Assembly (NCBI GenBank): GCA_022695795.1
Contig: MU404055.1
Location: 1,240,001 to 1,304,000 of the forward strand
From: Biscogniauxia marginata
Lineage: Eukaryota > Ascomycota > Sordariomycetes > Xylariales > Xylariaceae
Direction: 5' to 3'
DNA: 64,000 bases
Below the pieces are notes generated by a model. It did not search any database. It saw only the letters and a program-made list of their open reading frames with translations, and had not been told where the DNA came from. Each line of letters starts with the position of its first letter. Position 1 is the first letter of the stretch. The position numbers and the translations under genes were made by a program. Below, in pieces: positions 1-64,000 of this stretch.

Positions 1-225
1 AACTTCGTCGCCGGATTCCTTTCTCTCTCCCCAAATGAGAATATCCAGAACGCCTCCGTTCATCAGTCAAGAACTGAGTTTCTTTTATCCTATTTCCCCT
101 GCCCTCTTCGCATTGGTATGTCATCAAATGCCGATCATTTGCAGCCCGCTTTCGTGGGTCGGCCCTCCCCAGCGGTTCGCCCCCGAGATATCGGCTACGA
201 CTTCTGTCCAGCCACTCGAGACTCA
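1..225. other. 3' flank of the DOCK gene
   Basis: The DOCK reading frame, transcribed leftwards, ends at 226, so these bases are its 3' untranslated and downstream sequence. Short open frames here have no recognisable content. I see no other gene. Confidence 0.5.
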
Positions 226-3200
226 TCACTCTTCGTTGACACCTCCTATGAAACCATTCGGTTTGCTCTGCTTCTTGCCAAGTTTCAATAGGCTAAGCCG
301 TTTTCGGACCGAGCCTATCTTGTTTCCACCAATGTCATTGCCTTTGTCAAAGTCCCTCTCAACGATATCAACGATATCCTTGCTCTTGCGCGACTGATCT
401 TGAGTCCAATCGGGGGCTGTGGGATCCCCGCCGTTTGAGTGCGTATGTGTAAAAGGGTTAGAACTAGCGTTGGTGTCATTCGATTGTGGGCGGAAGAGAC
501 TTCTTCGGTGTGAGTTTGCCCTGCTGTGATGACTAGGGGTTGTGTTCTCCCCCTTGCCCTCCTTCAAGCTCGACACCTCTTCATTTAAGAACTGGGCATC
601 CTTTTTCTTCCCGCCTAAGAAGCTTAGCCGTGTACCTCGCTGTCTTAGTGAGATAGGTTGAGCGGCCGATGCTTCTTCGATCATGCCATTCGATAGTGAG
701 GCGCGAACATGCTTCCGCGGAGGAGAACTTTCCGTTACGGGCGATGATCGATGCCATCCCGATGTTGGTGTGGAGCCATTCTCCCGAGGTGGCCGAACTG
801 GAGCGAAGATAGCTATCTCCGGCGCGAAAGTAGACTCAAAATCTAAAGGCATATTAGTGATCTGCTAATCAGAGATAGGTTAAAGTTGAGCTCACGTGGG
901 TATAAATCCTGATGAGCCGTGGTAAGGATTGAGTTTGAGCTACGAGCAAAGCTTGTCAGGCACCTCTTAATCATAATCGCATGATCTATCAGCGCCATCT
1001 TGATGGCGTTGTCCTGTTGATCTAGCTCTGGCTCCGTCTCTTCATCCGACTTTCCAGAGCTAGATGCAGGCGTAGGCGTAGGGAGTAATTCACGGTAACG
1101 AGCGACGCTAGTCTCCGAGTCCGGATTCACCGAGACGGCAATGGAGTCTCTCATTAATTGTGCAACTTCGTTGTCGTCTTCGCTTTCTGCCAGTCTCTTC
1201 TCGACGGCTGTCATCTCCTGGGTCTTGCGGACTATGCGCTCAAGACCGGTCTCCTTGGCACTTAAAGGAACGTTGACGACCTCCACAATTTCACTGCGTC
1301 GCAAGATCGTAGGGAAGGCTTCTGCCGTAGTATAGACCATCTTCTCAGAATAATGTCCACTAACTGGCCCGCTTGTATTGCGTTTCAAAGACGACGAAAA
1401 TGTCTGGGGTTGAGAAGAGAGGAGGTAGTCTCGTATCGGCTGAGGCACTCGAGCCCTCTGAAAGACTGGGTGGCTGAGGTCGCGGTGTGGAGATAACGCT
1501 GAGATGACCAAGTACTGCCCTTCGACCTCATTGTCAACATCGCTAGTGGTAAGAATCTGCGCAGATTGGTATTGTTCCTGCATGCGATCGGTGAATGCTG
1601 ATGCCCGCTCTGTGGGGGAACCCTCGTATACAAATGCCTTATCCCGCAGATTGACAGGGAAGCCGAGGCCCTTGAACACAACCTTGAAGTATTTCGGAAC
1701 CAATTTATCGCTCTTGGTCAGCGTCTCGTAGATAGTAGCAATGGCTCTTTCAGTCCTCGCCAGCTTGGCGAAATCGAACACGTTAGTCTCGTACTGCGTG
1801 CGGAGTTCGCTATACGCAGCAAGCGCGCTGCTCCACGCCTCGCCATCTTCAAAGTATTTGATCATATCAAAATAGATCCGTTCTTTGCGCTCGAATTGCG
1901 ATTGCTCTGGCAGGTCTGGCTCTAGCAGCGCGTGTGTCGTTTTAATAGGATCCCAATCATACAGGTCAGCGTGAAGTCGCAGAGCCAGCCCGGCTTCTGT
2001 ATAATTCCGGGCGTCATACTGCAGCTTCGCAAGTTGGTGGACGTATCGAATAAAGATCTCCTCTTTCTGCATATCCCTAAGGAACTCCATAAGCCGTAGG
2101 CGGTTGATTAGGTGAGACGCCTCGCTAGTGACATCTCCATTATGTACGGCAACTAAGAGATCGATGTATTCATCAAGGGTATTGATCAGCTCCTTAAGTG
2201 CAGTGTACAGAGGTTCTTGTTCATCCTTTGAGAAGGACTCGAATCGCTCAAGTAGCTCGCTGATGAAAAGCTTCTGCAGAATGCTCTCCGTCATAGACTG
2301 ATCTTTGAAGAATAGATCCAAGGAATCGATCATTTCAGTCTGGATCACAGACAGATCTTCGCTCAAGGTCCATTCGCTGACGATCATGGTTTGGAGAACC
2401 TCGACTGCCATCTTCCTCAGACCTCCGTGGACACTCAGACAGAGCTCAACAATTGGACCGACGAGGGTTGGCACATATTGAACCTGGTAGCCGCCCATCT
2501 TCGACAGTCCGAACCGTGCCTTTTCATCAGGACTTGTTTCCCAGCCGACAGCTTCCCATGTGCGTCTCAGCAACTCCGCGCCATGTTCCCTGACATCTCC
2601 GGCGATCTTCCACACAGTTCGACGTTTCTGCTCCGGGAATGTTTCGAGAGCCAAAGACGGACTGCCTACTAATTTGAGCAACGTGGTGAAGAACATCCGC
2701 CAAAGCTCCGTGTCGAAATCCTCGGCGTCGTCGGGTTCCGGTAGGCAAGATTCTAAGAGAATGCTCGCGAGATACTGCAGCGTTGTCATCATGGACTTGT
2801 GGTGGTAGATGTAAACACTCAGCCACGATGACGGAAACGCTTCGCCCTGTAAGATACTCATGTGGACTTGAAGTGTGTTTTTGAGCAGCCCCGCAAGATC
2901 ATCTGTAGCCAGCTCAAGCTGCATCCCGTTAGGCGAGTTTGATAGCGCGGACAAGACGGCAGAGAGTTCGATCAAAGCCTCATCAAACTGGACAGCATCG
3001 CCAGGAATCGGTTTGCTAGGGAATGGATACGAGGTGGGGAAGAGAAGTGAAAATCGGTTCTTAGGTTTTAGCTTTGTAGCTTGAATGGCCAGGTACGAGT
3101 CGATGACTTTGGGTACGTAGTCGGGAATCTCTGAATTGAGATGTTCGACCTGAGTAGCCAGCACGGAGCAGCACAGGCGCACCTGATCCTTCCATTGCTC

Positions 3201-6200
3201 TGTCACCGCTTCCGTGTGTCCCCAATGGGGGGCGATCCACCGGACTGTGTTAGCGCTCAGGGCCGAACGCTGCTCAGGATGTTGAAAAAGTTCTAGCTTA
3301 GAATAGTTGACGATGAGTATTAGCTTGTACAAGACCAATTTCCCCTTGACAAGGGCACACGAGTCCATAAAGTCAATGGCTATGTGGAGAATCTCCTCTG
3401 TGGTGAGGAGCCCAGTGAGCTCGGGCAGCCAAGTGTGAAAATGCTGCACTGCCAACGTCTGACTTCCAACAAGCACGGGCGCCGTACTTCGCATCATGGA
3501 GTCAAGGGCCTTGAATATACTCTGCAGGTGTCGTGTGAAGCTAGGAGAGTTGCTGGTAATGCCGATGCCAGCTTCCTTGGCCTTTTGCTGTCCTCTCGCA
3601 TGTGTGATAAATTTGAGAATGTGCCGGACAACTTTAAGGGTCGCACGTAACTTCCGCGCCGTCTCTGGCTCGGTAGGCTTTGTGAGTAGCCTCGTGAATG
3701 ACCTGACTAGACAAGGCGTGGCAAAGGGGTAGTTGAACTTCTTTTCAGCATATTGGTCAACCAGAGGACTCATATTGAACCGACGGTCATGGACAATGCC
3801 AAGAACCCTGACCAGTGCCGTAAATACCAAGTCTTCGTACTCATCATTGCCTTGATACTCAACCAGAATTCCAAAGAGTGCGTCTAGCACGTCACTTAAC
3901 AACTTGACGACTTCGATCTCAGGCACAAATATTATTTGTTTCAACAACGATGGGATTTCATCTTTGGGCCCGTCTCTCCATTTGAGCAAACCAAGAACGA
4001 TTCTGTCCTGGGAGAATCGTGTGCTACAAAGGTATGTCTCGACTTGAAGCATTGCGAGGGGGCCAGTAACATCGCTCGAATCGCCCCGGGCGCTCCAGGG
4101 AAGAGACAAGTAACCACCTTTGCCAGTAGGTCCCGCCTGTGCAGTTTGCGTATTTTCGTCTAGCTTGTATAGGAGCAGGGAGTGCGCGCCATCACTCATG
4201 AATGCTTGCTGGTCCCATAGAGGTATGTACGCTATCGCGAAAGGAGTATTTGGCAAGTCCGAGACTGTGAGTACGAGATGCGATGTCGGGACATCTGGCG
4301 GCAGTAGAGAAAGGCGTAGTGTCTGTTTCCAATGCTCACCCCGCTCTATAGCAAACGATGTCCAGGTAGTTATCGGATCGGAGTTGGAGGACGGATAGAT
4401 GCATGAATCGATGCGGTCTCCAGACTGTCGGCGGACCTCCAACGATACCATTAGATTGGTCCCTTGCACGTTCCCTGGTATCGAAGTAGCACTCCCTCCG
4501 TAGCGCGAAAGGAGGTTCTGCCGAGCCAAAAGAGCCTCATTAATGGTCACATAGATATCAGATCGAGATTTGGTCGGCGCGCCAGAGAAACCCATCTTAG
4601 TAGTCTTGTTGATTCCGGCGAGCAGGGTTGGGGTTGCCTTGATCAAGGCATCAGCATCGGGGTAGTTGAAAGACTTTATATGGACTTGTAAGCGCTCTGC
4701 TCTCCTCGACTTCTCATACTGGCCCGACTCGCTAGCCAGCATCTCACGAATGAGGTTATCCCACCCCTTGCTGTTATCGAATCGCTCTGAACTGAATTTC
4801 TCGCATGGCGACCAAACTGTGATGACATGCTCAGACTCTTCTGCTTCCTGCTTCACGACGGCTTTCAGGTTGAGCACGCCGACACCAACCAATCTGTCTG
4901 CCGTCATCTGTGACGTTGCTGGTAGGTTATCCACAGATGGGGACCCTGAGTGCGAGCCTGCCGTGCTTGGGGGACCACCTCCATCCCTGCTTGTTAACGT
5001 GCCTGTTCTTGGTCGTTCTTCCGGTTGCTCAGAAAGCGCATCAAGCTTGGTCCCACCCCTAGAGAATGCGGACCTCGTCGATCCCCACATCAGGCTTCTC
5101 CTAGAAGTCTTAGGGCCACCTGATGATAGCGGCTTTTCTCTCGAGAACGGCGTGCCAGCGTGACTAAATGAGCCCGATCTCGAGACAGGTTTCCCAACGA
5201 CGATCTGCTGCGAAGCACGAACTTTGACAACCAAATATAGTTCCGAATCTGCAGATGGCCCGTCACCAATGTCGGCAGAGGTAAGATCAGTGAACAGGGT
5301 GCGCATTTGTGCATCCCTAGCTAGGTAGCCCATTACGCCGCCAGTGGGCACCTCGATCGTGTAGCTCTCTGATAATGTGGTCAATGTTCCCCCTATAGAC
5401 TTGCTGACCAAATACATATCCAATGTTGTAGGCTCGTTCGAGGATCCGGCAAAACTCTTCACGTCTACCAGTAGGTGGTGCAATGCCGTCAGTTCTACAT
5501 GCGACTGCGGCGGCTCGTCTAATAGACTCATCACCGACTGCAATTTGGTAATGTCTACCACAGAATCATCGCCAGTTAGGATCCTTCCACGTTGGTTTGG
5601 GTCGCGCACTATAACCTCTCCGCCGCACAATTTATTCCCTCTAACCAGATCCCAGACGGTTTTCTCCCGTAAAACGGCGTATTCGCGGTCCGTAAGGAGA
5701 TTGTGCAGGAACTGGCGCCGCGATACGTCCAAAGTCTGTATCAACTGCGATACCTTATCTAGCTTGTGATATTGTCGCGTGAGGAGTAGCTCGTGGAAAT
5801 TGGTCGAATGCCATTCTCGCAGGCATGAGGCAATCTCGTCAATTAGGGGTTCGTTAGAAGACGTAGGTGTCTCGTCTCCCATTCTTAGCATGGGAACTGG
5901 CGCCGCCGGCTTTGGCGAATCCTGACCACGCTTCTTAGATTCCATGTGGGCGACGGGCCTTCTCTCGCTGTAGCTCTGGCCCTGGCTATGATCCTGCGGT
6001 TTTTCATCTCCATTTTCCGAATCCTTCGAGTGTTTCCCCGTGCTCGAAGCCACCCCACTCTTTCCAGAGTCACTGCCGGGCCGGAGGGCATCGTCTTCTC
6101 CTGCGTAGCTAGCGTTGTCGTCAGGAGCATCCTCTGCGTCGCCTAGTACCTCGCGTATTTCGACGCAGCTACGGGGGAAGATGCCGGAGAAAACGCGAGC

Positions 6201-6407
6201 CTCCAAACTCTGGCCCTTGACCGAGGTCAGACCTGATAGGAGGGAAGGGGGCGCCAACAGATATCCACGGAGCCAGGCTCCATCTGAGGTCTCTTCGATT
6301 ATATAGAGGTCATCGCCGATTTCTAAAGGCAACTCGTTCTCGACCTTGGTCTCGAAGGGGTAGGTCGCAACAGCGAAGGCGATACGAGGCAGCGGTTGCC
6401 AGGGCAT
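226..6407 (-). CDS. DOCK-family guanine nucleotide exchange factor (SH3, DHR-1, DHR-2)
   Basis: Two exons, 6407-896 and 842-226. They are joined across a 53-bp intron (895-843; donor GTGAGC, CTAAT branch, TTTAG acceptor) that keeps the frame and gives 2042 aa. I start at ATG 6407; the frame stays open upstream only through a GTG codon. Visible parts: an N-terminal SH3 domain (about residues 5-90, FAVATYPFET... with a GAWLRGYL core), a DHR-1/C2 lipid-binding region (about 650-840), a long helical middle, and a DHR-2 catalytic region (about 1430-1850) with the YTEAGLALRLHADLY and VNVPLSAKETGLERIVRKTQ stretches. The tail is Ser/Pro-rich and disordered. Family knowledge: DOCK proteins load GTP onto Rac/Cdc42 GTPases, and the SH3-bearing class works with ELMO. 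In fungi they act in polarity and hyphal growth. Length and domain order fit the fungal Dck1/DOCK180 type. GEF activity and partner are inferred. Confidence 0.93.
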
Positions 6408-9400
6408 TGGAGCTGCGGTCGGTCGCACCGGAGCTGCGGGTCGGTCAACCGCATGAGACGGTGGTTGGTGAAAGAAGGAATCGAAAGCTGTGCCTCTTCA
6501 AGAACCCGAGCACGGGAAGACACTGCAGCGAGCAGGACGATAAGGATCGGCGGGGAGTGCACACACGTAAGATAAAGAGGGAGCTAGCAGGAGTAGGAGA
6601 GATGTCTAATCTCTCGAGCTCCAATGGTTTCCAGTATTGGGTCTCACCGGCGTGTCATGGGAGTCGTGTTTCGCGGCGGTGACATGCGGTCGTCTGTCGC
6701 AAATCGGTGATGTGGTGGAACAGATGGCGGCGAATCGTGCGCGGCGTGGGATGGGACAGAGAAGCGGTTCGAAAGATTCGCAGAAATTATTTAGGCGAGA
6801 AGAAGAAAAAAAGGATATAAACTTTGCTACTCGTCAAGATCCTGGGCGGGTATCAGATCAAACAAATGAAAGTGGTGGTGTGCCGCAAGAGAAACGGAAT
6901 AGAACGAAGGGGTTGAATGAGTGAATGCTCGGAACGGCAGCGGTTCAAGTTTAGGTAAAGGTACCTTTAGGTAGGTACATGGAAAGATTTATCTCGCGTA
7001 CGTGGTCCAAGTACCCAAGTAGCGTCACTAAGATAGCCCGTCCGCAGACGCCGCCGATACGGGTTTAGACAAAGACAAAAAAAGTAATAGTAAAACAGAG
7101 AAATAATGAAATAAAAAATACAGGTCAATATGAAATATAAAAATCAGGGTGTCGACGACGGCAACGACGACAACGACAACGACGAGCACGTGTCAAATGC
7201 GGTTTGCCTCGACTCAGGAGGTCAGTATGTTATGTATGTAAGGTCGTACTTAATCTCTGTATTATTATGGCGTGTGGTGTGTTTGTTGAAGTCTGGATGG
7301 AACTGCAACTCTTGATAATTGGGACCTTCTCTCGTGTGGACTTGTAATTCCCAATTCCCCATTTCCATCGTACGCTGCCACTGTACCTAGCCAATGTACC
7401 CAACTAAGGTGTCTTGGGTGTCCATTATCAGGCCAGAGATTCGCTAGCGCTAGTCGGAACGGAGGGAAAGGAAAAAATTTAGCGTCGTCAACCCCTGAAT
7501 TGGCACCCCCCACTCCAGCACAGTGGCATGCGCATCCCCATTCTATCATGGAAGGCGAAGACACCAATTGGCCGCCTACCCCTGAAGCCCCAAAGAAGCC
7601 CTAACTTGATGACCTTAGCTGATTTGCTCGAGCACTAGGTAACAAAACACCTTAAAAGCCCGGTCTAGCCGTCTTAGGCACTAGCGTACGTGATACATGC
7701 GTCTATCAAATCTGCTGTGGGTACCAATACGCACGGGCCATTATACACACTATTGGTAGTAGCTTCAATTTCCCATCTTCTCATCTTTTCTACCGTGTCT
7801 TGTGCAGGTACCTATACTCAAGAGCCTCGAGCCTCCTGACAAGTATATTAATTCTATACATGCAACGCGAATTGTCGTGCCCACTATGATGTCGTTCTCG
7901 ACGCTAGCATTCTCTCCCTCTCTCCCCTCTATTATCACGGCTGCCTTTTCTAGGTTAGATACTTCATGTTATTTTCTTACTACTCTTAGCCATCAGACCT
8001 TTGGTCTTGGCCTTGGCATGACGACGCTCCCGGCCGTTGACATCTTGTTCACCCTTCGCCGAAAGCCAATATCTCCAACTTTAAGGGGCACACCTTATCT
8101 ACTGAGATGGTCAATGGCCGGCGACGTCTCGTCGTTGTGATGCTGAGTAAGACCAGCCGATCTTGGATCAATGAAATGTTCAGATATCACCAGATACGTA
8201 GCCCCGATCTGGAACAAGATCTTGATTTCCATTACCGCCTTTGCTTGACAGTTGTCATGCACCGCAGGTTGCCCCTTGGCTCCCGGCACGCGTGACGGTA
8301 AATATGGGTTTATACCTACCTATTCATCGACACCAGGTTTATTGCCCGGGCTTCAGCAGATGGCAGTGCATACATATACTCGCTGTATTGTCCACCACCA
8401 TTGATATATCGGCTTGCAAACTCTAAGTCTGCCTACTACATGCATCGTGTTACGGCCGTCCGAAAGCATCTTGCTGTCCGTGGAACATGGACAAGGGTCC
8501 AAAAAAGCGAGTCCAGTACTCGTACGTACATACGTCTCTTGAAAATCTTATCGATGTTCCCTCTCGCTTGTCTCGCAATCATCAGGTACCTTCGACGCAA
8601 GCTAGACACTGTCCCGTCCTCGTCTACCTCACTAACCACAACGTCTGGACATCTCCGCATTCATATACTTACTCGAGCCATGTATACGTATTACACAAAC
8701 ACCAAGGCAGAGGTACAAATTAGTGCAACGAAAACTGCCAGGCCGGAACCCTTACATAGGTAGGTAGGCCTGAGAGGTATCCGGGAAATCCGATCTATCC
8801 CTATATCACATACCCCTTACAGATTAAAATCCAACTATGCCGCTGGGCCAATTGGGTTGGCCAAGACCGATATACTTCACCTAGTTTCCGGCATGCCGAT
8901 GGATGGATGAATTGAGAAATACGTATGTAAGTAGGAGTCTCTTCGGGAGTTGACGTCTATTCCACCCCAAACCACGAGATGCACCTTATAAATTAGACGC
9001 TACTAACCTAATGAATAAACAACCCGTTTGACATGTGCCACACGTCAAGCCATGTCTGCCGGCAAAAGCGAGGAGATCGTCGCTTGTGTCCACAATCAAT
9101 GCTTCGCTCAATCAGCCATCATCACCAAACGGCCCGTGCGTATATAGCTGCACGGCCGCCGAGACAGGCGATTAAAATCAATTCGATACTGTCTGTGGGC
9201 AAGATTGATTACATATCTCGCCGAACCACTCTGAACACAGGAACTACAGTGCTGTATGAGCAAGGCTGCTAGGATCGATATGAATGCGACCCGAAGCGGC
9301 AAGACAACTCATTAGCATGCCCACGATGATCACATACCGATCGCAAGGGAAACAAGTCGGTATTTTCATTTACAAATGCCTGCCCATCTGTCGTTGACCT

Positions 9401-9833
9401 TGTCCAAATTGCAAAGCCATTATTCGCCGGGGTTTATCAATATTTATCATTCAACTCATTTCTATCATGGATGCTCTCACTATATTGTGTCCCATGCCTA
9501 AGACAACGCAACGCAGGCCGGCGGACAATACAACATGTTCAATCTTGCAAGTTGATCTTAAGAAGCGAAGTTCGGTAGCTATCATAAGATTCGATAATTG
9601 CGATGAGCTAAACTACTCTGCCTGTGTTTCGACCGTGACACGACAAGTTCCTAACAGACTTGAAAGAGTGAACAGTCTGTTCATTACACAAACACACACA
9701 CACACACTCTCTCTCTCTCTCTCTCTCCCTCTCTCTCAAAATATCCATCAAGGAGCATACAAGGAAATTAACCTAAACGAATGGAAAGCTCGCTATTAGT
9801 GAGCCAACACTTTGGTAAACCTGGCATTTCATC
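6408..9833. other. Intergenic region with DOCK promoter, no gene seen
   Basis: About 3.4 kb between the DOCK start and the 3' end of the zinc-finger gene. It holds the DOCK promoter side, a GGTACC/TAGGTA palindrome block near 6957-6980, and a CA/CT microsatellite near 9686-9737. Open frames are short, without ATG context, splice logic or protein-like composition. Confidence 0.5.
9686..9737. repeat. (CA)n(CT)n compound microsatellite
   Basis: About ten CA units run directly into about fifteen CT units with one interruption, about 100 bp downstream of the zinc-finger gene stop. Confidence 0.9.
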
Positions 9834-11857
9834 CTAACAAGACCTCTCTCCCACAGTACCAGTAGAGGCATATCCCGAGTCTGATGTATCGCCTATAACA
9901 AAGCTATCGGCGGACCCGTCGAAGTTGAACACATTGTTGTTCAAGTCGATCCCACCGAACCCGTCAAAGCCCACGAAAAAAGTATTATCAAAGCAGAACG
10001 ACATATCTATTGATGGCTCTCCGGCCCTGTCATTCGAAGACGCTGCAAGCGAATCGCTTGCGGTGGGCAGACTCGGTGTCGACGACCTTGGGGTTGCGAC
10101 AGGGGTTACTGAAGGGGACCGTTCATTTTTCGGTAGGCCCATGCAGAATTCGTACAAGGCATCGCGAGCAATGTCCATAAATCCGTTCAACAGCTCGGCC
10201 TCTGCCTGATCGAATCTGCTCTCCACCCTCTTTTGCATCAACGCGGGTAGCTCCTTTTTGATACGCTTCAGCATAGCCTTGCTGGAGAGCGCCATAGCGT
10301 CATTCCGCTCATAATCTTCACCGAGTGAGCTAGCTGCAACAGTGAGGCATGTGTCCAGAGATGACTTACAAGGGCTTGGTACAGAACGGCGACTCGCGTT
10401 CGGAAAGAGCATGATGTAAATATCTTTCCATCTCTGCTCTTCCGACACGCCAGGGCCATACTTCTTCCGCATTCTCAACTTAGCCTCGGTTGCCTCATCG
10501 ATGCCTAGGACCGAAACCAATTCAACTTTCTCACAGCGTACGTCAGCTCGGAGATGGCTCTCCAGGTCCTTTTTCTCCTTGAAAGGCTGACTACACCTAG
10601 GGCAGGCATGCTTGGGGAGCAGATGTTTCCGATATAGGTGTTCCCTTTACCAGAACAAGTGTCAGTGACCACGATACCAAATGAATTCTTCGACTGTACG
10701 TACTTGAGCCGGTGAATAGATGGCCAACCGGGACCAGCGCAACATCGTTCTTTGCCGAAAGTCTTGGGGTCATGTTTGAAGAAAGGACAAGCCCACATCC
10801 GCCCCGGTTCCGAATCTTTCTTGGCACGTTTGTTGCCTCCTCTATCTTGGCCATTCTCGTCGCCGCCAGCGGAAAAGTTATCCTGGTCGTCACCATCAAA
10901 CTGACGCTTAGCTCCTCTAGACGATTTGCTAGGCTTGTTATCATCTGGAGAACTAGTGTTTCCAGTGCCCTTACTAGACCCTCCTGACGCCTCGGATGCC
11001 TCGTAGGCACTCTCGATGGCCGTGATTTGGTTATCGAACCATTTATTGAAAGCAGCCATCAGGCGCGCAACGGCCTCCTTTTTCTTGAGAGAGATGTACT
11101 GCTCGGGCGCCTGTAGCGTACTCTCGCCTCCCTTACGTGTTTTCTGGCAATGGCTGGATTGTGAAACACCGCTCGCTTTCTTGTTACTCTCCATAGGATC
11201 GACTGGTCCGATAGCAGGCTGTCGATTCGAATGTTCCCTTTGATTAGACCTACCGTGATCTGTGTTCGAATTTCCCGGGTGCGTGTTAAACTCTTTCAGG
11301 CATGACTCGCTGCCCAGGCTCGCTGGCTTCTCTACTGCTAGTGTTCTGATATATTTAGCAAACGTTGCTTCTAATCTGATCAGAATGGACTTACTCCTCT
11401 TTCGAAGTGTTTCCTGCAGTATCAAGACAGTCAGGGGCAGTTGAGGTTACTATACCAGCTATCTTAACACAAGGTCAGCATAGTCCTCACACCAACCATT
11501 CATCGTTGAAGACCTGCTCACCGGGTTAAAATCACAGTTCGGGATTGATTGTGATTGGAGACCAAGGTTTTGCTCAAGCCCTGATCGCTTAACCATATTT
11601 CGCCCAAATAGGCGGCGTGGACGACGCTGTAGATGACGCTGAAGCACTACCCTCGCCCACTTATCAACTAGAAAGGCCTTAACAGCGTCCCAGTCGTGAG
11701 GGTGGGTGGAAGTAAACGAGCCAGCCTGACTTATATCAGAGAGTCGTACTTTCAAGCCAAAGCCCTGGAAATAAAGAGTCCGAGTAGACGTTCCTGATAA
11801 TCGTTGGTGTGAAGAACGGTCGTAAGCCTTTAGAATGTTTCGAGGTCTCTGAAGCAT
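9834..11857 (-). CDS. C2H2-like zinc-finger protein (fungal-specific family)
   Basis: Model of 618 aa: exons 11857-11522, 11413-10704 and 10644-9834; introns 11521-11414 (GTGAGC...CTGCAG) and 10703-10645 (GTACGT, CTGAC branch, AAAG). The second join restores the core of a common Pezizomycotina family: WACPFFKHDPKTF, then a CC-GPGW segment, then IHRLKEHLYRKHLLPKHACPRCSQPF and a terminal SHLR..V.CE. These are paired Cys/His residues suited to two zinc sites, followed by a conserved SEEQRWKDIYIMLFP stretch. The C-terminal third is Ser/Thr/Pro-rich, then Asn/Asp/Phe-rich, which is activation-domain-like. A basic run (GAKRQ...NKRAKK) precedes the fingers and could be a nuclear signal. The first exon is the least certain: it is phase-compatible and begins with ATG but has no known domain. 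Role in nucleic-acid binding is inferred from the family; no target is known. Confidence 0.78.
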
Positions 11858-13855
11858 CTCTGAAACGGCACGAAATGCATTAGCGAGGTTTAGGGAGTAT
11901 CTCCTAATTCGACACCTTTGTTCTAGGTCATCACGATTGGTGTGTTATAATGGTGTAGCAAGTCGATTGTATGTATCCCTAAGTTTTCTCTAACTGTTGA
12001 ATATGGACGATGAACAGGTAGATGACAAGGAATGCTGACCAGACCTCAGAACAAGTTCAAGGCAGGGAATGGAGATTTACGAATGATTCATCAACTACAA
12101 TGAACGGTATCCCATGATGATCCCAAAAGTAAGATTAGGGAGCTGTCGAGAAAATAAAAGGCGGGGGAGAATGTAACTAGTCCACGAGGCTCTACGTCTT
12201 CTCCCTTCTCCCGACTGGTTGATCCAGCGTGGTCAGCCCATATTTATGCCCGATGAACGGGAGTCCATTTGGAATTTTCTGCGCCGCTGCGCAAAACGAC
12301 GGTGGAGAGGGAATACGCCAGCGCATTGCTGCGCATCTGAGCTGGTCCTATATCTTCTACCAATCAAGGGTGCAGCGAGGGAGGCGACTAGGCGCATGCC
12401 GATTACGCCAATCTTTTTCGGGGGGTTCCATGTGACCCAGTTACCGACGTGCCTCGTTCGTGTCGTGCGCGCACCACTTACGCGCACACTCGATATCGCA
12501 GAGTTGACTCACGCGACTACCGCGAGGAGCGACACGATGCTGTTCTCGTGTGCCCACGCCAGTACTCCGTGCCCTTGTCGCGCCGTGGGGAGCGATGAGT
12601 CAGTACTTTGCGCGGCGCGATCTGATCTGTGGCGATATTTCGAACTTGAATGGACAGCCCCTGAAGACGGCGGTTAGTCGCCTAGGCGATCATCCGCCCC
12701 TGAGCAGAAGCTTGTCGTACAGATGCCGGACAGACGGCTCTTGATGGTGAGTTGGACGCGGAAGCGATAGTGAAACTTTTGAGCAGAGCCTCATCCATAT
12801 CTTAGCGCTTTAGTTGGCGTTGCTGGTCCGATAGACCAGACACAGTATAAAAATATTCACGAAGTCAACCAGTCAGGTTGATAGGTTAGTAAAGTAAACT
12901 TGATAACTCCATCTCGACAGCCAGGAATATTGAAAAGACGCCTTTCATTATCACCGGCACAAGACATCGCTTATCTCTTCAAAGAGAACCTTCGGTTTTG
13001 CAAGCAACGCCACACCGGACGGGTAATCAGTTACAACAACTAGCCCTTTGAATACTCATTCAGCAAGGGAGAACACCGACAACGAGATCAATTAGGGATA
13101 AGGAAAACAAAACCGAAATGCCTAAATCGTCTGAAACGCTGGCTCAGACTTCCGGGAAACAGTAAGTATGAAGTTATCATACGAGCTAGGAGGTTGTTGA
13201 CGCAATTGTTTAGAGTTTCTTCTAAGCGAGAAACCCCATCACAGACAGTAAGGGAGTATATTGCCAGTGACCCTTCATTGGCAGAAAGGCTCCTGGGTGG
13301 CACCATCCTGTCCCGAGGGGAAATCGAAGATCGGCGAGAGCAGAAAGCAGCTCACATGGCCGTGCTGCTCAGACAGGTACAGGGTAGAGGAGGAGAAAAT
13401 GGATCCAGTTAGGCACAGCAGGCCTAGCTAAAGTGATGCCTTCACTACTAGCTATGTCGTCCTCTTAAAGATTTGCGGGTTGTGGGTTTGTTTGTATGAT
13501 GCGTATACACAAATGGCAAGGGTCGGGAAAAGAGCAAGAATTAGAGAGGTACAAACGAGAGTATATATTTAATAAAGAGAGGAAGGAGAAGAGAGGCGAG
13601 ACACACTGGCATGAGGTTAATATAGACTATTGGGGAGTGGAGGAGTTGTCTTGTCAGTCAGGTCGTCCAATGCAAGATCCGACCCGCTCCCCATCCACTT
13701 CATGTACGTGCAAACATACTTCACCGCCTCGCTTTCTCTTGGCTTGTCCAGTAGTAGCCATGCAGTCTTCCTCCACTTAACCTATCTACCTACAGGGTAT
13801 ACCCCAGAAAAATATTCTGTATAATCGTTGAACCGATTTGCTGATCATTTATCTC

Positions 13856-13882
13856 CTGCTGCTGCTGCTGCTACTGCTGCTT
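13856..13882. repeat. (GCT)n trinucleotide microsatellite
   Basis: Eight to nine GCT/GCTACT-type units in intergenic DNA. Confidence 0.85.
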
Positions 13883-14316
13883 CCACTCATAATCAATTAG
13901 GTAGCGTAGATCGTCGCGGTAGGGAGGCGGCGTCGAGGGTTCATCCAAAGATATGCGACTGCGCTATCGAAACGGCGAGCCACTGGTCCATCTTCGTTGG
14001 TCGGTTTGAGGGCGACGCGCTTGTGGACAAACAATTGATTCGTGGCCGCCTTTCCTTTCTCCCCACGGACGAACGAACGAACGAACCAATTGAAGCCCTA
14101 TGGTCTCTACACTACATACAATAGGGGGAGTCTCCGCATCGCGGAACAAATCGCATTGGCGGCTGTTTCTTTGCCAGTCGGTAAGTTAGGTAGTTTCATC
14201 GGGCAGCAACACGTAACCTACATAGGAAGATGGAATCCGTAAGGATGGACGGCCCTGACGGGTAGTTGTGATTTGGGTCAAATTTCGATCTCGCGATATA
14301 CGCGATCACGGTAGCC

Positions 14317-14343
14317 ACATACATACATACATACATACATACT
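14317..14343. repeat. (ACAT)n tetranucleotide microsatellite
   Basis: Six to seven uninterrupted ACAT units in intergenic DNA. Confidence 0.9.
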
Positions 14344-16262
14344 TTCTAACCTGCCCAATCACCCAACTCACTTGTCACTACGCTGGCGTAATGCTAGGCT
14401 GGCCCGGGCCGGCAAAGAAAAGGGGATAGGTATTTGTCGTAGCTAGGGTAGGTACCTACCTAGACAAAGGGGGCTACGGCGGTCGGTCGGTCGCCCGGCC
14501 CGAGCTTGATGTTTGGGTCGTCTGGCCCTGACGGCCGGTGTGAAACAACCGTATACGTCACGCGGGCGGGAAGAGATATATGAATAGATGTATGTATGGA
14601 TGGATGGATAAGCGAATGGGGCGGATGATTTACTTGGATGGTTGGTCGGGTCGCTCTTCGCTGGACTGCTTACGGCTGTGGTTTATGGGGGTAAGTACCA
14701 AACTGGTGATGCCGGGGGCATAGGATAGAATGGCGGTGCTAGCACTGTTTTCTCTGTTCACGGTTTTTGGTTTTGGGGGGGTTTTTTTTTCTTTGAAGAT
14801 TTCCTACTTACTTCGTTATTGCCGCACCAGACTGGGAGAAACGCGAGTTTGAGTACACCGACAATGTGATATTCCGATAATGCTCCTCTAGGTGTAAAGG
14901 AGATACGGTATGATGATGATTTATCTAGACAGGGTAAGGCTGCAAGGTTTCCATAACAGCCTACAAAGAATACAGTAATGTCAATATCGAACAATGTAGT
15001 ATTCAGACCTACACTTACGAACAGGAAGTAGCTCCACGGTTGGTAGAGAACACGCATAGAAATGTGTATGCGTTCTACGTATATTCTTACACGGGAAAAG
15101 GCAAAATCAAAAGTGACTTACTCCCCCCATGGTCTCTGGTTGGTCAAGTTCTAGGTCTAGTACCCTAGTTCGGGCATCTCTCGTGGTTGAAAAAAGAATA
15201 ACAATTATCGCGACCAAGACAATTGACTTCCTTCGTTTCCCGGCACCCAGCAACGCGATGTTTTCCTGTGCTATGAGCGCCTATACATACTCAAGAGCAT
15301 CATCGATGCAGCTAACTTCCCAACAAGTTTCACTTCCCTTGCCGACGAGAAGAGCGGGCATAGGAGAGCAGAGTAAAATACATTACAGACTTGACACGCT
15401 TTGTGTTTCCTACGAGCATGAAAATGCCTAACTAGGTAGGTAGGTGTAGTGACTCCGACTCGGAAATAATCTTGTAAAGGTATCAACTCTCTCTGTTCGT
15501 CTTAACGTAGTCTTATCCACAGGCCACGAGGACACCGCAGCCAATTTGATGTATCTACTTAGAGAACTTAAGATTGAGGATTTCGCTTCATCAAGCAGCA
15601 AAATCGACTAAAGTGCCAAGGGCTCCTTTTCAGTAACAGCCCTCGCGAGTGGAAATTTAGAGTACCTAGTGAGAGGAGCGAGCTGTGACAAACTTGATGG
15701 ACAGACAAATCCGCGTTCTCCGTACAACATACCAGTCCTCGGTATATCTCTAACAAGAGCATTATAATATATACTTCAAGATGTTCCTCGCCCAAGCACC
15801 GATGTGATGATGGCAAGAGCATCACTGGTAATTAAATACCATATACTAAAAGAAATAGGCCGCCCACGCACAAAACATCCCTCTTCGTGCGTACATGCCT
15901 AATATACACCACCTCCCCTGGCTAGATATGATACAGGGCCTAGATGAGGTCTTTCCCACATCCTTGAAAAAGCAGGTCTTGTGAGTTGGCTGTGATTCTA
16001 GATGCCCATGTCTCTGAATACTCAACCCACAAAAGTAGCTAGTACCATGACTTTTATAGACAATTTCTCTGTTCGGTGAGCTTTCCATTTTGCGAACTTT
16101 CTCCTTCCCCTCCCCGTCCCATGTAATGAGCGCGATATATCTAGACGGCAGCTAGGACACGAGCCTTCTTTTTAATGCCAAGGGCGTCATCGTGGCGCCA
16201 TCTACATTCCGACAACAGCCGGCATTCTTTACCCCCAGACCTCGGAACCATGGCAAACGCAC

Positions 16263-17089
16263 CTACGGGTCGAAATCGAACATGATTCCCTGAGCTCGGG
16301 GTTTCGTTTCCCCAACGTCCATCTGTAGCAGCGTGCCCGTCCACGTGGTCCCGTTCCCTCTTTTCAACTGGTAGTCGCCCACGATGCTAAAGCCGCTGCG
16401 CGCATAATACCTGGCAAAGCATTAGTCATAAAAGTCGACTTCTCCCGAACCAGGCGCGGAGCAAGTCTTGGCTGCGGGGAGGGCGCGGGGGGGACTCACC
16501 GAACAAGCTTTCGATCGTTCCCTGCCCAGCCGTCGACATAGATCCTTCTCTTCCCCTTCCGCTTAGCGTACTCTATGGCCGCCTGGATCAGAGCCCCACC
16601 GGCCCCGTCTCGATGTCTGCCCGTCCTGTAGTCTGTGATCATCACCTCGATATACACGAAGTCGTCATTATTGCCACCCGACGCAAGGTCTAGATGGGCC
16701 TGCGACTTGATGTATTTCGGCACCCAACCCTCTCGTAAGACTATGGCCCCAACCGGGACGAGCCACTGCCCGTCGGAGCCCCTGCGGCTGCGGCAGGCTT
16801 CCGGCACTAGGTCTGGGGTATCGTAAGGTGAGGTTGCTAGCACCGCCTCCACGATGAGAACGCGTAGCGCCTCCCCTTTTCCAGTAGAGTGGTATACTGC
16901 GGACTGCTCCAGCTGCTGCTGCGTCTCCTCCGTAAAGCCTGTTTTCTGCGAAAAGGGAGTCGATCCCCACTGCTCACCGCTCCCTATGGAAGTGAGGTAC
17001 GGGAGGGTCGAATCGAACGCCTCGACGATGAATTGGACGTCATCGGGAACCCGGGCGTTCCGGATGTGGAAACGAGGGGAGGATGCCAT
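16263..17089 (-). CDS. GNAT-family N-acetyltransferase
   Basis: Two exons, 17089-16500 and 16410-16263, around an 89-bp intron (GTGAGT donor, GACTAAT branch, GCCAG acceptor); 245 aa. The N-terminus reads as a GNAT beta1-alpha1 (FHIRNARVPDDVQFIVEAFD). An acetyl-CoA-binding motif A follows (DFVYIEVMITDYRTGRHRDG, then GAGGALIQAAIEYAKRKG), with RxxGxG/A-like spacing. The C-terminal strand GWAGNDRKLVRYYARSGF resembles the usual GNAT motif B with paired Tyr. Family knowledge: transfer of acetyl from acetyl-CoA to an amine; the substrate cannot be read from sequence. It lies about 1 kb from the 3' end of the repeat-protein gene on the same strand. Whether it belongs to that putative RiPP cluster is open. 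Confidence 0.85.
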
Positions 17090-18038
17090 AGCTTATAGTT
17101 GACGCGACCCCCGACGATCGGTGTGTTTCAAGGAAAATAATATCAAGAGGACAAGGGAGAGTAGTTAGTTTGCCAGAGTTAATACGGTACATAGTCTAGT
17201 ATGTATAGGATTGCACTGCATTGAGCTAAGGTGGCTTACACAGTACTTCCACTAGAGCCGACTTTGGTTTCATCATTCGAGGTGTCAAAGTTGATAGCAG
17301 GGGTCCGGCATTCATAGGGATGGATTTTCAAGGCTAGAACAAAGTACCTACATGCTGTGCATGCAGCTTACATGCATATGGTATGTGCCGCGATTAAACC
17401 GTAGGTATCACGTTGATAGCCCACCCCCCCCTGCCATTATAGCCTGTTAGCTGATGTCGAGCCAAAGGCTTGTTTTAACGTCATGACCTATCAACGTCTC
17501 CCGTCCGTCCAGCGAACAGACCATCTATATACTAAACTCCACTCATGATCTGCGTTGCTGTCCATCAGAGTTGTTCCCCTTTGGAAGAGCTTCGACACCA
17601 TAGAGCTAGTTAAACTTTGGAAGACAATACAAACAGGGAAAAGATCAAGCACGTATGAACTTCACAGAGGAAGAAACACACGAGGCACGCTCACGTTACT
17701 TTTAGGGACATTCTAAGATGGTTTTACGATTGCTCAATTCTTATTGGATCATTGACCGGGTGGCAACCCGAGAGAAGTGATTGGCAATTCCTAGTACATA
17801 GCTCCATTTCCTCCGCCATCACACGGGAGCACTCATAACAACGACTACTTCAGGTCCCACGATCCTACCGGTTCCCTTGCCGCCCATCCCCGTGGGGCCT
17901 AAGCACTAAGACATGCGCGTAGGATCCTTTCGATGCCGTTGCTAAAAGAAAAGAAGTTTAGCGTAAAATGCTACCCGGGGTTACAAGCGAGCCTTGAACC
18001 AACCTTTTCCAGCCGTCGGTTCAACAGTGGGCTTAAGC
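17090..18038. other. Intergenic region between acetyltransferase and repeat-protein gene
   Basis: About 950 bp containing the acetyltransferase promoter side and the 3' flank of the repeat-protein gene. No open frame of interest is present. Confidence 0.5.
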
Positions 18039-18491
18039 TTAGTTGGCTTTGACGGGCTTGTCATAAGCAACATCAGCGTCTAGTTCAGAGCCACGGGCTA
18101 CCTTGACTGGCTTGTCGTAAGCAACATCAGCGTCGAGCTGAGAGTCGCGAGCCACTTTGACGGGCTTATCGTAAGCTACGTCAGCATCAAGCTCGGAGCC
18201 GCGAGCTACCTTGACCGGCTTGTCGTAAGCAACGTCGGCGTCTAGTTCAGAGCCGCGGGCCACTTTGACGGGCTTGTCATAGGCAACATCAGCATCAAGC
18301 TGGGAACCACGGGCTGCCTTGACTGGCTTGTCATAGGCAACGTCGGCATCAAGCTCAGAGTCGCGAGCCACCTTGACGGGTTTGTCGTAGGCGACATCCG
18401 CATCTAGCGCAGAGCCGGCATCCAGAGGGGCAGCAAAGACATTGGAGAGGAGAAAGGGGGCGATAGCCAGAATCCAAGTAGCGGCCTTCAT
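18039..18491 (-). CDS. Secreted tandem-repeat protein, candidate dikaritin-type RiPP precursor
   Basis: Intronless, 150 aa. Residues 1-20 are a signal peptide (MKAATWILAIAPFLLSNVFA, cleavage likely after VFA). After a short APLDAGSA spacer come six complete 18-residue repeats and one truncated copy. Every copy carries the identical core LDADVAYDKPVK; only the linker varies (VAR or AAR, then G/D-S-E/Q). One Tyr per repeat falls at residues 35, 53, 71, 89, 107, 125 and 143. The linker offers a K-x-A-R site for a kexin/furin-like protease rather than the usual KR. A start at 18662 in the same frame is possible, but a TATATATA box near 18,622-18,634 lies inside that extension and the signal peptide begins at 18491, so I prefer 18491. 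Known family pattern: ustiloxin/phomopsin/asperipin precursors combine a signal peptide, repeated Tyr-containing cores and protease sites, next to a UstYa gene. That matches the divergent neighbour here. Alternative: a repeat-containing secreted effector or cell-wall protein. Confidence 0.85.
   Translation of the reverse strand: MKAATWILAIAPFLLSNVFAAPLDAGSALDADVAYDKPVKVARDSELDADVAYDKPVKAARGSQLDADVAYDKPVKVARGSELDADVAYDKPVKVARGSELDADVAYDKPVKVARDSQLDADVAYDKPVKVARGSELDADVAYDKPVKAN
18042..18407 (-). repeat. 54-bp in-frame tandem repeat (6.8 copies)
   Basis: Seven copies of a 54-nt unit inside the precursor gene. The copies differ mostly by synonymous changes, while the encoded core is invariant in all seven. 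This indicates selection or gene conversion on the peptide rather than a fresh DNA duplication. Confidence 0.95.
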
Positions 18492-19161
18492 GTTGGAAAG
18501 ATGTTGCAGTGATGAGTTAAGGATATCAATGTATTGAACGGTAAGGTGCTTTTCTGGGGGTCTGCAGGTGCGATGATGATGGGTAAGTCCTGACCTTCCT
18601 GAGGCCGGGGAAGGACTGCCCTTGATATATATACGCGTAATTGTCGTGAGAGAACCGGGCATCGGATCACGACATCAAATAAACGTCTTCGTTCTCGTGA
18701 ATGAGGAATTACAGACCACGAGCTAGAACGAGCATCACATCCTTACCTCAGCATGCACCCCTCATCGACGCAAGGTGTTCTCGGTGTGATCGGATGTCTA
18801 TATCATGGTATGGTTGGACGAAGACGTGCCAGCGCTTTGATTATCTAATGCATATGCCGCAGGCTTGCGTAGAGATTGGCATGCGTATAGGCACTTTGGG
18901 GAAAGATGCTCCTAAGAAGGCATGTAAGAATCGAACCATACTCCAAAACACTCTTCAAATGTGTATTAGTCACTCCATAGCACTCTTCCGGTGTGTATTA
19001 GTCACTCTATAGCACCTTGTCGATGTGTATTAGTCAAGAGAGAGAGCTTAACATGAGTCATGCAAGTACTCTAGAGGTTAGAAAAGACCCAAGTCTCGGC
19101 ACTTATAGTTTTCCTAGGAGGTGGCCAGCCCGCCCCGTCTTCAAGTTTTTCATTCTTCACA
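18492..19161. promoter_or_regulatory. Divergent promoter shared by precursor and UstYa-like gene
   Basis: 670 bp between two head-to-head start codons. On the - strand a TATATATA element near 18,622-18,634 sits about 130 bp before the precursor ATG. Towards the + strand gene lies a 32-bp tandem repeat (18,935-19,040). Co-regulation of the two genes is inferred from this arrangement. Confidence 0.6.
18935..19040. repeat. 32-bp tandem repeat in the divergent promoter
   Basis: The string GTGTATTAGTCA recurs at 18,961, 18,993 and 19,025, an exact 32-bp period, with a further degenerate partial copy just before. Units share CACTC(C/T)ATAGCAC. It is non-coding and could be a reiterated transcription-factor site. 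Confidence 0.85.
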
Positions 19162-20500
19162 ATGTCTCCCAGCTCTCTCTCGTTCTCATCCTCAAAGACC
19201 ACCACCATGGAGAAGTCAGAAGGCTACCGGCCCATCGAGCAGCTTGATGATCCCAAGTCGAGCTCTGAGATGGAGGACTCCATGCTGTTAACCGGCGACA
19301 CCGTCCCGCGTCAGCAGCGGCGCTTCAGGCCCCTCGTCCTCCTAGCTGGGGGCTTAGCTCTCGTTGTGTACACTCTCTTCGTCGTTGCCATGACCTCCAA
19401 GGTGGCCCAGAAGAACAGGCTCTACGGGTCTAGAATGCAGAACAGTTAGTCGTCCCCCTTCCAGAAATAGATCGTCATACGTAGTTAGTTAGCCAGCTAA
19501 CCTCGTGTATGAACAGCACTGCTGGATGACTACGTCGAGTATGAGAACCATGTGATGGAACAATGGGAGGACGTGGATCCCAGCGAGCCCGTCTACTTCG
19601 CGGACCCGAGCCCCGAGATTGACCATAACTGGCATGTACTGCTCCAGCGTAAGTTTTCCATTTAATCACCAACCCCGCAACATGAATATATCATTTGCTG
19701 AACAATCTGTAGACCTGAATATTGCCGTACCTCGCAAGGTGATGGAGGACCTAGGGAGGGTAGACGAGGGCATCGAATTCCCAGACGGCACCTTCTTCGC
19801 TTCGGTAATGGTTTACCATCATCTGCACTGTCTCGTAAGTCTGCATCTTCCTGCCCCGCCCCATCTACAACTAGAAACGTCCTGGTACTGTCCTCTAACG
19901 TTCTGCAGAAAACCCTCTACCACCTCCTGCATCCGGAGTACTACGGGATGGACAAGATGACAGACGAGGAGAAGGCCAAGTCGAGAGAGCACACAGGTAA
20001 ATCCCACAGATAACACCCAATCCATCTATCTACTCTCACCATTTTCCTTTTCCTTTTCCCTCTTCATCTTCCAACCCTTCCCCCTCCCCCCCCCCAAAAC
20101 CCAAACCCAAGACTAAACTGATTGCTGACCTCCCCCTTCCCCCTTCCCCCATCCCCCCAGACCACTGTCTCCACATGCTCAAAGAGGCTGTGATGTGCCA
20201 GGGGGACACCACCATCCTGACCATGAAGTGGGCCGAATACGGCGCCCTGCCCATCGGGAACCTGACTACTCCGCACGAGTGCGTCAACTGGGATCGGCTA
20301 GTCGAGGGCGCCGCGACCATGTCGGTGGACGTCTTCGCGAACGGCATGCTCACCCACCCGAAATTCGGTACGTATTTGCATAGGACGAGACAACATTAGC
20401 TTGTACTTCGGTTCGCTGACTTTGAATCTTGGGTTTTTTTTTTTCTCTAGGACCCGTTTTCATTGACGGCCAGTTCGCTCCGGTGCTGAGCCAAAAGTAA
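19162..20500 (+). CDS. UstYa-like (DUF3328) membrane protein, candidate RiPP cyclising oxidase
   Basis: Six exons: 19162-19444, 19517-19648, 19713-19834, 19909-19996, 20161-20367 and 20451-20500. All junctions are phase-consistent and give 293 aa. A second in-frame ATG at 19207 with CCACC context could be used instead. Residues 57-77 form one transmembrane helix after a short cytosolic N-terminus. The lumenal part contains the two hallmark motifs of the UstYa family: HHLHC at 174-178 (HxxHC) and DHCLHML at 209-215, followed by VMCQGDTTILTMKW. The segment before them (DPSPEIDHNWHVLL) is also typical. Family knowledge: UstYa/UstYb-type proteins act on Kex2-processed core peptides in dikaritin pathways and are implicated in oxidative macrocyclisation at Tyr or neighbouring side chains. 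Being divergent from the repeat precursor makes that peptide the obvious substrate (inference). Intron 4 is unusually long (164 bp) and pyrimidine-rich. Confidence 0.92.
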
Positions 20501-21172
20501 ATATCCCTTCTTCGGTCTAGTCGTGTCATCGCTAGGGAGGGTGTCAATCAAGACTTAGGAGAGAAGTATATGTATGCGTCTCCCAAGACCGCAAATCATT
20601 CAGCTACAACCTCAATTTGGTCTTAAGGGAGAAGTGGTAGTTCACTTCGGGGACTAGGTAGCGAATGGCTTGATTATAGTAATAGGACCTAGATTAACGC
20701 TCTACTACGTTCTACCAATATCGTTGGATGGCAGGGATGAAAAATGAATGAATGGGCATGACGTTTTGAGTCTTAATAGGATACTACGGAGAGAAATTGC
20801 GCATCACGTATTATGAAGACCTAGAAATCTCCTAATCATCACCGGGTTTTTTTTATTTTGGGTGTCCATGCTCTACCACTCGGGTTAGAGACAACTACGC
20901 GGATTCCGGAAGATACGGCACTGTCTGTCTAGCAATAGTGTACACTGTTGGGCACTGCAACCTGCTCATCTGTGTAGAGCAGCGGCCCCTGTAACCGTAT
21001 TGGCCAACGTTTCCGAAAAGCAACTGGTATCCCTTTAACCCTCGGTGGCCTCTGTATCCGTATTGGCCACTGATTCCGAAAAGCAAATGTTATCCTCAGA
21101 GGAAAATTCGTCAATAACCCCATTCCTCATACAGGAGACGAGTTTTCCATGTGCGGTTGTAGTTCTCACCAC
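20501..21172. other. Convergent intergenic region with a 63-bp tandem duplication
   Basis: Lies between the stop of the UstYa-like gene (+) and the stop of ufd2 (-). Apart from two imperfect 63-bp units near 20,985-21,110 I see only 3' flanking sequence. Confidence 0.5.
20985..21110. repeat. Imperfect 63-bp tandem duplication
   Basis: GTAACCGTATTGGCCA at 20,991 and GTATCCGTATTGGCCA at 21,054 start two units that also share TTCCGAAAAGCAA. The 63-bp period is a multiple of three. On the - strand both units can be read as ...FG..GQYGYRG in one frame, but that frame lacks a start codon. Confidence 0.75.
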
Positions 21173-24100
21173 TTAACCAGAGGTGGTATCCATTGCGTCA
21201 GTAGACGCATTCGCCCTAGCTGCAGCAACTCGCTCAGCCTTCCAAGCCTCAATTCGAGCACGAAGATCGTCAGCAGGGACGACATCATCGATCGTCATTG
21301 GGTTTCGGGTGAAAGGGTCCAATGGGTTCGAAAGAAGTTGCTGGATGATTGTGGATCGGTCAACGATGTTCTGAGAGGGCAGAATGACGGGGTCAGTCAT
21401 CAAATCGCCAATCAGGGGATCCTCAAATTCGTCGGGTATCTCGCCCAAGTCGAGCTCGGCCTGATCTAGCCGTTCCTTTGCCTCCGCAAACTTCTTTCTA
21501 AGCGCATCCCATGCCTCAACTGTCTCCGGTGGCTTTTGGAGACTGTTGCTAAGTAGGCGAGACGCAGTCTCGAAGTTCGAGGGCTTGTACGAGCGTCCAT
21601 CCGCAGCGACCGCGTCAACGAAAGTTTGCTTTGGGCCGAGGTTGAGATAGACATCAACGAAGTCGGATAAGAGAGCCTTGGGGTCGAAATGGTACTTCTT
21701 CGCATCTTCGACTTTGAGTTGACCTCGTTTTGGACCGACCAGGGATTCGAGATTGTAGTTCAGCATACCTGCCAGTCGAGTGACTATCTCGGGCATGGTG
21801 AAGGCATCACGTAGTGTCTCGGTGAACAAGTTCATCATCCCCATTGTCTCGTTGACCAGCTGCATCCAGGACTGGCACTGATGCTCTGCTTGCTCCAGAT
21901 CGGTTCGAATCTTCTCCTTATCCTCATGTGATATGGCCGAATCTTGCAGTTGCTTCTGGTAGTCATGGATCTTTACCAGCTTTGTTAAAGCCTCGTCAAG
22001 CAAGTAGGTTGCATCATTCAGGAGCAGGTTCACAAACTGCACGAAGAATTGCCGGTTGTTTCTGCATTCGTTAGCTTACGTGTCATCCTAGAACCAGACG
22101 CATGCGACTCACCTGCTTTCTCTGCTGAGCTGGCCCTTGTAGACGTTATTGGGCCAGATGGTCTTGATGACCTGGAAAATCTCGTAGCGGATGTTGAACT
22201 TATCATAGAACGCCGAGCTGACACCGCTATGCTCACATTCTGAGAATGTTAGTACATAATAGCCTAGTGACCACGTGGAGCATACCTATGTAGAACTTCA
22301 TAAGCGAATGCAGGAGATGTTCGTTAGCGAATTCCGATCCTATCAGCGTGTCACCCAGAACACCGCGACTGAGATGATACAGTGGCCAGGTACCGGCGAA
22401 GAGCAGCGTAACGAGGGAAGACTTCAAGTATGGGTTCTTGATGTATTCCGAAGATCTCAGAAATGTAATACATAACGTGATAATCTCGTCCCCGACGGCG
22501 GACACCAGAATGTTTGGCAAGAACCTAGCAGATGAGTAAGTGGTGGGCGTGCACGAGTAACCAACAGCGAGTAACGTACCGGAAGACAAACTTGAAATTA
22601 TCCACAACATCCTGAAGGGCATATTCAGGCAGGCAGCTAAACGCATCGGGCTTGTCACCCGAGAGAGGCAGCTTGATAGTCTTGCCAGGCGTATAGTTCG
22701 ATCCACTAGCGACTCTGAGGAGAAAAACAGCGACGTATCGCATGAACTGTAGCGATAACGTCTGCATGCCCTGATCGAGAACCACTCCGTTAATGGCATA
22801 CTTGAGTGCAATGTGTCGTTCCAGAGCATTGATAGTGTTCTGGTGGGAGATCTTGGCCACCGAGAGGCGGAGTGGATCCTAGTCGAGGTTAGCACGTATG
22901 TCCAACTAAGTCCAAACGACAGACTTACATTCTGCATCTTAAGCATTTCCTCTTCCACCTGCTTGATCATACCCTCAATGTACTTAATTTCCCTGTCGAG
23001 GTCTTTCAACTTGCCGTGGGTCGCACCGAGACCGTAGTGGTGGGCTGCTAGAGTCAAGAAAAATACTTCAGAGATGAAGTTAGATGATCCGTCTACCTTC
23101 TTGCGGTAGAAAGCCTCGGAAGTGGCTTGGTCAGCGTTCAACTTGGTCTCGTCACTCATGTCAACCCGGGGACTTCGTCGGAGATACTCAATGTCCACCT
23201 TGTCTATCTTGGAAAAAGTGGCATCCATGAAAGGTTGGCAGAGCTGGTCCAGGATCGCTGTCACGTTGACCATAAACCCATCAGAGGCAACTTCCGTAGC
23301 CTTGACACGCATTGCCCGTCGCTTGTGGTTGCTGTTCAAAATGAAAGCAAACCAATCGAGAGTCTGATTTCGGGATGACGCACTAGCTCGAACGAAGGCG
23401 TTGATTATAGTTGTCAGATCATCCTGGTGAGCCTTCAGAGTCATCTGCAGCGCAGTCTGCCCAGTCTTGATATGGCCTTGATCAATTGTTCGAGGGCTGT
23501 TGAAGTAAGACTTGGCAACATCACTTTGAAGTGGCGAGAGCCGGAAGAATGGCCCTAGAATGGTCTGCATCTCGGAGGCCACTGCAATGTGCTCTTTTGT
23601 CATATTCGATGTTGGCGCAACTCGAAAGTGCGGGTGCTTTGCAAGGGCCTCTAGCAACGGCGGGAATCTCGCATACGTGAGAAGGGACTAAACGGAATCA
23701 GATCTGTCTGGCATATTGGATGTATACGATGTCTTACGTTGATATATGGCTTATAATCATCATTCATCGTCATATTGGCGACTCTCTTGCTCATGTCGAC
23801 CATGGCGTTAGTGAAGACTGTAGCAACAGAATCTTCGGTCTTTACGCGCAGCGCAGCTTCGGTGAAGAAGTCCAGACATACGCCATCCTCGTTCTCATGA
23901 TGGCGAAGAAGATATGGCACCAAGGTGTCGTGGGTCGGATTGAGCTCTCGGCTGCTTTTGGGTAAGTACTACTAGGCGTAAAAATTAGGGTTAATTGAAG
24001 AACAAATTACATACCTGAAGAGCTCAGGCATGACGATGGAGAAAATGCAGTTGCTCATGCAAAGCCGTTTGGCCTCGCTCAAAACCTCTTGTTTGTACGG

Positions 24101-24928
24101 GGACGGCTGTCTCATCGCGCGGCTGGCTCGCATGATGCGCTTCCAGCATGGCAAGAAGTAGTCTAGAAGCGGCTGGTCATTCGGTACATACCTGCCTGCC
24201 TCGAGCATGGCGACATCCACATTGGACACGTTGAGCTTCAGCGGCTCACCCGCCTTTACCAGGTCTACCTTCAGCTCTGGTAGGAAAGTTAACTTGGTGC
24301 CGCGGCTGTCCACCAGCCGATCCGGGTCAGGAGTGAATCGGAAGATTTCGCTCAACACCCGGTCGGCCCAGTCCTCGAGCGATTCTTGGTTCGTGGAGAA
24401 CATCTTTTTGGGAGGAGGTGCTGCTGCTTGTGGTCTGTCAACAGCCGAAGCTGATCTCTTGTTGTTGTGAGGGTTACCTGGATCCCTAGATGTGCCACCT
24501 CCGGATTCTACACTATTTTTTACGCCCAGTTGAGAGAAGGGGTTCTCTGTTGAGGGTGTGGTGGTGTTGGCGGTGGTGTTGGTGGCGGTGGTAGAAGAGG
24601 AGGAGGAGGAGGAGGGAGGGACGGTATTTATTCTCGGATTCTGTGCTGTATTTGGCTGGTCGGCTTCTTGTTTCGGGGAATTTGGTCTCGAGGGCTCGGC
24701 AGAGGCAGGAGCAGAAGGCCCAGGTGTTGCGGCTGGGGTGCTGGATCGCGAAGTAGAGGGTGCCGAGTTCATACCACCCAACTTGGCGAGACGTCTCTGG
24801 CGCATCTATTCCAGCATAGTTAGTGACCTTGTATACAAATATGCCAGGATGGGTACGTGGTCCTCTTTGTCGCATACCTGCTCTTGCGGCGGCAAGGTCG
24901 GCTCCGCCGACTGCTCGTTTGGATCCAT
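21173..24928 (-). CDS. ufd2: Ubiquitin conjugation factor E4 (Ufd2), U-box ligase
   Basis: Eight exons: 24928-24878, 24805-24015, 23951-23738, 23687-22929, 22878-22580, 22524-22286, 22239-22113 and 22061-21173. All phases agree and give 1122 aa. The first exon encodes only MDPNEQSAEPTLPPQEQ. Residues about 20-140 are Ser/Thr/Pro-rich with a poly-Ser run. From about 140 the Ufd2 core begins, including the NPTHDTLVPYLLRHHENEDG and FYDKFNIRYEIFQVIKTIW signatures. The C-terminal U-box is at about 1036-1110 (EFEDPLIGDLMTDPVILPSQ, with the SNPLDPFTRNPM loop). Known role: elongates ubiquitin chains on substrates already mono- or oligo-ubiquitinated, works with Cdc48/p97, and feeds the ubiquitin-fusion-degradation and ER quality-control routes. 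Length is normal for the fungal family. The only oddity is the tiny first exon. Confidence 0.97.
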
Positions 24929-25480
24929 GATGGGCGCCGAGATGCTGTTCAGGTCTATGCAAATGAAATCCAGAAAAGAACAGATGGGAGAAAATAGACG
25001 GCAAAGAAAGAAAATTACCGTCGCTATGGCTAATAAAATATCTGGTAGGAAGAAGGAATGTGGAAATTGGGAAGACGACGACCAGAGCCGAGATGGTGCA
25101 GATGGATGGATTATTCAGACGGGTAAGGTGAGGCTGCAGGTGGTTAAAGCTTCGGCGCAAGCACCTTAACCGACACGGTCGAAGATGGATGATAATGGAA
25201 GACTGAATGACACAGCAGGCCCACCGCAGCCCCAGTAAAACCCGTCGTCATTTCTAATCGATAAGATATGCTTTTGCCCACCCAGCACCTGAGTGTCTGA
25301 GCTTAGGTACCTAAGGTACCTACAAAGCCCCCATACCTCATCTAGAGAGCGGCAGAACTGTGCATGACTGTAAACATATCAAAGAAACAATGCACAGAAA
25401 ATGATTCGTCAAACTCTATGAATGATCAAAATCTAATACCTGTTGCCGTAGATGTATAATGTCTGCATGTATCCAAGTAC

Positions 25481-25530
25481 CTAAGTATCTACCTAGTATC
25501 TACATAAGTATCTACATAAGTATCTACATG
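25481..25530. repeat. 12-bp TAAGTATCTACA tandem repeat
   Basis: About four copies of a TAAGTATCTACA-type unit, the last three nearly perfect, next to several TAGGTACCT palindromes. Confidence 0.8.
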
Positions 25531-26594
25531 CATGGTACCCATACATCTTATGTAATGCCCCACACATGGGGTTACGTAAGTATCTTGTACCTAGCCGTGT
25601 AAATTAGCTGTCTAGGTACCTGAGGTAAGCACACATGGGGAATGGAATGGCGGGGTATCGGGCTGTCCCGAGATTCAGCCCCTGTCTGCCCTGATAGGTA
25701 CCAAGTAGAAGGACCCTTTGAATCACAATTCTTGCTGTATTGAAGGTAGGTTACCTAGATGGGCAGGGCCTGGGCAATCAACCCAGTACATGTCATGTAT
25801 TCAAAGCAGGAACTGTTACATTAAACAAGATATAAGGTACCAAGGTACCGGTACTGTAGCGTGTACCTAGCTAGGTATCTACCTACCTAGGTATCTACAT
25901 GCTTAAACACGTACCGAGGACAAATACCAAAGATCCAATTTAACCACCTATAAAATGAAGCCTTTGCCTGGCTTTAATGAGCAAAGAACCACTTTCGATA
26001 TAAGTCTTGACACCTTCATGTTAGAATTCTGCTTAAAAACTAACTACGGTGAAGAGCTCTGAGATATGCATCGTTCGCCCTGTTGGTGTACGGCAAAGCC
26101 CAGAATCGTTTACCATAAAGCGAAGCTCAAACCTACACTTTTCGATAGAGCACTGTGAATTATCAAGACCACCATTTTTGAATCTCCCATGATGAACGGA
26201 AAGCTAATGTATAGAATGTAGGTAGGTACCTAATTATAATTTTCCTTTGAATCGTAGCAATTTCCCGAATTGATATGTAGGCTTAAATCCTTAAAATGGA
26301 AAGAGTTTAGAAAAATGCCACAGGGGGACTGGAGGCAAGGCTTTCATACAAGGGCCTTCGGCCTTGCGAGATAGACAAGTTGCGCATATCGGCACGTATT
26401 TTCTAGGTCGGGGTATATGTTTAAGCCGCGAATATGCCCTCTAGCAAGCATGGCTTGTTTATTCACACCAGACACATTATAATTTCCATCCCTCCCTGTT
26501 TGAACATATTGTAGGAGCTAGCCCAACACTTGAGATTATCATCGGTAGCGTCACTACTTCCTCCTCGCTCGATCTCCTCTGCTAACCAACCGCG

Positions 26595-26875
26595 TCCAAT
26601 GGGAGGAGGCATCTGTCGATTATTCGTACTTCGATCTTTTCTGGTCCCTTACCTAGATATATATAAATCTTCTCTTCGCTACTCTTAATATCAGGGGCCT
26701 CTTCCACACTAAACTATTTATCATTACTCCTTATAACAAACATCCCTTATTATTAGACTCACTCGTCATTCTTCACTGAGTCACGAAAACTCGCCCCAGA
26801 ATGCAGCTACACTCTGAACGGAGATCCTCCATCGCACAGAGTCACAGAGCCCTTATAATACAAGCAGACGCCTAG
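26595..26875 (+). promoter_or_regulatory. Orphan promoter-like block followed by a 24-codon ORF
   Basis: Contains CCAAT (26,596-26,600), a TATATATAAAT box (26,657-26,667), a following CT-rich start-site-like stretch, and then ATG at 26,801 after a CGCCCCAGA context. The frame opened by this ATG ends after 24 codons at 26,875. It could drive a short peptide, a non-coding RNA, or a gene that has since decayed. Confidence 0.3.
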
Positions 26876-27479
26876 TCCCTGAGTAGTTTTCATCTCATTA
26901 AAACATGGCATGACTATTTCCACTTATCATCACCACGACTACAATTCCAGATTACGAGTACGTTGAGCTAGGTATTTACTCCAACCCCTATTTAACTCCC
27001 GATCGATTATTTCGGAGATAAGGGTGCGAACCCCCAGCCTTCCCGCAAAGGGCCGATAAAGCGAACCGAGCCTTTGTAGATTATAACGCTGCTAAACTCT
27101 TCAACAGGGGCGTCCTTGGAATGGGACGAAAACGAGTAGTCATATAGTCCGTGGAGATATGTCTTCTGATGCCATTATCGCTAGTCAAATGGCTATCACG
27201 AATAGGACTAGCATGGATTCAATGAGCTGACTGTATAAATTCCTTGCCTTCCGTGCTCTGCTATTAATAGACTTTCAACGTTTTCTAGTATATTAGAACG
27301 AGTCCATTAGCGCGAGTTGCACTCTTTCCTACGAGGTGATCTTCCGCCAAGAGAGTGGTCAGACATGGAGCTGGATAAGAGATAGTACTACAATATTATC
27401 GAATTACGGAACGCAAAAAATACGATTTATGAAGTTCAGGACACCCTAGTACATGTAGAATAGCTAGAGATAACTTAGC

Positions 27480-28157
27480 CCGAGCCCACACGAGATGCAG
27501 TTGTATGTGATTTGGCTTCCGATTCGAGGGCCTCATATACGGGCTCTACGCCATCCTCGCAAGTCGTCGCCAACTCCAGCACATATTTAGTGAGGCTTTG
27601 CGCACTGATATATCCGCATTGCCTTGGAGCTGATTAGATCAGGTACGAGTTCTTATCTCCAGGTAATGTTAGCAATCCTCGCATCCGGGACGCCACTTCG
27701 GGTGGCATACCTCAATATTGCAGAAGTAGAAGCCCAATTATCTTCCCTATCTGCCGGCCCTACCAATACTAAGCCAGCAGGTTTCTACTAGTCCGTCAGG
27801 GGATTCCTCCACGTGGGCATTAAGCATAAGTCGTGGACCTGTACAGGCGATATCATCGATGATGTGCATTATGGCTGCAGGGCTGGTCAATATCCTACTG
27901 GTCTTGGAGAGTCTTCAGCTAATAACAGTCATGAGGGGATGTAAATCTCTAGCTTGGCAGAGAGTCGCCGACCATTCTCCAATCTCCGGTAACACGACAG
28001 AGGGCGAGCGTATCAGCTGCGAGGGCATCATCCCTAAGAAGCCCGAGTAGGTAGTCATCGTAGAGGAACTGGTTTGATCGGTCGGTTCCTGTCCAGCTAT
28101 TTCCCGTTGGCCTTGATCAGCCACACACAGTAATAGCCCGTGTTTTATTCTCTTCAT
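27480..28157 (-). pseudogene. Possible decayed multi-exon gene, family not recognised
   Basis: The - strand has coding-like stretches in changing frames interrupted by stops. One is an 80-codon ATG frame at 28157-27915 and another reads SLTKYVLELATTCEDGVEPV near 27,560. A plausible GTATGC donor and CTAATCAG acceptor lie between fragments, but no combination of splices gives one open frame. Composition resembles a fungal regulatory or enzyme gene, and I cannot name a family. Confidence 0.25.
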
Positions 28158-29871
28158 TTACCTTCAGGAGTCTAAATTAGACTAATAACTAGATCGTACG
28201 GGTAGCTCAACCTCCATGGACTAGGCATCTAGCTACAAATTCCCTGGGCGGCCTTTGCGACTTCTAGAATGGGTTACTCGTGATTCTGTGGTCGGTTCCT
28301 TGCTGAACCACTCGATTAACCGAATCTTCTAGCTCACTATTCACCTCGCAGAGCTTCTAAATCATTTATCTTTAGTATGTCAACCTTCATGATACAATTA
28401 CGAAACGAGTAACTTGCTGGAGCATGTCATACCTCAGTTACATTTCAAGCATAGAAGAGCAAACAATTCGTAAAGAGATGGCGGACAAGTGTCTCCAATT
28501 GCCATCCGCAAACACTCACATAAGAGATCGAGCCTCTTAAATGTATCGCGCATACATATTGTAGCACGGCACCAACGTCTGAGATCCCCTAAGGTTTCAC
28601 GATGACTTGTGGCTGTTCGCCTAGTAGAAGAATTTATTGGATGAGCGCTGTCCTATCCTTGCCGGACGCAAGGTTTCCCGTCTCAAGAGACTGAGTTCGT
28701 GTTCAGCACCGGGCCGCCTCGCCGCTATCTTCTTCAATGCCTAGAAGCGCGCCATGATGAGATCAACAGGCTTCAAGCACAAGAAGATCATTCCAACGCC
28801 AGCTTCCGTCTCGTCACTACTTTACGAAGTACGCGGCTATATCTCGGTTGTAGACTCTTACCAGAATCTAGGCATCGCTGGCACCGGTCTGAGTGATTGG
28901 ACGAACGCCTATCACTCCTTCATTTCAACAAATGGAGAATTAGTCTCACCATTACCTGTGTACCAAATACTGAACACCTTGAGGCCGACTGGAACGTCAA
29001 AATCTTTTCACGTCAAGTTTAATACATTTGTGTGGAGTTGTCTGATCAGACTAACTCACATACATCCAGGAGGTCTACTACCCGAGTCGGAGGCCGCGAA
29101 CATGATCTAGATCAGTTCGAACTTCGGGGACCTCCTCAGCCAGCATAGAACCGTTGCCTGCATCGTTGCATAATTTCAACGCCGAAAGTGCAAGACTTAT
29201 GCTTTGGGGCGCATACCTACCTTTGCAGCTCAACGGCAGTTTACATCCTATGCTTCACGATTATCGGTTGATAGCGCTCTGCCACTTTTCCATGCTGCAT
29301 CGATTCTCTCTGCATACCCAGGACTCTGAGCGGGTGTTCGCAGTCTTCTCAAGCTTCCATTGGCGACGTAGCACACCCGACATTCCGTTCTCCATACGAG
29401 GAGACGATTATCGTTGGCACGGAAAGGCGCAGGAGCCGTGTAACATATCATAGTCTGACTTGTGCTGGCTACCGGGTTACTATCTGAATCTTCACAATCC
29501 AAATTGCCTGATCTCCTCACCACCCCTTCTCCCTCAAACACCCAACAACATGTCGTGCGAAGCGTCATCGCACCACCTGGCGGCCAAGGGTGCTTGAAGG
29601 CTGAGGACGAAATATATATGCACGCACATGGCTGATTTATTACTGAGGCGAGATCAGTGGATAGATTGATGCGCCCTATCTTCTTTTAGCAACGCTGTCT
29701 CTCGCCTCGCTCGTTCAGCCATACGGAGATTTTGGCATCGTTCACATTCGTTCAAGCCTCCCACCACTTCAAGTTCTTTCCCTTCAGGCTGATACCCGAA
29801 ATATGCCTCTCGTTTCTCGCCTTTGTTCAATTCATATAAATACGCGCCCATCCTAATCCGAAATTTTTACT

Positions 29872-31765
29872 ATGGGTTACCGGAAAGGAAATAGCTTCCA
29901 TGAAGCTTGTACCAGCAATACGGGATCCCATTGTCGGCTTGGGAAGAAAGACCTTAATATTCCTGATCCCGCAGACTTCGACATAGCCAATCCTCAAGCC
30001 TGCTTGAAAGCTTGCTTAGGTCAAGGCCTTGACGGTAAAAATATTGGTGATGTTTGCCATCAGCTGCAATTACAAAGGGATAACCCTAAGTGGCTATGGT
30101 CCTTATATTGCTGCGATAGCAACTGCGGTGTCTGGATTGATAGATCCGGGCAAAGTCGTGAGTAATAGCCGTCGCATAATATAACAAAATGCATGGCTGA
30201 CTCTGGATTCTAGCTAACGTTGACCTAATCATTAATAGATGCCAAAAGTAGGCCTCACCCCGATCGAGCTGTTCAAGGCAAATATGCTAACGTTGCCTAG
30301 TAACGGCTATTATTCAATTCCTGATCCGGGTCCTCCTCCATCTTGGGATTCATGTCTCTCCGACGCACCAGGAGATGCCCAGCCAGCTCTTCCAACCGGA
30401 ACAATAGAGCCCCAGGATACGGGGCTCCGAACTTTCTCTAGACTACCTGTTCCGAGTACTAAGACCGCTCCGGCATCCCCTTTATCTACTTACGCACCTT
30501 CTCCGGACTCGCCAAGACCCTCATCTAGCACAACGTCACCCTTCCCTTCCTCAGAAACTGCCTCGGCAGGACTCACAGCAGGAAGTAAAGCCGCGATAGG
30601 GATATGTACGAGCTTGGGAGTAATAGCATTAGTCTTCCTTCTAATTTTCATGATTCGCCGACGGAGGAGTGATCCAAGAACCTATCCTAGAAGTGACCCT
30701 ACCGTTACTCGTCACAAACGCTCCTTTTCGGAGCCACCCAGTGGCTCTCGGACATCCCTTACCGCACCGTTGATGACACCGACATCTGCATCGTTGAGGA
30801 ACACACCGTGCACACCTCCTGCGAGACTGAGCGATCGCAAGTACCTCACGTCGGTTTTCAACCAAGGGCTACAGCGGCCGCCCTCGACTCCTAGCGGAGC
30901 AGAGAAGCCGGCATTCCCAGTCTCGCCGATCTTCGCGCCCACGAGCAGCAAGCTCGTACCCCGACACGAGCGCCGGGCGACCACGAACAGTAGCATTAGG
31001 TCCCCACTCCCGTCACCGCCTCCGGCATCTTCGCAGTATCCGCGAAGCAGCATCTATTCTCTGAGTAGCGGCCTAGGAGCCTCGACGACCACCTTCAACT
31101 CAAACAAAGGCGACTCCGTGAGATCGGGCACCGTAACCGTGACAGGCACCAGCACACCGCCCCTGTCGCCGACGCGGCCTCCCCGGCCGCACGACGGCCC
31201 ACTCCAGATCCCAGATCTAGTCGCGCCGTCCGGGCCGCCGCCCTCGCACGCGCTACCCCCACCGCCGCCGTCGCCGGCGCATCATAAGCATCCGATCTGC
31301 TCCTCCCCCACCTTCCCCGTGTCGCCCGTATCGCCTGCGTCGCCGACCTTCCCGGCACGCCCCATCGTCCTCGGCGGGAGCCCCGTCGTCGCCGTGTACC
31401 AGCACGCAGACAAAGTGCACTACGAGCCGGCCATCGGCATCGCGGTGCCGCACTCACCACCACCACCACCTCCTCCTCCTCCGCTGCTACCGCCGCCGGC
31501 CGTGGCAGTTACGTCAGCAGCGGCGAAGGAGCTCTGCGACCTGACGGAGTCGTACGCCCGCGAGCGCAAGACGCGCGACAGCTGGGGCAGCTGGAGCGGT
31601 GCCGGCTACGGGGGCGGCGGGCCGGGCGTCAGTCCGATCGGGGCAGGGCGGAAGAGGGGGAGTGACGGGAGTTCGCGGGGTTCGGCGGATAAGAAAGGAA
31701 GCGCAAATGCGACCGGGACGGCGCTCCGGGAGTTGGATCTGGAGAAGTTGGGTGGGCGGTACTAA
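29872..31765 (+). CDS. Single-pass membrane protein with Cys-rich ectodomain and proline-rich cytoplasmic tail
   Basis: First exon from ATG 29872 encodes a Cys-rich domain (ACTSNTGSHCRLG..., then CLKACLGQG, CHQLQLQRDNPKWLW and CCDSNCGVWID). The second part (frame 30239-31765) holds a Ser/Thr/Pro stalk, one transmembrane helix (AAIGICTSLGVIALVFLLIF) with an RRRR stop-transfer, and a long Ser/Pro-rich tail with poly-Pro runs. The junction is problematic. The natural intron (30158-30212, GTGAGT...TTCTAG, 55 bp) continues into NVDLIINRCQ but then hits a stop one base out of frame with the rest. Extending the intron to 30251 (GTAG acceptor) restores frame and gives 599 aa. No signal peptide is visible and a TATAAATA lies only about 33 bp before the ATG, so an upstream exon may be missing. 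Sensor-like topology; function unknown. Codon use in the tail is markedly GC-rich. Confidence 0.7.
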
Positions 31766-32503
31766 GGTTCTTCATGTTTCGTTTCCCCGTCCTCTAGTCT
31801 GCCTGTCGGGTGGCTCGGGACTTAATATGAGATAAGGCGCAAGGTAATAAAATGATAAGGAGGGTATGGAAAGGGGGGCGGGTACGAAATAGGGGGCTAG
31901 CCATGCTTTTTTGTTATTAGGGGGGCCAATTGACAACATGTAAAGGGGATAGCGGGTTATCATGCTATTGGCGTATAGGAAGGGGAAGAAGCATAGGACT
32001 GGGAATTTTACTTGGGATGGAGAGGAGGACGAGAGTAAACATAATGAATGCCTGCTGGGGCACAGTAGTGGGTTGGCATCGATGTACAACAAACTAGAAT
32101 TATGAACACGAAGAGAAGCATGGCTTGTTTCTGGAAGGGGGGGCCTGATTCCCGTAATTGGTTCAGTCTTCCCATGTTGGCAACTAGAGGATGCCAGGAA
32201 TACTTCAAGCTACTGGTAAACATAGGTCGGTATGTGGCAAGTAGAACGCTGATACCTCCCACCCACCTATTGAAAGCGAAAGCAGCACATGCATGCGCCC
32301 CTCGCCCCCAAGAAGCCCTCATATAACAAACAAGTCAGATTGGTTGGACGTCAATGCAAGGGGACACAATTTTTAGCAGACATAATTTCTATTCGTCACT
32401 GACCCTTCAAGAGGGGGGGGGGGGAATCATTTATTCTCCCAGGGCATCTTTTCGCCTCGGTTTCTCCGAACCAGCCTGTGATACCTAACTGACGACCTCG
32501 CTC
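31766..32503. other. Convergent intergenic region
   Basis: 3' flanks of the membrane-protein gene (+) and the reductase gene (-). Includes a G-run at about 32,413-32,423. No gene seen. Confidence 0.55.
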
Positions 32504-33682
32504 TCAAGCACCGACCTCCTGCAGACTCTTGACCGTGTCCACGACACTCTTCTCGAGCGAGATCCAGTCGATGCCCAGCACCTTGGTCGCCCGCGAGTTG
32601 TCGTACCCGTGCACGCCGCCCTCCGGGTAGTCGCCGCCCTTGACGCTGTCGTCGGGCAGCTGGCCGGCGAGGCCGGGGAAGTTCTTGCGCACGAGGTCCA
32701 CGAGGTCGCGGTTCTTGAACTTGCCGGCCGTCGTGAAGAAGCGCTTGCCGCCGGCCTCGGGCCGCTCTATGGCGTTGACGTGCGCGAGCGCCACGTCGCG
32801 CACGTCGACCCAGAGGAACACGCCCGTGGGCGGGATCTCGCCCTTCCATTTGCCTTGGATCAGCTGCACGAACCGCTCGTTGCTCGTGTTGATGGCGGCC
32901 AGCGAGTTGAGGTGGTGCACGACGGGGCCGAACACGAGGGGCGGGCAGATGGTCGCGAGGTCGAAGTTCGGCTTCTCGCGCTCCACAAAGTCCCAGCCCG
33001 CCTTCTCGGCGAACTTCTTGGACACGCGGTACGATATCGACTTGGTGCCCGTCAGGCCCTCCTCGTACGTGCTCGGGTTCCAGTCCGCCTCGCTGAAGGT
33101 CTTGCTCGGGTTCTCGAGCCCATCTGGCGACAGGATCGAGGCGAAGGAGCTCGTGATGACGACGCGCTTAACCGAAGGCGCGTACTTCTTGATGGCCTCG
33201 AGCACCGACGTCGTGCCCTTGATGGCCGGATCCAGGAGCTCCGTCTTGGCGTCTGTCCAGTTGTAGTGGAAAGGCGATGCCGTGTGCTCCACGTATTCGA
33301 GACCCGGCGTCTTCGCTACCTCGTCGAAGGCGCCCGGCTGCGCAATGTCGGGCACGATGGCGATCGTGAGCTTCGCGTTAGGGTGCGCCGCGCGAATCTT
33401 CGCGGCCTTGTCTTCAGATCGCACAGTGGTCACAACCTCGTGACCTCTCTTGAGCAGCAGCTCGAGGACGTGTGCTGCGTTTCATGTTAGTTTAGGATTA
33501 GAGGTGTTGAGAAGCAACGTGAGACTCGTTCCATACCGGCAATGAAGCCTGAACCACCTGTTCGTTCACAATCATGGTCAGCATGGGTACTGCGAATACG
33601 CGCATTATACACGTTGTGACGACTATCACACAATGAGGGGTATCGACATGCGTGACGAACCTGTGAGGAGTACTTTCGGCAT
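32504..33682 (-). CDS. NAD(P)H-dependent extended SDR reductase (dihydroflavonol-4-reductase/GRE2-like)
   Basis: Three exons, 33682-33661 (22 nt), 33557-33537 (21 nt) and 33474-32504; 337 aa. The two tiny exons together encode MPKVLLTGGSGFIA, the Rossmann beta1-turn-alpha1 nucleotide-binding motif (TGxxGF), completed by AHVLELLLKRGHEVVTTVRS. The catalytic YxxxK is in SISYRVSKKFAEKA, preceded by a VVITSSFASI strand with the catalytic Ser. The ICPPLVFGPV and FLWVDVRDVALAHV stretches are typical of atypical/extended SDRs that reduce aldehydes or ketones such as methylglyoxal or dihydroflavonols. The substrate is unknown. Codons are strongly GC3-biased, so the complementary strand shows a long spurious open frame. 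Translation must begin in the 22-nt exon for the cofactor site to be complete. Confidence 0.93.
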
Positions 33683-35101
33683 TTTGACAAGTGTTCCTAT
33701 ATTTGTCTTATGGGGTGAATCAAGTTGTTTACTGGAGCAATTGGAAGAAGTTTGGTCTCTAAATCCCCTTTGAGAGGTAGTCTGGGGGCTTGGCTTATAT
33801 ATCCGTAGGTAATACCCAGTCTCCGTACTTTCTTAATGATTTCATCCGGCCCGGAAAGCCTTCGCGGGGTCGACAATAACGTCAGAGGATGCCTTAAAGG
33901 TGTTAGGATTGTGCGAGTAGCGAGCTCCACCGTTTTCGGCGATAAGTGTCTATAGCCGCACGAGTAGAAGCTAGGGAGGTGAGTATGTGAGTACCTCTCG
34001 TGGGGATCCCAGTGGCCACCCACAGGATGACTACTATGTCTGAGATAAGAATCACCACCTCGCCGTTTGATGGGCTAGAGGAGTGGTTCAGATTATCAAT
34101 GAAGACTCCGGACTTGAAAATCTCATCTTGACACCGAAAGCCGCGTCTTACGGTAAGCCAAGGCTCCTAGGGTCCGGCCTAGAAAGTCCTGTCGCCGAAT
34201 TATTTCGGCGATAGTTGAACCTCGAATCTTACAGCACACTAGGAATACACGCGGAGATCATGACGGAAATAAAGGTTCTTGACACTAATATCCCTTGTGT
34301 CTTTATTTACCCGAAATGTTTTAAATCCCTCTCGGGACTACTTAGTAATATACCTAACCTAGACATTTTTCCCCTAGGTTTAGTATAGGGTTTTCTTAGC
34401 ACCCCTATTTAGCTTGGCATCAAGGTGACTATCAATAGATCGTCGATCCGGCCCGCCTTAGCCTAATAACACTCAGCTGAAGGTGCCGTGCAAGACCTGG
34501 TGAATGTCCAATTTATGGGGACTGTGACAGCTAACCTTCCCGAAGCTATGTCGCTCACCAATTTTTCATAGATTGCGCAAAAGGAACCCGTCATTCTGAT
34601 ACTCCTGGAATAATCCCTCGGCGTCTACGGCCGTCACTTGCACCACTAGCCACAAGCCACTAAGGTTAGCCACATCAAGCCACATCTACCAGCAGCTGAT
34701 ACCTACCTTAGGTACCTAGGTAGGTAGGCACCTCTTCCATGATTCAGGGGCTCTACCATAGCTGATAGAAATATATTCAACCCTCTGGAACGCACTTTGA
34801 TGCTCTCCTCAACAAATTATATCAACACCAACTTAGTTGCTATTTATCTCATCGTGAAGCCTTCTGCATATCTCCTATTACTAGGTAGGTACCTATGTAT
34901 ATCATTAACAGCAACGTACTAAAACCCCCTAACCCCTATTCTAAGCGCCCCCCCCCCCTATCGCGCTAAATTGAGCGACCCCCATAGGTAGTCACCATAT
35001 ATCTACAAGTCCACAGACTGACCAACTAACAAGACTTGCGGGATCCAACTGCTTCCCTGTGCAGCCCCAACCTTCCGGGGCAACTCCCTCGCCCGTTCAC
35101 C
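33683..35101. other. Intergenic region, no gene seen
   Basis: About 1.4 kb: promoter side of the reductase gene and 3' flank of the amidase gene. Includes a TAGGTACCTAGGTAGGTAGG block near 34,701-34,730 and a C-run near 34,950. No convincing ORF. Confidence 0.5.
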
Positions 35102-37464
35102 TCAGAAAGCCGTACGCCCCGTCTTCACGCTCCCGAGGTGCCCCAGGTCCGCCATCCGCTCGAGCATGTTCCAGAGCATGAAGTCACAGCCCCGCCGCGC
35201 GACGACGTTGACGGTGACGGGGACCATCTCGGACACGAAGGTGACGTTGCTCGCGTACGGGACCTGGCCGATCGGCACCGTGACGTCGACGCAGCCGTAG
35301 ATGGGGCAGAGACTGGCGCCGCTGATGCCCGCGCCGGGGGGCGTGACGGCCAGGAACGCCGTGGTCTCCGGCCACGCGTTGAGGTCCTCCTCGCGGTAGC
35401 TCGGCCGGCCGCCCGTGCCGATGTCCCAGAGCATGACGGCCTCGCTGCAGGACTCGGGCGTCGCGGTCAGCACTTCCGACTCGAACCACTCGACCGCCGC
35501 GCGCTTGGTCGCCAGCGCCGTGTCGTACAGGTCTGCCGTGAAGTAGGTCTCGTTGTATGTGACCCACCCGGTGCGCCGCGCCACGTCTATGGGCGGGAAG
35601 CGTCCGTCGTAGCGGGCGGCCCAGGCGCTGATTAGCGGCTTCCCCACTTCCTGGTATTGGGTCATGCTGTTGAGGACGCTTGTGGCGTTGGTTAGGACAT
35701 CGTACTTGGGCACATCGTCCGTGGTGTTGCCCACGAGGGCGGTAAGGTTGAGGTTCTCGACGCTCATGTCGAATGCCGCGCTCATATTTCGTATGAAAGA
35801 CTGCAATATTTCCTCGGCAGCCGGGTTCGCGAGGGGCAGGTAATCAGTGAGGTATAGGATACGCTTGGGGAACGCGTACGAGTCGGGCGCCTCGAGGGGC
35901 GAGAGGCCCGTTACGGAGGGGTCCTCGTGCATTTCGGGTACGTACCAATGCTTCGCGAAGTGCACCCAGTCATGTACGTCGCGGGAGAATATACCGGCCG
36001 TATCCGTGGCCGCTCCCAAAGGCATAACGTTCTTAAGCGTCATGAGACCTTGACTTGGGCGGTTCCCGAAAGTTCCCGACACGGCGGCCGGCCTCCGCAT
36101 CGAGGACCCCGTGTCCGAGCCGATGGCGTAATCGAGCCAGTCGTATGCCGCTACCGCGCACCCGCCACCGGACGAGGATGCGGAGCACGTCAGCCAGCCG
36201 TCGCCGCGCGGGTTGAACGGACTGCAGAAAAGGGGGTCAGTAATTGCTATATTTGGAATATTTTTAACTCGTGAAACATGTCTCGGGAGCAAAAACTCAT
36301 ATAACTAGCCCGAATAGGTATGTTTTGCTCATGAGATAAGCTACAAGGGGCAATAAAGAACTCCAAAATTAGCTCACTAGTGCTCATCCTGCCACCCCCA
36401 TGGATCGGCGCCGGACGCGAACTGGGCGAGCTTGTACTTGCCGACGAGGACAGCGCCCAAGTCAACGATGCGTTGGATAGATGGCGCCGAGTGGTTAGCG
36501 ATCTCAGTAATCTCCGCCCATGCCTGGCTGCCACCGGACGTGACGAGGCCCTTCATGTCAAATAGGTCCTTGATGGCGACTCTACGGCCCGCGAGGGGTC
36601 GCGGGTCGCCCCAGCTGTAGATCCGCGAAGGAACCGGGATCATCGGGTCCCAGAATCGCGATTGGAAGATCTCGACTGGGTAGAAAGTGCCCTCGCCGTC
36701 GTTGGACTCGTACGTGCCGTAAAGGAAGTCCCGGTAGGAGTCGCGGTACAGCCGATACACCGCGCCGAAGGCTACCGAGTCCTCGGATATCGACGCGGCG
36801 TACGGGCCGGCCGTGAGAGTAGTCCCGTCCGGCGCAGCTAAGTAAGTCGCTACTAAACCCGAAGAAGCTATGAGTATTGTCTATCAGTTTAACTATTCTG
36901 AAAATCCCTGCTAGCTTGTAGAAGGTCACACATACCCTCGCTTCCTTCAAAGCTCGTATCCAAAAACAGGTATCTTGGCGCGAGACTTCTTAAATATCCT
37001 CGAGCGCTGGAATCCAAACTCATAGTTTTCGAGGTTACCTTAGTACTGGGAGTCCCGTTTCTCGCCAGGTACACACCCTCTAAAAAATCCTCCGAAAATA
37101 CATCGTCGCCGTCCAAGTAGCTTGCTACCACGCCCTGGAGATACACGCCAGTTACGACCTCGTCGTCGACGAGTATCACCGTGACTGGTACTACCTGAGT
37201 ACCGCCGATTTGGGCTCGGGATTGGTGTGTTATTGCGGTCGAATGATTAAGGCCGACTACCGCCTCGGGGTGCTGTACGTTGGCCAGGTACGTCTGGTTG
37301 CCAAGAGTAAACGAGACGCTGCCATGCTGCGTCGTCTGTAAAGGGTTCAATGCTGCGCGTCTTCCTAGCACCGGTGACCCCGCTGTTCCCGGAAACGACC
37401 ATGCCAATGGCCACAGCAAAAGGCTCGCGATCCATAGCTTCGACAACAATAGGGGGGAGATCAT
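35102..37464 (-). CDS. Secreted amidase-signature family protein with extra N-terminal domain
   Basis: Three exons, 37464-36936, 36837-36378 and 36221-35102; introns of 98 bp (GTATGT...TTAG) and 156 bp (GTGAGC...CTGCAG); 702 aa. The protein begins with a signal peptide (about residues 1-24, [19 protein letters not shown]). A non-catalytic domain of about 170 residues follows, of a kind fused to amidases in fungi. The amidase-signature fold comes next: catalytic Lys in [13 protein letters not shown], cis-Ser in CSASSSGGG, nucleophile region [13 protein letters not shown]. Family knowledge: hydrolyses a C-N amide through a Ser-cisSer-Lys triad. The GSS in place of the commoner GGS around the nucleophile is a modest deviation. 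Substrate unknown; secretion suggests extracellular or lumenal amides. The middle intron divides the segment immediately before the Ser-rich signature. Confidence 0.9.
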
Positions 37465-39771
37465 ATTGACTATTGAGCCGCTCCCTTGTCAGGGCCTGTC
37501 GACAAAAGTCGAAGAGAACCCCATCTCGTCCACGCAGGCTAGGAGAGCTACTCATTTATACTCGACTCTCCTAGTGATAGGTAAGCGGGTAATCATACCG
37601 GTGCCGATCCTATTCCTAGTCTGTTCAATCGCGAGGCGCGGGAGAGTCTTATCAGCACTCGCTGGCTACCCCGCTAGATGTTGGGGCTGCATATTACAAC
37701 TTAGTCGTTGCCAATGAATGTATAGATGGCTTCTCGGGAACTTGGAGCCGGTATCGTGCATATCGATCCAACTCGAGCTATATAACATCTTGCATATGCT
37801 ATAGTCTCAAAGGTACAGGAGCTATGGCAATAGTGTCGTCATGAATGCATCTCTTGGCGTCTCTACTGAAGTATCAATAGCTAACGTTATCGGTAGGGTT
37901 GTCCTCTTGGAGAAGCTTATTTATTAGTGCAGCCTCCCCTGCTTGCGTAGAAGCGGGTGATCCCGAAAAGGGGGGGAGTGGGTACAGCGTAGAGTCCAGT
38001 AGATACCTGTCTACCTTATATCCAACGTGAGAGAGGTTGCATGGGCCTGAAGCTAACACGGATCAGTCTCCAAGATCTCGTTGTAGATTGTAGAAATCCA
38101 CTAGCATACTATTCACATAGTTAAGAGTTTTGCTTGGATTTGAGAATCTCATCTAGTACGTACCTGGTATTCCTAGCATTCACTGTGTATATATTTACCC
38201 CGGGGTCTGATCATCATCTGCCATCACAATCCTTATGTGGAACTGAAAAGCTGAAGAGCGATTTTATACCAGCGCTTTCTAACCGAGTTGGTGACTAAGG
38301 TAGTTCTCGACATGCGAAATGGAGCCCCTTAGTTCACTGTCCGTCGCGGCTGCGGCAGTCCAGTTACTTACTTGACTTCGGGATGCGTGTCCTTGTCGAC
38401 ACGCGCGAGGCGTACCGGTCTACGTGTGGAACACAAACCACAACGATATTGCGCTGTCACGGGTCGCCACAGACTTTATTTAGCACGCTCACCGTGGACA
38501 TCGAATCGAAGCTGGGGGGGCTACCCCGACAGCAGCGGGAACATGTCGGGGTACCGAGGACACGGAGAGTGTACTAATCGAAGATGCCGAACTGACGGTG
38601 ACATGTAAGTTTAGCAAGAAAGGATTGATCGTACCTGGCGGCATCAGTTATTAGCTAAAGATTAGGTAGGTAGGTAACAATCTTGCTTCGGATGTCGTTA
38701 CTATGCGACTAGGGACTACTAGCTAGCATCAACAGCCGGGAAGAAGGAATAATGAATGAGAGGCTAAATCCTCTGCCGAGAAAAGGGGAAGAGGGGGGAG
38801 GGAATGAAGAAAGTTGTAACACGTGGAAGGCGAAAATATACCTAAGGTAAATTTCGACTAGGCGGACCAAGATGCTCTTACGAAAGCGTATTAAATAGAA
38901 GTAGGATTCGGAAGATTAGCTGGTACATATACCTAAGAATTCACGCACGTAGACGCAAGGCACGGCGTTCCGGATTGGCAATGGGTTGTTTCTTTCAGAG
39001 CCAGGGTGGTTATCTGGAGGTGTGTCAAATCTATATCCGTGTATAGGTATATATATGATGGATGCAAGAGAGGTGAAAGTGAGAGGGATTGAGGGTCGGC
39101 GGGCATCCAAATTTATACATAAGTACGTAGTATCTGCCGTGACACGCCTTATGCCATCTCGCCTTCCCCAATGAAAACAGATACATATTACATCATGGCT
39201 GTATTTGGAATAACGGATCGATAATGACCTAATACTACAACATAAACCAGGTCCACCTTCATTAGGTAGGTACTTACACGTACCTATAGTACCTATAGTA
39301 CCTATTAGCTTATATAAGAGAATTATGCATCATGTCAAGACTCTGCGCCAGGTGTTTTGAGGTAAATTTATTAGGTACTCATGTCATAGTCATTTAACTA
39401 GTTACTTTCATTACTAATCTAATAACAAGCTAACCTAGCGGGATCGAGCCGCTATGTATATAGCCAGTCCTCTAAACTGCGCCGATGCGCCAACTCTACA
39501 TGTAGGTAGTCCTCTATGATATACAGTCGAGTTCAGCCACTTCTAACCTCAACATACCGCCAGATCGTAAACTTCGGGCCTTGGCGACTATTGCTACTAC
39601 TTCTACTTGGACATGACTCGCACCAAAACGGTCACTCCCTCTGGGAATATCCGAGGTATAGCAGCTGCCTTGGATGTGACATTCCTTCTAAGTGTTTTTC
39701 TCGTCTAGTAGATGATCCCTGAGCGCTGTTCTAAGCCGGAAGGCTACATTGGAACGACATCACCGAGTCGT
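37465..39771. other. Intergenic region, no gene seen
   Basis: About 2.3 kb upstream of the amidase gene and downstream of prp43. Contains TAGGTAGGTAGG and GTACCTATAGTACCTATAGTACC blocks (38,665; 39,263-39,305) and a tRNA-like A-box/B-box pair near 39,436-39,492. A 64-codon ATG frame at 38,383 looks fortuitous. Confidence 0.45.
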
Positions 39772-42225
<2,454 letters not shown>

Positions 42226-42406
42226 ATTGAGTTGCCTACACCAAAAGGCAGGGAGGGGAGGATAAGTGCGAAAAGCAGTCGCTGCGAGACTCCAAATTCG
42301 ATGTTCCTGAAAACGCGACGAGGCTGAGAAGTGAAAAAAAACAAGCGGGTCTCAACGTTGGAAAACTGAATGCCGACTGCCAACGTAACGACAAAAATAA
42401 AGACGA

Positions 42407-42430
42407 CGATAACGATAACGATAACGATAA
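42407..42430. repeat. (GATAAC)n hexanucleotide microsatellite
   Basis: Four consecutive GATAAC units about 190 bp upstream of the prp43 start codon. Confidence 0.9.
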
Positions 42431-42619
42431 TGGCAAGACTGGGGTAAAGTTAAGTGGTTTGATTGGCTAGTATTGGGTTATGGTGGTGGCGTGTGCACTG
42501 GACCATAAATTTGGAATTATCCCTAGCAGTCGGATACCTAGGAGGTAGGTAGTACTGTGGGGGTGATCAATGCACCCAGGGTTTAAACGCAAATTTTCGA
42601 TAGCTACACCAGATTCTCT

Positions 42620-43098
42620 AGACCATCACAGTTACAACCCACATTCGTTTCCTTTTGGTTTGCTTCATCCAATTCAACATGGTGAGAATCTCGTTCCTTC
42701 TCCAGGGAGGCGATCTAGGAGTCTTTTTGTTGCGTCAATTGGTTGATTCGATCTTCCAGTTTTCGTTCCAGAGCTGCGATTTGACCATCCTTTTCTTGCT
42801 CCAACTTGGCGATTCGGTCTTGTTTTTCCTGTTGGCTATCAGATTTGAGTAGATTATATTCTCGATCTTTGGTCGTAATGATCTCTTCGACTCTCTGATT
42901 AGCTTGCTGAGTGACTTCATCGATTTTATAGTCTCTCTCTTTTTTGAGTTCTTCAATTCGAGAATCCCTTTCTCGCTTGAGCTCATCGATCCGAGAATCC
43001 TTCTCTTTAGTAGTCCGGTCTAGACTAGTCTGCAGCTGGGTTACCTGTGAAGTAAGGCTTGTGATGTTTTGTTGCCTTTCAGTACCTATAAACGTGAA
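42620..43098 (-). pseudogene. Coiled-coil ORF fragment with internal stop, no start codon
   Basis: Reading leftwards from about 43,098 the frame is open with a strongly charged heptad pattern: SQVTQLQTSLDR, KEKDSRIDELKRERDSRIEE, KIDEVTQQANQRVEE, AKLEQEKDGQIAALERKLED. A TAG interrupts it at about 42,718, and the same frame continues as IASLEKERDSHHVELDEA before ending near 42,620. There is no upstream ATG in frame. This amount of uninterrupted coiled-coil is hard to obtain by chance, so I read it as a fragment or decayed copy of a coiled-coil gene. An unseen 5' exon and an intron around the TAG remain possible. Confidence 0.5.
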
Positions 43099-43847
43099 TA
43101 CCTACCTACATAGGTGCATACCTAACATATATGGGAGGTACATATCGCAGCTGATGAGGTACTGTTCAAGCAGCTGATGACCCTTCTAATGGACATCGAA
43201 CAGGTAGGTTAGGCAGTTCATGATATACATCACATTTACGTAGCTACGTGATACCTATCTTAGACTCATATAAATAGCACTCGGAATAATATACCTATGT
43301 ATGAACACCCGAGTCACTCGAAATGCATATGTCGGGTACCTACCTAGGTGTATTAATATCCATCCACAACTTGTACTCCTACAAGACCCGCACATGTAAT
43401 ATTCGCTGGAAACAACGCGTTGGGTTTATTAGTACACTTATAGAGCTGTCTGGAATCTCGGAAGCAGAGCATTCGCTCCATTTCACTACTATACATCAGT
43501 TGGGGTTTTTTTACCGTCCAGACCCCGCTACCCTATAGATCCCAATCATGACTGAACGAGAAAGGGAGAAACCCGCCGATACCGCCTGGTCGTCCAACCA
43601 TAAAAACAGAGCCATCCTAGCCACCTGGTTTGTGCTTGGGGTGAACTTGGGTTGAAATAAAGCAAAACAGAAGAAGAAGACTTCGCAGCTTGGATATATC
43701 CCTTATCATCAACCTTGCCCTTGGCTTCGCAACGCCAGAACGCCCAGAAGAGGAAGAAAACTCCTTAGAAGGCTAATTGATGTAGTAAACCATCCACATC
43801 TTCCATTACACGTCCCAGCCTGTAGAATCTCATCGATCTGCAAGCAT

Positions 43848-46800
43848 TCATAATCTAGCAGCTGTACCTAAATATGAGCTGCTAGCTTTCTGCGCATTCC
43901 TTATTATCGTCTCAACTAGCTCCATCGATTCTTCAGTTACTTCCGGGATTTCCTCTGTAGCTGGCACTGATGGCGCCACAGAGCCTACCGCGGGGGCTGT
44001 GACTGGGGCAAATTGTGATGATTGTATTGCGGCTGCTGGGTATTGGGGTATAACGGACGGTGTTCTTGGCTGTAGTTGTACGGCGGGTTGTTGTGGCTGA
44101 GATTGCTGTGCGTAAGCTGACTGTAACTGTTGTGAGGCTGTTGAGAACTGTATGGTATTTGGTTGTGGTACTTGAACGGACGCTGATTGTGGCTGTTGCT
44201 GTACAGGAACTGATTGTAGGGTGACTGGCTGAGACTGTTGCTGTTAGGCACTGTCTGCGGATACTTCTGCCAGAAAGGTCCGCTTACATTACTGGGCTGG
44301 GGCCCTGGATTTGGTAGGTGCCTTGATAACTCTGGTTCTTTATTTGTGGACGTACTCAACGTGTTCGGTGTCGGTTTCGGTGCCGGCGTATTGATAAAGG
44401 CCTGGACGGGAGAAGATGAGTATCTTCTCCCGGGCTGCTCACCAGGTTGCTGTATTTTTCGTAGCACTTCCCATGGTCTAGGAGGAGGTACGTATGTTTG
44501 TCTTGGTGGAACAGATGGCGCCTTTGGAATCGTCGAAGCTACTGTTGCTGTAGGTAGATTGTGGGTTGGAGCTGTCAATGGGGTAGGTGTACTCGGCATG
44601 GATGGTTGAGTACTAGGAGCTCCAGATGTAGTGGGCAGGACCGCCAAAGAGGTCAAATTTAACGACGTTGTGGGAGTCATAGGAATTGAGGAAGTCTTTG
44701 GGGCAGCTTGAGCCGACGAAGGCATCGGGCTCGGCGAAGGCGCCGTCGGAGTCTGTTGTGGAGCGTCCCTAGACTGGTCCTGAAGCTCGGCGGCCCTCTT
44801 CTGAAGCATCGCGGCATAGTGGGCGCGAATTGCTGGGTGTAACTGTGCACCCGAGCCATGATCTAGACCCCAAGAACCGATACTATTAGCCGACGCCCGA
44901 TGGCCTTCAGATTGCCCATCTAACACAGAAGATATTGGCGTTGTCTGCGCTACATGCAAACTCTGGGAGTTGTACGCCGGTCCTGGAGTTGAAACTACCG
45001 GCCGCGACACGCTGGAAGGAGCGGATTGTGATACCGGGCTTGGAGAGTTCATGGAATGTATTGGGGGCACACTATCGCCGAATGAATGCCGAGAGGCCGT
45101 TGGTATTCTAGGGGTTGTACTGCTGCTGAAGCCATTTGATTGCTTCCTTGTTCCAAACAAGGCGTCGGGTGACCTCATGAGGTGAGCACGAAGATTTCCC
45201 TCGTAGCCATTGGTGAAGCCACCCCAATGAGCATAAGGCGTCCTATATTTCGTAGAGTCCCTAACAAATATTAGCACAAATGGCACTACTACGATGGATG
45301 GGGATTGACGTACCGATTATGGTGGACTTGGAAGAATGCATATTTATGCACAATGCTAGGCCGAGGTTCTCTGCTTGCATTTGGTAGGATGACCGACTGG
45401 AGATGACTCCCTAGGGCTTGAGCTGAGGCAGAAGACGATGGTCGAATGGCGGACGAGGTCATCGGCGTATTGAATGATCTGTTAGATGCTGATGAGTTTG
45501 ACCTCGCTCTAGCCTGGGCCTGGAATAGTTGGCCATTCTGTGGCGAGGGCGATGGCCCCAACCCTGGTGGTTGCATAAATCCGTGGCTGAATGGCGATTT
45601 GTTATTCGAGTCGAATCTACCAGATCCATACGAGGCTGGTGGCGTCCTTCTAAATCTAGGATCGGAGCCAAATGCCGTTGTTTGCCCATGCTGACTGCTG
45701 AACGAAGATTTGTTTCGCCTATGGCCATGTTGCTGTGTGGGTGTGGGTCTCGGTGCAGGAGCTGGTTTCGGTGCGTGTTGCAGCGAAGTCGCGGAAGCAG
45801 GTTTGGAGATAGCCTGCTGGTTAGTTTGATGTGGAGTATAGTGTGCAAATTGAGGTTGGCGTGTCTGTTGAGTGGCCTGAGAAGGAGTCTGTGGGGCAAC
45901 GGAAAGAGGTAACGGCGCGACTTGCTGCTGTAGATGAATATACGGGGACGACTTTGGCGCAGCTTGCAGCATATTATAGGGTGAGGGCGTCGGGGTGAAC
46001 TGATGCGTAGTGTACGGCGAAGGCTTCGGCACAAACTGTTGAGCGGTAAAGGCAGACGGGATAAAAGATGGAGTGATAGGATCCCTCGGTTTGTACTGGT
46101 ACGGCTTCTCAAGTTTCAGCGCTCCTGAAGTTGGTGTGTTCAAGGAAAATGCCGACCCGTACGACTTCCGAGGGTGGGCATGCGCTGGAGGAGCTGGTCT
46201 CGGCACGGTGTCCAAGAAATTGCTCTTGGGGTTGTGCTTCGGTTTCTTAGGGTCCTCGGTGTACTGAGGCCGGGCCTCTGTGGAATTTCTTCCAAGGTAG
46301 TACCAGATCTGGTTCTCCTTAGACAGGTCCACCTTCGCTTGAGCTTTATTAGTACAATCGTGATGATTGAATTCTGCCCATGTGAATCCGTCGACAAATG
46401 GCGCGTCGGCGCGTGGCAGCTCCTCCGTGGGTCTCTTTGTCGCGTTGATCTGCTCCTTAGCCTTGCGTGATGTCGGCATGGGAATAGCGTTTGGTGACGC
46501 CTTCTGCAAATGCAAGTCAGCCGGGTCTGGAAGAAGTAACCACTTCCACTCGACTTCAACTCGCTCCCTAGATACTATTAGTAATTGTTGTCTTCCCTTG
46601 TTTGTGTCTCTATCAGCGTACCCGTTAGGTATGATGTCGATGAGGAATGTCTCCTCGTCAGCCCGGTTTTCGGCAATGACTCCAGCGAAGATGTCGCCCC
46701 GGTAGTACTGTAATTGACATATGTCGCCCTTCTTGAGACCTGCAGCAGCCTGTAGCGTTGTCTGGCATCCGTCCAGAGCGTCTCCGTCCAGCTTCCTATC

Positions 46801-49189
46801 ACGCTTCGTTCTATGGAAGCGACAGCTGAACTCAAAGGCCTGTTCCTTGTATTCAGTTCCATCTTCGCCAAAGATCGGGACCTCAGCCTCATCCACCATG
46901 ACTCCGGCAGCGGCAGCGCAGGTCGCGTGATACGATCTAGTACACTTCTTATGAGAGCACTGGAAGCATGCGCCCTTCTTGGAGCGGCAATACAAACACT
47001 TGAGATCCAGGCGGGATTTGCTGATGTTTGTCACGTTGGCGATAACCTCCTTCTCATCGACTATCTCGATCCACGTTTCTGCACCATACAGCGCGCATAT
47101 GCGATGCGCCTTGCGGCCGTCATCAGTAGGTAGCAATTCTTGACCGGGTATATCATGAGGACATAGACAGCAAGGAGGCTCGACGTGATTCTTGAGGCGA
47201 AGACGAACTTTCTTGGTCTTCTTCTCTCCCTTATCAGCTGTTGCACGTTTCCGCTTTCGTCCAGCCTGTCTAAACTTGACGGCATGCGAGGACTGGGGCG
47301 TTGGCATGCCACCATCGAGGTCGTCTTCCTCTTCCTCTTCCTCATCTTCATCTTCCGTTTCTTCGTAATCCGTCTCTTCTCCTCGTAACTTGCGCTCGAT
47401 CTCATAAACATCAACCCATACACTGTCTTGAGCCTGCGCACACTCGCATTTCTTGGCAATCTTTCCCATTGGCAACCAGGAGTCCAGGGCGAAGTTGACG
47501 GCCTCAGCACAGTTATAGCCTAGGTTGTATCCGGAGTGGTATCCATATGGGTAGGTAACGACGAACTCTCCCGGATAGGAAACGCACTTGTTGACTTTGA
47601 TATTAAAATATTGCAACAGATGGTTCGGCGAAATTAAGAAGGCCTTGTGACGAAGAAACTGGTCGCAAGATTTAGCATCAGTAGGCCAGATGGTCTTCAT
47701 TGCTGCCTCGAATCGACGCGCATCCCCCTGCGATATACTGTACCACTGTTTTGGTGCTCCAAAGTGAAGATAGTTGATGCTATATAGATCGACATCTTCC
47801 AGGTGCCACGCAAAAGTCGCCTTCCACATGCCAAGGTAGAGATATGCCGTGTTAACACCCGGGACCTTGGTACCAAGGACATCGAGTAGATTTGGAAGCT
47901 TGTTGAGATTCCAACACTCGGATGAGTCATTGAAAAGTGTCCCGGGGAGGTCGGCGCCGTACAAGGGAGGCGCGTAGGTAAGTGTCTTCCAGTATATTCG
48001 CTCAAGCTCTTCACATCTCTCTGGGGTATAGTCAGAGATATCCATGCGATAGTCGAAATCTTTGAAGGCCTCCTCATCAATCTTGGCTGACCCTTCGCGC
48101 CGAGCGTATTTCCTGCGAGCCGAGGTACTCTGCATCTTTGGTTTGGGTTGCCTCGAACCGCCCATCCGATTAGCTACGGGCGGGGTATCTTCCTCATCGA
48201 CATCTGCGTCTGGGTCCTTCTCTACAGACTCAGCCACTTCCTCAGACGGTCGCGGGGAGACAGGGGTCATGGGTCGTTCTTCCAGCTCCGCCGTAGTATC
48301 TTTCGCTGCACCTCTCTTACCCTTATTCCGCGTAGATCGTCCACGTCGTCTTGTAGCCGGACCGGCCGAGGACGCGGCGGGTTTTGGCTTCGGGGCAGCC
48401 TGCGCGCGCCTCTCTCCTCGTCTTGCTGGCGGTTGGTGCTCGCTCTGGTCGCAGAGCTGTCGCCATTGTGGTAGGTTGTAGGATCGTTGGTGGAGTATGT
48501 TGACCTGTCGGTAGGTGCCATTGGAACCCATGATATCTTGTTTGATAGGTTCCTTTACTCTGATCTGTTTCACCAAGTCCTCGAGTTCAGGCAGGCTATC
48601 CTTCCATTCCTGCGGCGGGATGATCTTGATGATACCCGACTTCATGCCGTAGACATCTACTTTCTCCATCTGTAATGACAGGTTAGTCAGCCCGGTCATC
48701 TATGGCAGTGGGGATGCTGCGACGAGAATTGGACTAATAAAAGGGTGGTTTGCGTTGGCGACGTACAAATTTCTTGAAGTCCTTGAACTGGTACATGGAG
48801 GGCTTGAAGATCGGCACAGTACCAGACCAGTCGTCAGGAGTGACCTCGCCAATATCTTCGTCATTTTCCTTCTCATCTTCTACGGCGGGCGGCGGAGGCG
48901 GAGAGGTGTGCAAGTGTGCCATGTCGGCCTCGAGGGTCGGATCCTCCACATCGCTGAGTTCGGAATCACTATCGTCCAGCTTCATGGCGCTGTTGCTGTC
49001 AGGCGGGGAATGAAGGCCGGTCGGTTTGGGCGACGCGTGGGCCGCATCTTTAACGGTTTGCGGTTGTGCACCAGCAGCTTCGGCATGAGGGTGCTGTTGG
49101 TGCTGGTGGTCCACGTGGTCGTTGTCTTTGTCGGCCAAGGGCGCAGGCTCGGGCGCGGGCGCCAGTGCGGCGGTCGCTTCAGCGGACAT
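43848..49189 (-). CDS. JmjN-JmjC-PHD histone lysine demethylase (KDM4/Rph1-type)
   Basis: Four exons, 49189-48767, 48669-45314, 45260-44288 and 44234-43848; introns of 97, 53 and 53 bp; 1712 aa. Order: acidic disordered N-terminus; JmjN (about 125-170, VPIFKPSMYQFKDFKKF|MEKVDVYG split by intron 1); low-complexity linker; JmjC with Fe(II) ligands in WHLED (His about 428 and the Glu two residues on) and in GYHSGYN (His about 518), then a CEC zinc motif; extended PHD/zinc region (about 640-770, CCLCPHDIPG... CLYCRSKKGACFQCSHKKC); and a long Gln/Pro/Ser-rich tail. Known role: 2-oxoglutarate/Fe(II)-dependent removal of methyl groups from H3K9 and/or H3K36. The last intron (44287-44235, GTAAGC...CAACAG) is easily missed because one frame runs on past it. 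Splicing shifts to a frame ending EESMELVETIIRNAQKAS, which is much more protein-like. Confidence 0.93.
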
Positions 49190-52100
49190 GGTGATGCTTG
49201 GGTGCGGTGGCTACATGCGATCAAAGTACAGATTGGATTTTCCTCATCGATGTCACCTCTTGAGCGGTCTGGGGAGGACCGCGGCCGTGGAGGAAAAATC
49301 GAATCGAAAAATTGGGATTGTAATTGTACGACGCTTGGTTGCTCTGGGGGAGGTGTTGGATGGAAAGGGTCGAAAAGAGAAGGCCGGTTAGTTGGTAGGT
49401 AGCGAGCGTCGCTGCACTGTGGAGTAGGCCTGCAGTGGAGAGAGCAGCAGCAGGCAGGTTTAGAAGGAGGCGCACGTAAAAGATGGCCTGTGGCTAGTGC
49501 AGTTCAAACCTTGGGTTGTATCCGTGCCGCAGTACCTCGTGTGGGCGGTCGCTTCGGGTAGGTATTATGCGGGGGTGTTTATGGTGGGTGGCTAGAACGA
49601 CGCCGATGGTACGATGCAGTGTTCTAAATGGCCTGATGGAACCCTGTACCGACTGCTATTCCGTAGTAAGAGAACGGTAACTAGCGAGAGGCTGCAAGGC
49701 TTGCGTCGGCTGAACGAAGAGAGAAATGGGTGCACGGTGCCTGCTTTTTTCTTGTTACTGGAAAGAGTTCGCACTCATCTCTAGCTGGCACTGGGGAATA
49801 TTTAATGCTTCCTCGACGGTTTGCTACGAGGATGGAAAACGGGGAGTGACCTGGAATTGATGGTGTTCTATCGTAAAATGATGCGTGGGTTGGTGTGAAA
49901 TTTGGTGGATTAAAATGCGAGGTGTATGGGTGAAGTACCTTGGTACGAGAAGGTGCCTAAGCTTTTCTGGGCTATCGACGTTATCTGATGCTGCACAGGC
50001 CACACGCATCTCGCATTGCATCTCGGAAAAACTGCGAGAGGCCACAGTTCCTACCTACACAGTCCACACAGTGCTTGATGAGGTCATCACTTGCAATCTA
50101 CCTGCAAGACATTTTTAGCCTCTTAGCCCCCTTTCGACAATGCATTATCTCCGCCTGAGCCTCAATCTGCATCGGCAGCACGATTGCTACTCGGTCTCGT
50201 CTCCTATTTGCTACCAGCACGTACACAAATGCATGTACAGCATTGAGACGCAACGTCTCACAGTCAGGCTGTTTTCGCTGACCATCATATTGTGTACTTT
50301 GCCACTATAGTCCTACTTCGTATATACAACTTCCCTATCCGAATCGGTATCATAGTTTTTGATCGAGACAGTAGTCGCCGTGCCAGATATTAACCCTCTG
50401 AAAAGGGGGCTTGAATCTCGATTATAAATCCCCTAGTCTCCCTTTCTACTTAAAAAAAAACTCCATGCCCAAATATTGAGCTTGGTATTACTCCTACCGT
50501 CTCTGCTTGGTATACTCCTTAGCAATAAGTCACTAGGTACCAAGAGATTCTTCAATAGTCCTGTCTTGGCTACCATAAGTATATATTTACATCTATCTAC
50601 CCTACTAAACACAGGCATGAAATCCCCCAAATTAGACAATTTCTCTCCGGTCGGCCTTACCAGTCGAGAGTATTATTCCAAGCACAGCATCGTAGGATTA
50701 ACAGGCCCGTGTCTTTGTCGCAACTATTCATTGTCTCGCCTTATAATGACGTGAACTACCCATCGCTCGCTAGAGTATATACTCTTACTAGGACTCTCAC
50801 GTGCTATCGACTTAGAAAAATAAAATGCTTCGATCATGAAATAAGTTCCGCAGAGGTGATAAATCATTACGGTAGAGCTAACTCTATTAAGATACTACCA
50901 GTAACTGCTCGGACGATCAGTAAGTAAGCATAAGTGCAAGGTTAGACGGTTTATTAACCTTATGGTTGTAGTGACCTTGGTAGTTAACCTGATGAGCAAA
51001 CATCACAGGAACGCCAATCAACACATCAGATTTGATGGGGAGGTGTTTTTTTTTTCGAATCTGATAAGTAGTTTCTCGAATCAGGCATCGTTTCCGCGAA
51101 GTATACCACCTCTCTAGTCTAGCACCTGTTGTTACAATATGTTCTCAAAGAAAAGTCCTAACATACTCCTCAAGTTAAATGACATGCTCCCTGTCGAAGG
51201 GGAGCCACAGATCAAGTCTCAGCACGTAATTCCAACCTACTTTGAGAGCTTAAGGTAAATAGATACACATTCTGGCCCAGTAACCAACTTTGTGTATATA
51301 CCAATACTCTACACAGTAATTACTAGTGCATTCCCCTAATGTATAAACGGGTTGTAACTTGAATACTGTCTCGCCTTTCCTTCTCCTCTCTTCTCTACAT
51401 TAGAAACAAAACTTCGTAGTCAAATCACAAAAAACTACGGGGACCACCGGAGTCAGCATTTGTTCGTGCAAAAGGGTCAATGATGAAAAGAGACCCTTAT
51501 TATACTCAGTAAGCCAATTGCAGAATGCCTATGACTTGAGTTGCCAATATTCGTCCAATCTGATTTCCTTCTCTTCCTCTCCACCCCTTCCCGGGAACCC
51601 GTTGCAGAAGAGGGTCAGGTGGGAGCTCTGTTTGACTACCTAACCATGATTATATTGAGCGATACCGTCGAGGTAACGATGTCGATCTTGGACATGAAAT
51701 GATCCATATGCACAGGGCTACTAGGCATCTTGTATCTGGTTGGGAATACAATACTTGCTAATATAGTAACAGCTCTATCAACGTTAAGTAGATCGATGTG
51801 ATGATGAATTCAAACACCACTGTATCAAACGAAATCTATACTAGAAGGGCTAGTGTTTTTAAAGCGAGAAAGATAAAGCCCGAGATGCTTCTTATCGTAG
51901 CGTATAAACATGTTACAATTGAGTTTTCGATTGGAAGAGGCTCAAAGCCAGTCAAGATGACCTGCAGGGAAACACAAAGCATAAATTCGGACGCAGAATA
52001 GAACGCAAAAACGCGACAGGGAACGAGATAATATATATTTAAGCTGAGGGGCAGATTATGAGGAGTCATGAACTGCGAGAAATGGTTGGTTGGAGAGATT

Positions 52101-54896
52101 GAAACGAAGAGAGAGAGAACGATGACGAGTAATGGGCTAGGCGCTATAAATAAGCCAGCTCCTAGAGGCCATTTCGTTTTTTTCTCTCGTGGACTTCATT
52201 CTTCTAAGCAAAGTGTATTTCTTTACTATATAAATGAGTCGTATACATCGCCGGCTATCACGATTTAGGCCCCCTTTTGGGTAGGCGATCATGTAGCTAT
52301 TGCGCAAAGTGCACTTTGCCTCGTTAAGGGCTTTTATTTAGTCCTTACACGTATTCGGCTCTGTCAAGGTGTCTGTCACGGCAGTGACTAGCCAACCACA
52401 CTACACCACCCCGCTGCCAAAAGGGTAACAGAATATCAAGTTCCCTAACTTGACACCCTAGGTTGGACTATATGCCATGTGACGGTCCCCAGTCATCACA
52501 GTGTCCAAGAAATGCATATTATGTTGAAAATATATAGGCATAGGTTAATAACCAGAGAGCCTCCTTCTATAGCTTGTGATGTAGCTAAGGCCTATTCATG
52601 TACACTCCCATCACAAACTCGCTCATTCATATTGTTTCCCCCAAAACTAAGTGCCAGATCCCTAACATTTAGCTACTCGTCGTACTTTTGAATCCATAGT
52701 CCATACAACGGCTAAGGAGTACGGCCACAGGAAAGCCCCATATACAACGTGTTTCTTAGAGTAAATTCGAATAAATATTAGGATGGATAACTAACAGATG
52801 TGGATGAGTAGTTAGATGGACACAGAATCAATAACATAGGGTGAATGGGAAACCTAAGGATGTATAGATTGGGTGATTTGTCTCGTAGTCGACGTTGCAA
52901 TGTGAAAGTGTGAGAGATGCACCAAACCTGGTAACTCATAACCACATGGTGATAATTTCAACATTATCTAATGCTGCCCTCGTGGTATGCCTTCACTTAA
53001 GCGAACGCGAGAAGCCAAGGATGAAACGTTATAGCATGGAACAGTGGAGCACGCCATGCTCAGAATGAATCTACTTGCACAACTGAGTGCTGTTAGGTGA
53101 CTTGTTAATATTATTTCTAGATTTGCTGTACCGTAGAGCATCCTCTTGACACTGGATTCATTAAGACTCCTTGCTAGTCCCTCCTCCCCATTTCTTGACG
53201 AGATGCCCAAACTAGGCCGGAGAAGATCAATGTGCCCCATGGCATGAGAGAAGCACTAGCTTATACCGGTCACTTGTCCGAGTCAGTATCGACACAATAA
53301 AATGACCCGGTTGGTGTGGAGTATCGTTACTATAGATCTCATGAAAACGCCAGCAACGCGAACTCTCACACCCTATACCTAGCCGCGGGCGATGTCACAG
53401 AAATCGAGGTTTTCCAAAAAAAAAAATTTTTTTCACAAAGTGGGAGATTGTCAACCACTTTATGGAATTTGGACATTAACTAGCGATACCAACCAAGAAA
53501 GCTTCACACCCGTAGTTCCCCCTAGGACAGTGGGCATAATATAGAGAAAGGGTAGGGACAATCCAGGATAAGCGAACATGAGAATGACTAGTTCTATGAT
53601 GCTGTGGTTCTCATGCACTTTCCAAGGTTGATGAAGAGGTATGGAGACGTGATTGAAACCTGCGTCTTCTAAAGAGATGTGACAAGCTCAGGTGGGGGGA
53701 AGTGGGTGACTGGAAATGACAGTCCCAAGTCGGCAAGACCCTATTGCTGAACTTGATAGTATAGTAGGATTTATCATGTTATCATTTTGATTCGCTTCAA
53801 AATCGAAAAAGAAAAAGGGGAAAAAAAAGGAAAAGAAAAAAGGAAGTAAACCTTAAAAGCTCTATCTTCAAGTCAGCATGGTCGAGACCGAGGTGTATGT
53901 ATACATGGAAAGAAGGGCCTTAGTCTAATTTTCACGCGGGAGAGCGCCTATTGGTACAAACTGGGTTTGTCTGGACGACTTGGGGGGGTTTTGCTGTATA
54001 GTATATCAAGGGTTATACTGATTTTAACCATTTTCTCATATTCTTAGGACTCAGCTAAGCGAATAGCATAATCCTAAATAAACGCTGTTTCAAGCTACCG
54101 AAACATATTGCATAGTCCTTGCGTAGAATTTGCCTTAAGAATTTTAATGCGAGCAGATAGAGCCAATCTTACTATACACTCTAGCCTAGTTCAGGTACGA
54201 TGTATCGTCTACGGGCTATTTTCTTTACCAAGGCGGTTTGTAGACCAATACAACATCGACGAGAGACGCAATAGGAATACCGCACCTAGGTCGTATTTGC
54301 TGAATGGACATTAGCAAGGCACAAGAAAGCACGAGAAGGTGGATATGAAGGAGGGTGACCACAGAATTGCCGGACGACAACATACGAATGTGAAGGGGGA
54401 GGGCTTTGTGGGAGTTATTTTACCTTAGGGAAAGAAAACTGATGTTTCGCATACTAATACCGAAATCCAGACGAGAGGACACCAGAGCACGACATTCTAT
54501 ATGCAATTATCGACCGCCTAAACCACGAACCAGTAGTTTAACTACAGCGTACCCAAAAGACAAATAAGCAACATCCATTCGTTTACCCGCCCATCTCAAT
54601 GCCCAATAAATGTTGGAAGAAGCGCAACCTCGCCGACCAATAATATAGTTGCTAAGCCTAGGTAGGTAGCCCAAAGCTGAAGAATACGTCCTACCTACGT
54701 AGATCACTTATGCGCACACAAGACAAACCTGAATGGCTATGATCTTCGTGATCCTCGCGCAGATCAATTTGGGGGACGAAAAACTCGGGGAAAAAGTAAT
54801 TCGATTGATAGAACGGGCAAGATTACCGGGGAAAAAAAAAAAAAATATAAGCTCTTCCCCGAGCTTTTCGTATGGAACTTTACACTCTAAATGCTC

Positions 54897-54898
54897 TA

Positions 54899-54930
<32 letters not shown>
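54897..54930. repeat. (CT)n microsatellite
   Basis: About sixteen CT units with one interruption in the gene-poor tract. Confidence 0.9.
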
Positions 54931-54931
<1 letters not shown>

Positions 54932-55350
54932 ACCCAAGCTGCCCTCGTCTGCTTTCTCCAATGGAGACGACCATAGATAACAAAGTACGGCCCGGATGGT
55001 ATTCCGACCTGACGTGAGATATAGGTAATCAACGCCAGCCGCGTTCCCAATGTGCATATGTAACGCACATCAACGTGACTATTGCTTCCCCAGTCTTGCT
55101 CTCTCGTCCACTCACCCATCCCATCGTCTAATCTAAGCCCATCTTCTAGCGCCGACGCTGCTATTCTCGTTCTCCAGCTTAGACAACACAGCACATCACA
55201 TAAAAGTAGGAGCATCCGCGGTTAGCCATCATATAATCTATTATTTTATTACCTTAGGTACCTACCTATCTAGCGGTGACCCGAACATCTAATCCCATCT
55301 CACTCCTCCCCCCCCCCTCTATCAAGGCGGCATCCGGGGCCGGAGCAGAT

Positions 55351-55377
55351 AAAGATAGAGATAGAGATAGAGATAGG
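55351..55377. repeat. (GATAGA)n microsatellite
   Basis: About four and a half GATAGA units. Confidence 0.85.
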
Positions 55378-55615
55378 GAAAAGAGAGTGAGATAGGCAAG
55401 CCGCATTGGCTCGAGCTGGTCCCGTCTCGTACGCGTTTGGCGGTGATAGGCGGTGGTGACCATTGGCGCAAACGCTCAACCTACCTTTTTTGCGCTCCGG
55501 CCGGCGAAATGCGGACCCCCATTTATGCCTACTGAAGAGCGGCGCGCGATTTCGGAAGAGTAAATGATAAGTATAAAATAGTTTTTTTCTTCTTCCTAGA
55601 TAGAGGTATCGTACC

Positions 55616-55726
55616 CGAGTTATGAATCTCTTGTTCGAATAGCTGATCGTCGCCCTTGGCGGAAGACCGGTAAGCCTGCTGCGCCCAGTTTACGTCTTGT
55701 TCGAATGGTGCCGGTTGAGCCGTCAT
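55616..55726 (-). CDS. Possible small gene, first exon only
   Basis: ATG at 55726 opens MTAQPAPFEQDVNWAQQAYR and then KGDDQLFEQEIHNSG, a composition and codon choice much more protein-like than anything nearby. A GTACGA donor follows after about 110 bp. Beyond it the frame runs into a poly-Lys, splice-like stretch. An acceptor at CTTCAGTAG about 85 bp on would continue for some 15 codons. I recognise no family. It could equally be a gene relic. Confidence 0.3.
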
Positions 55727-56896
55727 TGGGGTAGATGTTGCCTGTCTGTGTCAGCATGTCTGTATGCGATGTAAGTGAGTGGAGCGCGTATGAACTGTGC
55801 ATGCTTGTGAGGACACCGCCGCGTCGTCAACTCGGAGCGTGCGAGATATCATAGGAGAATTGGCCTTTTAAGCCCACAGCTTTCTGATCCACACATATCG
55901 AATGATGAGGGTCATAGTAATGAAGTTTTCTTTTCAGATCTCCTCGGCGCCCCGAGAACCAGTAATAATTACAAGTTCTCAGAGCCGGAGGCTGGAGTCG
56001 TCTTACGTCGAAGGACCCAGCAAACTAACTACCTACATCCCCTTTCCTCACCCGCCACCTAAATGATTTGCTATGTTCGGGTTCCTTCTAGTATTTCAAC
56101 AAATGATGGTGTACAGTAGTACGGGGCATTTGCACATGATGGCCTGGATCCCAATCTTCTCACCCCTCCTTCTCAACCCAGGTCTTCTCCCTAGGTGTCT
56201 GAACAGAAATAGATACTACGTTGGCAAACACTATTGATTACCGAATAAAACAAGAAACAAGTTCAAAAAAACCAAATCAAAGCCGACCCGATGCAATTAC
56301 TTTCTCCCCCCGAGACACCTAATGCTGCTGATCGCCCCGAAAATGTTGACACATGGCGAAATGCGCCATTCCCGCTTCGGGGCGACCATGTAAAATATTG
56401 GGGAAGATCAAGGGGGGAAAATATCCCGAGTCTATGTGTTATCCCGCCTGTTATTCCGGCTGATCCTAGCCGTGTGTGTAGATGCATATGTAGTTCGCCG
56501 ACCATTTTTTGAGCCCTCCTAACACCAGGCTGAATAACGCTAGTAAAAGAAAAGAAGTTTTGTTGCCAGAAACAAGGTATGTGCAGTGAAGCCCGACACG
56601 TTTCTTGGGGCCCCGTCTGGATTATGTTTCAAGTTTTTAATAAATAGACATTGATGATGCTTCCGCTGCTGAGTTGCGGAGCTCGTGGTGCCGCCGTGGC
56701 TGTGATTCCGTGCATAAAATGAGCGGCTAACGACAAAATGGTATCTCTCTAATGCGTAAAAAAACAATTCGAAGGAGCGTATTCAAAGGAGTGGGAGTGA
56801 CGCTAAAGTCGTAAATTCATCAAGTCGTAAGGTGGAATTAGGGTATCAAAATCAGTTGTGCAGAAAAGACGAAAAGAAAAAAAAACACGGCGAGGT

Positions 56897-58515
56897 TTAT
56901 TTCCTCAAGCCAACGCGACCGGTCAGGTTGCGCCAAAATCCAGAACGCTTCCGGTCCGTACCATCCAGAGAGTACATCGTCGCTTCGCGCACCATTGGGC
57001 CGACGATGTCCACGTCACCGCGTTCGGGGAATTTCCCCTCGGCATCCATTCTCGGCACGGTGGTGAGCACACATTCGTCGAATTTCTCGCAAATAGCTGC
57101 TTCGCCGCTGGCGACGACTGCATCGATGAGTTCGTCGTGAAAGCCGCGCCAGATTTGAGCCGTCTCAGCCCATTTGGCCTCGGTGAGGGAGTAGGTCTTA
57201 GAAGTAATGCCATAGTGTTCACCAGTGCGCACCAAGTGTTTGGTGTAGTTGACCCGCGCTGTCTCCCAGTCCGCCCGGAGTTGGCGAAGAGAATCTATAT
57301 CAGCAACTTCCGGTTGATACGGCTGTGGCACGATGGTAAAGTTGGCATGCCCTAGTCGATCTGACCAAGCATCAGGCTCAGGAATAAAAGGTAGGTCAAC
57401 CGAGGTTTGTATCTGGCGGAAAGAAGAGATAGACGGTCTAGCGCTGAGCGGTGGAGACATAACTGGCGAAGGCGAATGGGGTTCAACGTCGGTTGGGCAG
57501 GCGATGGCCGGTGATTCTAAGGGTGACGGTTGTTTCGCATTAATGTAGTTATTCGTAGTGGAGGTCATCATTGGCGGTAAAAGCGGCGTCGTCGCTTGGG
57601 CGCGCTCACGCTGGATCGAGATTAGAACATGGTTGGCCTCCTCGATATCTAGGGGTCCTGGCGACGTGGCGTTATCGCTGCTCTCGTATAACGAAAGCGC
57701 AGGAGTCGGCGGGAGCGGCTCGTTGAGGCGGTCTGGAACGTGGCGAGCCGAAGCTGACAGCGAGGACGAGCGACTCGAAGGTGCTCGAGAAAAGCTCGGT
57801 CGTGGCTCAAAAGCGAAATCAGACACCGGCGAGTGAACGGATCGGGGCTTCTTAGACTTCCATTTGTTTAAAACTGGAAATCGGGAGCCGAGGCGTTGCG
57901 AAAAGCCTGCAAACGGCGAGACTGAGCCATCTCTGGGCTTCTTGCTCGAATGTGAGTCGCCATCGCTAAGGCAGCCGATATCATAGTCATCCCTGCCTCG
58001 GGCATAGAAGTTTGACCTGCTTTGCGCCAGATCGTTGTCCTTGTGGATGCATGGCTCATCGCCTAGTACGATTATCATTAGCAAGTAATACGGTTAAATG
58101 TAGTAAAAATCGATCAAAACCTACATAAGCAGTCATAGAGATCAAGATGATCCGACACGCAGTCGCTGTCGTCGTCTTCGCCATCGTCATCTTCCAAGAT
58201 TTCGTATTCGAAAGGCTCCTCCTCGACGTCATCCAAGATTCGTTTGCTTGCTGTTTGTGCCGCTTGCGTTGGCGAAGAAGGACTGTCGGCGGTGACTGGT
58301 GTGCCCAACTCGAAAGACGACATCGAACTGGAGCACCGCAGATGGTGCGGCGAGAACGTCGGTGTCACGGGAGAAGTCGTGTCGGACGAGCTAGAGTCAG
58401 CCATGAAGAGGCCGCTATGAGAAACCTCGCCCTCTACCGTTTCACTCTGTACCGCCTCTTGCAACCCTCTCTCAACCAGTAACGGCAGCTGCAGAGGTCG
58501 AAGTGTTGGAGACAT
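56897..58515 (-). CDS. Ser/Pro-rich protein of unknown function
   Basis: Two exons, 58515-58125 and 58062-56897, joined at a GTAGGT donor and a TACTAG acceptor (62-bp intron); 518 aa. The junction reads LYDCLC|DEPCIHKD. The N-terminal third is Ser/Thr/Pro-rich and ends in an acidic block (EDDDGEDDDSDCVSDHLDLYD). Then comes a disordered middle with several SP/TP sites. The C-terminal 150 residues look folded and helical (SLRQLRADWETARVNYTKHL, then EAKWAETAQIWRGFHDELID), ending in a basic tail (RKRSGFWRNLTGRVGLRK). No enzyme motif, signal peptide or membrane segment. The folded end may be a protein-interaction module; I do not recognise the family. The 3' end faces the 7.7-kb gene-poor tract. 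Confidence 0.8.
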
Positions 58516-61500
58516 GATTTGCAGCGCAGATCAGCGATCTTGCCGCCGACCTGCCTGGAGAATAGAAGAGTCGAGCTTGGGAAATCCCCTCGGGCTTGTT
58601 GTTTATCGTCGTTGTCGTAGTAGCTGTGGTTGTCGACTAAGAATCAATTCGAAATGGCGTATTTTTGGTGGGGGTTCAAGCTGGGGTGGTTGGCAAAGTA
58701 GGGGATTTAATACGTCAGTCAAGACAGAAGCTTGCTTTGTCGCGTCTGCAAGATCGAACTCTGTTGCAGGAATAAGTAATCCTTCTTCGTACTTTTTTTT
58801 AACTCTTTCCCTCGGTAAATCCTACCTCCGCATCTTATTATAGATAGGAGACAGGCGTAGTAATAAGTCGGTAGGAGTTCGTTGGATCTGCTGGTGCCCT
58901 TGCTCCTAAAAGAGTCAGGTTTTCTTCAAGACCACTTGCCTCCACGGTCCATACGTGTACCACTGGGACAGTTGCTTATTTAGTTGCACTGGTCCACGTG
59001 TTCTGGTTATGTACAGAGCTGGGAGGTTTCGTGGGGTTGTAGTTAGGCTTGGACGTGACCCTGCTGTTTTGCTGTGTTGTCGCTAACAGAGTCTCTTCGC
59101 CAATCAAATGGAATCTAGTCGTCCCAATCCCGACACAATCGCCGGGTCTTGTGCAGGTTGACCGCTATAACCCCTGGTAAACCAGCCACTGTGAGCGGTT
59201 GACGAGTCTTGTGACAACAGCACGACAGAGTCCAATGGGTTCGGTTCAGATCTCCAAAAAGACGGAGACGCGGGGTTCCAAGAATATATTGTGTGCAAGA
59301 GCTTGTGTGCTTCCCCTAACTTATTAGGTAGGACGAAATGCTTGGACGCTGGCAGCTCCTAGGGCGCTATGGTGGCGGTAATGGTGGTATTGCGCGAGGG
59401 TGGACGGATAGGGGACTAGGTGCATATGTGTGAGCTCTGGGCTTTGGCTGAAAGGCGTGTCGAAGGAGGTATAGATTATTGTAGCATAGGATGCTAGTGG
59501 TCAAGAACGAGACACAACGTGAGAAAGAAAAAAAAGAGATGGCGGTATAACATCGTTTCCTTCAACCACCAATGCCGTTATGTTATGTATGGTGGCTCCA
59601 TTAACACCAGAAATCAACATGGCCCTAGACCACGAACGGACAACCCTCGTGCGTTCGGGCGTGGAGTTTTCCTTATCCTTGTCCATAGACGAGCAAGGTG
59701 GTAGCCCGACAAACTGGGATGGCAGCTTTGGGCAGGCAGCCCAGCATGATGATCCTAGCCAGCTGGCTGGAGCTCCCTCTCACTTTTTTTTTTCTTCTTC
59801 TAGCGGCCGTGTGGAAGGCCCACTTGAACCGCTCGATGACTCTACCTAGTCTTGCCAGTCGTCCTGACCGTTCAGGCCGTTTCTTGACTGGTAAAATGGG
59901 GACCTAGGCTCTCGACTCTCCTCCCCTAGCGCGTCGGGGCATTGCCATCTTGGCAAGTCGCGTTCTATTTACTTACAGTATCTAATAGCGCATGCGGAGC
60001 CACGATGTTAGCTAGCTGCTTGCTGCTGATGCCGGCCCACCAGATTGAACAGATGGACCGTACTTACGCACAGCGTGCGCACTTGCGCAGAGTTGCGTCG
60101 CTACGACGTCAAACAAACGCCCATGAACCTAAGTCCACAAGCCTATAAAGCCAGCCAAAGCCGCACAGCGAACCCGGATCTCTCGAAGCCGCATTTCCTC
60201 CGAACATCGAGTAAGGAGATGGGAAGAATTCCTGACTAATACATCTCAACAGATCTACATTCATCTGATCTTGACCTCAGCTCTGCTTTCTCCCTACCAT
60301 CATATTTAGAGCGTATGCACATAGTAGGTAGTACATACAAATAGAATTGAGTGGAAGCTTGCTTGGTCCTGGCTGGATCCGGGGCAGTGGGATTTCTGGA
60401 AGACGCAGCAATTGACGGGTACCCTGGCTGTCGTATGCCCCCCCCCCTTTTCCGACCTTCCCTCTCTTAGGCAAGGGCACCGGCTTTGAATCCTGGTGGT
60501 TCGGTCGTGGTCATGACAAGGATATGGAGTGTAGTGTAGCTTGACCCTTGTGCTCTTTAGCTCGGCCTAGTCGGGATGGAACCCCCGTCGAGCCGTTGGC
60601 TTGGGCTCTCAAAGTGGCCTCAAAGCGTAACCTTAGCTCGCTATCCAGTCTCTCAGTTACGGGAAGTATGATTTGGACGATAAGGATAGGACAGGATGCT
60701 GCTGCAATTTGGATGGCATGAGCTGCCAAGAGATACAAAGGCGCGTTCGAGTACGTAGCTACGTATGGATAGTATGCAACTGGGAGACGTATTGGATGTG
60801 AAAACATAGCGGCTTGCATGCTTGCATTGGGTCCCAGATTCGTCAAGATGTAGGTAAGTCGCTTAGCCGAGTCATTCCGATTGTTAGCAATGCAAATTTT
60901 GGCGAGGAAACACTCCGTACCGTCGACAGCGACTCGTGTTAGACAGTCACTTGACAAGCCAATTGCGCCTTTCTCATCGCACAGCCGAGCCCAGCTTGCA
61001 TATCCCATGGAATATGGCTTCGACCTGGATATGTATCAAACATTGTGGAAGATGATCGTCGAGTTAGCCGTAAGCAGCCATCCCGGGCAGTACGGCAGCA
61101 CGGGAGGTAGCCCTGCTAGTGCACAACACACAGTAATAATTAAGGGATGGGAGCCCTTAGGGGAAAAACAGAGACAAAGTATGAAGACCACTCGACTTCG
61201 TACTGTATGCAACCATACCAGCTGGAGCCAATCTTCAAGATCTCACCCACTGCCGAAGACGGAGCCCTACTGGGGATACGCGCTTTACTCGATAAGACTC
61301 GTGTTGTTTTCCGCGGACCAAAGGGGGAAAATCTTTAGAAAATCTTTCCTTGTTTGTCGTTGTTTGTCGACGGTGCCGGTGCTAAGTTGGGTTGGTAACT
61401 GGCACAATAGTGTACGAAGTTAGACCATCAGAGGCATCGTGATCGATCTGAGCTTAACGGCACGGATCGGATTAGTTGCACTGCAGTAGCTATTAAAAGC

Positions 61501-64000
61501 AAAAGTGAACGTAACGTGTAGATGTTGTAGGTGAATGGGATGGGGAAGCAAATGGATTGTAACACGTAAAAGTTGAAGAGGACGCAAATGGGAAAAGTAG
61601 ACGCACCAAACTCGGTTATAAGGTTACACCTTATATATATGCAATTAAAGCATATAACCCCACCTTTCTACGCTAGGTTAATACTTCCATTCTCGGGACA
61701 TCGTCGCCTGCAGGGGCTGACCTTTAAACTCCTTCAAACTCCTTCGATCGCTTCAACGTGTCTCCTACCTTGCAGCTATCTATTTATTTCTCGGTTCTGA
61801 TGTAGCCTGCAGGTAAATACCCTCGTGGGTAAAACATGATACCAACTACCGAAGCCGAGTTCTCGTAAGTCTTCGGTCAACTACATACATTGTATAGATG
61901 AATACCAAACCTGCATCGTTTCCCTTCCCCTTTTCCCCTCTCCCTCTCCCTCCTTTCCCCCTTTCCCCTCTACCTCAGACCGAATCAAGTATGTATCCGA
62001 CGACGAGCCGTTCCGACATACTGCCTCTGCCCTCCCGTGGCGCCCAAGCCTCGTCGTTCGGTGTACCATGAAATTCCCTTGAGCCAGTCAACGGCAATCT
62101 CGCTGTTTCTGCGCGATCCGTCTTCCCGTTTCGCCCGTCTGTCGTGCCATGAGCCTCCGTGTGCCACCGCGTACTGGCGAGGCTTATTCAGCCGTACGTT
62201 ACCAATAGTTTGTCGCCATCCTGGGCCGACAAGCTGTCTGTCATCTTTAGGCTTACAGAGAATACCGAGATTCAGGATTCGTTATGTCTCGGATGGACCA
62301 CCGCCATCGCCATAATCCCGCAGGGGGGTAGTGCTGTGTTCGTTAGCAGCAGATGTCATTTCGACGACGTGAGCCTTCTACGTCATGTTCATTTGGCCAA
62401 GATCCCATCATATCGTCAATACGGGCCCGATTCTCGGTTCCGCATACTAACTAATGACTGGTCCCACCACGATGCAGTAGCTATTATTTACTACCCAGCA
62501 ATCTTTTGTCGGTCCTTCGTCCTTCTCGCTCGGCCAACTTGGCACCTACCATGTGTTCATACTCCAGAGTAACGGATGACGAATAGCAACCATTGTAATC
62601 ACTGGCGGGTTTTAACGCAGATAAACTCGTCATACCGAAGTACAGTTTGACAGCAACGAACCGTTGTTATCCCGTCTGTGAGCTTGTCGCTGCGGCTTAC
62701 ACAGCATTTGTCAGGTCTGGGGTAGTTAATCTATGATCTCTGTTTCCCCTCAAGTGTCGAGTGACACGGCAGCATGTTGTCTCCCCATCGCCACGGCAAG
62801 CTCGCCGTGGACCTAAGGACTTGTCCAATATCGATGGCATGTTTTCTTTAACCGGGTTTCACTTGTTGTGGCACTGTGAACTGACCACGGTGAGTTGTGG
62901 ATTAATTCGGTCGTCATGAAGCAACTATTCCCTCTCACATTAGCCGGAACGCCCGGGCTACCGCCGATGCTATACTAGCTTCTCACACTCCACAAAGGGC
63001 CACACGGTAGATACTATAAACAACGCCGGGTGATTCGTACACGAAAGCTTTCTCAGGCCCCCCGACTCCCATCTGACGGAAGGCTAGTGCTTCCTGGTGT
63101 CAACTCCTTTGATGCTATATATGAAGTTACCAATATATTATAGGGATAGTTGTTCCATATTGGAAAGATTGTTGTCTCAACAGCTAGTGCTGCCGATCGG
63201 TGTAATATTGTTGATTGGTTCCTCCCGTACGGTATAGTAAGTCGCGCGTACCTTGCATTAGCCGAGTATAGGGTAGGGCCAGTCAAGTTTCTTATTCGGT
63301 AAGCACCGATACTACGATTGAATAGCACATGCTCACATCATCAAAGCTCTCTTCTTAGCTTGCGCTCCACTCTGCACCAGATGATAACCTCGCTACCTCG
63401 TGCCTCGGTGGCCTCGGGTGACATTCGGGCGCACATATACTACGATATGTAGTATCGTGTGAGAAGGGGGAGGGGGGGAGGAAATAGAAGGAAAAAATTT
63501 TCCCCTTCGACCAGAAGTTCGGTGGAGAATTTTGTTGTCATTAGCCATTCACAGCTCTCAGAAGAGTCAACCTCCTCAGATACTACGGTCTGGCTCGAGC
63601 TTTTACGGAGTCATTATACCTCCGGGATCACGCTTGCACGATCCCACGGCGGTTGCCCAACATCACCCGTAATTACAGTCGGCTTCACACTAGATTCCCC
63701 GAGGTTTTTGCTTCATTGCTCCAGGAATATTCGCATCTACAGATTATCAGCACTAGAGATCTCGGACGGCATCACGTCGTACAACCCTCGGGCCTATTAT
63801 TCTATTAAGAACGCAGTCAGCACCAGTCAGGGATTTGCCTGCTATCGTTGGCTATAGCTCAGAAGCTACTGAGACGATCAGATCGTTCTGACTGGGTCGC
63901 TATCTCTACATAGGTAGTGTTTATTATGGTAGAGCCAACTCCAGGATGGCTTAATACATATGCTGTCTTTTCTCACTGAGACAACTGAGGGTCATATCAG
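58516..64000. other. Region without convincing genes
   Basis: About 5.5 kb. The first 400 bp are the promoter side of the preceding gene. Open frames of 130-180 codons at 60,511-61,008 (-), 60,881-61,423 (+), 62,159-62,572 (+) and 63,459-63,857 (+) lack recognisable domains and plausible splice partners. The first two overlap on opposite strands. A pyrimidine tract lies at 61,917-61,975 and a short inverted repeat near 63,438-63,460. Confidence 0.45.
61917..61975. repeat. Polypyrimidine tract
   Basis: Almost uninterrupted C/T on the + strand (about 58 bases) of CCCTTCCCC type units. It is capable in principle of triplex formation. Confidence 0.8.

Follow-up and report, generated by a model that had tools for sequence, protein, structure and literature searches.

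A repeat-precursor ORF and a DUF3328/UstYa-like gene, which lie divergently with 670-715 bp between them in Biscogniauxia marginata, probably constitute a single two-gene fungal RiPP pathway of dikaritin-like type. The precursor has a signal-peptide-like start and seven cores that are invariant at the protein level, and it is adjoined by a divergent gene for an intact DUF3328 protein. The unusual feature of the pair is the missing dibasic site. The whole stretch of DNA analysed, 64,000 nucleotides in length, is referred to here as the window, and in its numbering the features of the pair and its neighbours are as follows.

18039..18491, minus strand: intron-less precursor ORF of 150 aa (ATG at 18491, stop end 18039), read from the sequence
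18432..18491, minus strand: signal-peptide-like N terminus MKAATWILAIAPFLLSNVFA, from hydropathy and the sequence by eye
18048..18407, minus strand: array of seven LDADVAYDKPVK cores with six spacers [V/A]AR[G/D]S[E/Q], from the ORF and Tandem Repeats Finder
18372-18407, 18318-18353, 18264-18299, 18210-18245, 18156-18191, 18102-18137 and 18048-18083, minus strand: the individual LDADVAYDKPVK cores
18626..18633, minus strand: putative TATA box TATATATA, about 135 bp upstream of the precursor ATG, by eye
18940..19035, no strand assigned: three direct 32-bp repeats in the region upstream of both genes, from a repeat search
19162..19444, plus strand: exon 1 of the UstYa-like gene (likelier start 19207)
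19517..19648, plus strand: exon 2
19713..19834, plus strand: exon 3, the end of which falls inside the first HxxHC region (HHLHC)
19909..19996, plus strand: exon 4, the end of which encodes the start of HTDHC
20161..20367, plus strand: exon 5, with the second motif HTDHC
20451..20500, plus strand: exon 6, with the stop
16496..17089, minus strand: left neighbour, a weak GNAT acetyltransferase match below the Pfam cut-off
21173..24805, minus strand: right neighbour, an Ufd2/U-box ubiquitin elongation factor (housekeeping), from Pfam

Exact copies of LDADVAYDKPVK are present at residues 29, 47, 65, 83, 101, 119 and 137 of the precursor, i.e. seven copies placed 18 residues apart, and the corresponding 54-bp array was found independently by Tandem Repeats Finder (18049-18417, score 409). 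Each core has one Tyr (7 in the precursor overall) and there is no Cys. The array ends two residues past the last core, which has no trailing spacer Arg, as if the spacer Arg serves only to separate units. The N terminus is hydrophobic (best 12-residue mean hydropathy of 2.1) and resembles a signal peptide. It may be noted that the next in-frame ATG upstream of the precursor start (18662) is located upstream of the putative TATA box. An earlier note made from the letters of this DNA had described a 150-aa secreted-type protein with seven invariant cores of one Tyr each, and this description is borne out. Among the seven cores 11 nucleotides are variable, all of them at third codon positions, and the substitutions (at least 15) are all synonymous, with a pN of 0 over 585 sites vs a pS of 0.74. 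The all-synonymous pattern has a P of ~3e-10 if hits fall randomly over sites, a calculation that ignores mutation bias and gene conversion. In the six spacers, 3 of the 6 residues are variable (pN 0.11). Constraint at the protein level is thus stronger on the core than on the spacer. It could be argued that the array is a non-coding minisatellite that is open by chance, given that the 7994 candidates scored included no annotated protein corresponding to it. We reject this reading as hardly credible on the third-position pattern, seen in 11 of 11 variable core nucleotides; the codon score of the frame 18042-18674 (53.5) is also coding-like.

A comparison with annotated proteins, in which the 7994 candidates that share most words were scored, gave no precursor homologue at E <= 1, and since the B. 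marginata copy itself was also absent, the precursor gene is probably unannotated. In the B. marginata genome the precursor matched at its own locus only, with no paralogues, so that of the two proteins it is the enzyme alone that has known relatives. The core strings of the precursor were not found in the literature searched, which supports the earlier view of the core as different from known ones. A link to the cyclic pentapeptide of Biscogniauxia papillata (Phe, three Leu and Ile, as given in the available text of PMC12783183) was considered and ruled out, as the core in the window has neither Phe nor Ile.

For the UstYa-like gene, splicing of the six exons across five GT-AG introns (64-164 bp) leaves a single open frame, either 19162..20500 (293 aa) or 19207..20500 (278 aa). 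The 278 aa of the spliced protein are 100% identical to NCBI F5X99DRAFT_404041 of B. marginata, a model of 293 aa. As 9 of the 21 aligned relatives start at the second-ATG column (19207), the 278-aa form is the likelier product. PF11807 matches residues 36-240 of this form (2.3e-43, 149 bits vs a curated cut-off of 25). The whole HxxHC(x)nHxxHC motif is present, with HHLHC at 174 and HTDHC at 207 (293-aa numbering). In the alignment, which covers 22 of 38 related proteins, H207, H210, C211, C221 and C249 are invariant and H174, H177 and C178 nearly so. Two HxxHC motifs were counted in 27 of the 38 related proteins, and among the other 11 are short fragments and models with apparent splicing errors. 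The enzyme of Biscogniauxia sp. FL1348 (F4775DRAFT_588567) is 72% identical to the protein in the window. As a separate observation, the public models P0002 and P0006, both close UstYa relatives, are without the first HxxHC where other rows have it, and these models probably carry wrong splice sites.

The AlphaFold model of the UstYa-like protein is of moderate quality (mean pLDDT 69, pTM 0.56). It predicts a helix at 56-87, with pLDDT >90 in the middle, which would be the single membrane helix near the N terminus, and it places the copper motifs on predicted helices 171-186 and 198-219. As modelled, the protein fits what has been described for CctR, the DUF3328 cyclochlorotine hydroxylase. 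According to the available parts of PMC12435403, CctR has one membrane helix, its HxxHC(x)nHxxHC forms a two-copper centre, alanine mutants of the motif lose activity, this activity is copper- and O2-dependent, and CctR is a dimer. CctR hydroxylates a non-ribosomal peptide; what the enzyme in the window shares with it is the one predicted membrane helix and the HxxHC(x)nHxxHC motif. No sequence relative was found among solved structures, and a Foldseek search with the model returned 25 matches up to E 10, with 0 at E <= 0.001. The head-to-head six-exon gene for a single-TM protein with HxxHC, as read in the earlier note, is confirmed by the divergent layout, the PF11807 match, both motifs and the predicted helix.

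Outside the pair, a Pfam scan of 19 window frames, limited in its coverage by introns, recognised no tyrosinase, transporter or peptidase. We also looked for a wider cluster and rejected it, the recognised frames being the weak GNAT match, Ufd2, a DOCK-type protein, an epimerase/reductase type ~12 kb from the pair, an amidase, a DEAH helicase and a JmjC protein, none of which is typical of RiPP clusters. The GNAT-like neighbour is probably outside the system, and the Ufd2 neighbour is not a component of it. A 64-base piece of the direct repeats at 18940-19035 has its sole genome match at its own place, and these repeats may be a control element or a chance minisatellite.

The two genes could nevertheless be unconnected in function, with the repeat protein cut to linear, unmodified secreted peptides that act as signals or effectors, and with the DUF3328 enzyme belonging to another pathway. 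In the portions of the survey PMC7329392 available, 78% of repeat precursors have no nearby DUF3328 gene. The same survey, covering 1461 assemblies, also reports that DUF3328 genes peak adjoining repeat precursors and that such repeats more often contain Tyr (65.6% vs 38.2%). We regard linear peptides as unlikely here, as the two genes are immediate divergent neighbours and Tyr is retained in 7 of 7 copies. A PF11807 profile search of the B. marginata genome (45.3 Mb) gave at least 34 exon-level matches at at least 17 sites, and at this density we estimate the chance for a random gene to be placed like this to be well under 1%.

Elsewhere in the genome, 9.9 kb around each of 16 DUF3328 sites besides the window was sampled, with 9 stretches of 9.9 kb away from these sites as controls. 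A repeat precursor was found within ~5 kb at 4 of the 16 other DUF3328 sites vs 0 of the 9 controls, by thresholds for the array count that are our own and on numbers that are small. The controls showed no array and one weak scattered match in a long frame (L034, 852-aa). Along with the window array, the following were counted.

L010:2646-2909 (C15), minus strand: repeat precursor ENWNAAAWSNFVKSYVD with three copies of NWNAAAWSNFVKSYVD and KR separators, ~2 kb from a DUF3328 match
L013:4444-4671 (C8), minus strand: repeat ORF DDVVVADGF with KKR/RR/RRR separators, between two DUF3328 matches
L017:6358-7243 (C21), plus strand: fused precursor, TNWYADSASG, with dibasic separators, divergent to a UstYa gene
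L020:913-1539 (C39), minus strand: precursor PQFVIDGYEETAPSSE with seven PQFVIDGYEET copies and a signal-peptide-like start, ~3 kb from a DUF3328 match

Left out of this count were L023 (a low-complexity frame without Met), the plus strand of L013 and the minus strand of L017 (antisense of counted arrays) and the control L034 (scattered words). Five arrays in ~168 kb near DUF3328 genes vs none in ~143 kb elsewhere has a probability of ~0.046 if random, hand-calculated post hoc, and the enrichment is suggestive only. The presence of repeat precursors beside DUF3328 genes in B. marginata agrees with the association published in PMC7329392, as far as its available text goes. The separators in L020 are mostly KR or KKR with one KH. 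Of the five arrays, just one lacks dibasic sites, namely that of the window.

The protein at L017 is NCBI F5X99DRAFT_407538 (P0039; 278 aa), in which a signal-peptide-like start and three NWY cores are followed by a C-terminal domain of ~190 aa. This domain carries HQYHC and HAIHC, and the gene is divergent to a UstYa gene, the same arrangement as in the window pair. With its relatives (P0040-P0077) it makes a family of 39 proteins, 37 of which have two HxxHC motifs (P0061 has one, P0077 none). By the pattern WY.[DES]S, one to ten cores were found in 30 of the 39 and none in 9; two of these nine were read, P0071 showing related IWYKT repeats and P0060 being a bare domain. Likeness to UstYa (PF11807) is weak and below the Pfam cut-off; 22 members were scanned, of which 15 reached E <= 1 (best 1.6e-4). 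DUF6348 matches 9 of the 22 (best 1.3e-9), over the repeats in the first member. A profile comparison of the fused domain with UstYa aligned both HxxHC motifs (E 0.0011, with a probability of only 21%), and the structure model of the L017 protein is poor (pLDDT 54). The core strings of the family were not found in the literature searched, nor was any title on such proteins among the literature matches listed. From these sequences it would appear that DUF3328 also occurs fused to the precursor, and the L017 protein is possibly a self-modifying DUF3328-like precursor. Alternatively, the fused domain may have no activity of its own and serve to deliver the substrate to the adjoining UstYa. In the available text of PMC12186524, plant BURP cyclases occur fused and split. 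The DUF3328 site is likened to BURP in PMC12435403, and the word "fused" is absent from the available parts of that paper. If it is self-modifying, the fused precursor may be more novel than the window pair.

Regarding cleavage, neither KR, RR, KK nor RK occurs anywhere in the 150-aa precursor, and all six Arg sit in K[V/A]AR[G/D]S[E/Q]. The precursor therefore falls outside the published definition of Kex2-processed repeat proteins, and the parallel drawn to these in the earlier note does not hold. Since there is no dibasic site, release of the cores would need the K-x-A-R site. The Kex2 motif tolerates variation at P2 given an aliphatic P4 (LxxR), according to the available text of PMC8528282. 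This extended motif is not found in the precursor, where P1 is Arg, but P4 is Lys and P2 is Ala. A study on the dual P4 specificity of Kex2 is said to describe basic residues as a second P4 class. Kex2 cutting at K-x-A-R of the precursor is thus putative; the convertase domain PF01483 has one matching place in the B. marginata genome. The lack of any dibasic Kex2 site would also suit a repeat protein that is never cut and is secreted as a charged cell-surface or matrix protein. Such a role is quite improbable, in our view, because a single Arg is at a fixed place in 6 of 6 spacers while nearby spacer residues vary and the 12-residue core is constant. Single-Arg separators also occur in the related setting of the fused family (28 of 128: 16 LxxR and 12 other), where a coarse pattern classed a further 98 as dibasic and 2 as none.

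On matching the pair, read as a RiPP pathway, with known systems, we compared it with the available descriptions in PMC6514808 and PMC7329392. Asperipin-2a of Aspergillus flavus (aprA, aprY, aprT, aprR; PMC6514808) likewise pairs a repeat precursor, whose core contains Tyr, with one DUF3328 enzyme (aprY), but its core is FYYTGY and its cluster has a transporter and a reductase, neither of which was recognised adjoining the window pair. The dikaritins ustiloxin B and phomopsin (PMC6514808) share the signal-peptide-like start, many identical one-Tyr cores and DUF3328 genes. They differ in the KR sites of UstA and in having several DUF3328 genes and a tyrosinase, as against one DUF3328 gene, no KR and no recognised tyrosinase in the window. 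KEPs with DUF3328 neighbours (PMC7329392) are also of secreted type, with at least 3 tandem repeats of at least 8 aa and a DUF3328 gene within 15 genes. They are defined by KR, KK, RK or RR between repeats and by an annotated protein, and the window precursor has neither. Among dikaritin features, the window thus shows repeated cores, a signal-peptide-like start (hydropathy and by eye) and a close DUF3328 gene, and KR-type Kex2 sites between the cores are not found in its precursor. The dikaritin-type system proposed in the earlier note therefore stands as regards a multi-core precursor beside an intact DUF3328/UstYa gene, and not as regards Kex2 dibasic processing.

In the pathway that we propose, the precursor would enter the secretory pathway. 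Its cleavage to 18-residue units would fall to an Arg-specific convertase, either Kex2 at the non-canonical K-[V/A]-A-R or another protease, and the flanks of the units would be trimmed by exopeptidases. A lumen-facing copper DUF3328 enzyme would then carry out C-H oxidation in the core, most plausibly by linking Tyr through its side chain to a carbon close by, with loss of 2 H, and a small peptide would be secreted as the end product. Tyr cross-linking specifically has, in our judgement, somewhat short of an even chance. The computed [M+H]+ is 1333.700 for LDADVAYDKPVK and 1331.684 for the form minus 2 H, and for GSELDADVAYDKPVK the values are 1606.796 and 1604.780, respectively; a product of fewer residues than the 12 of the core is also possible.

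If the two-gene reading is right, the pair would allow copper DUF3328 chemistry to be tested on a new core in a system of just two genes. A wider proposal, which we offer tentatively and with considerable doubt, is that some DUF3328-linked RiPP precursors form a sub-class of their own, in which a relaxed Kex2 or another protease frees the cores at single-Arg K-x-A-R sites and nowhere else. Such a sub-class would be invisible to surveys based on dibasic sites and annotated proteins. The window locus would be the first example known to us and would yield a new oxidised Tyr peptide, and in the same genome the precursor fused to its own DUF3328-like domain might correspond, on the fungal side, to the fused BURP cyclases of plants. 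Self-modification by the DUF3328-like domain of the fused family would be directly testable. As described in their available text, the Umemura survey (PMC7329392) required KR, KK, RK or RR and covered annotated proteins only, and the Le Marquer survey (PMC6339444) required KR or RR, then KK. Because both require dibasic sites, both would miss the window precursor. If our reading is right, surveys that need dibasic sites and annotated proteins would undercount fungal RiPPs.
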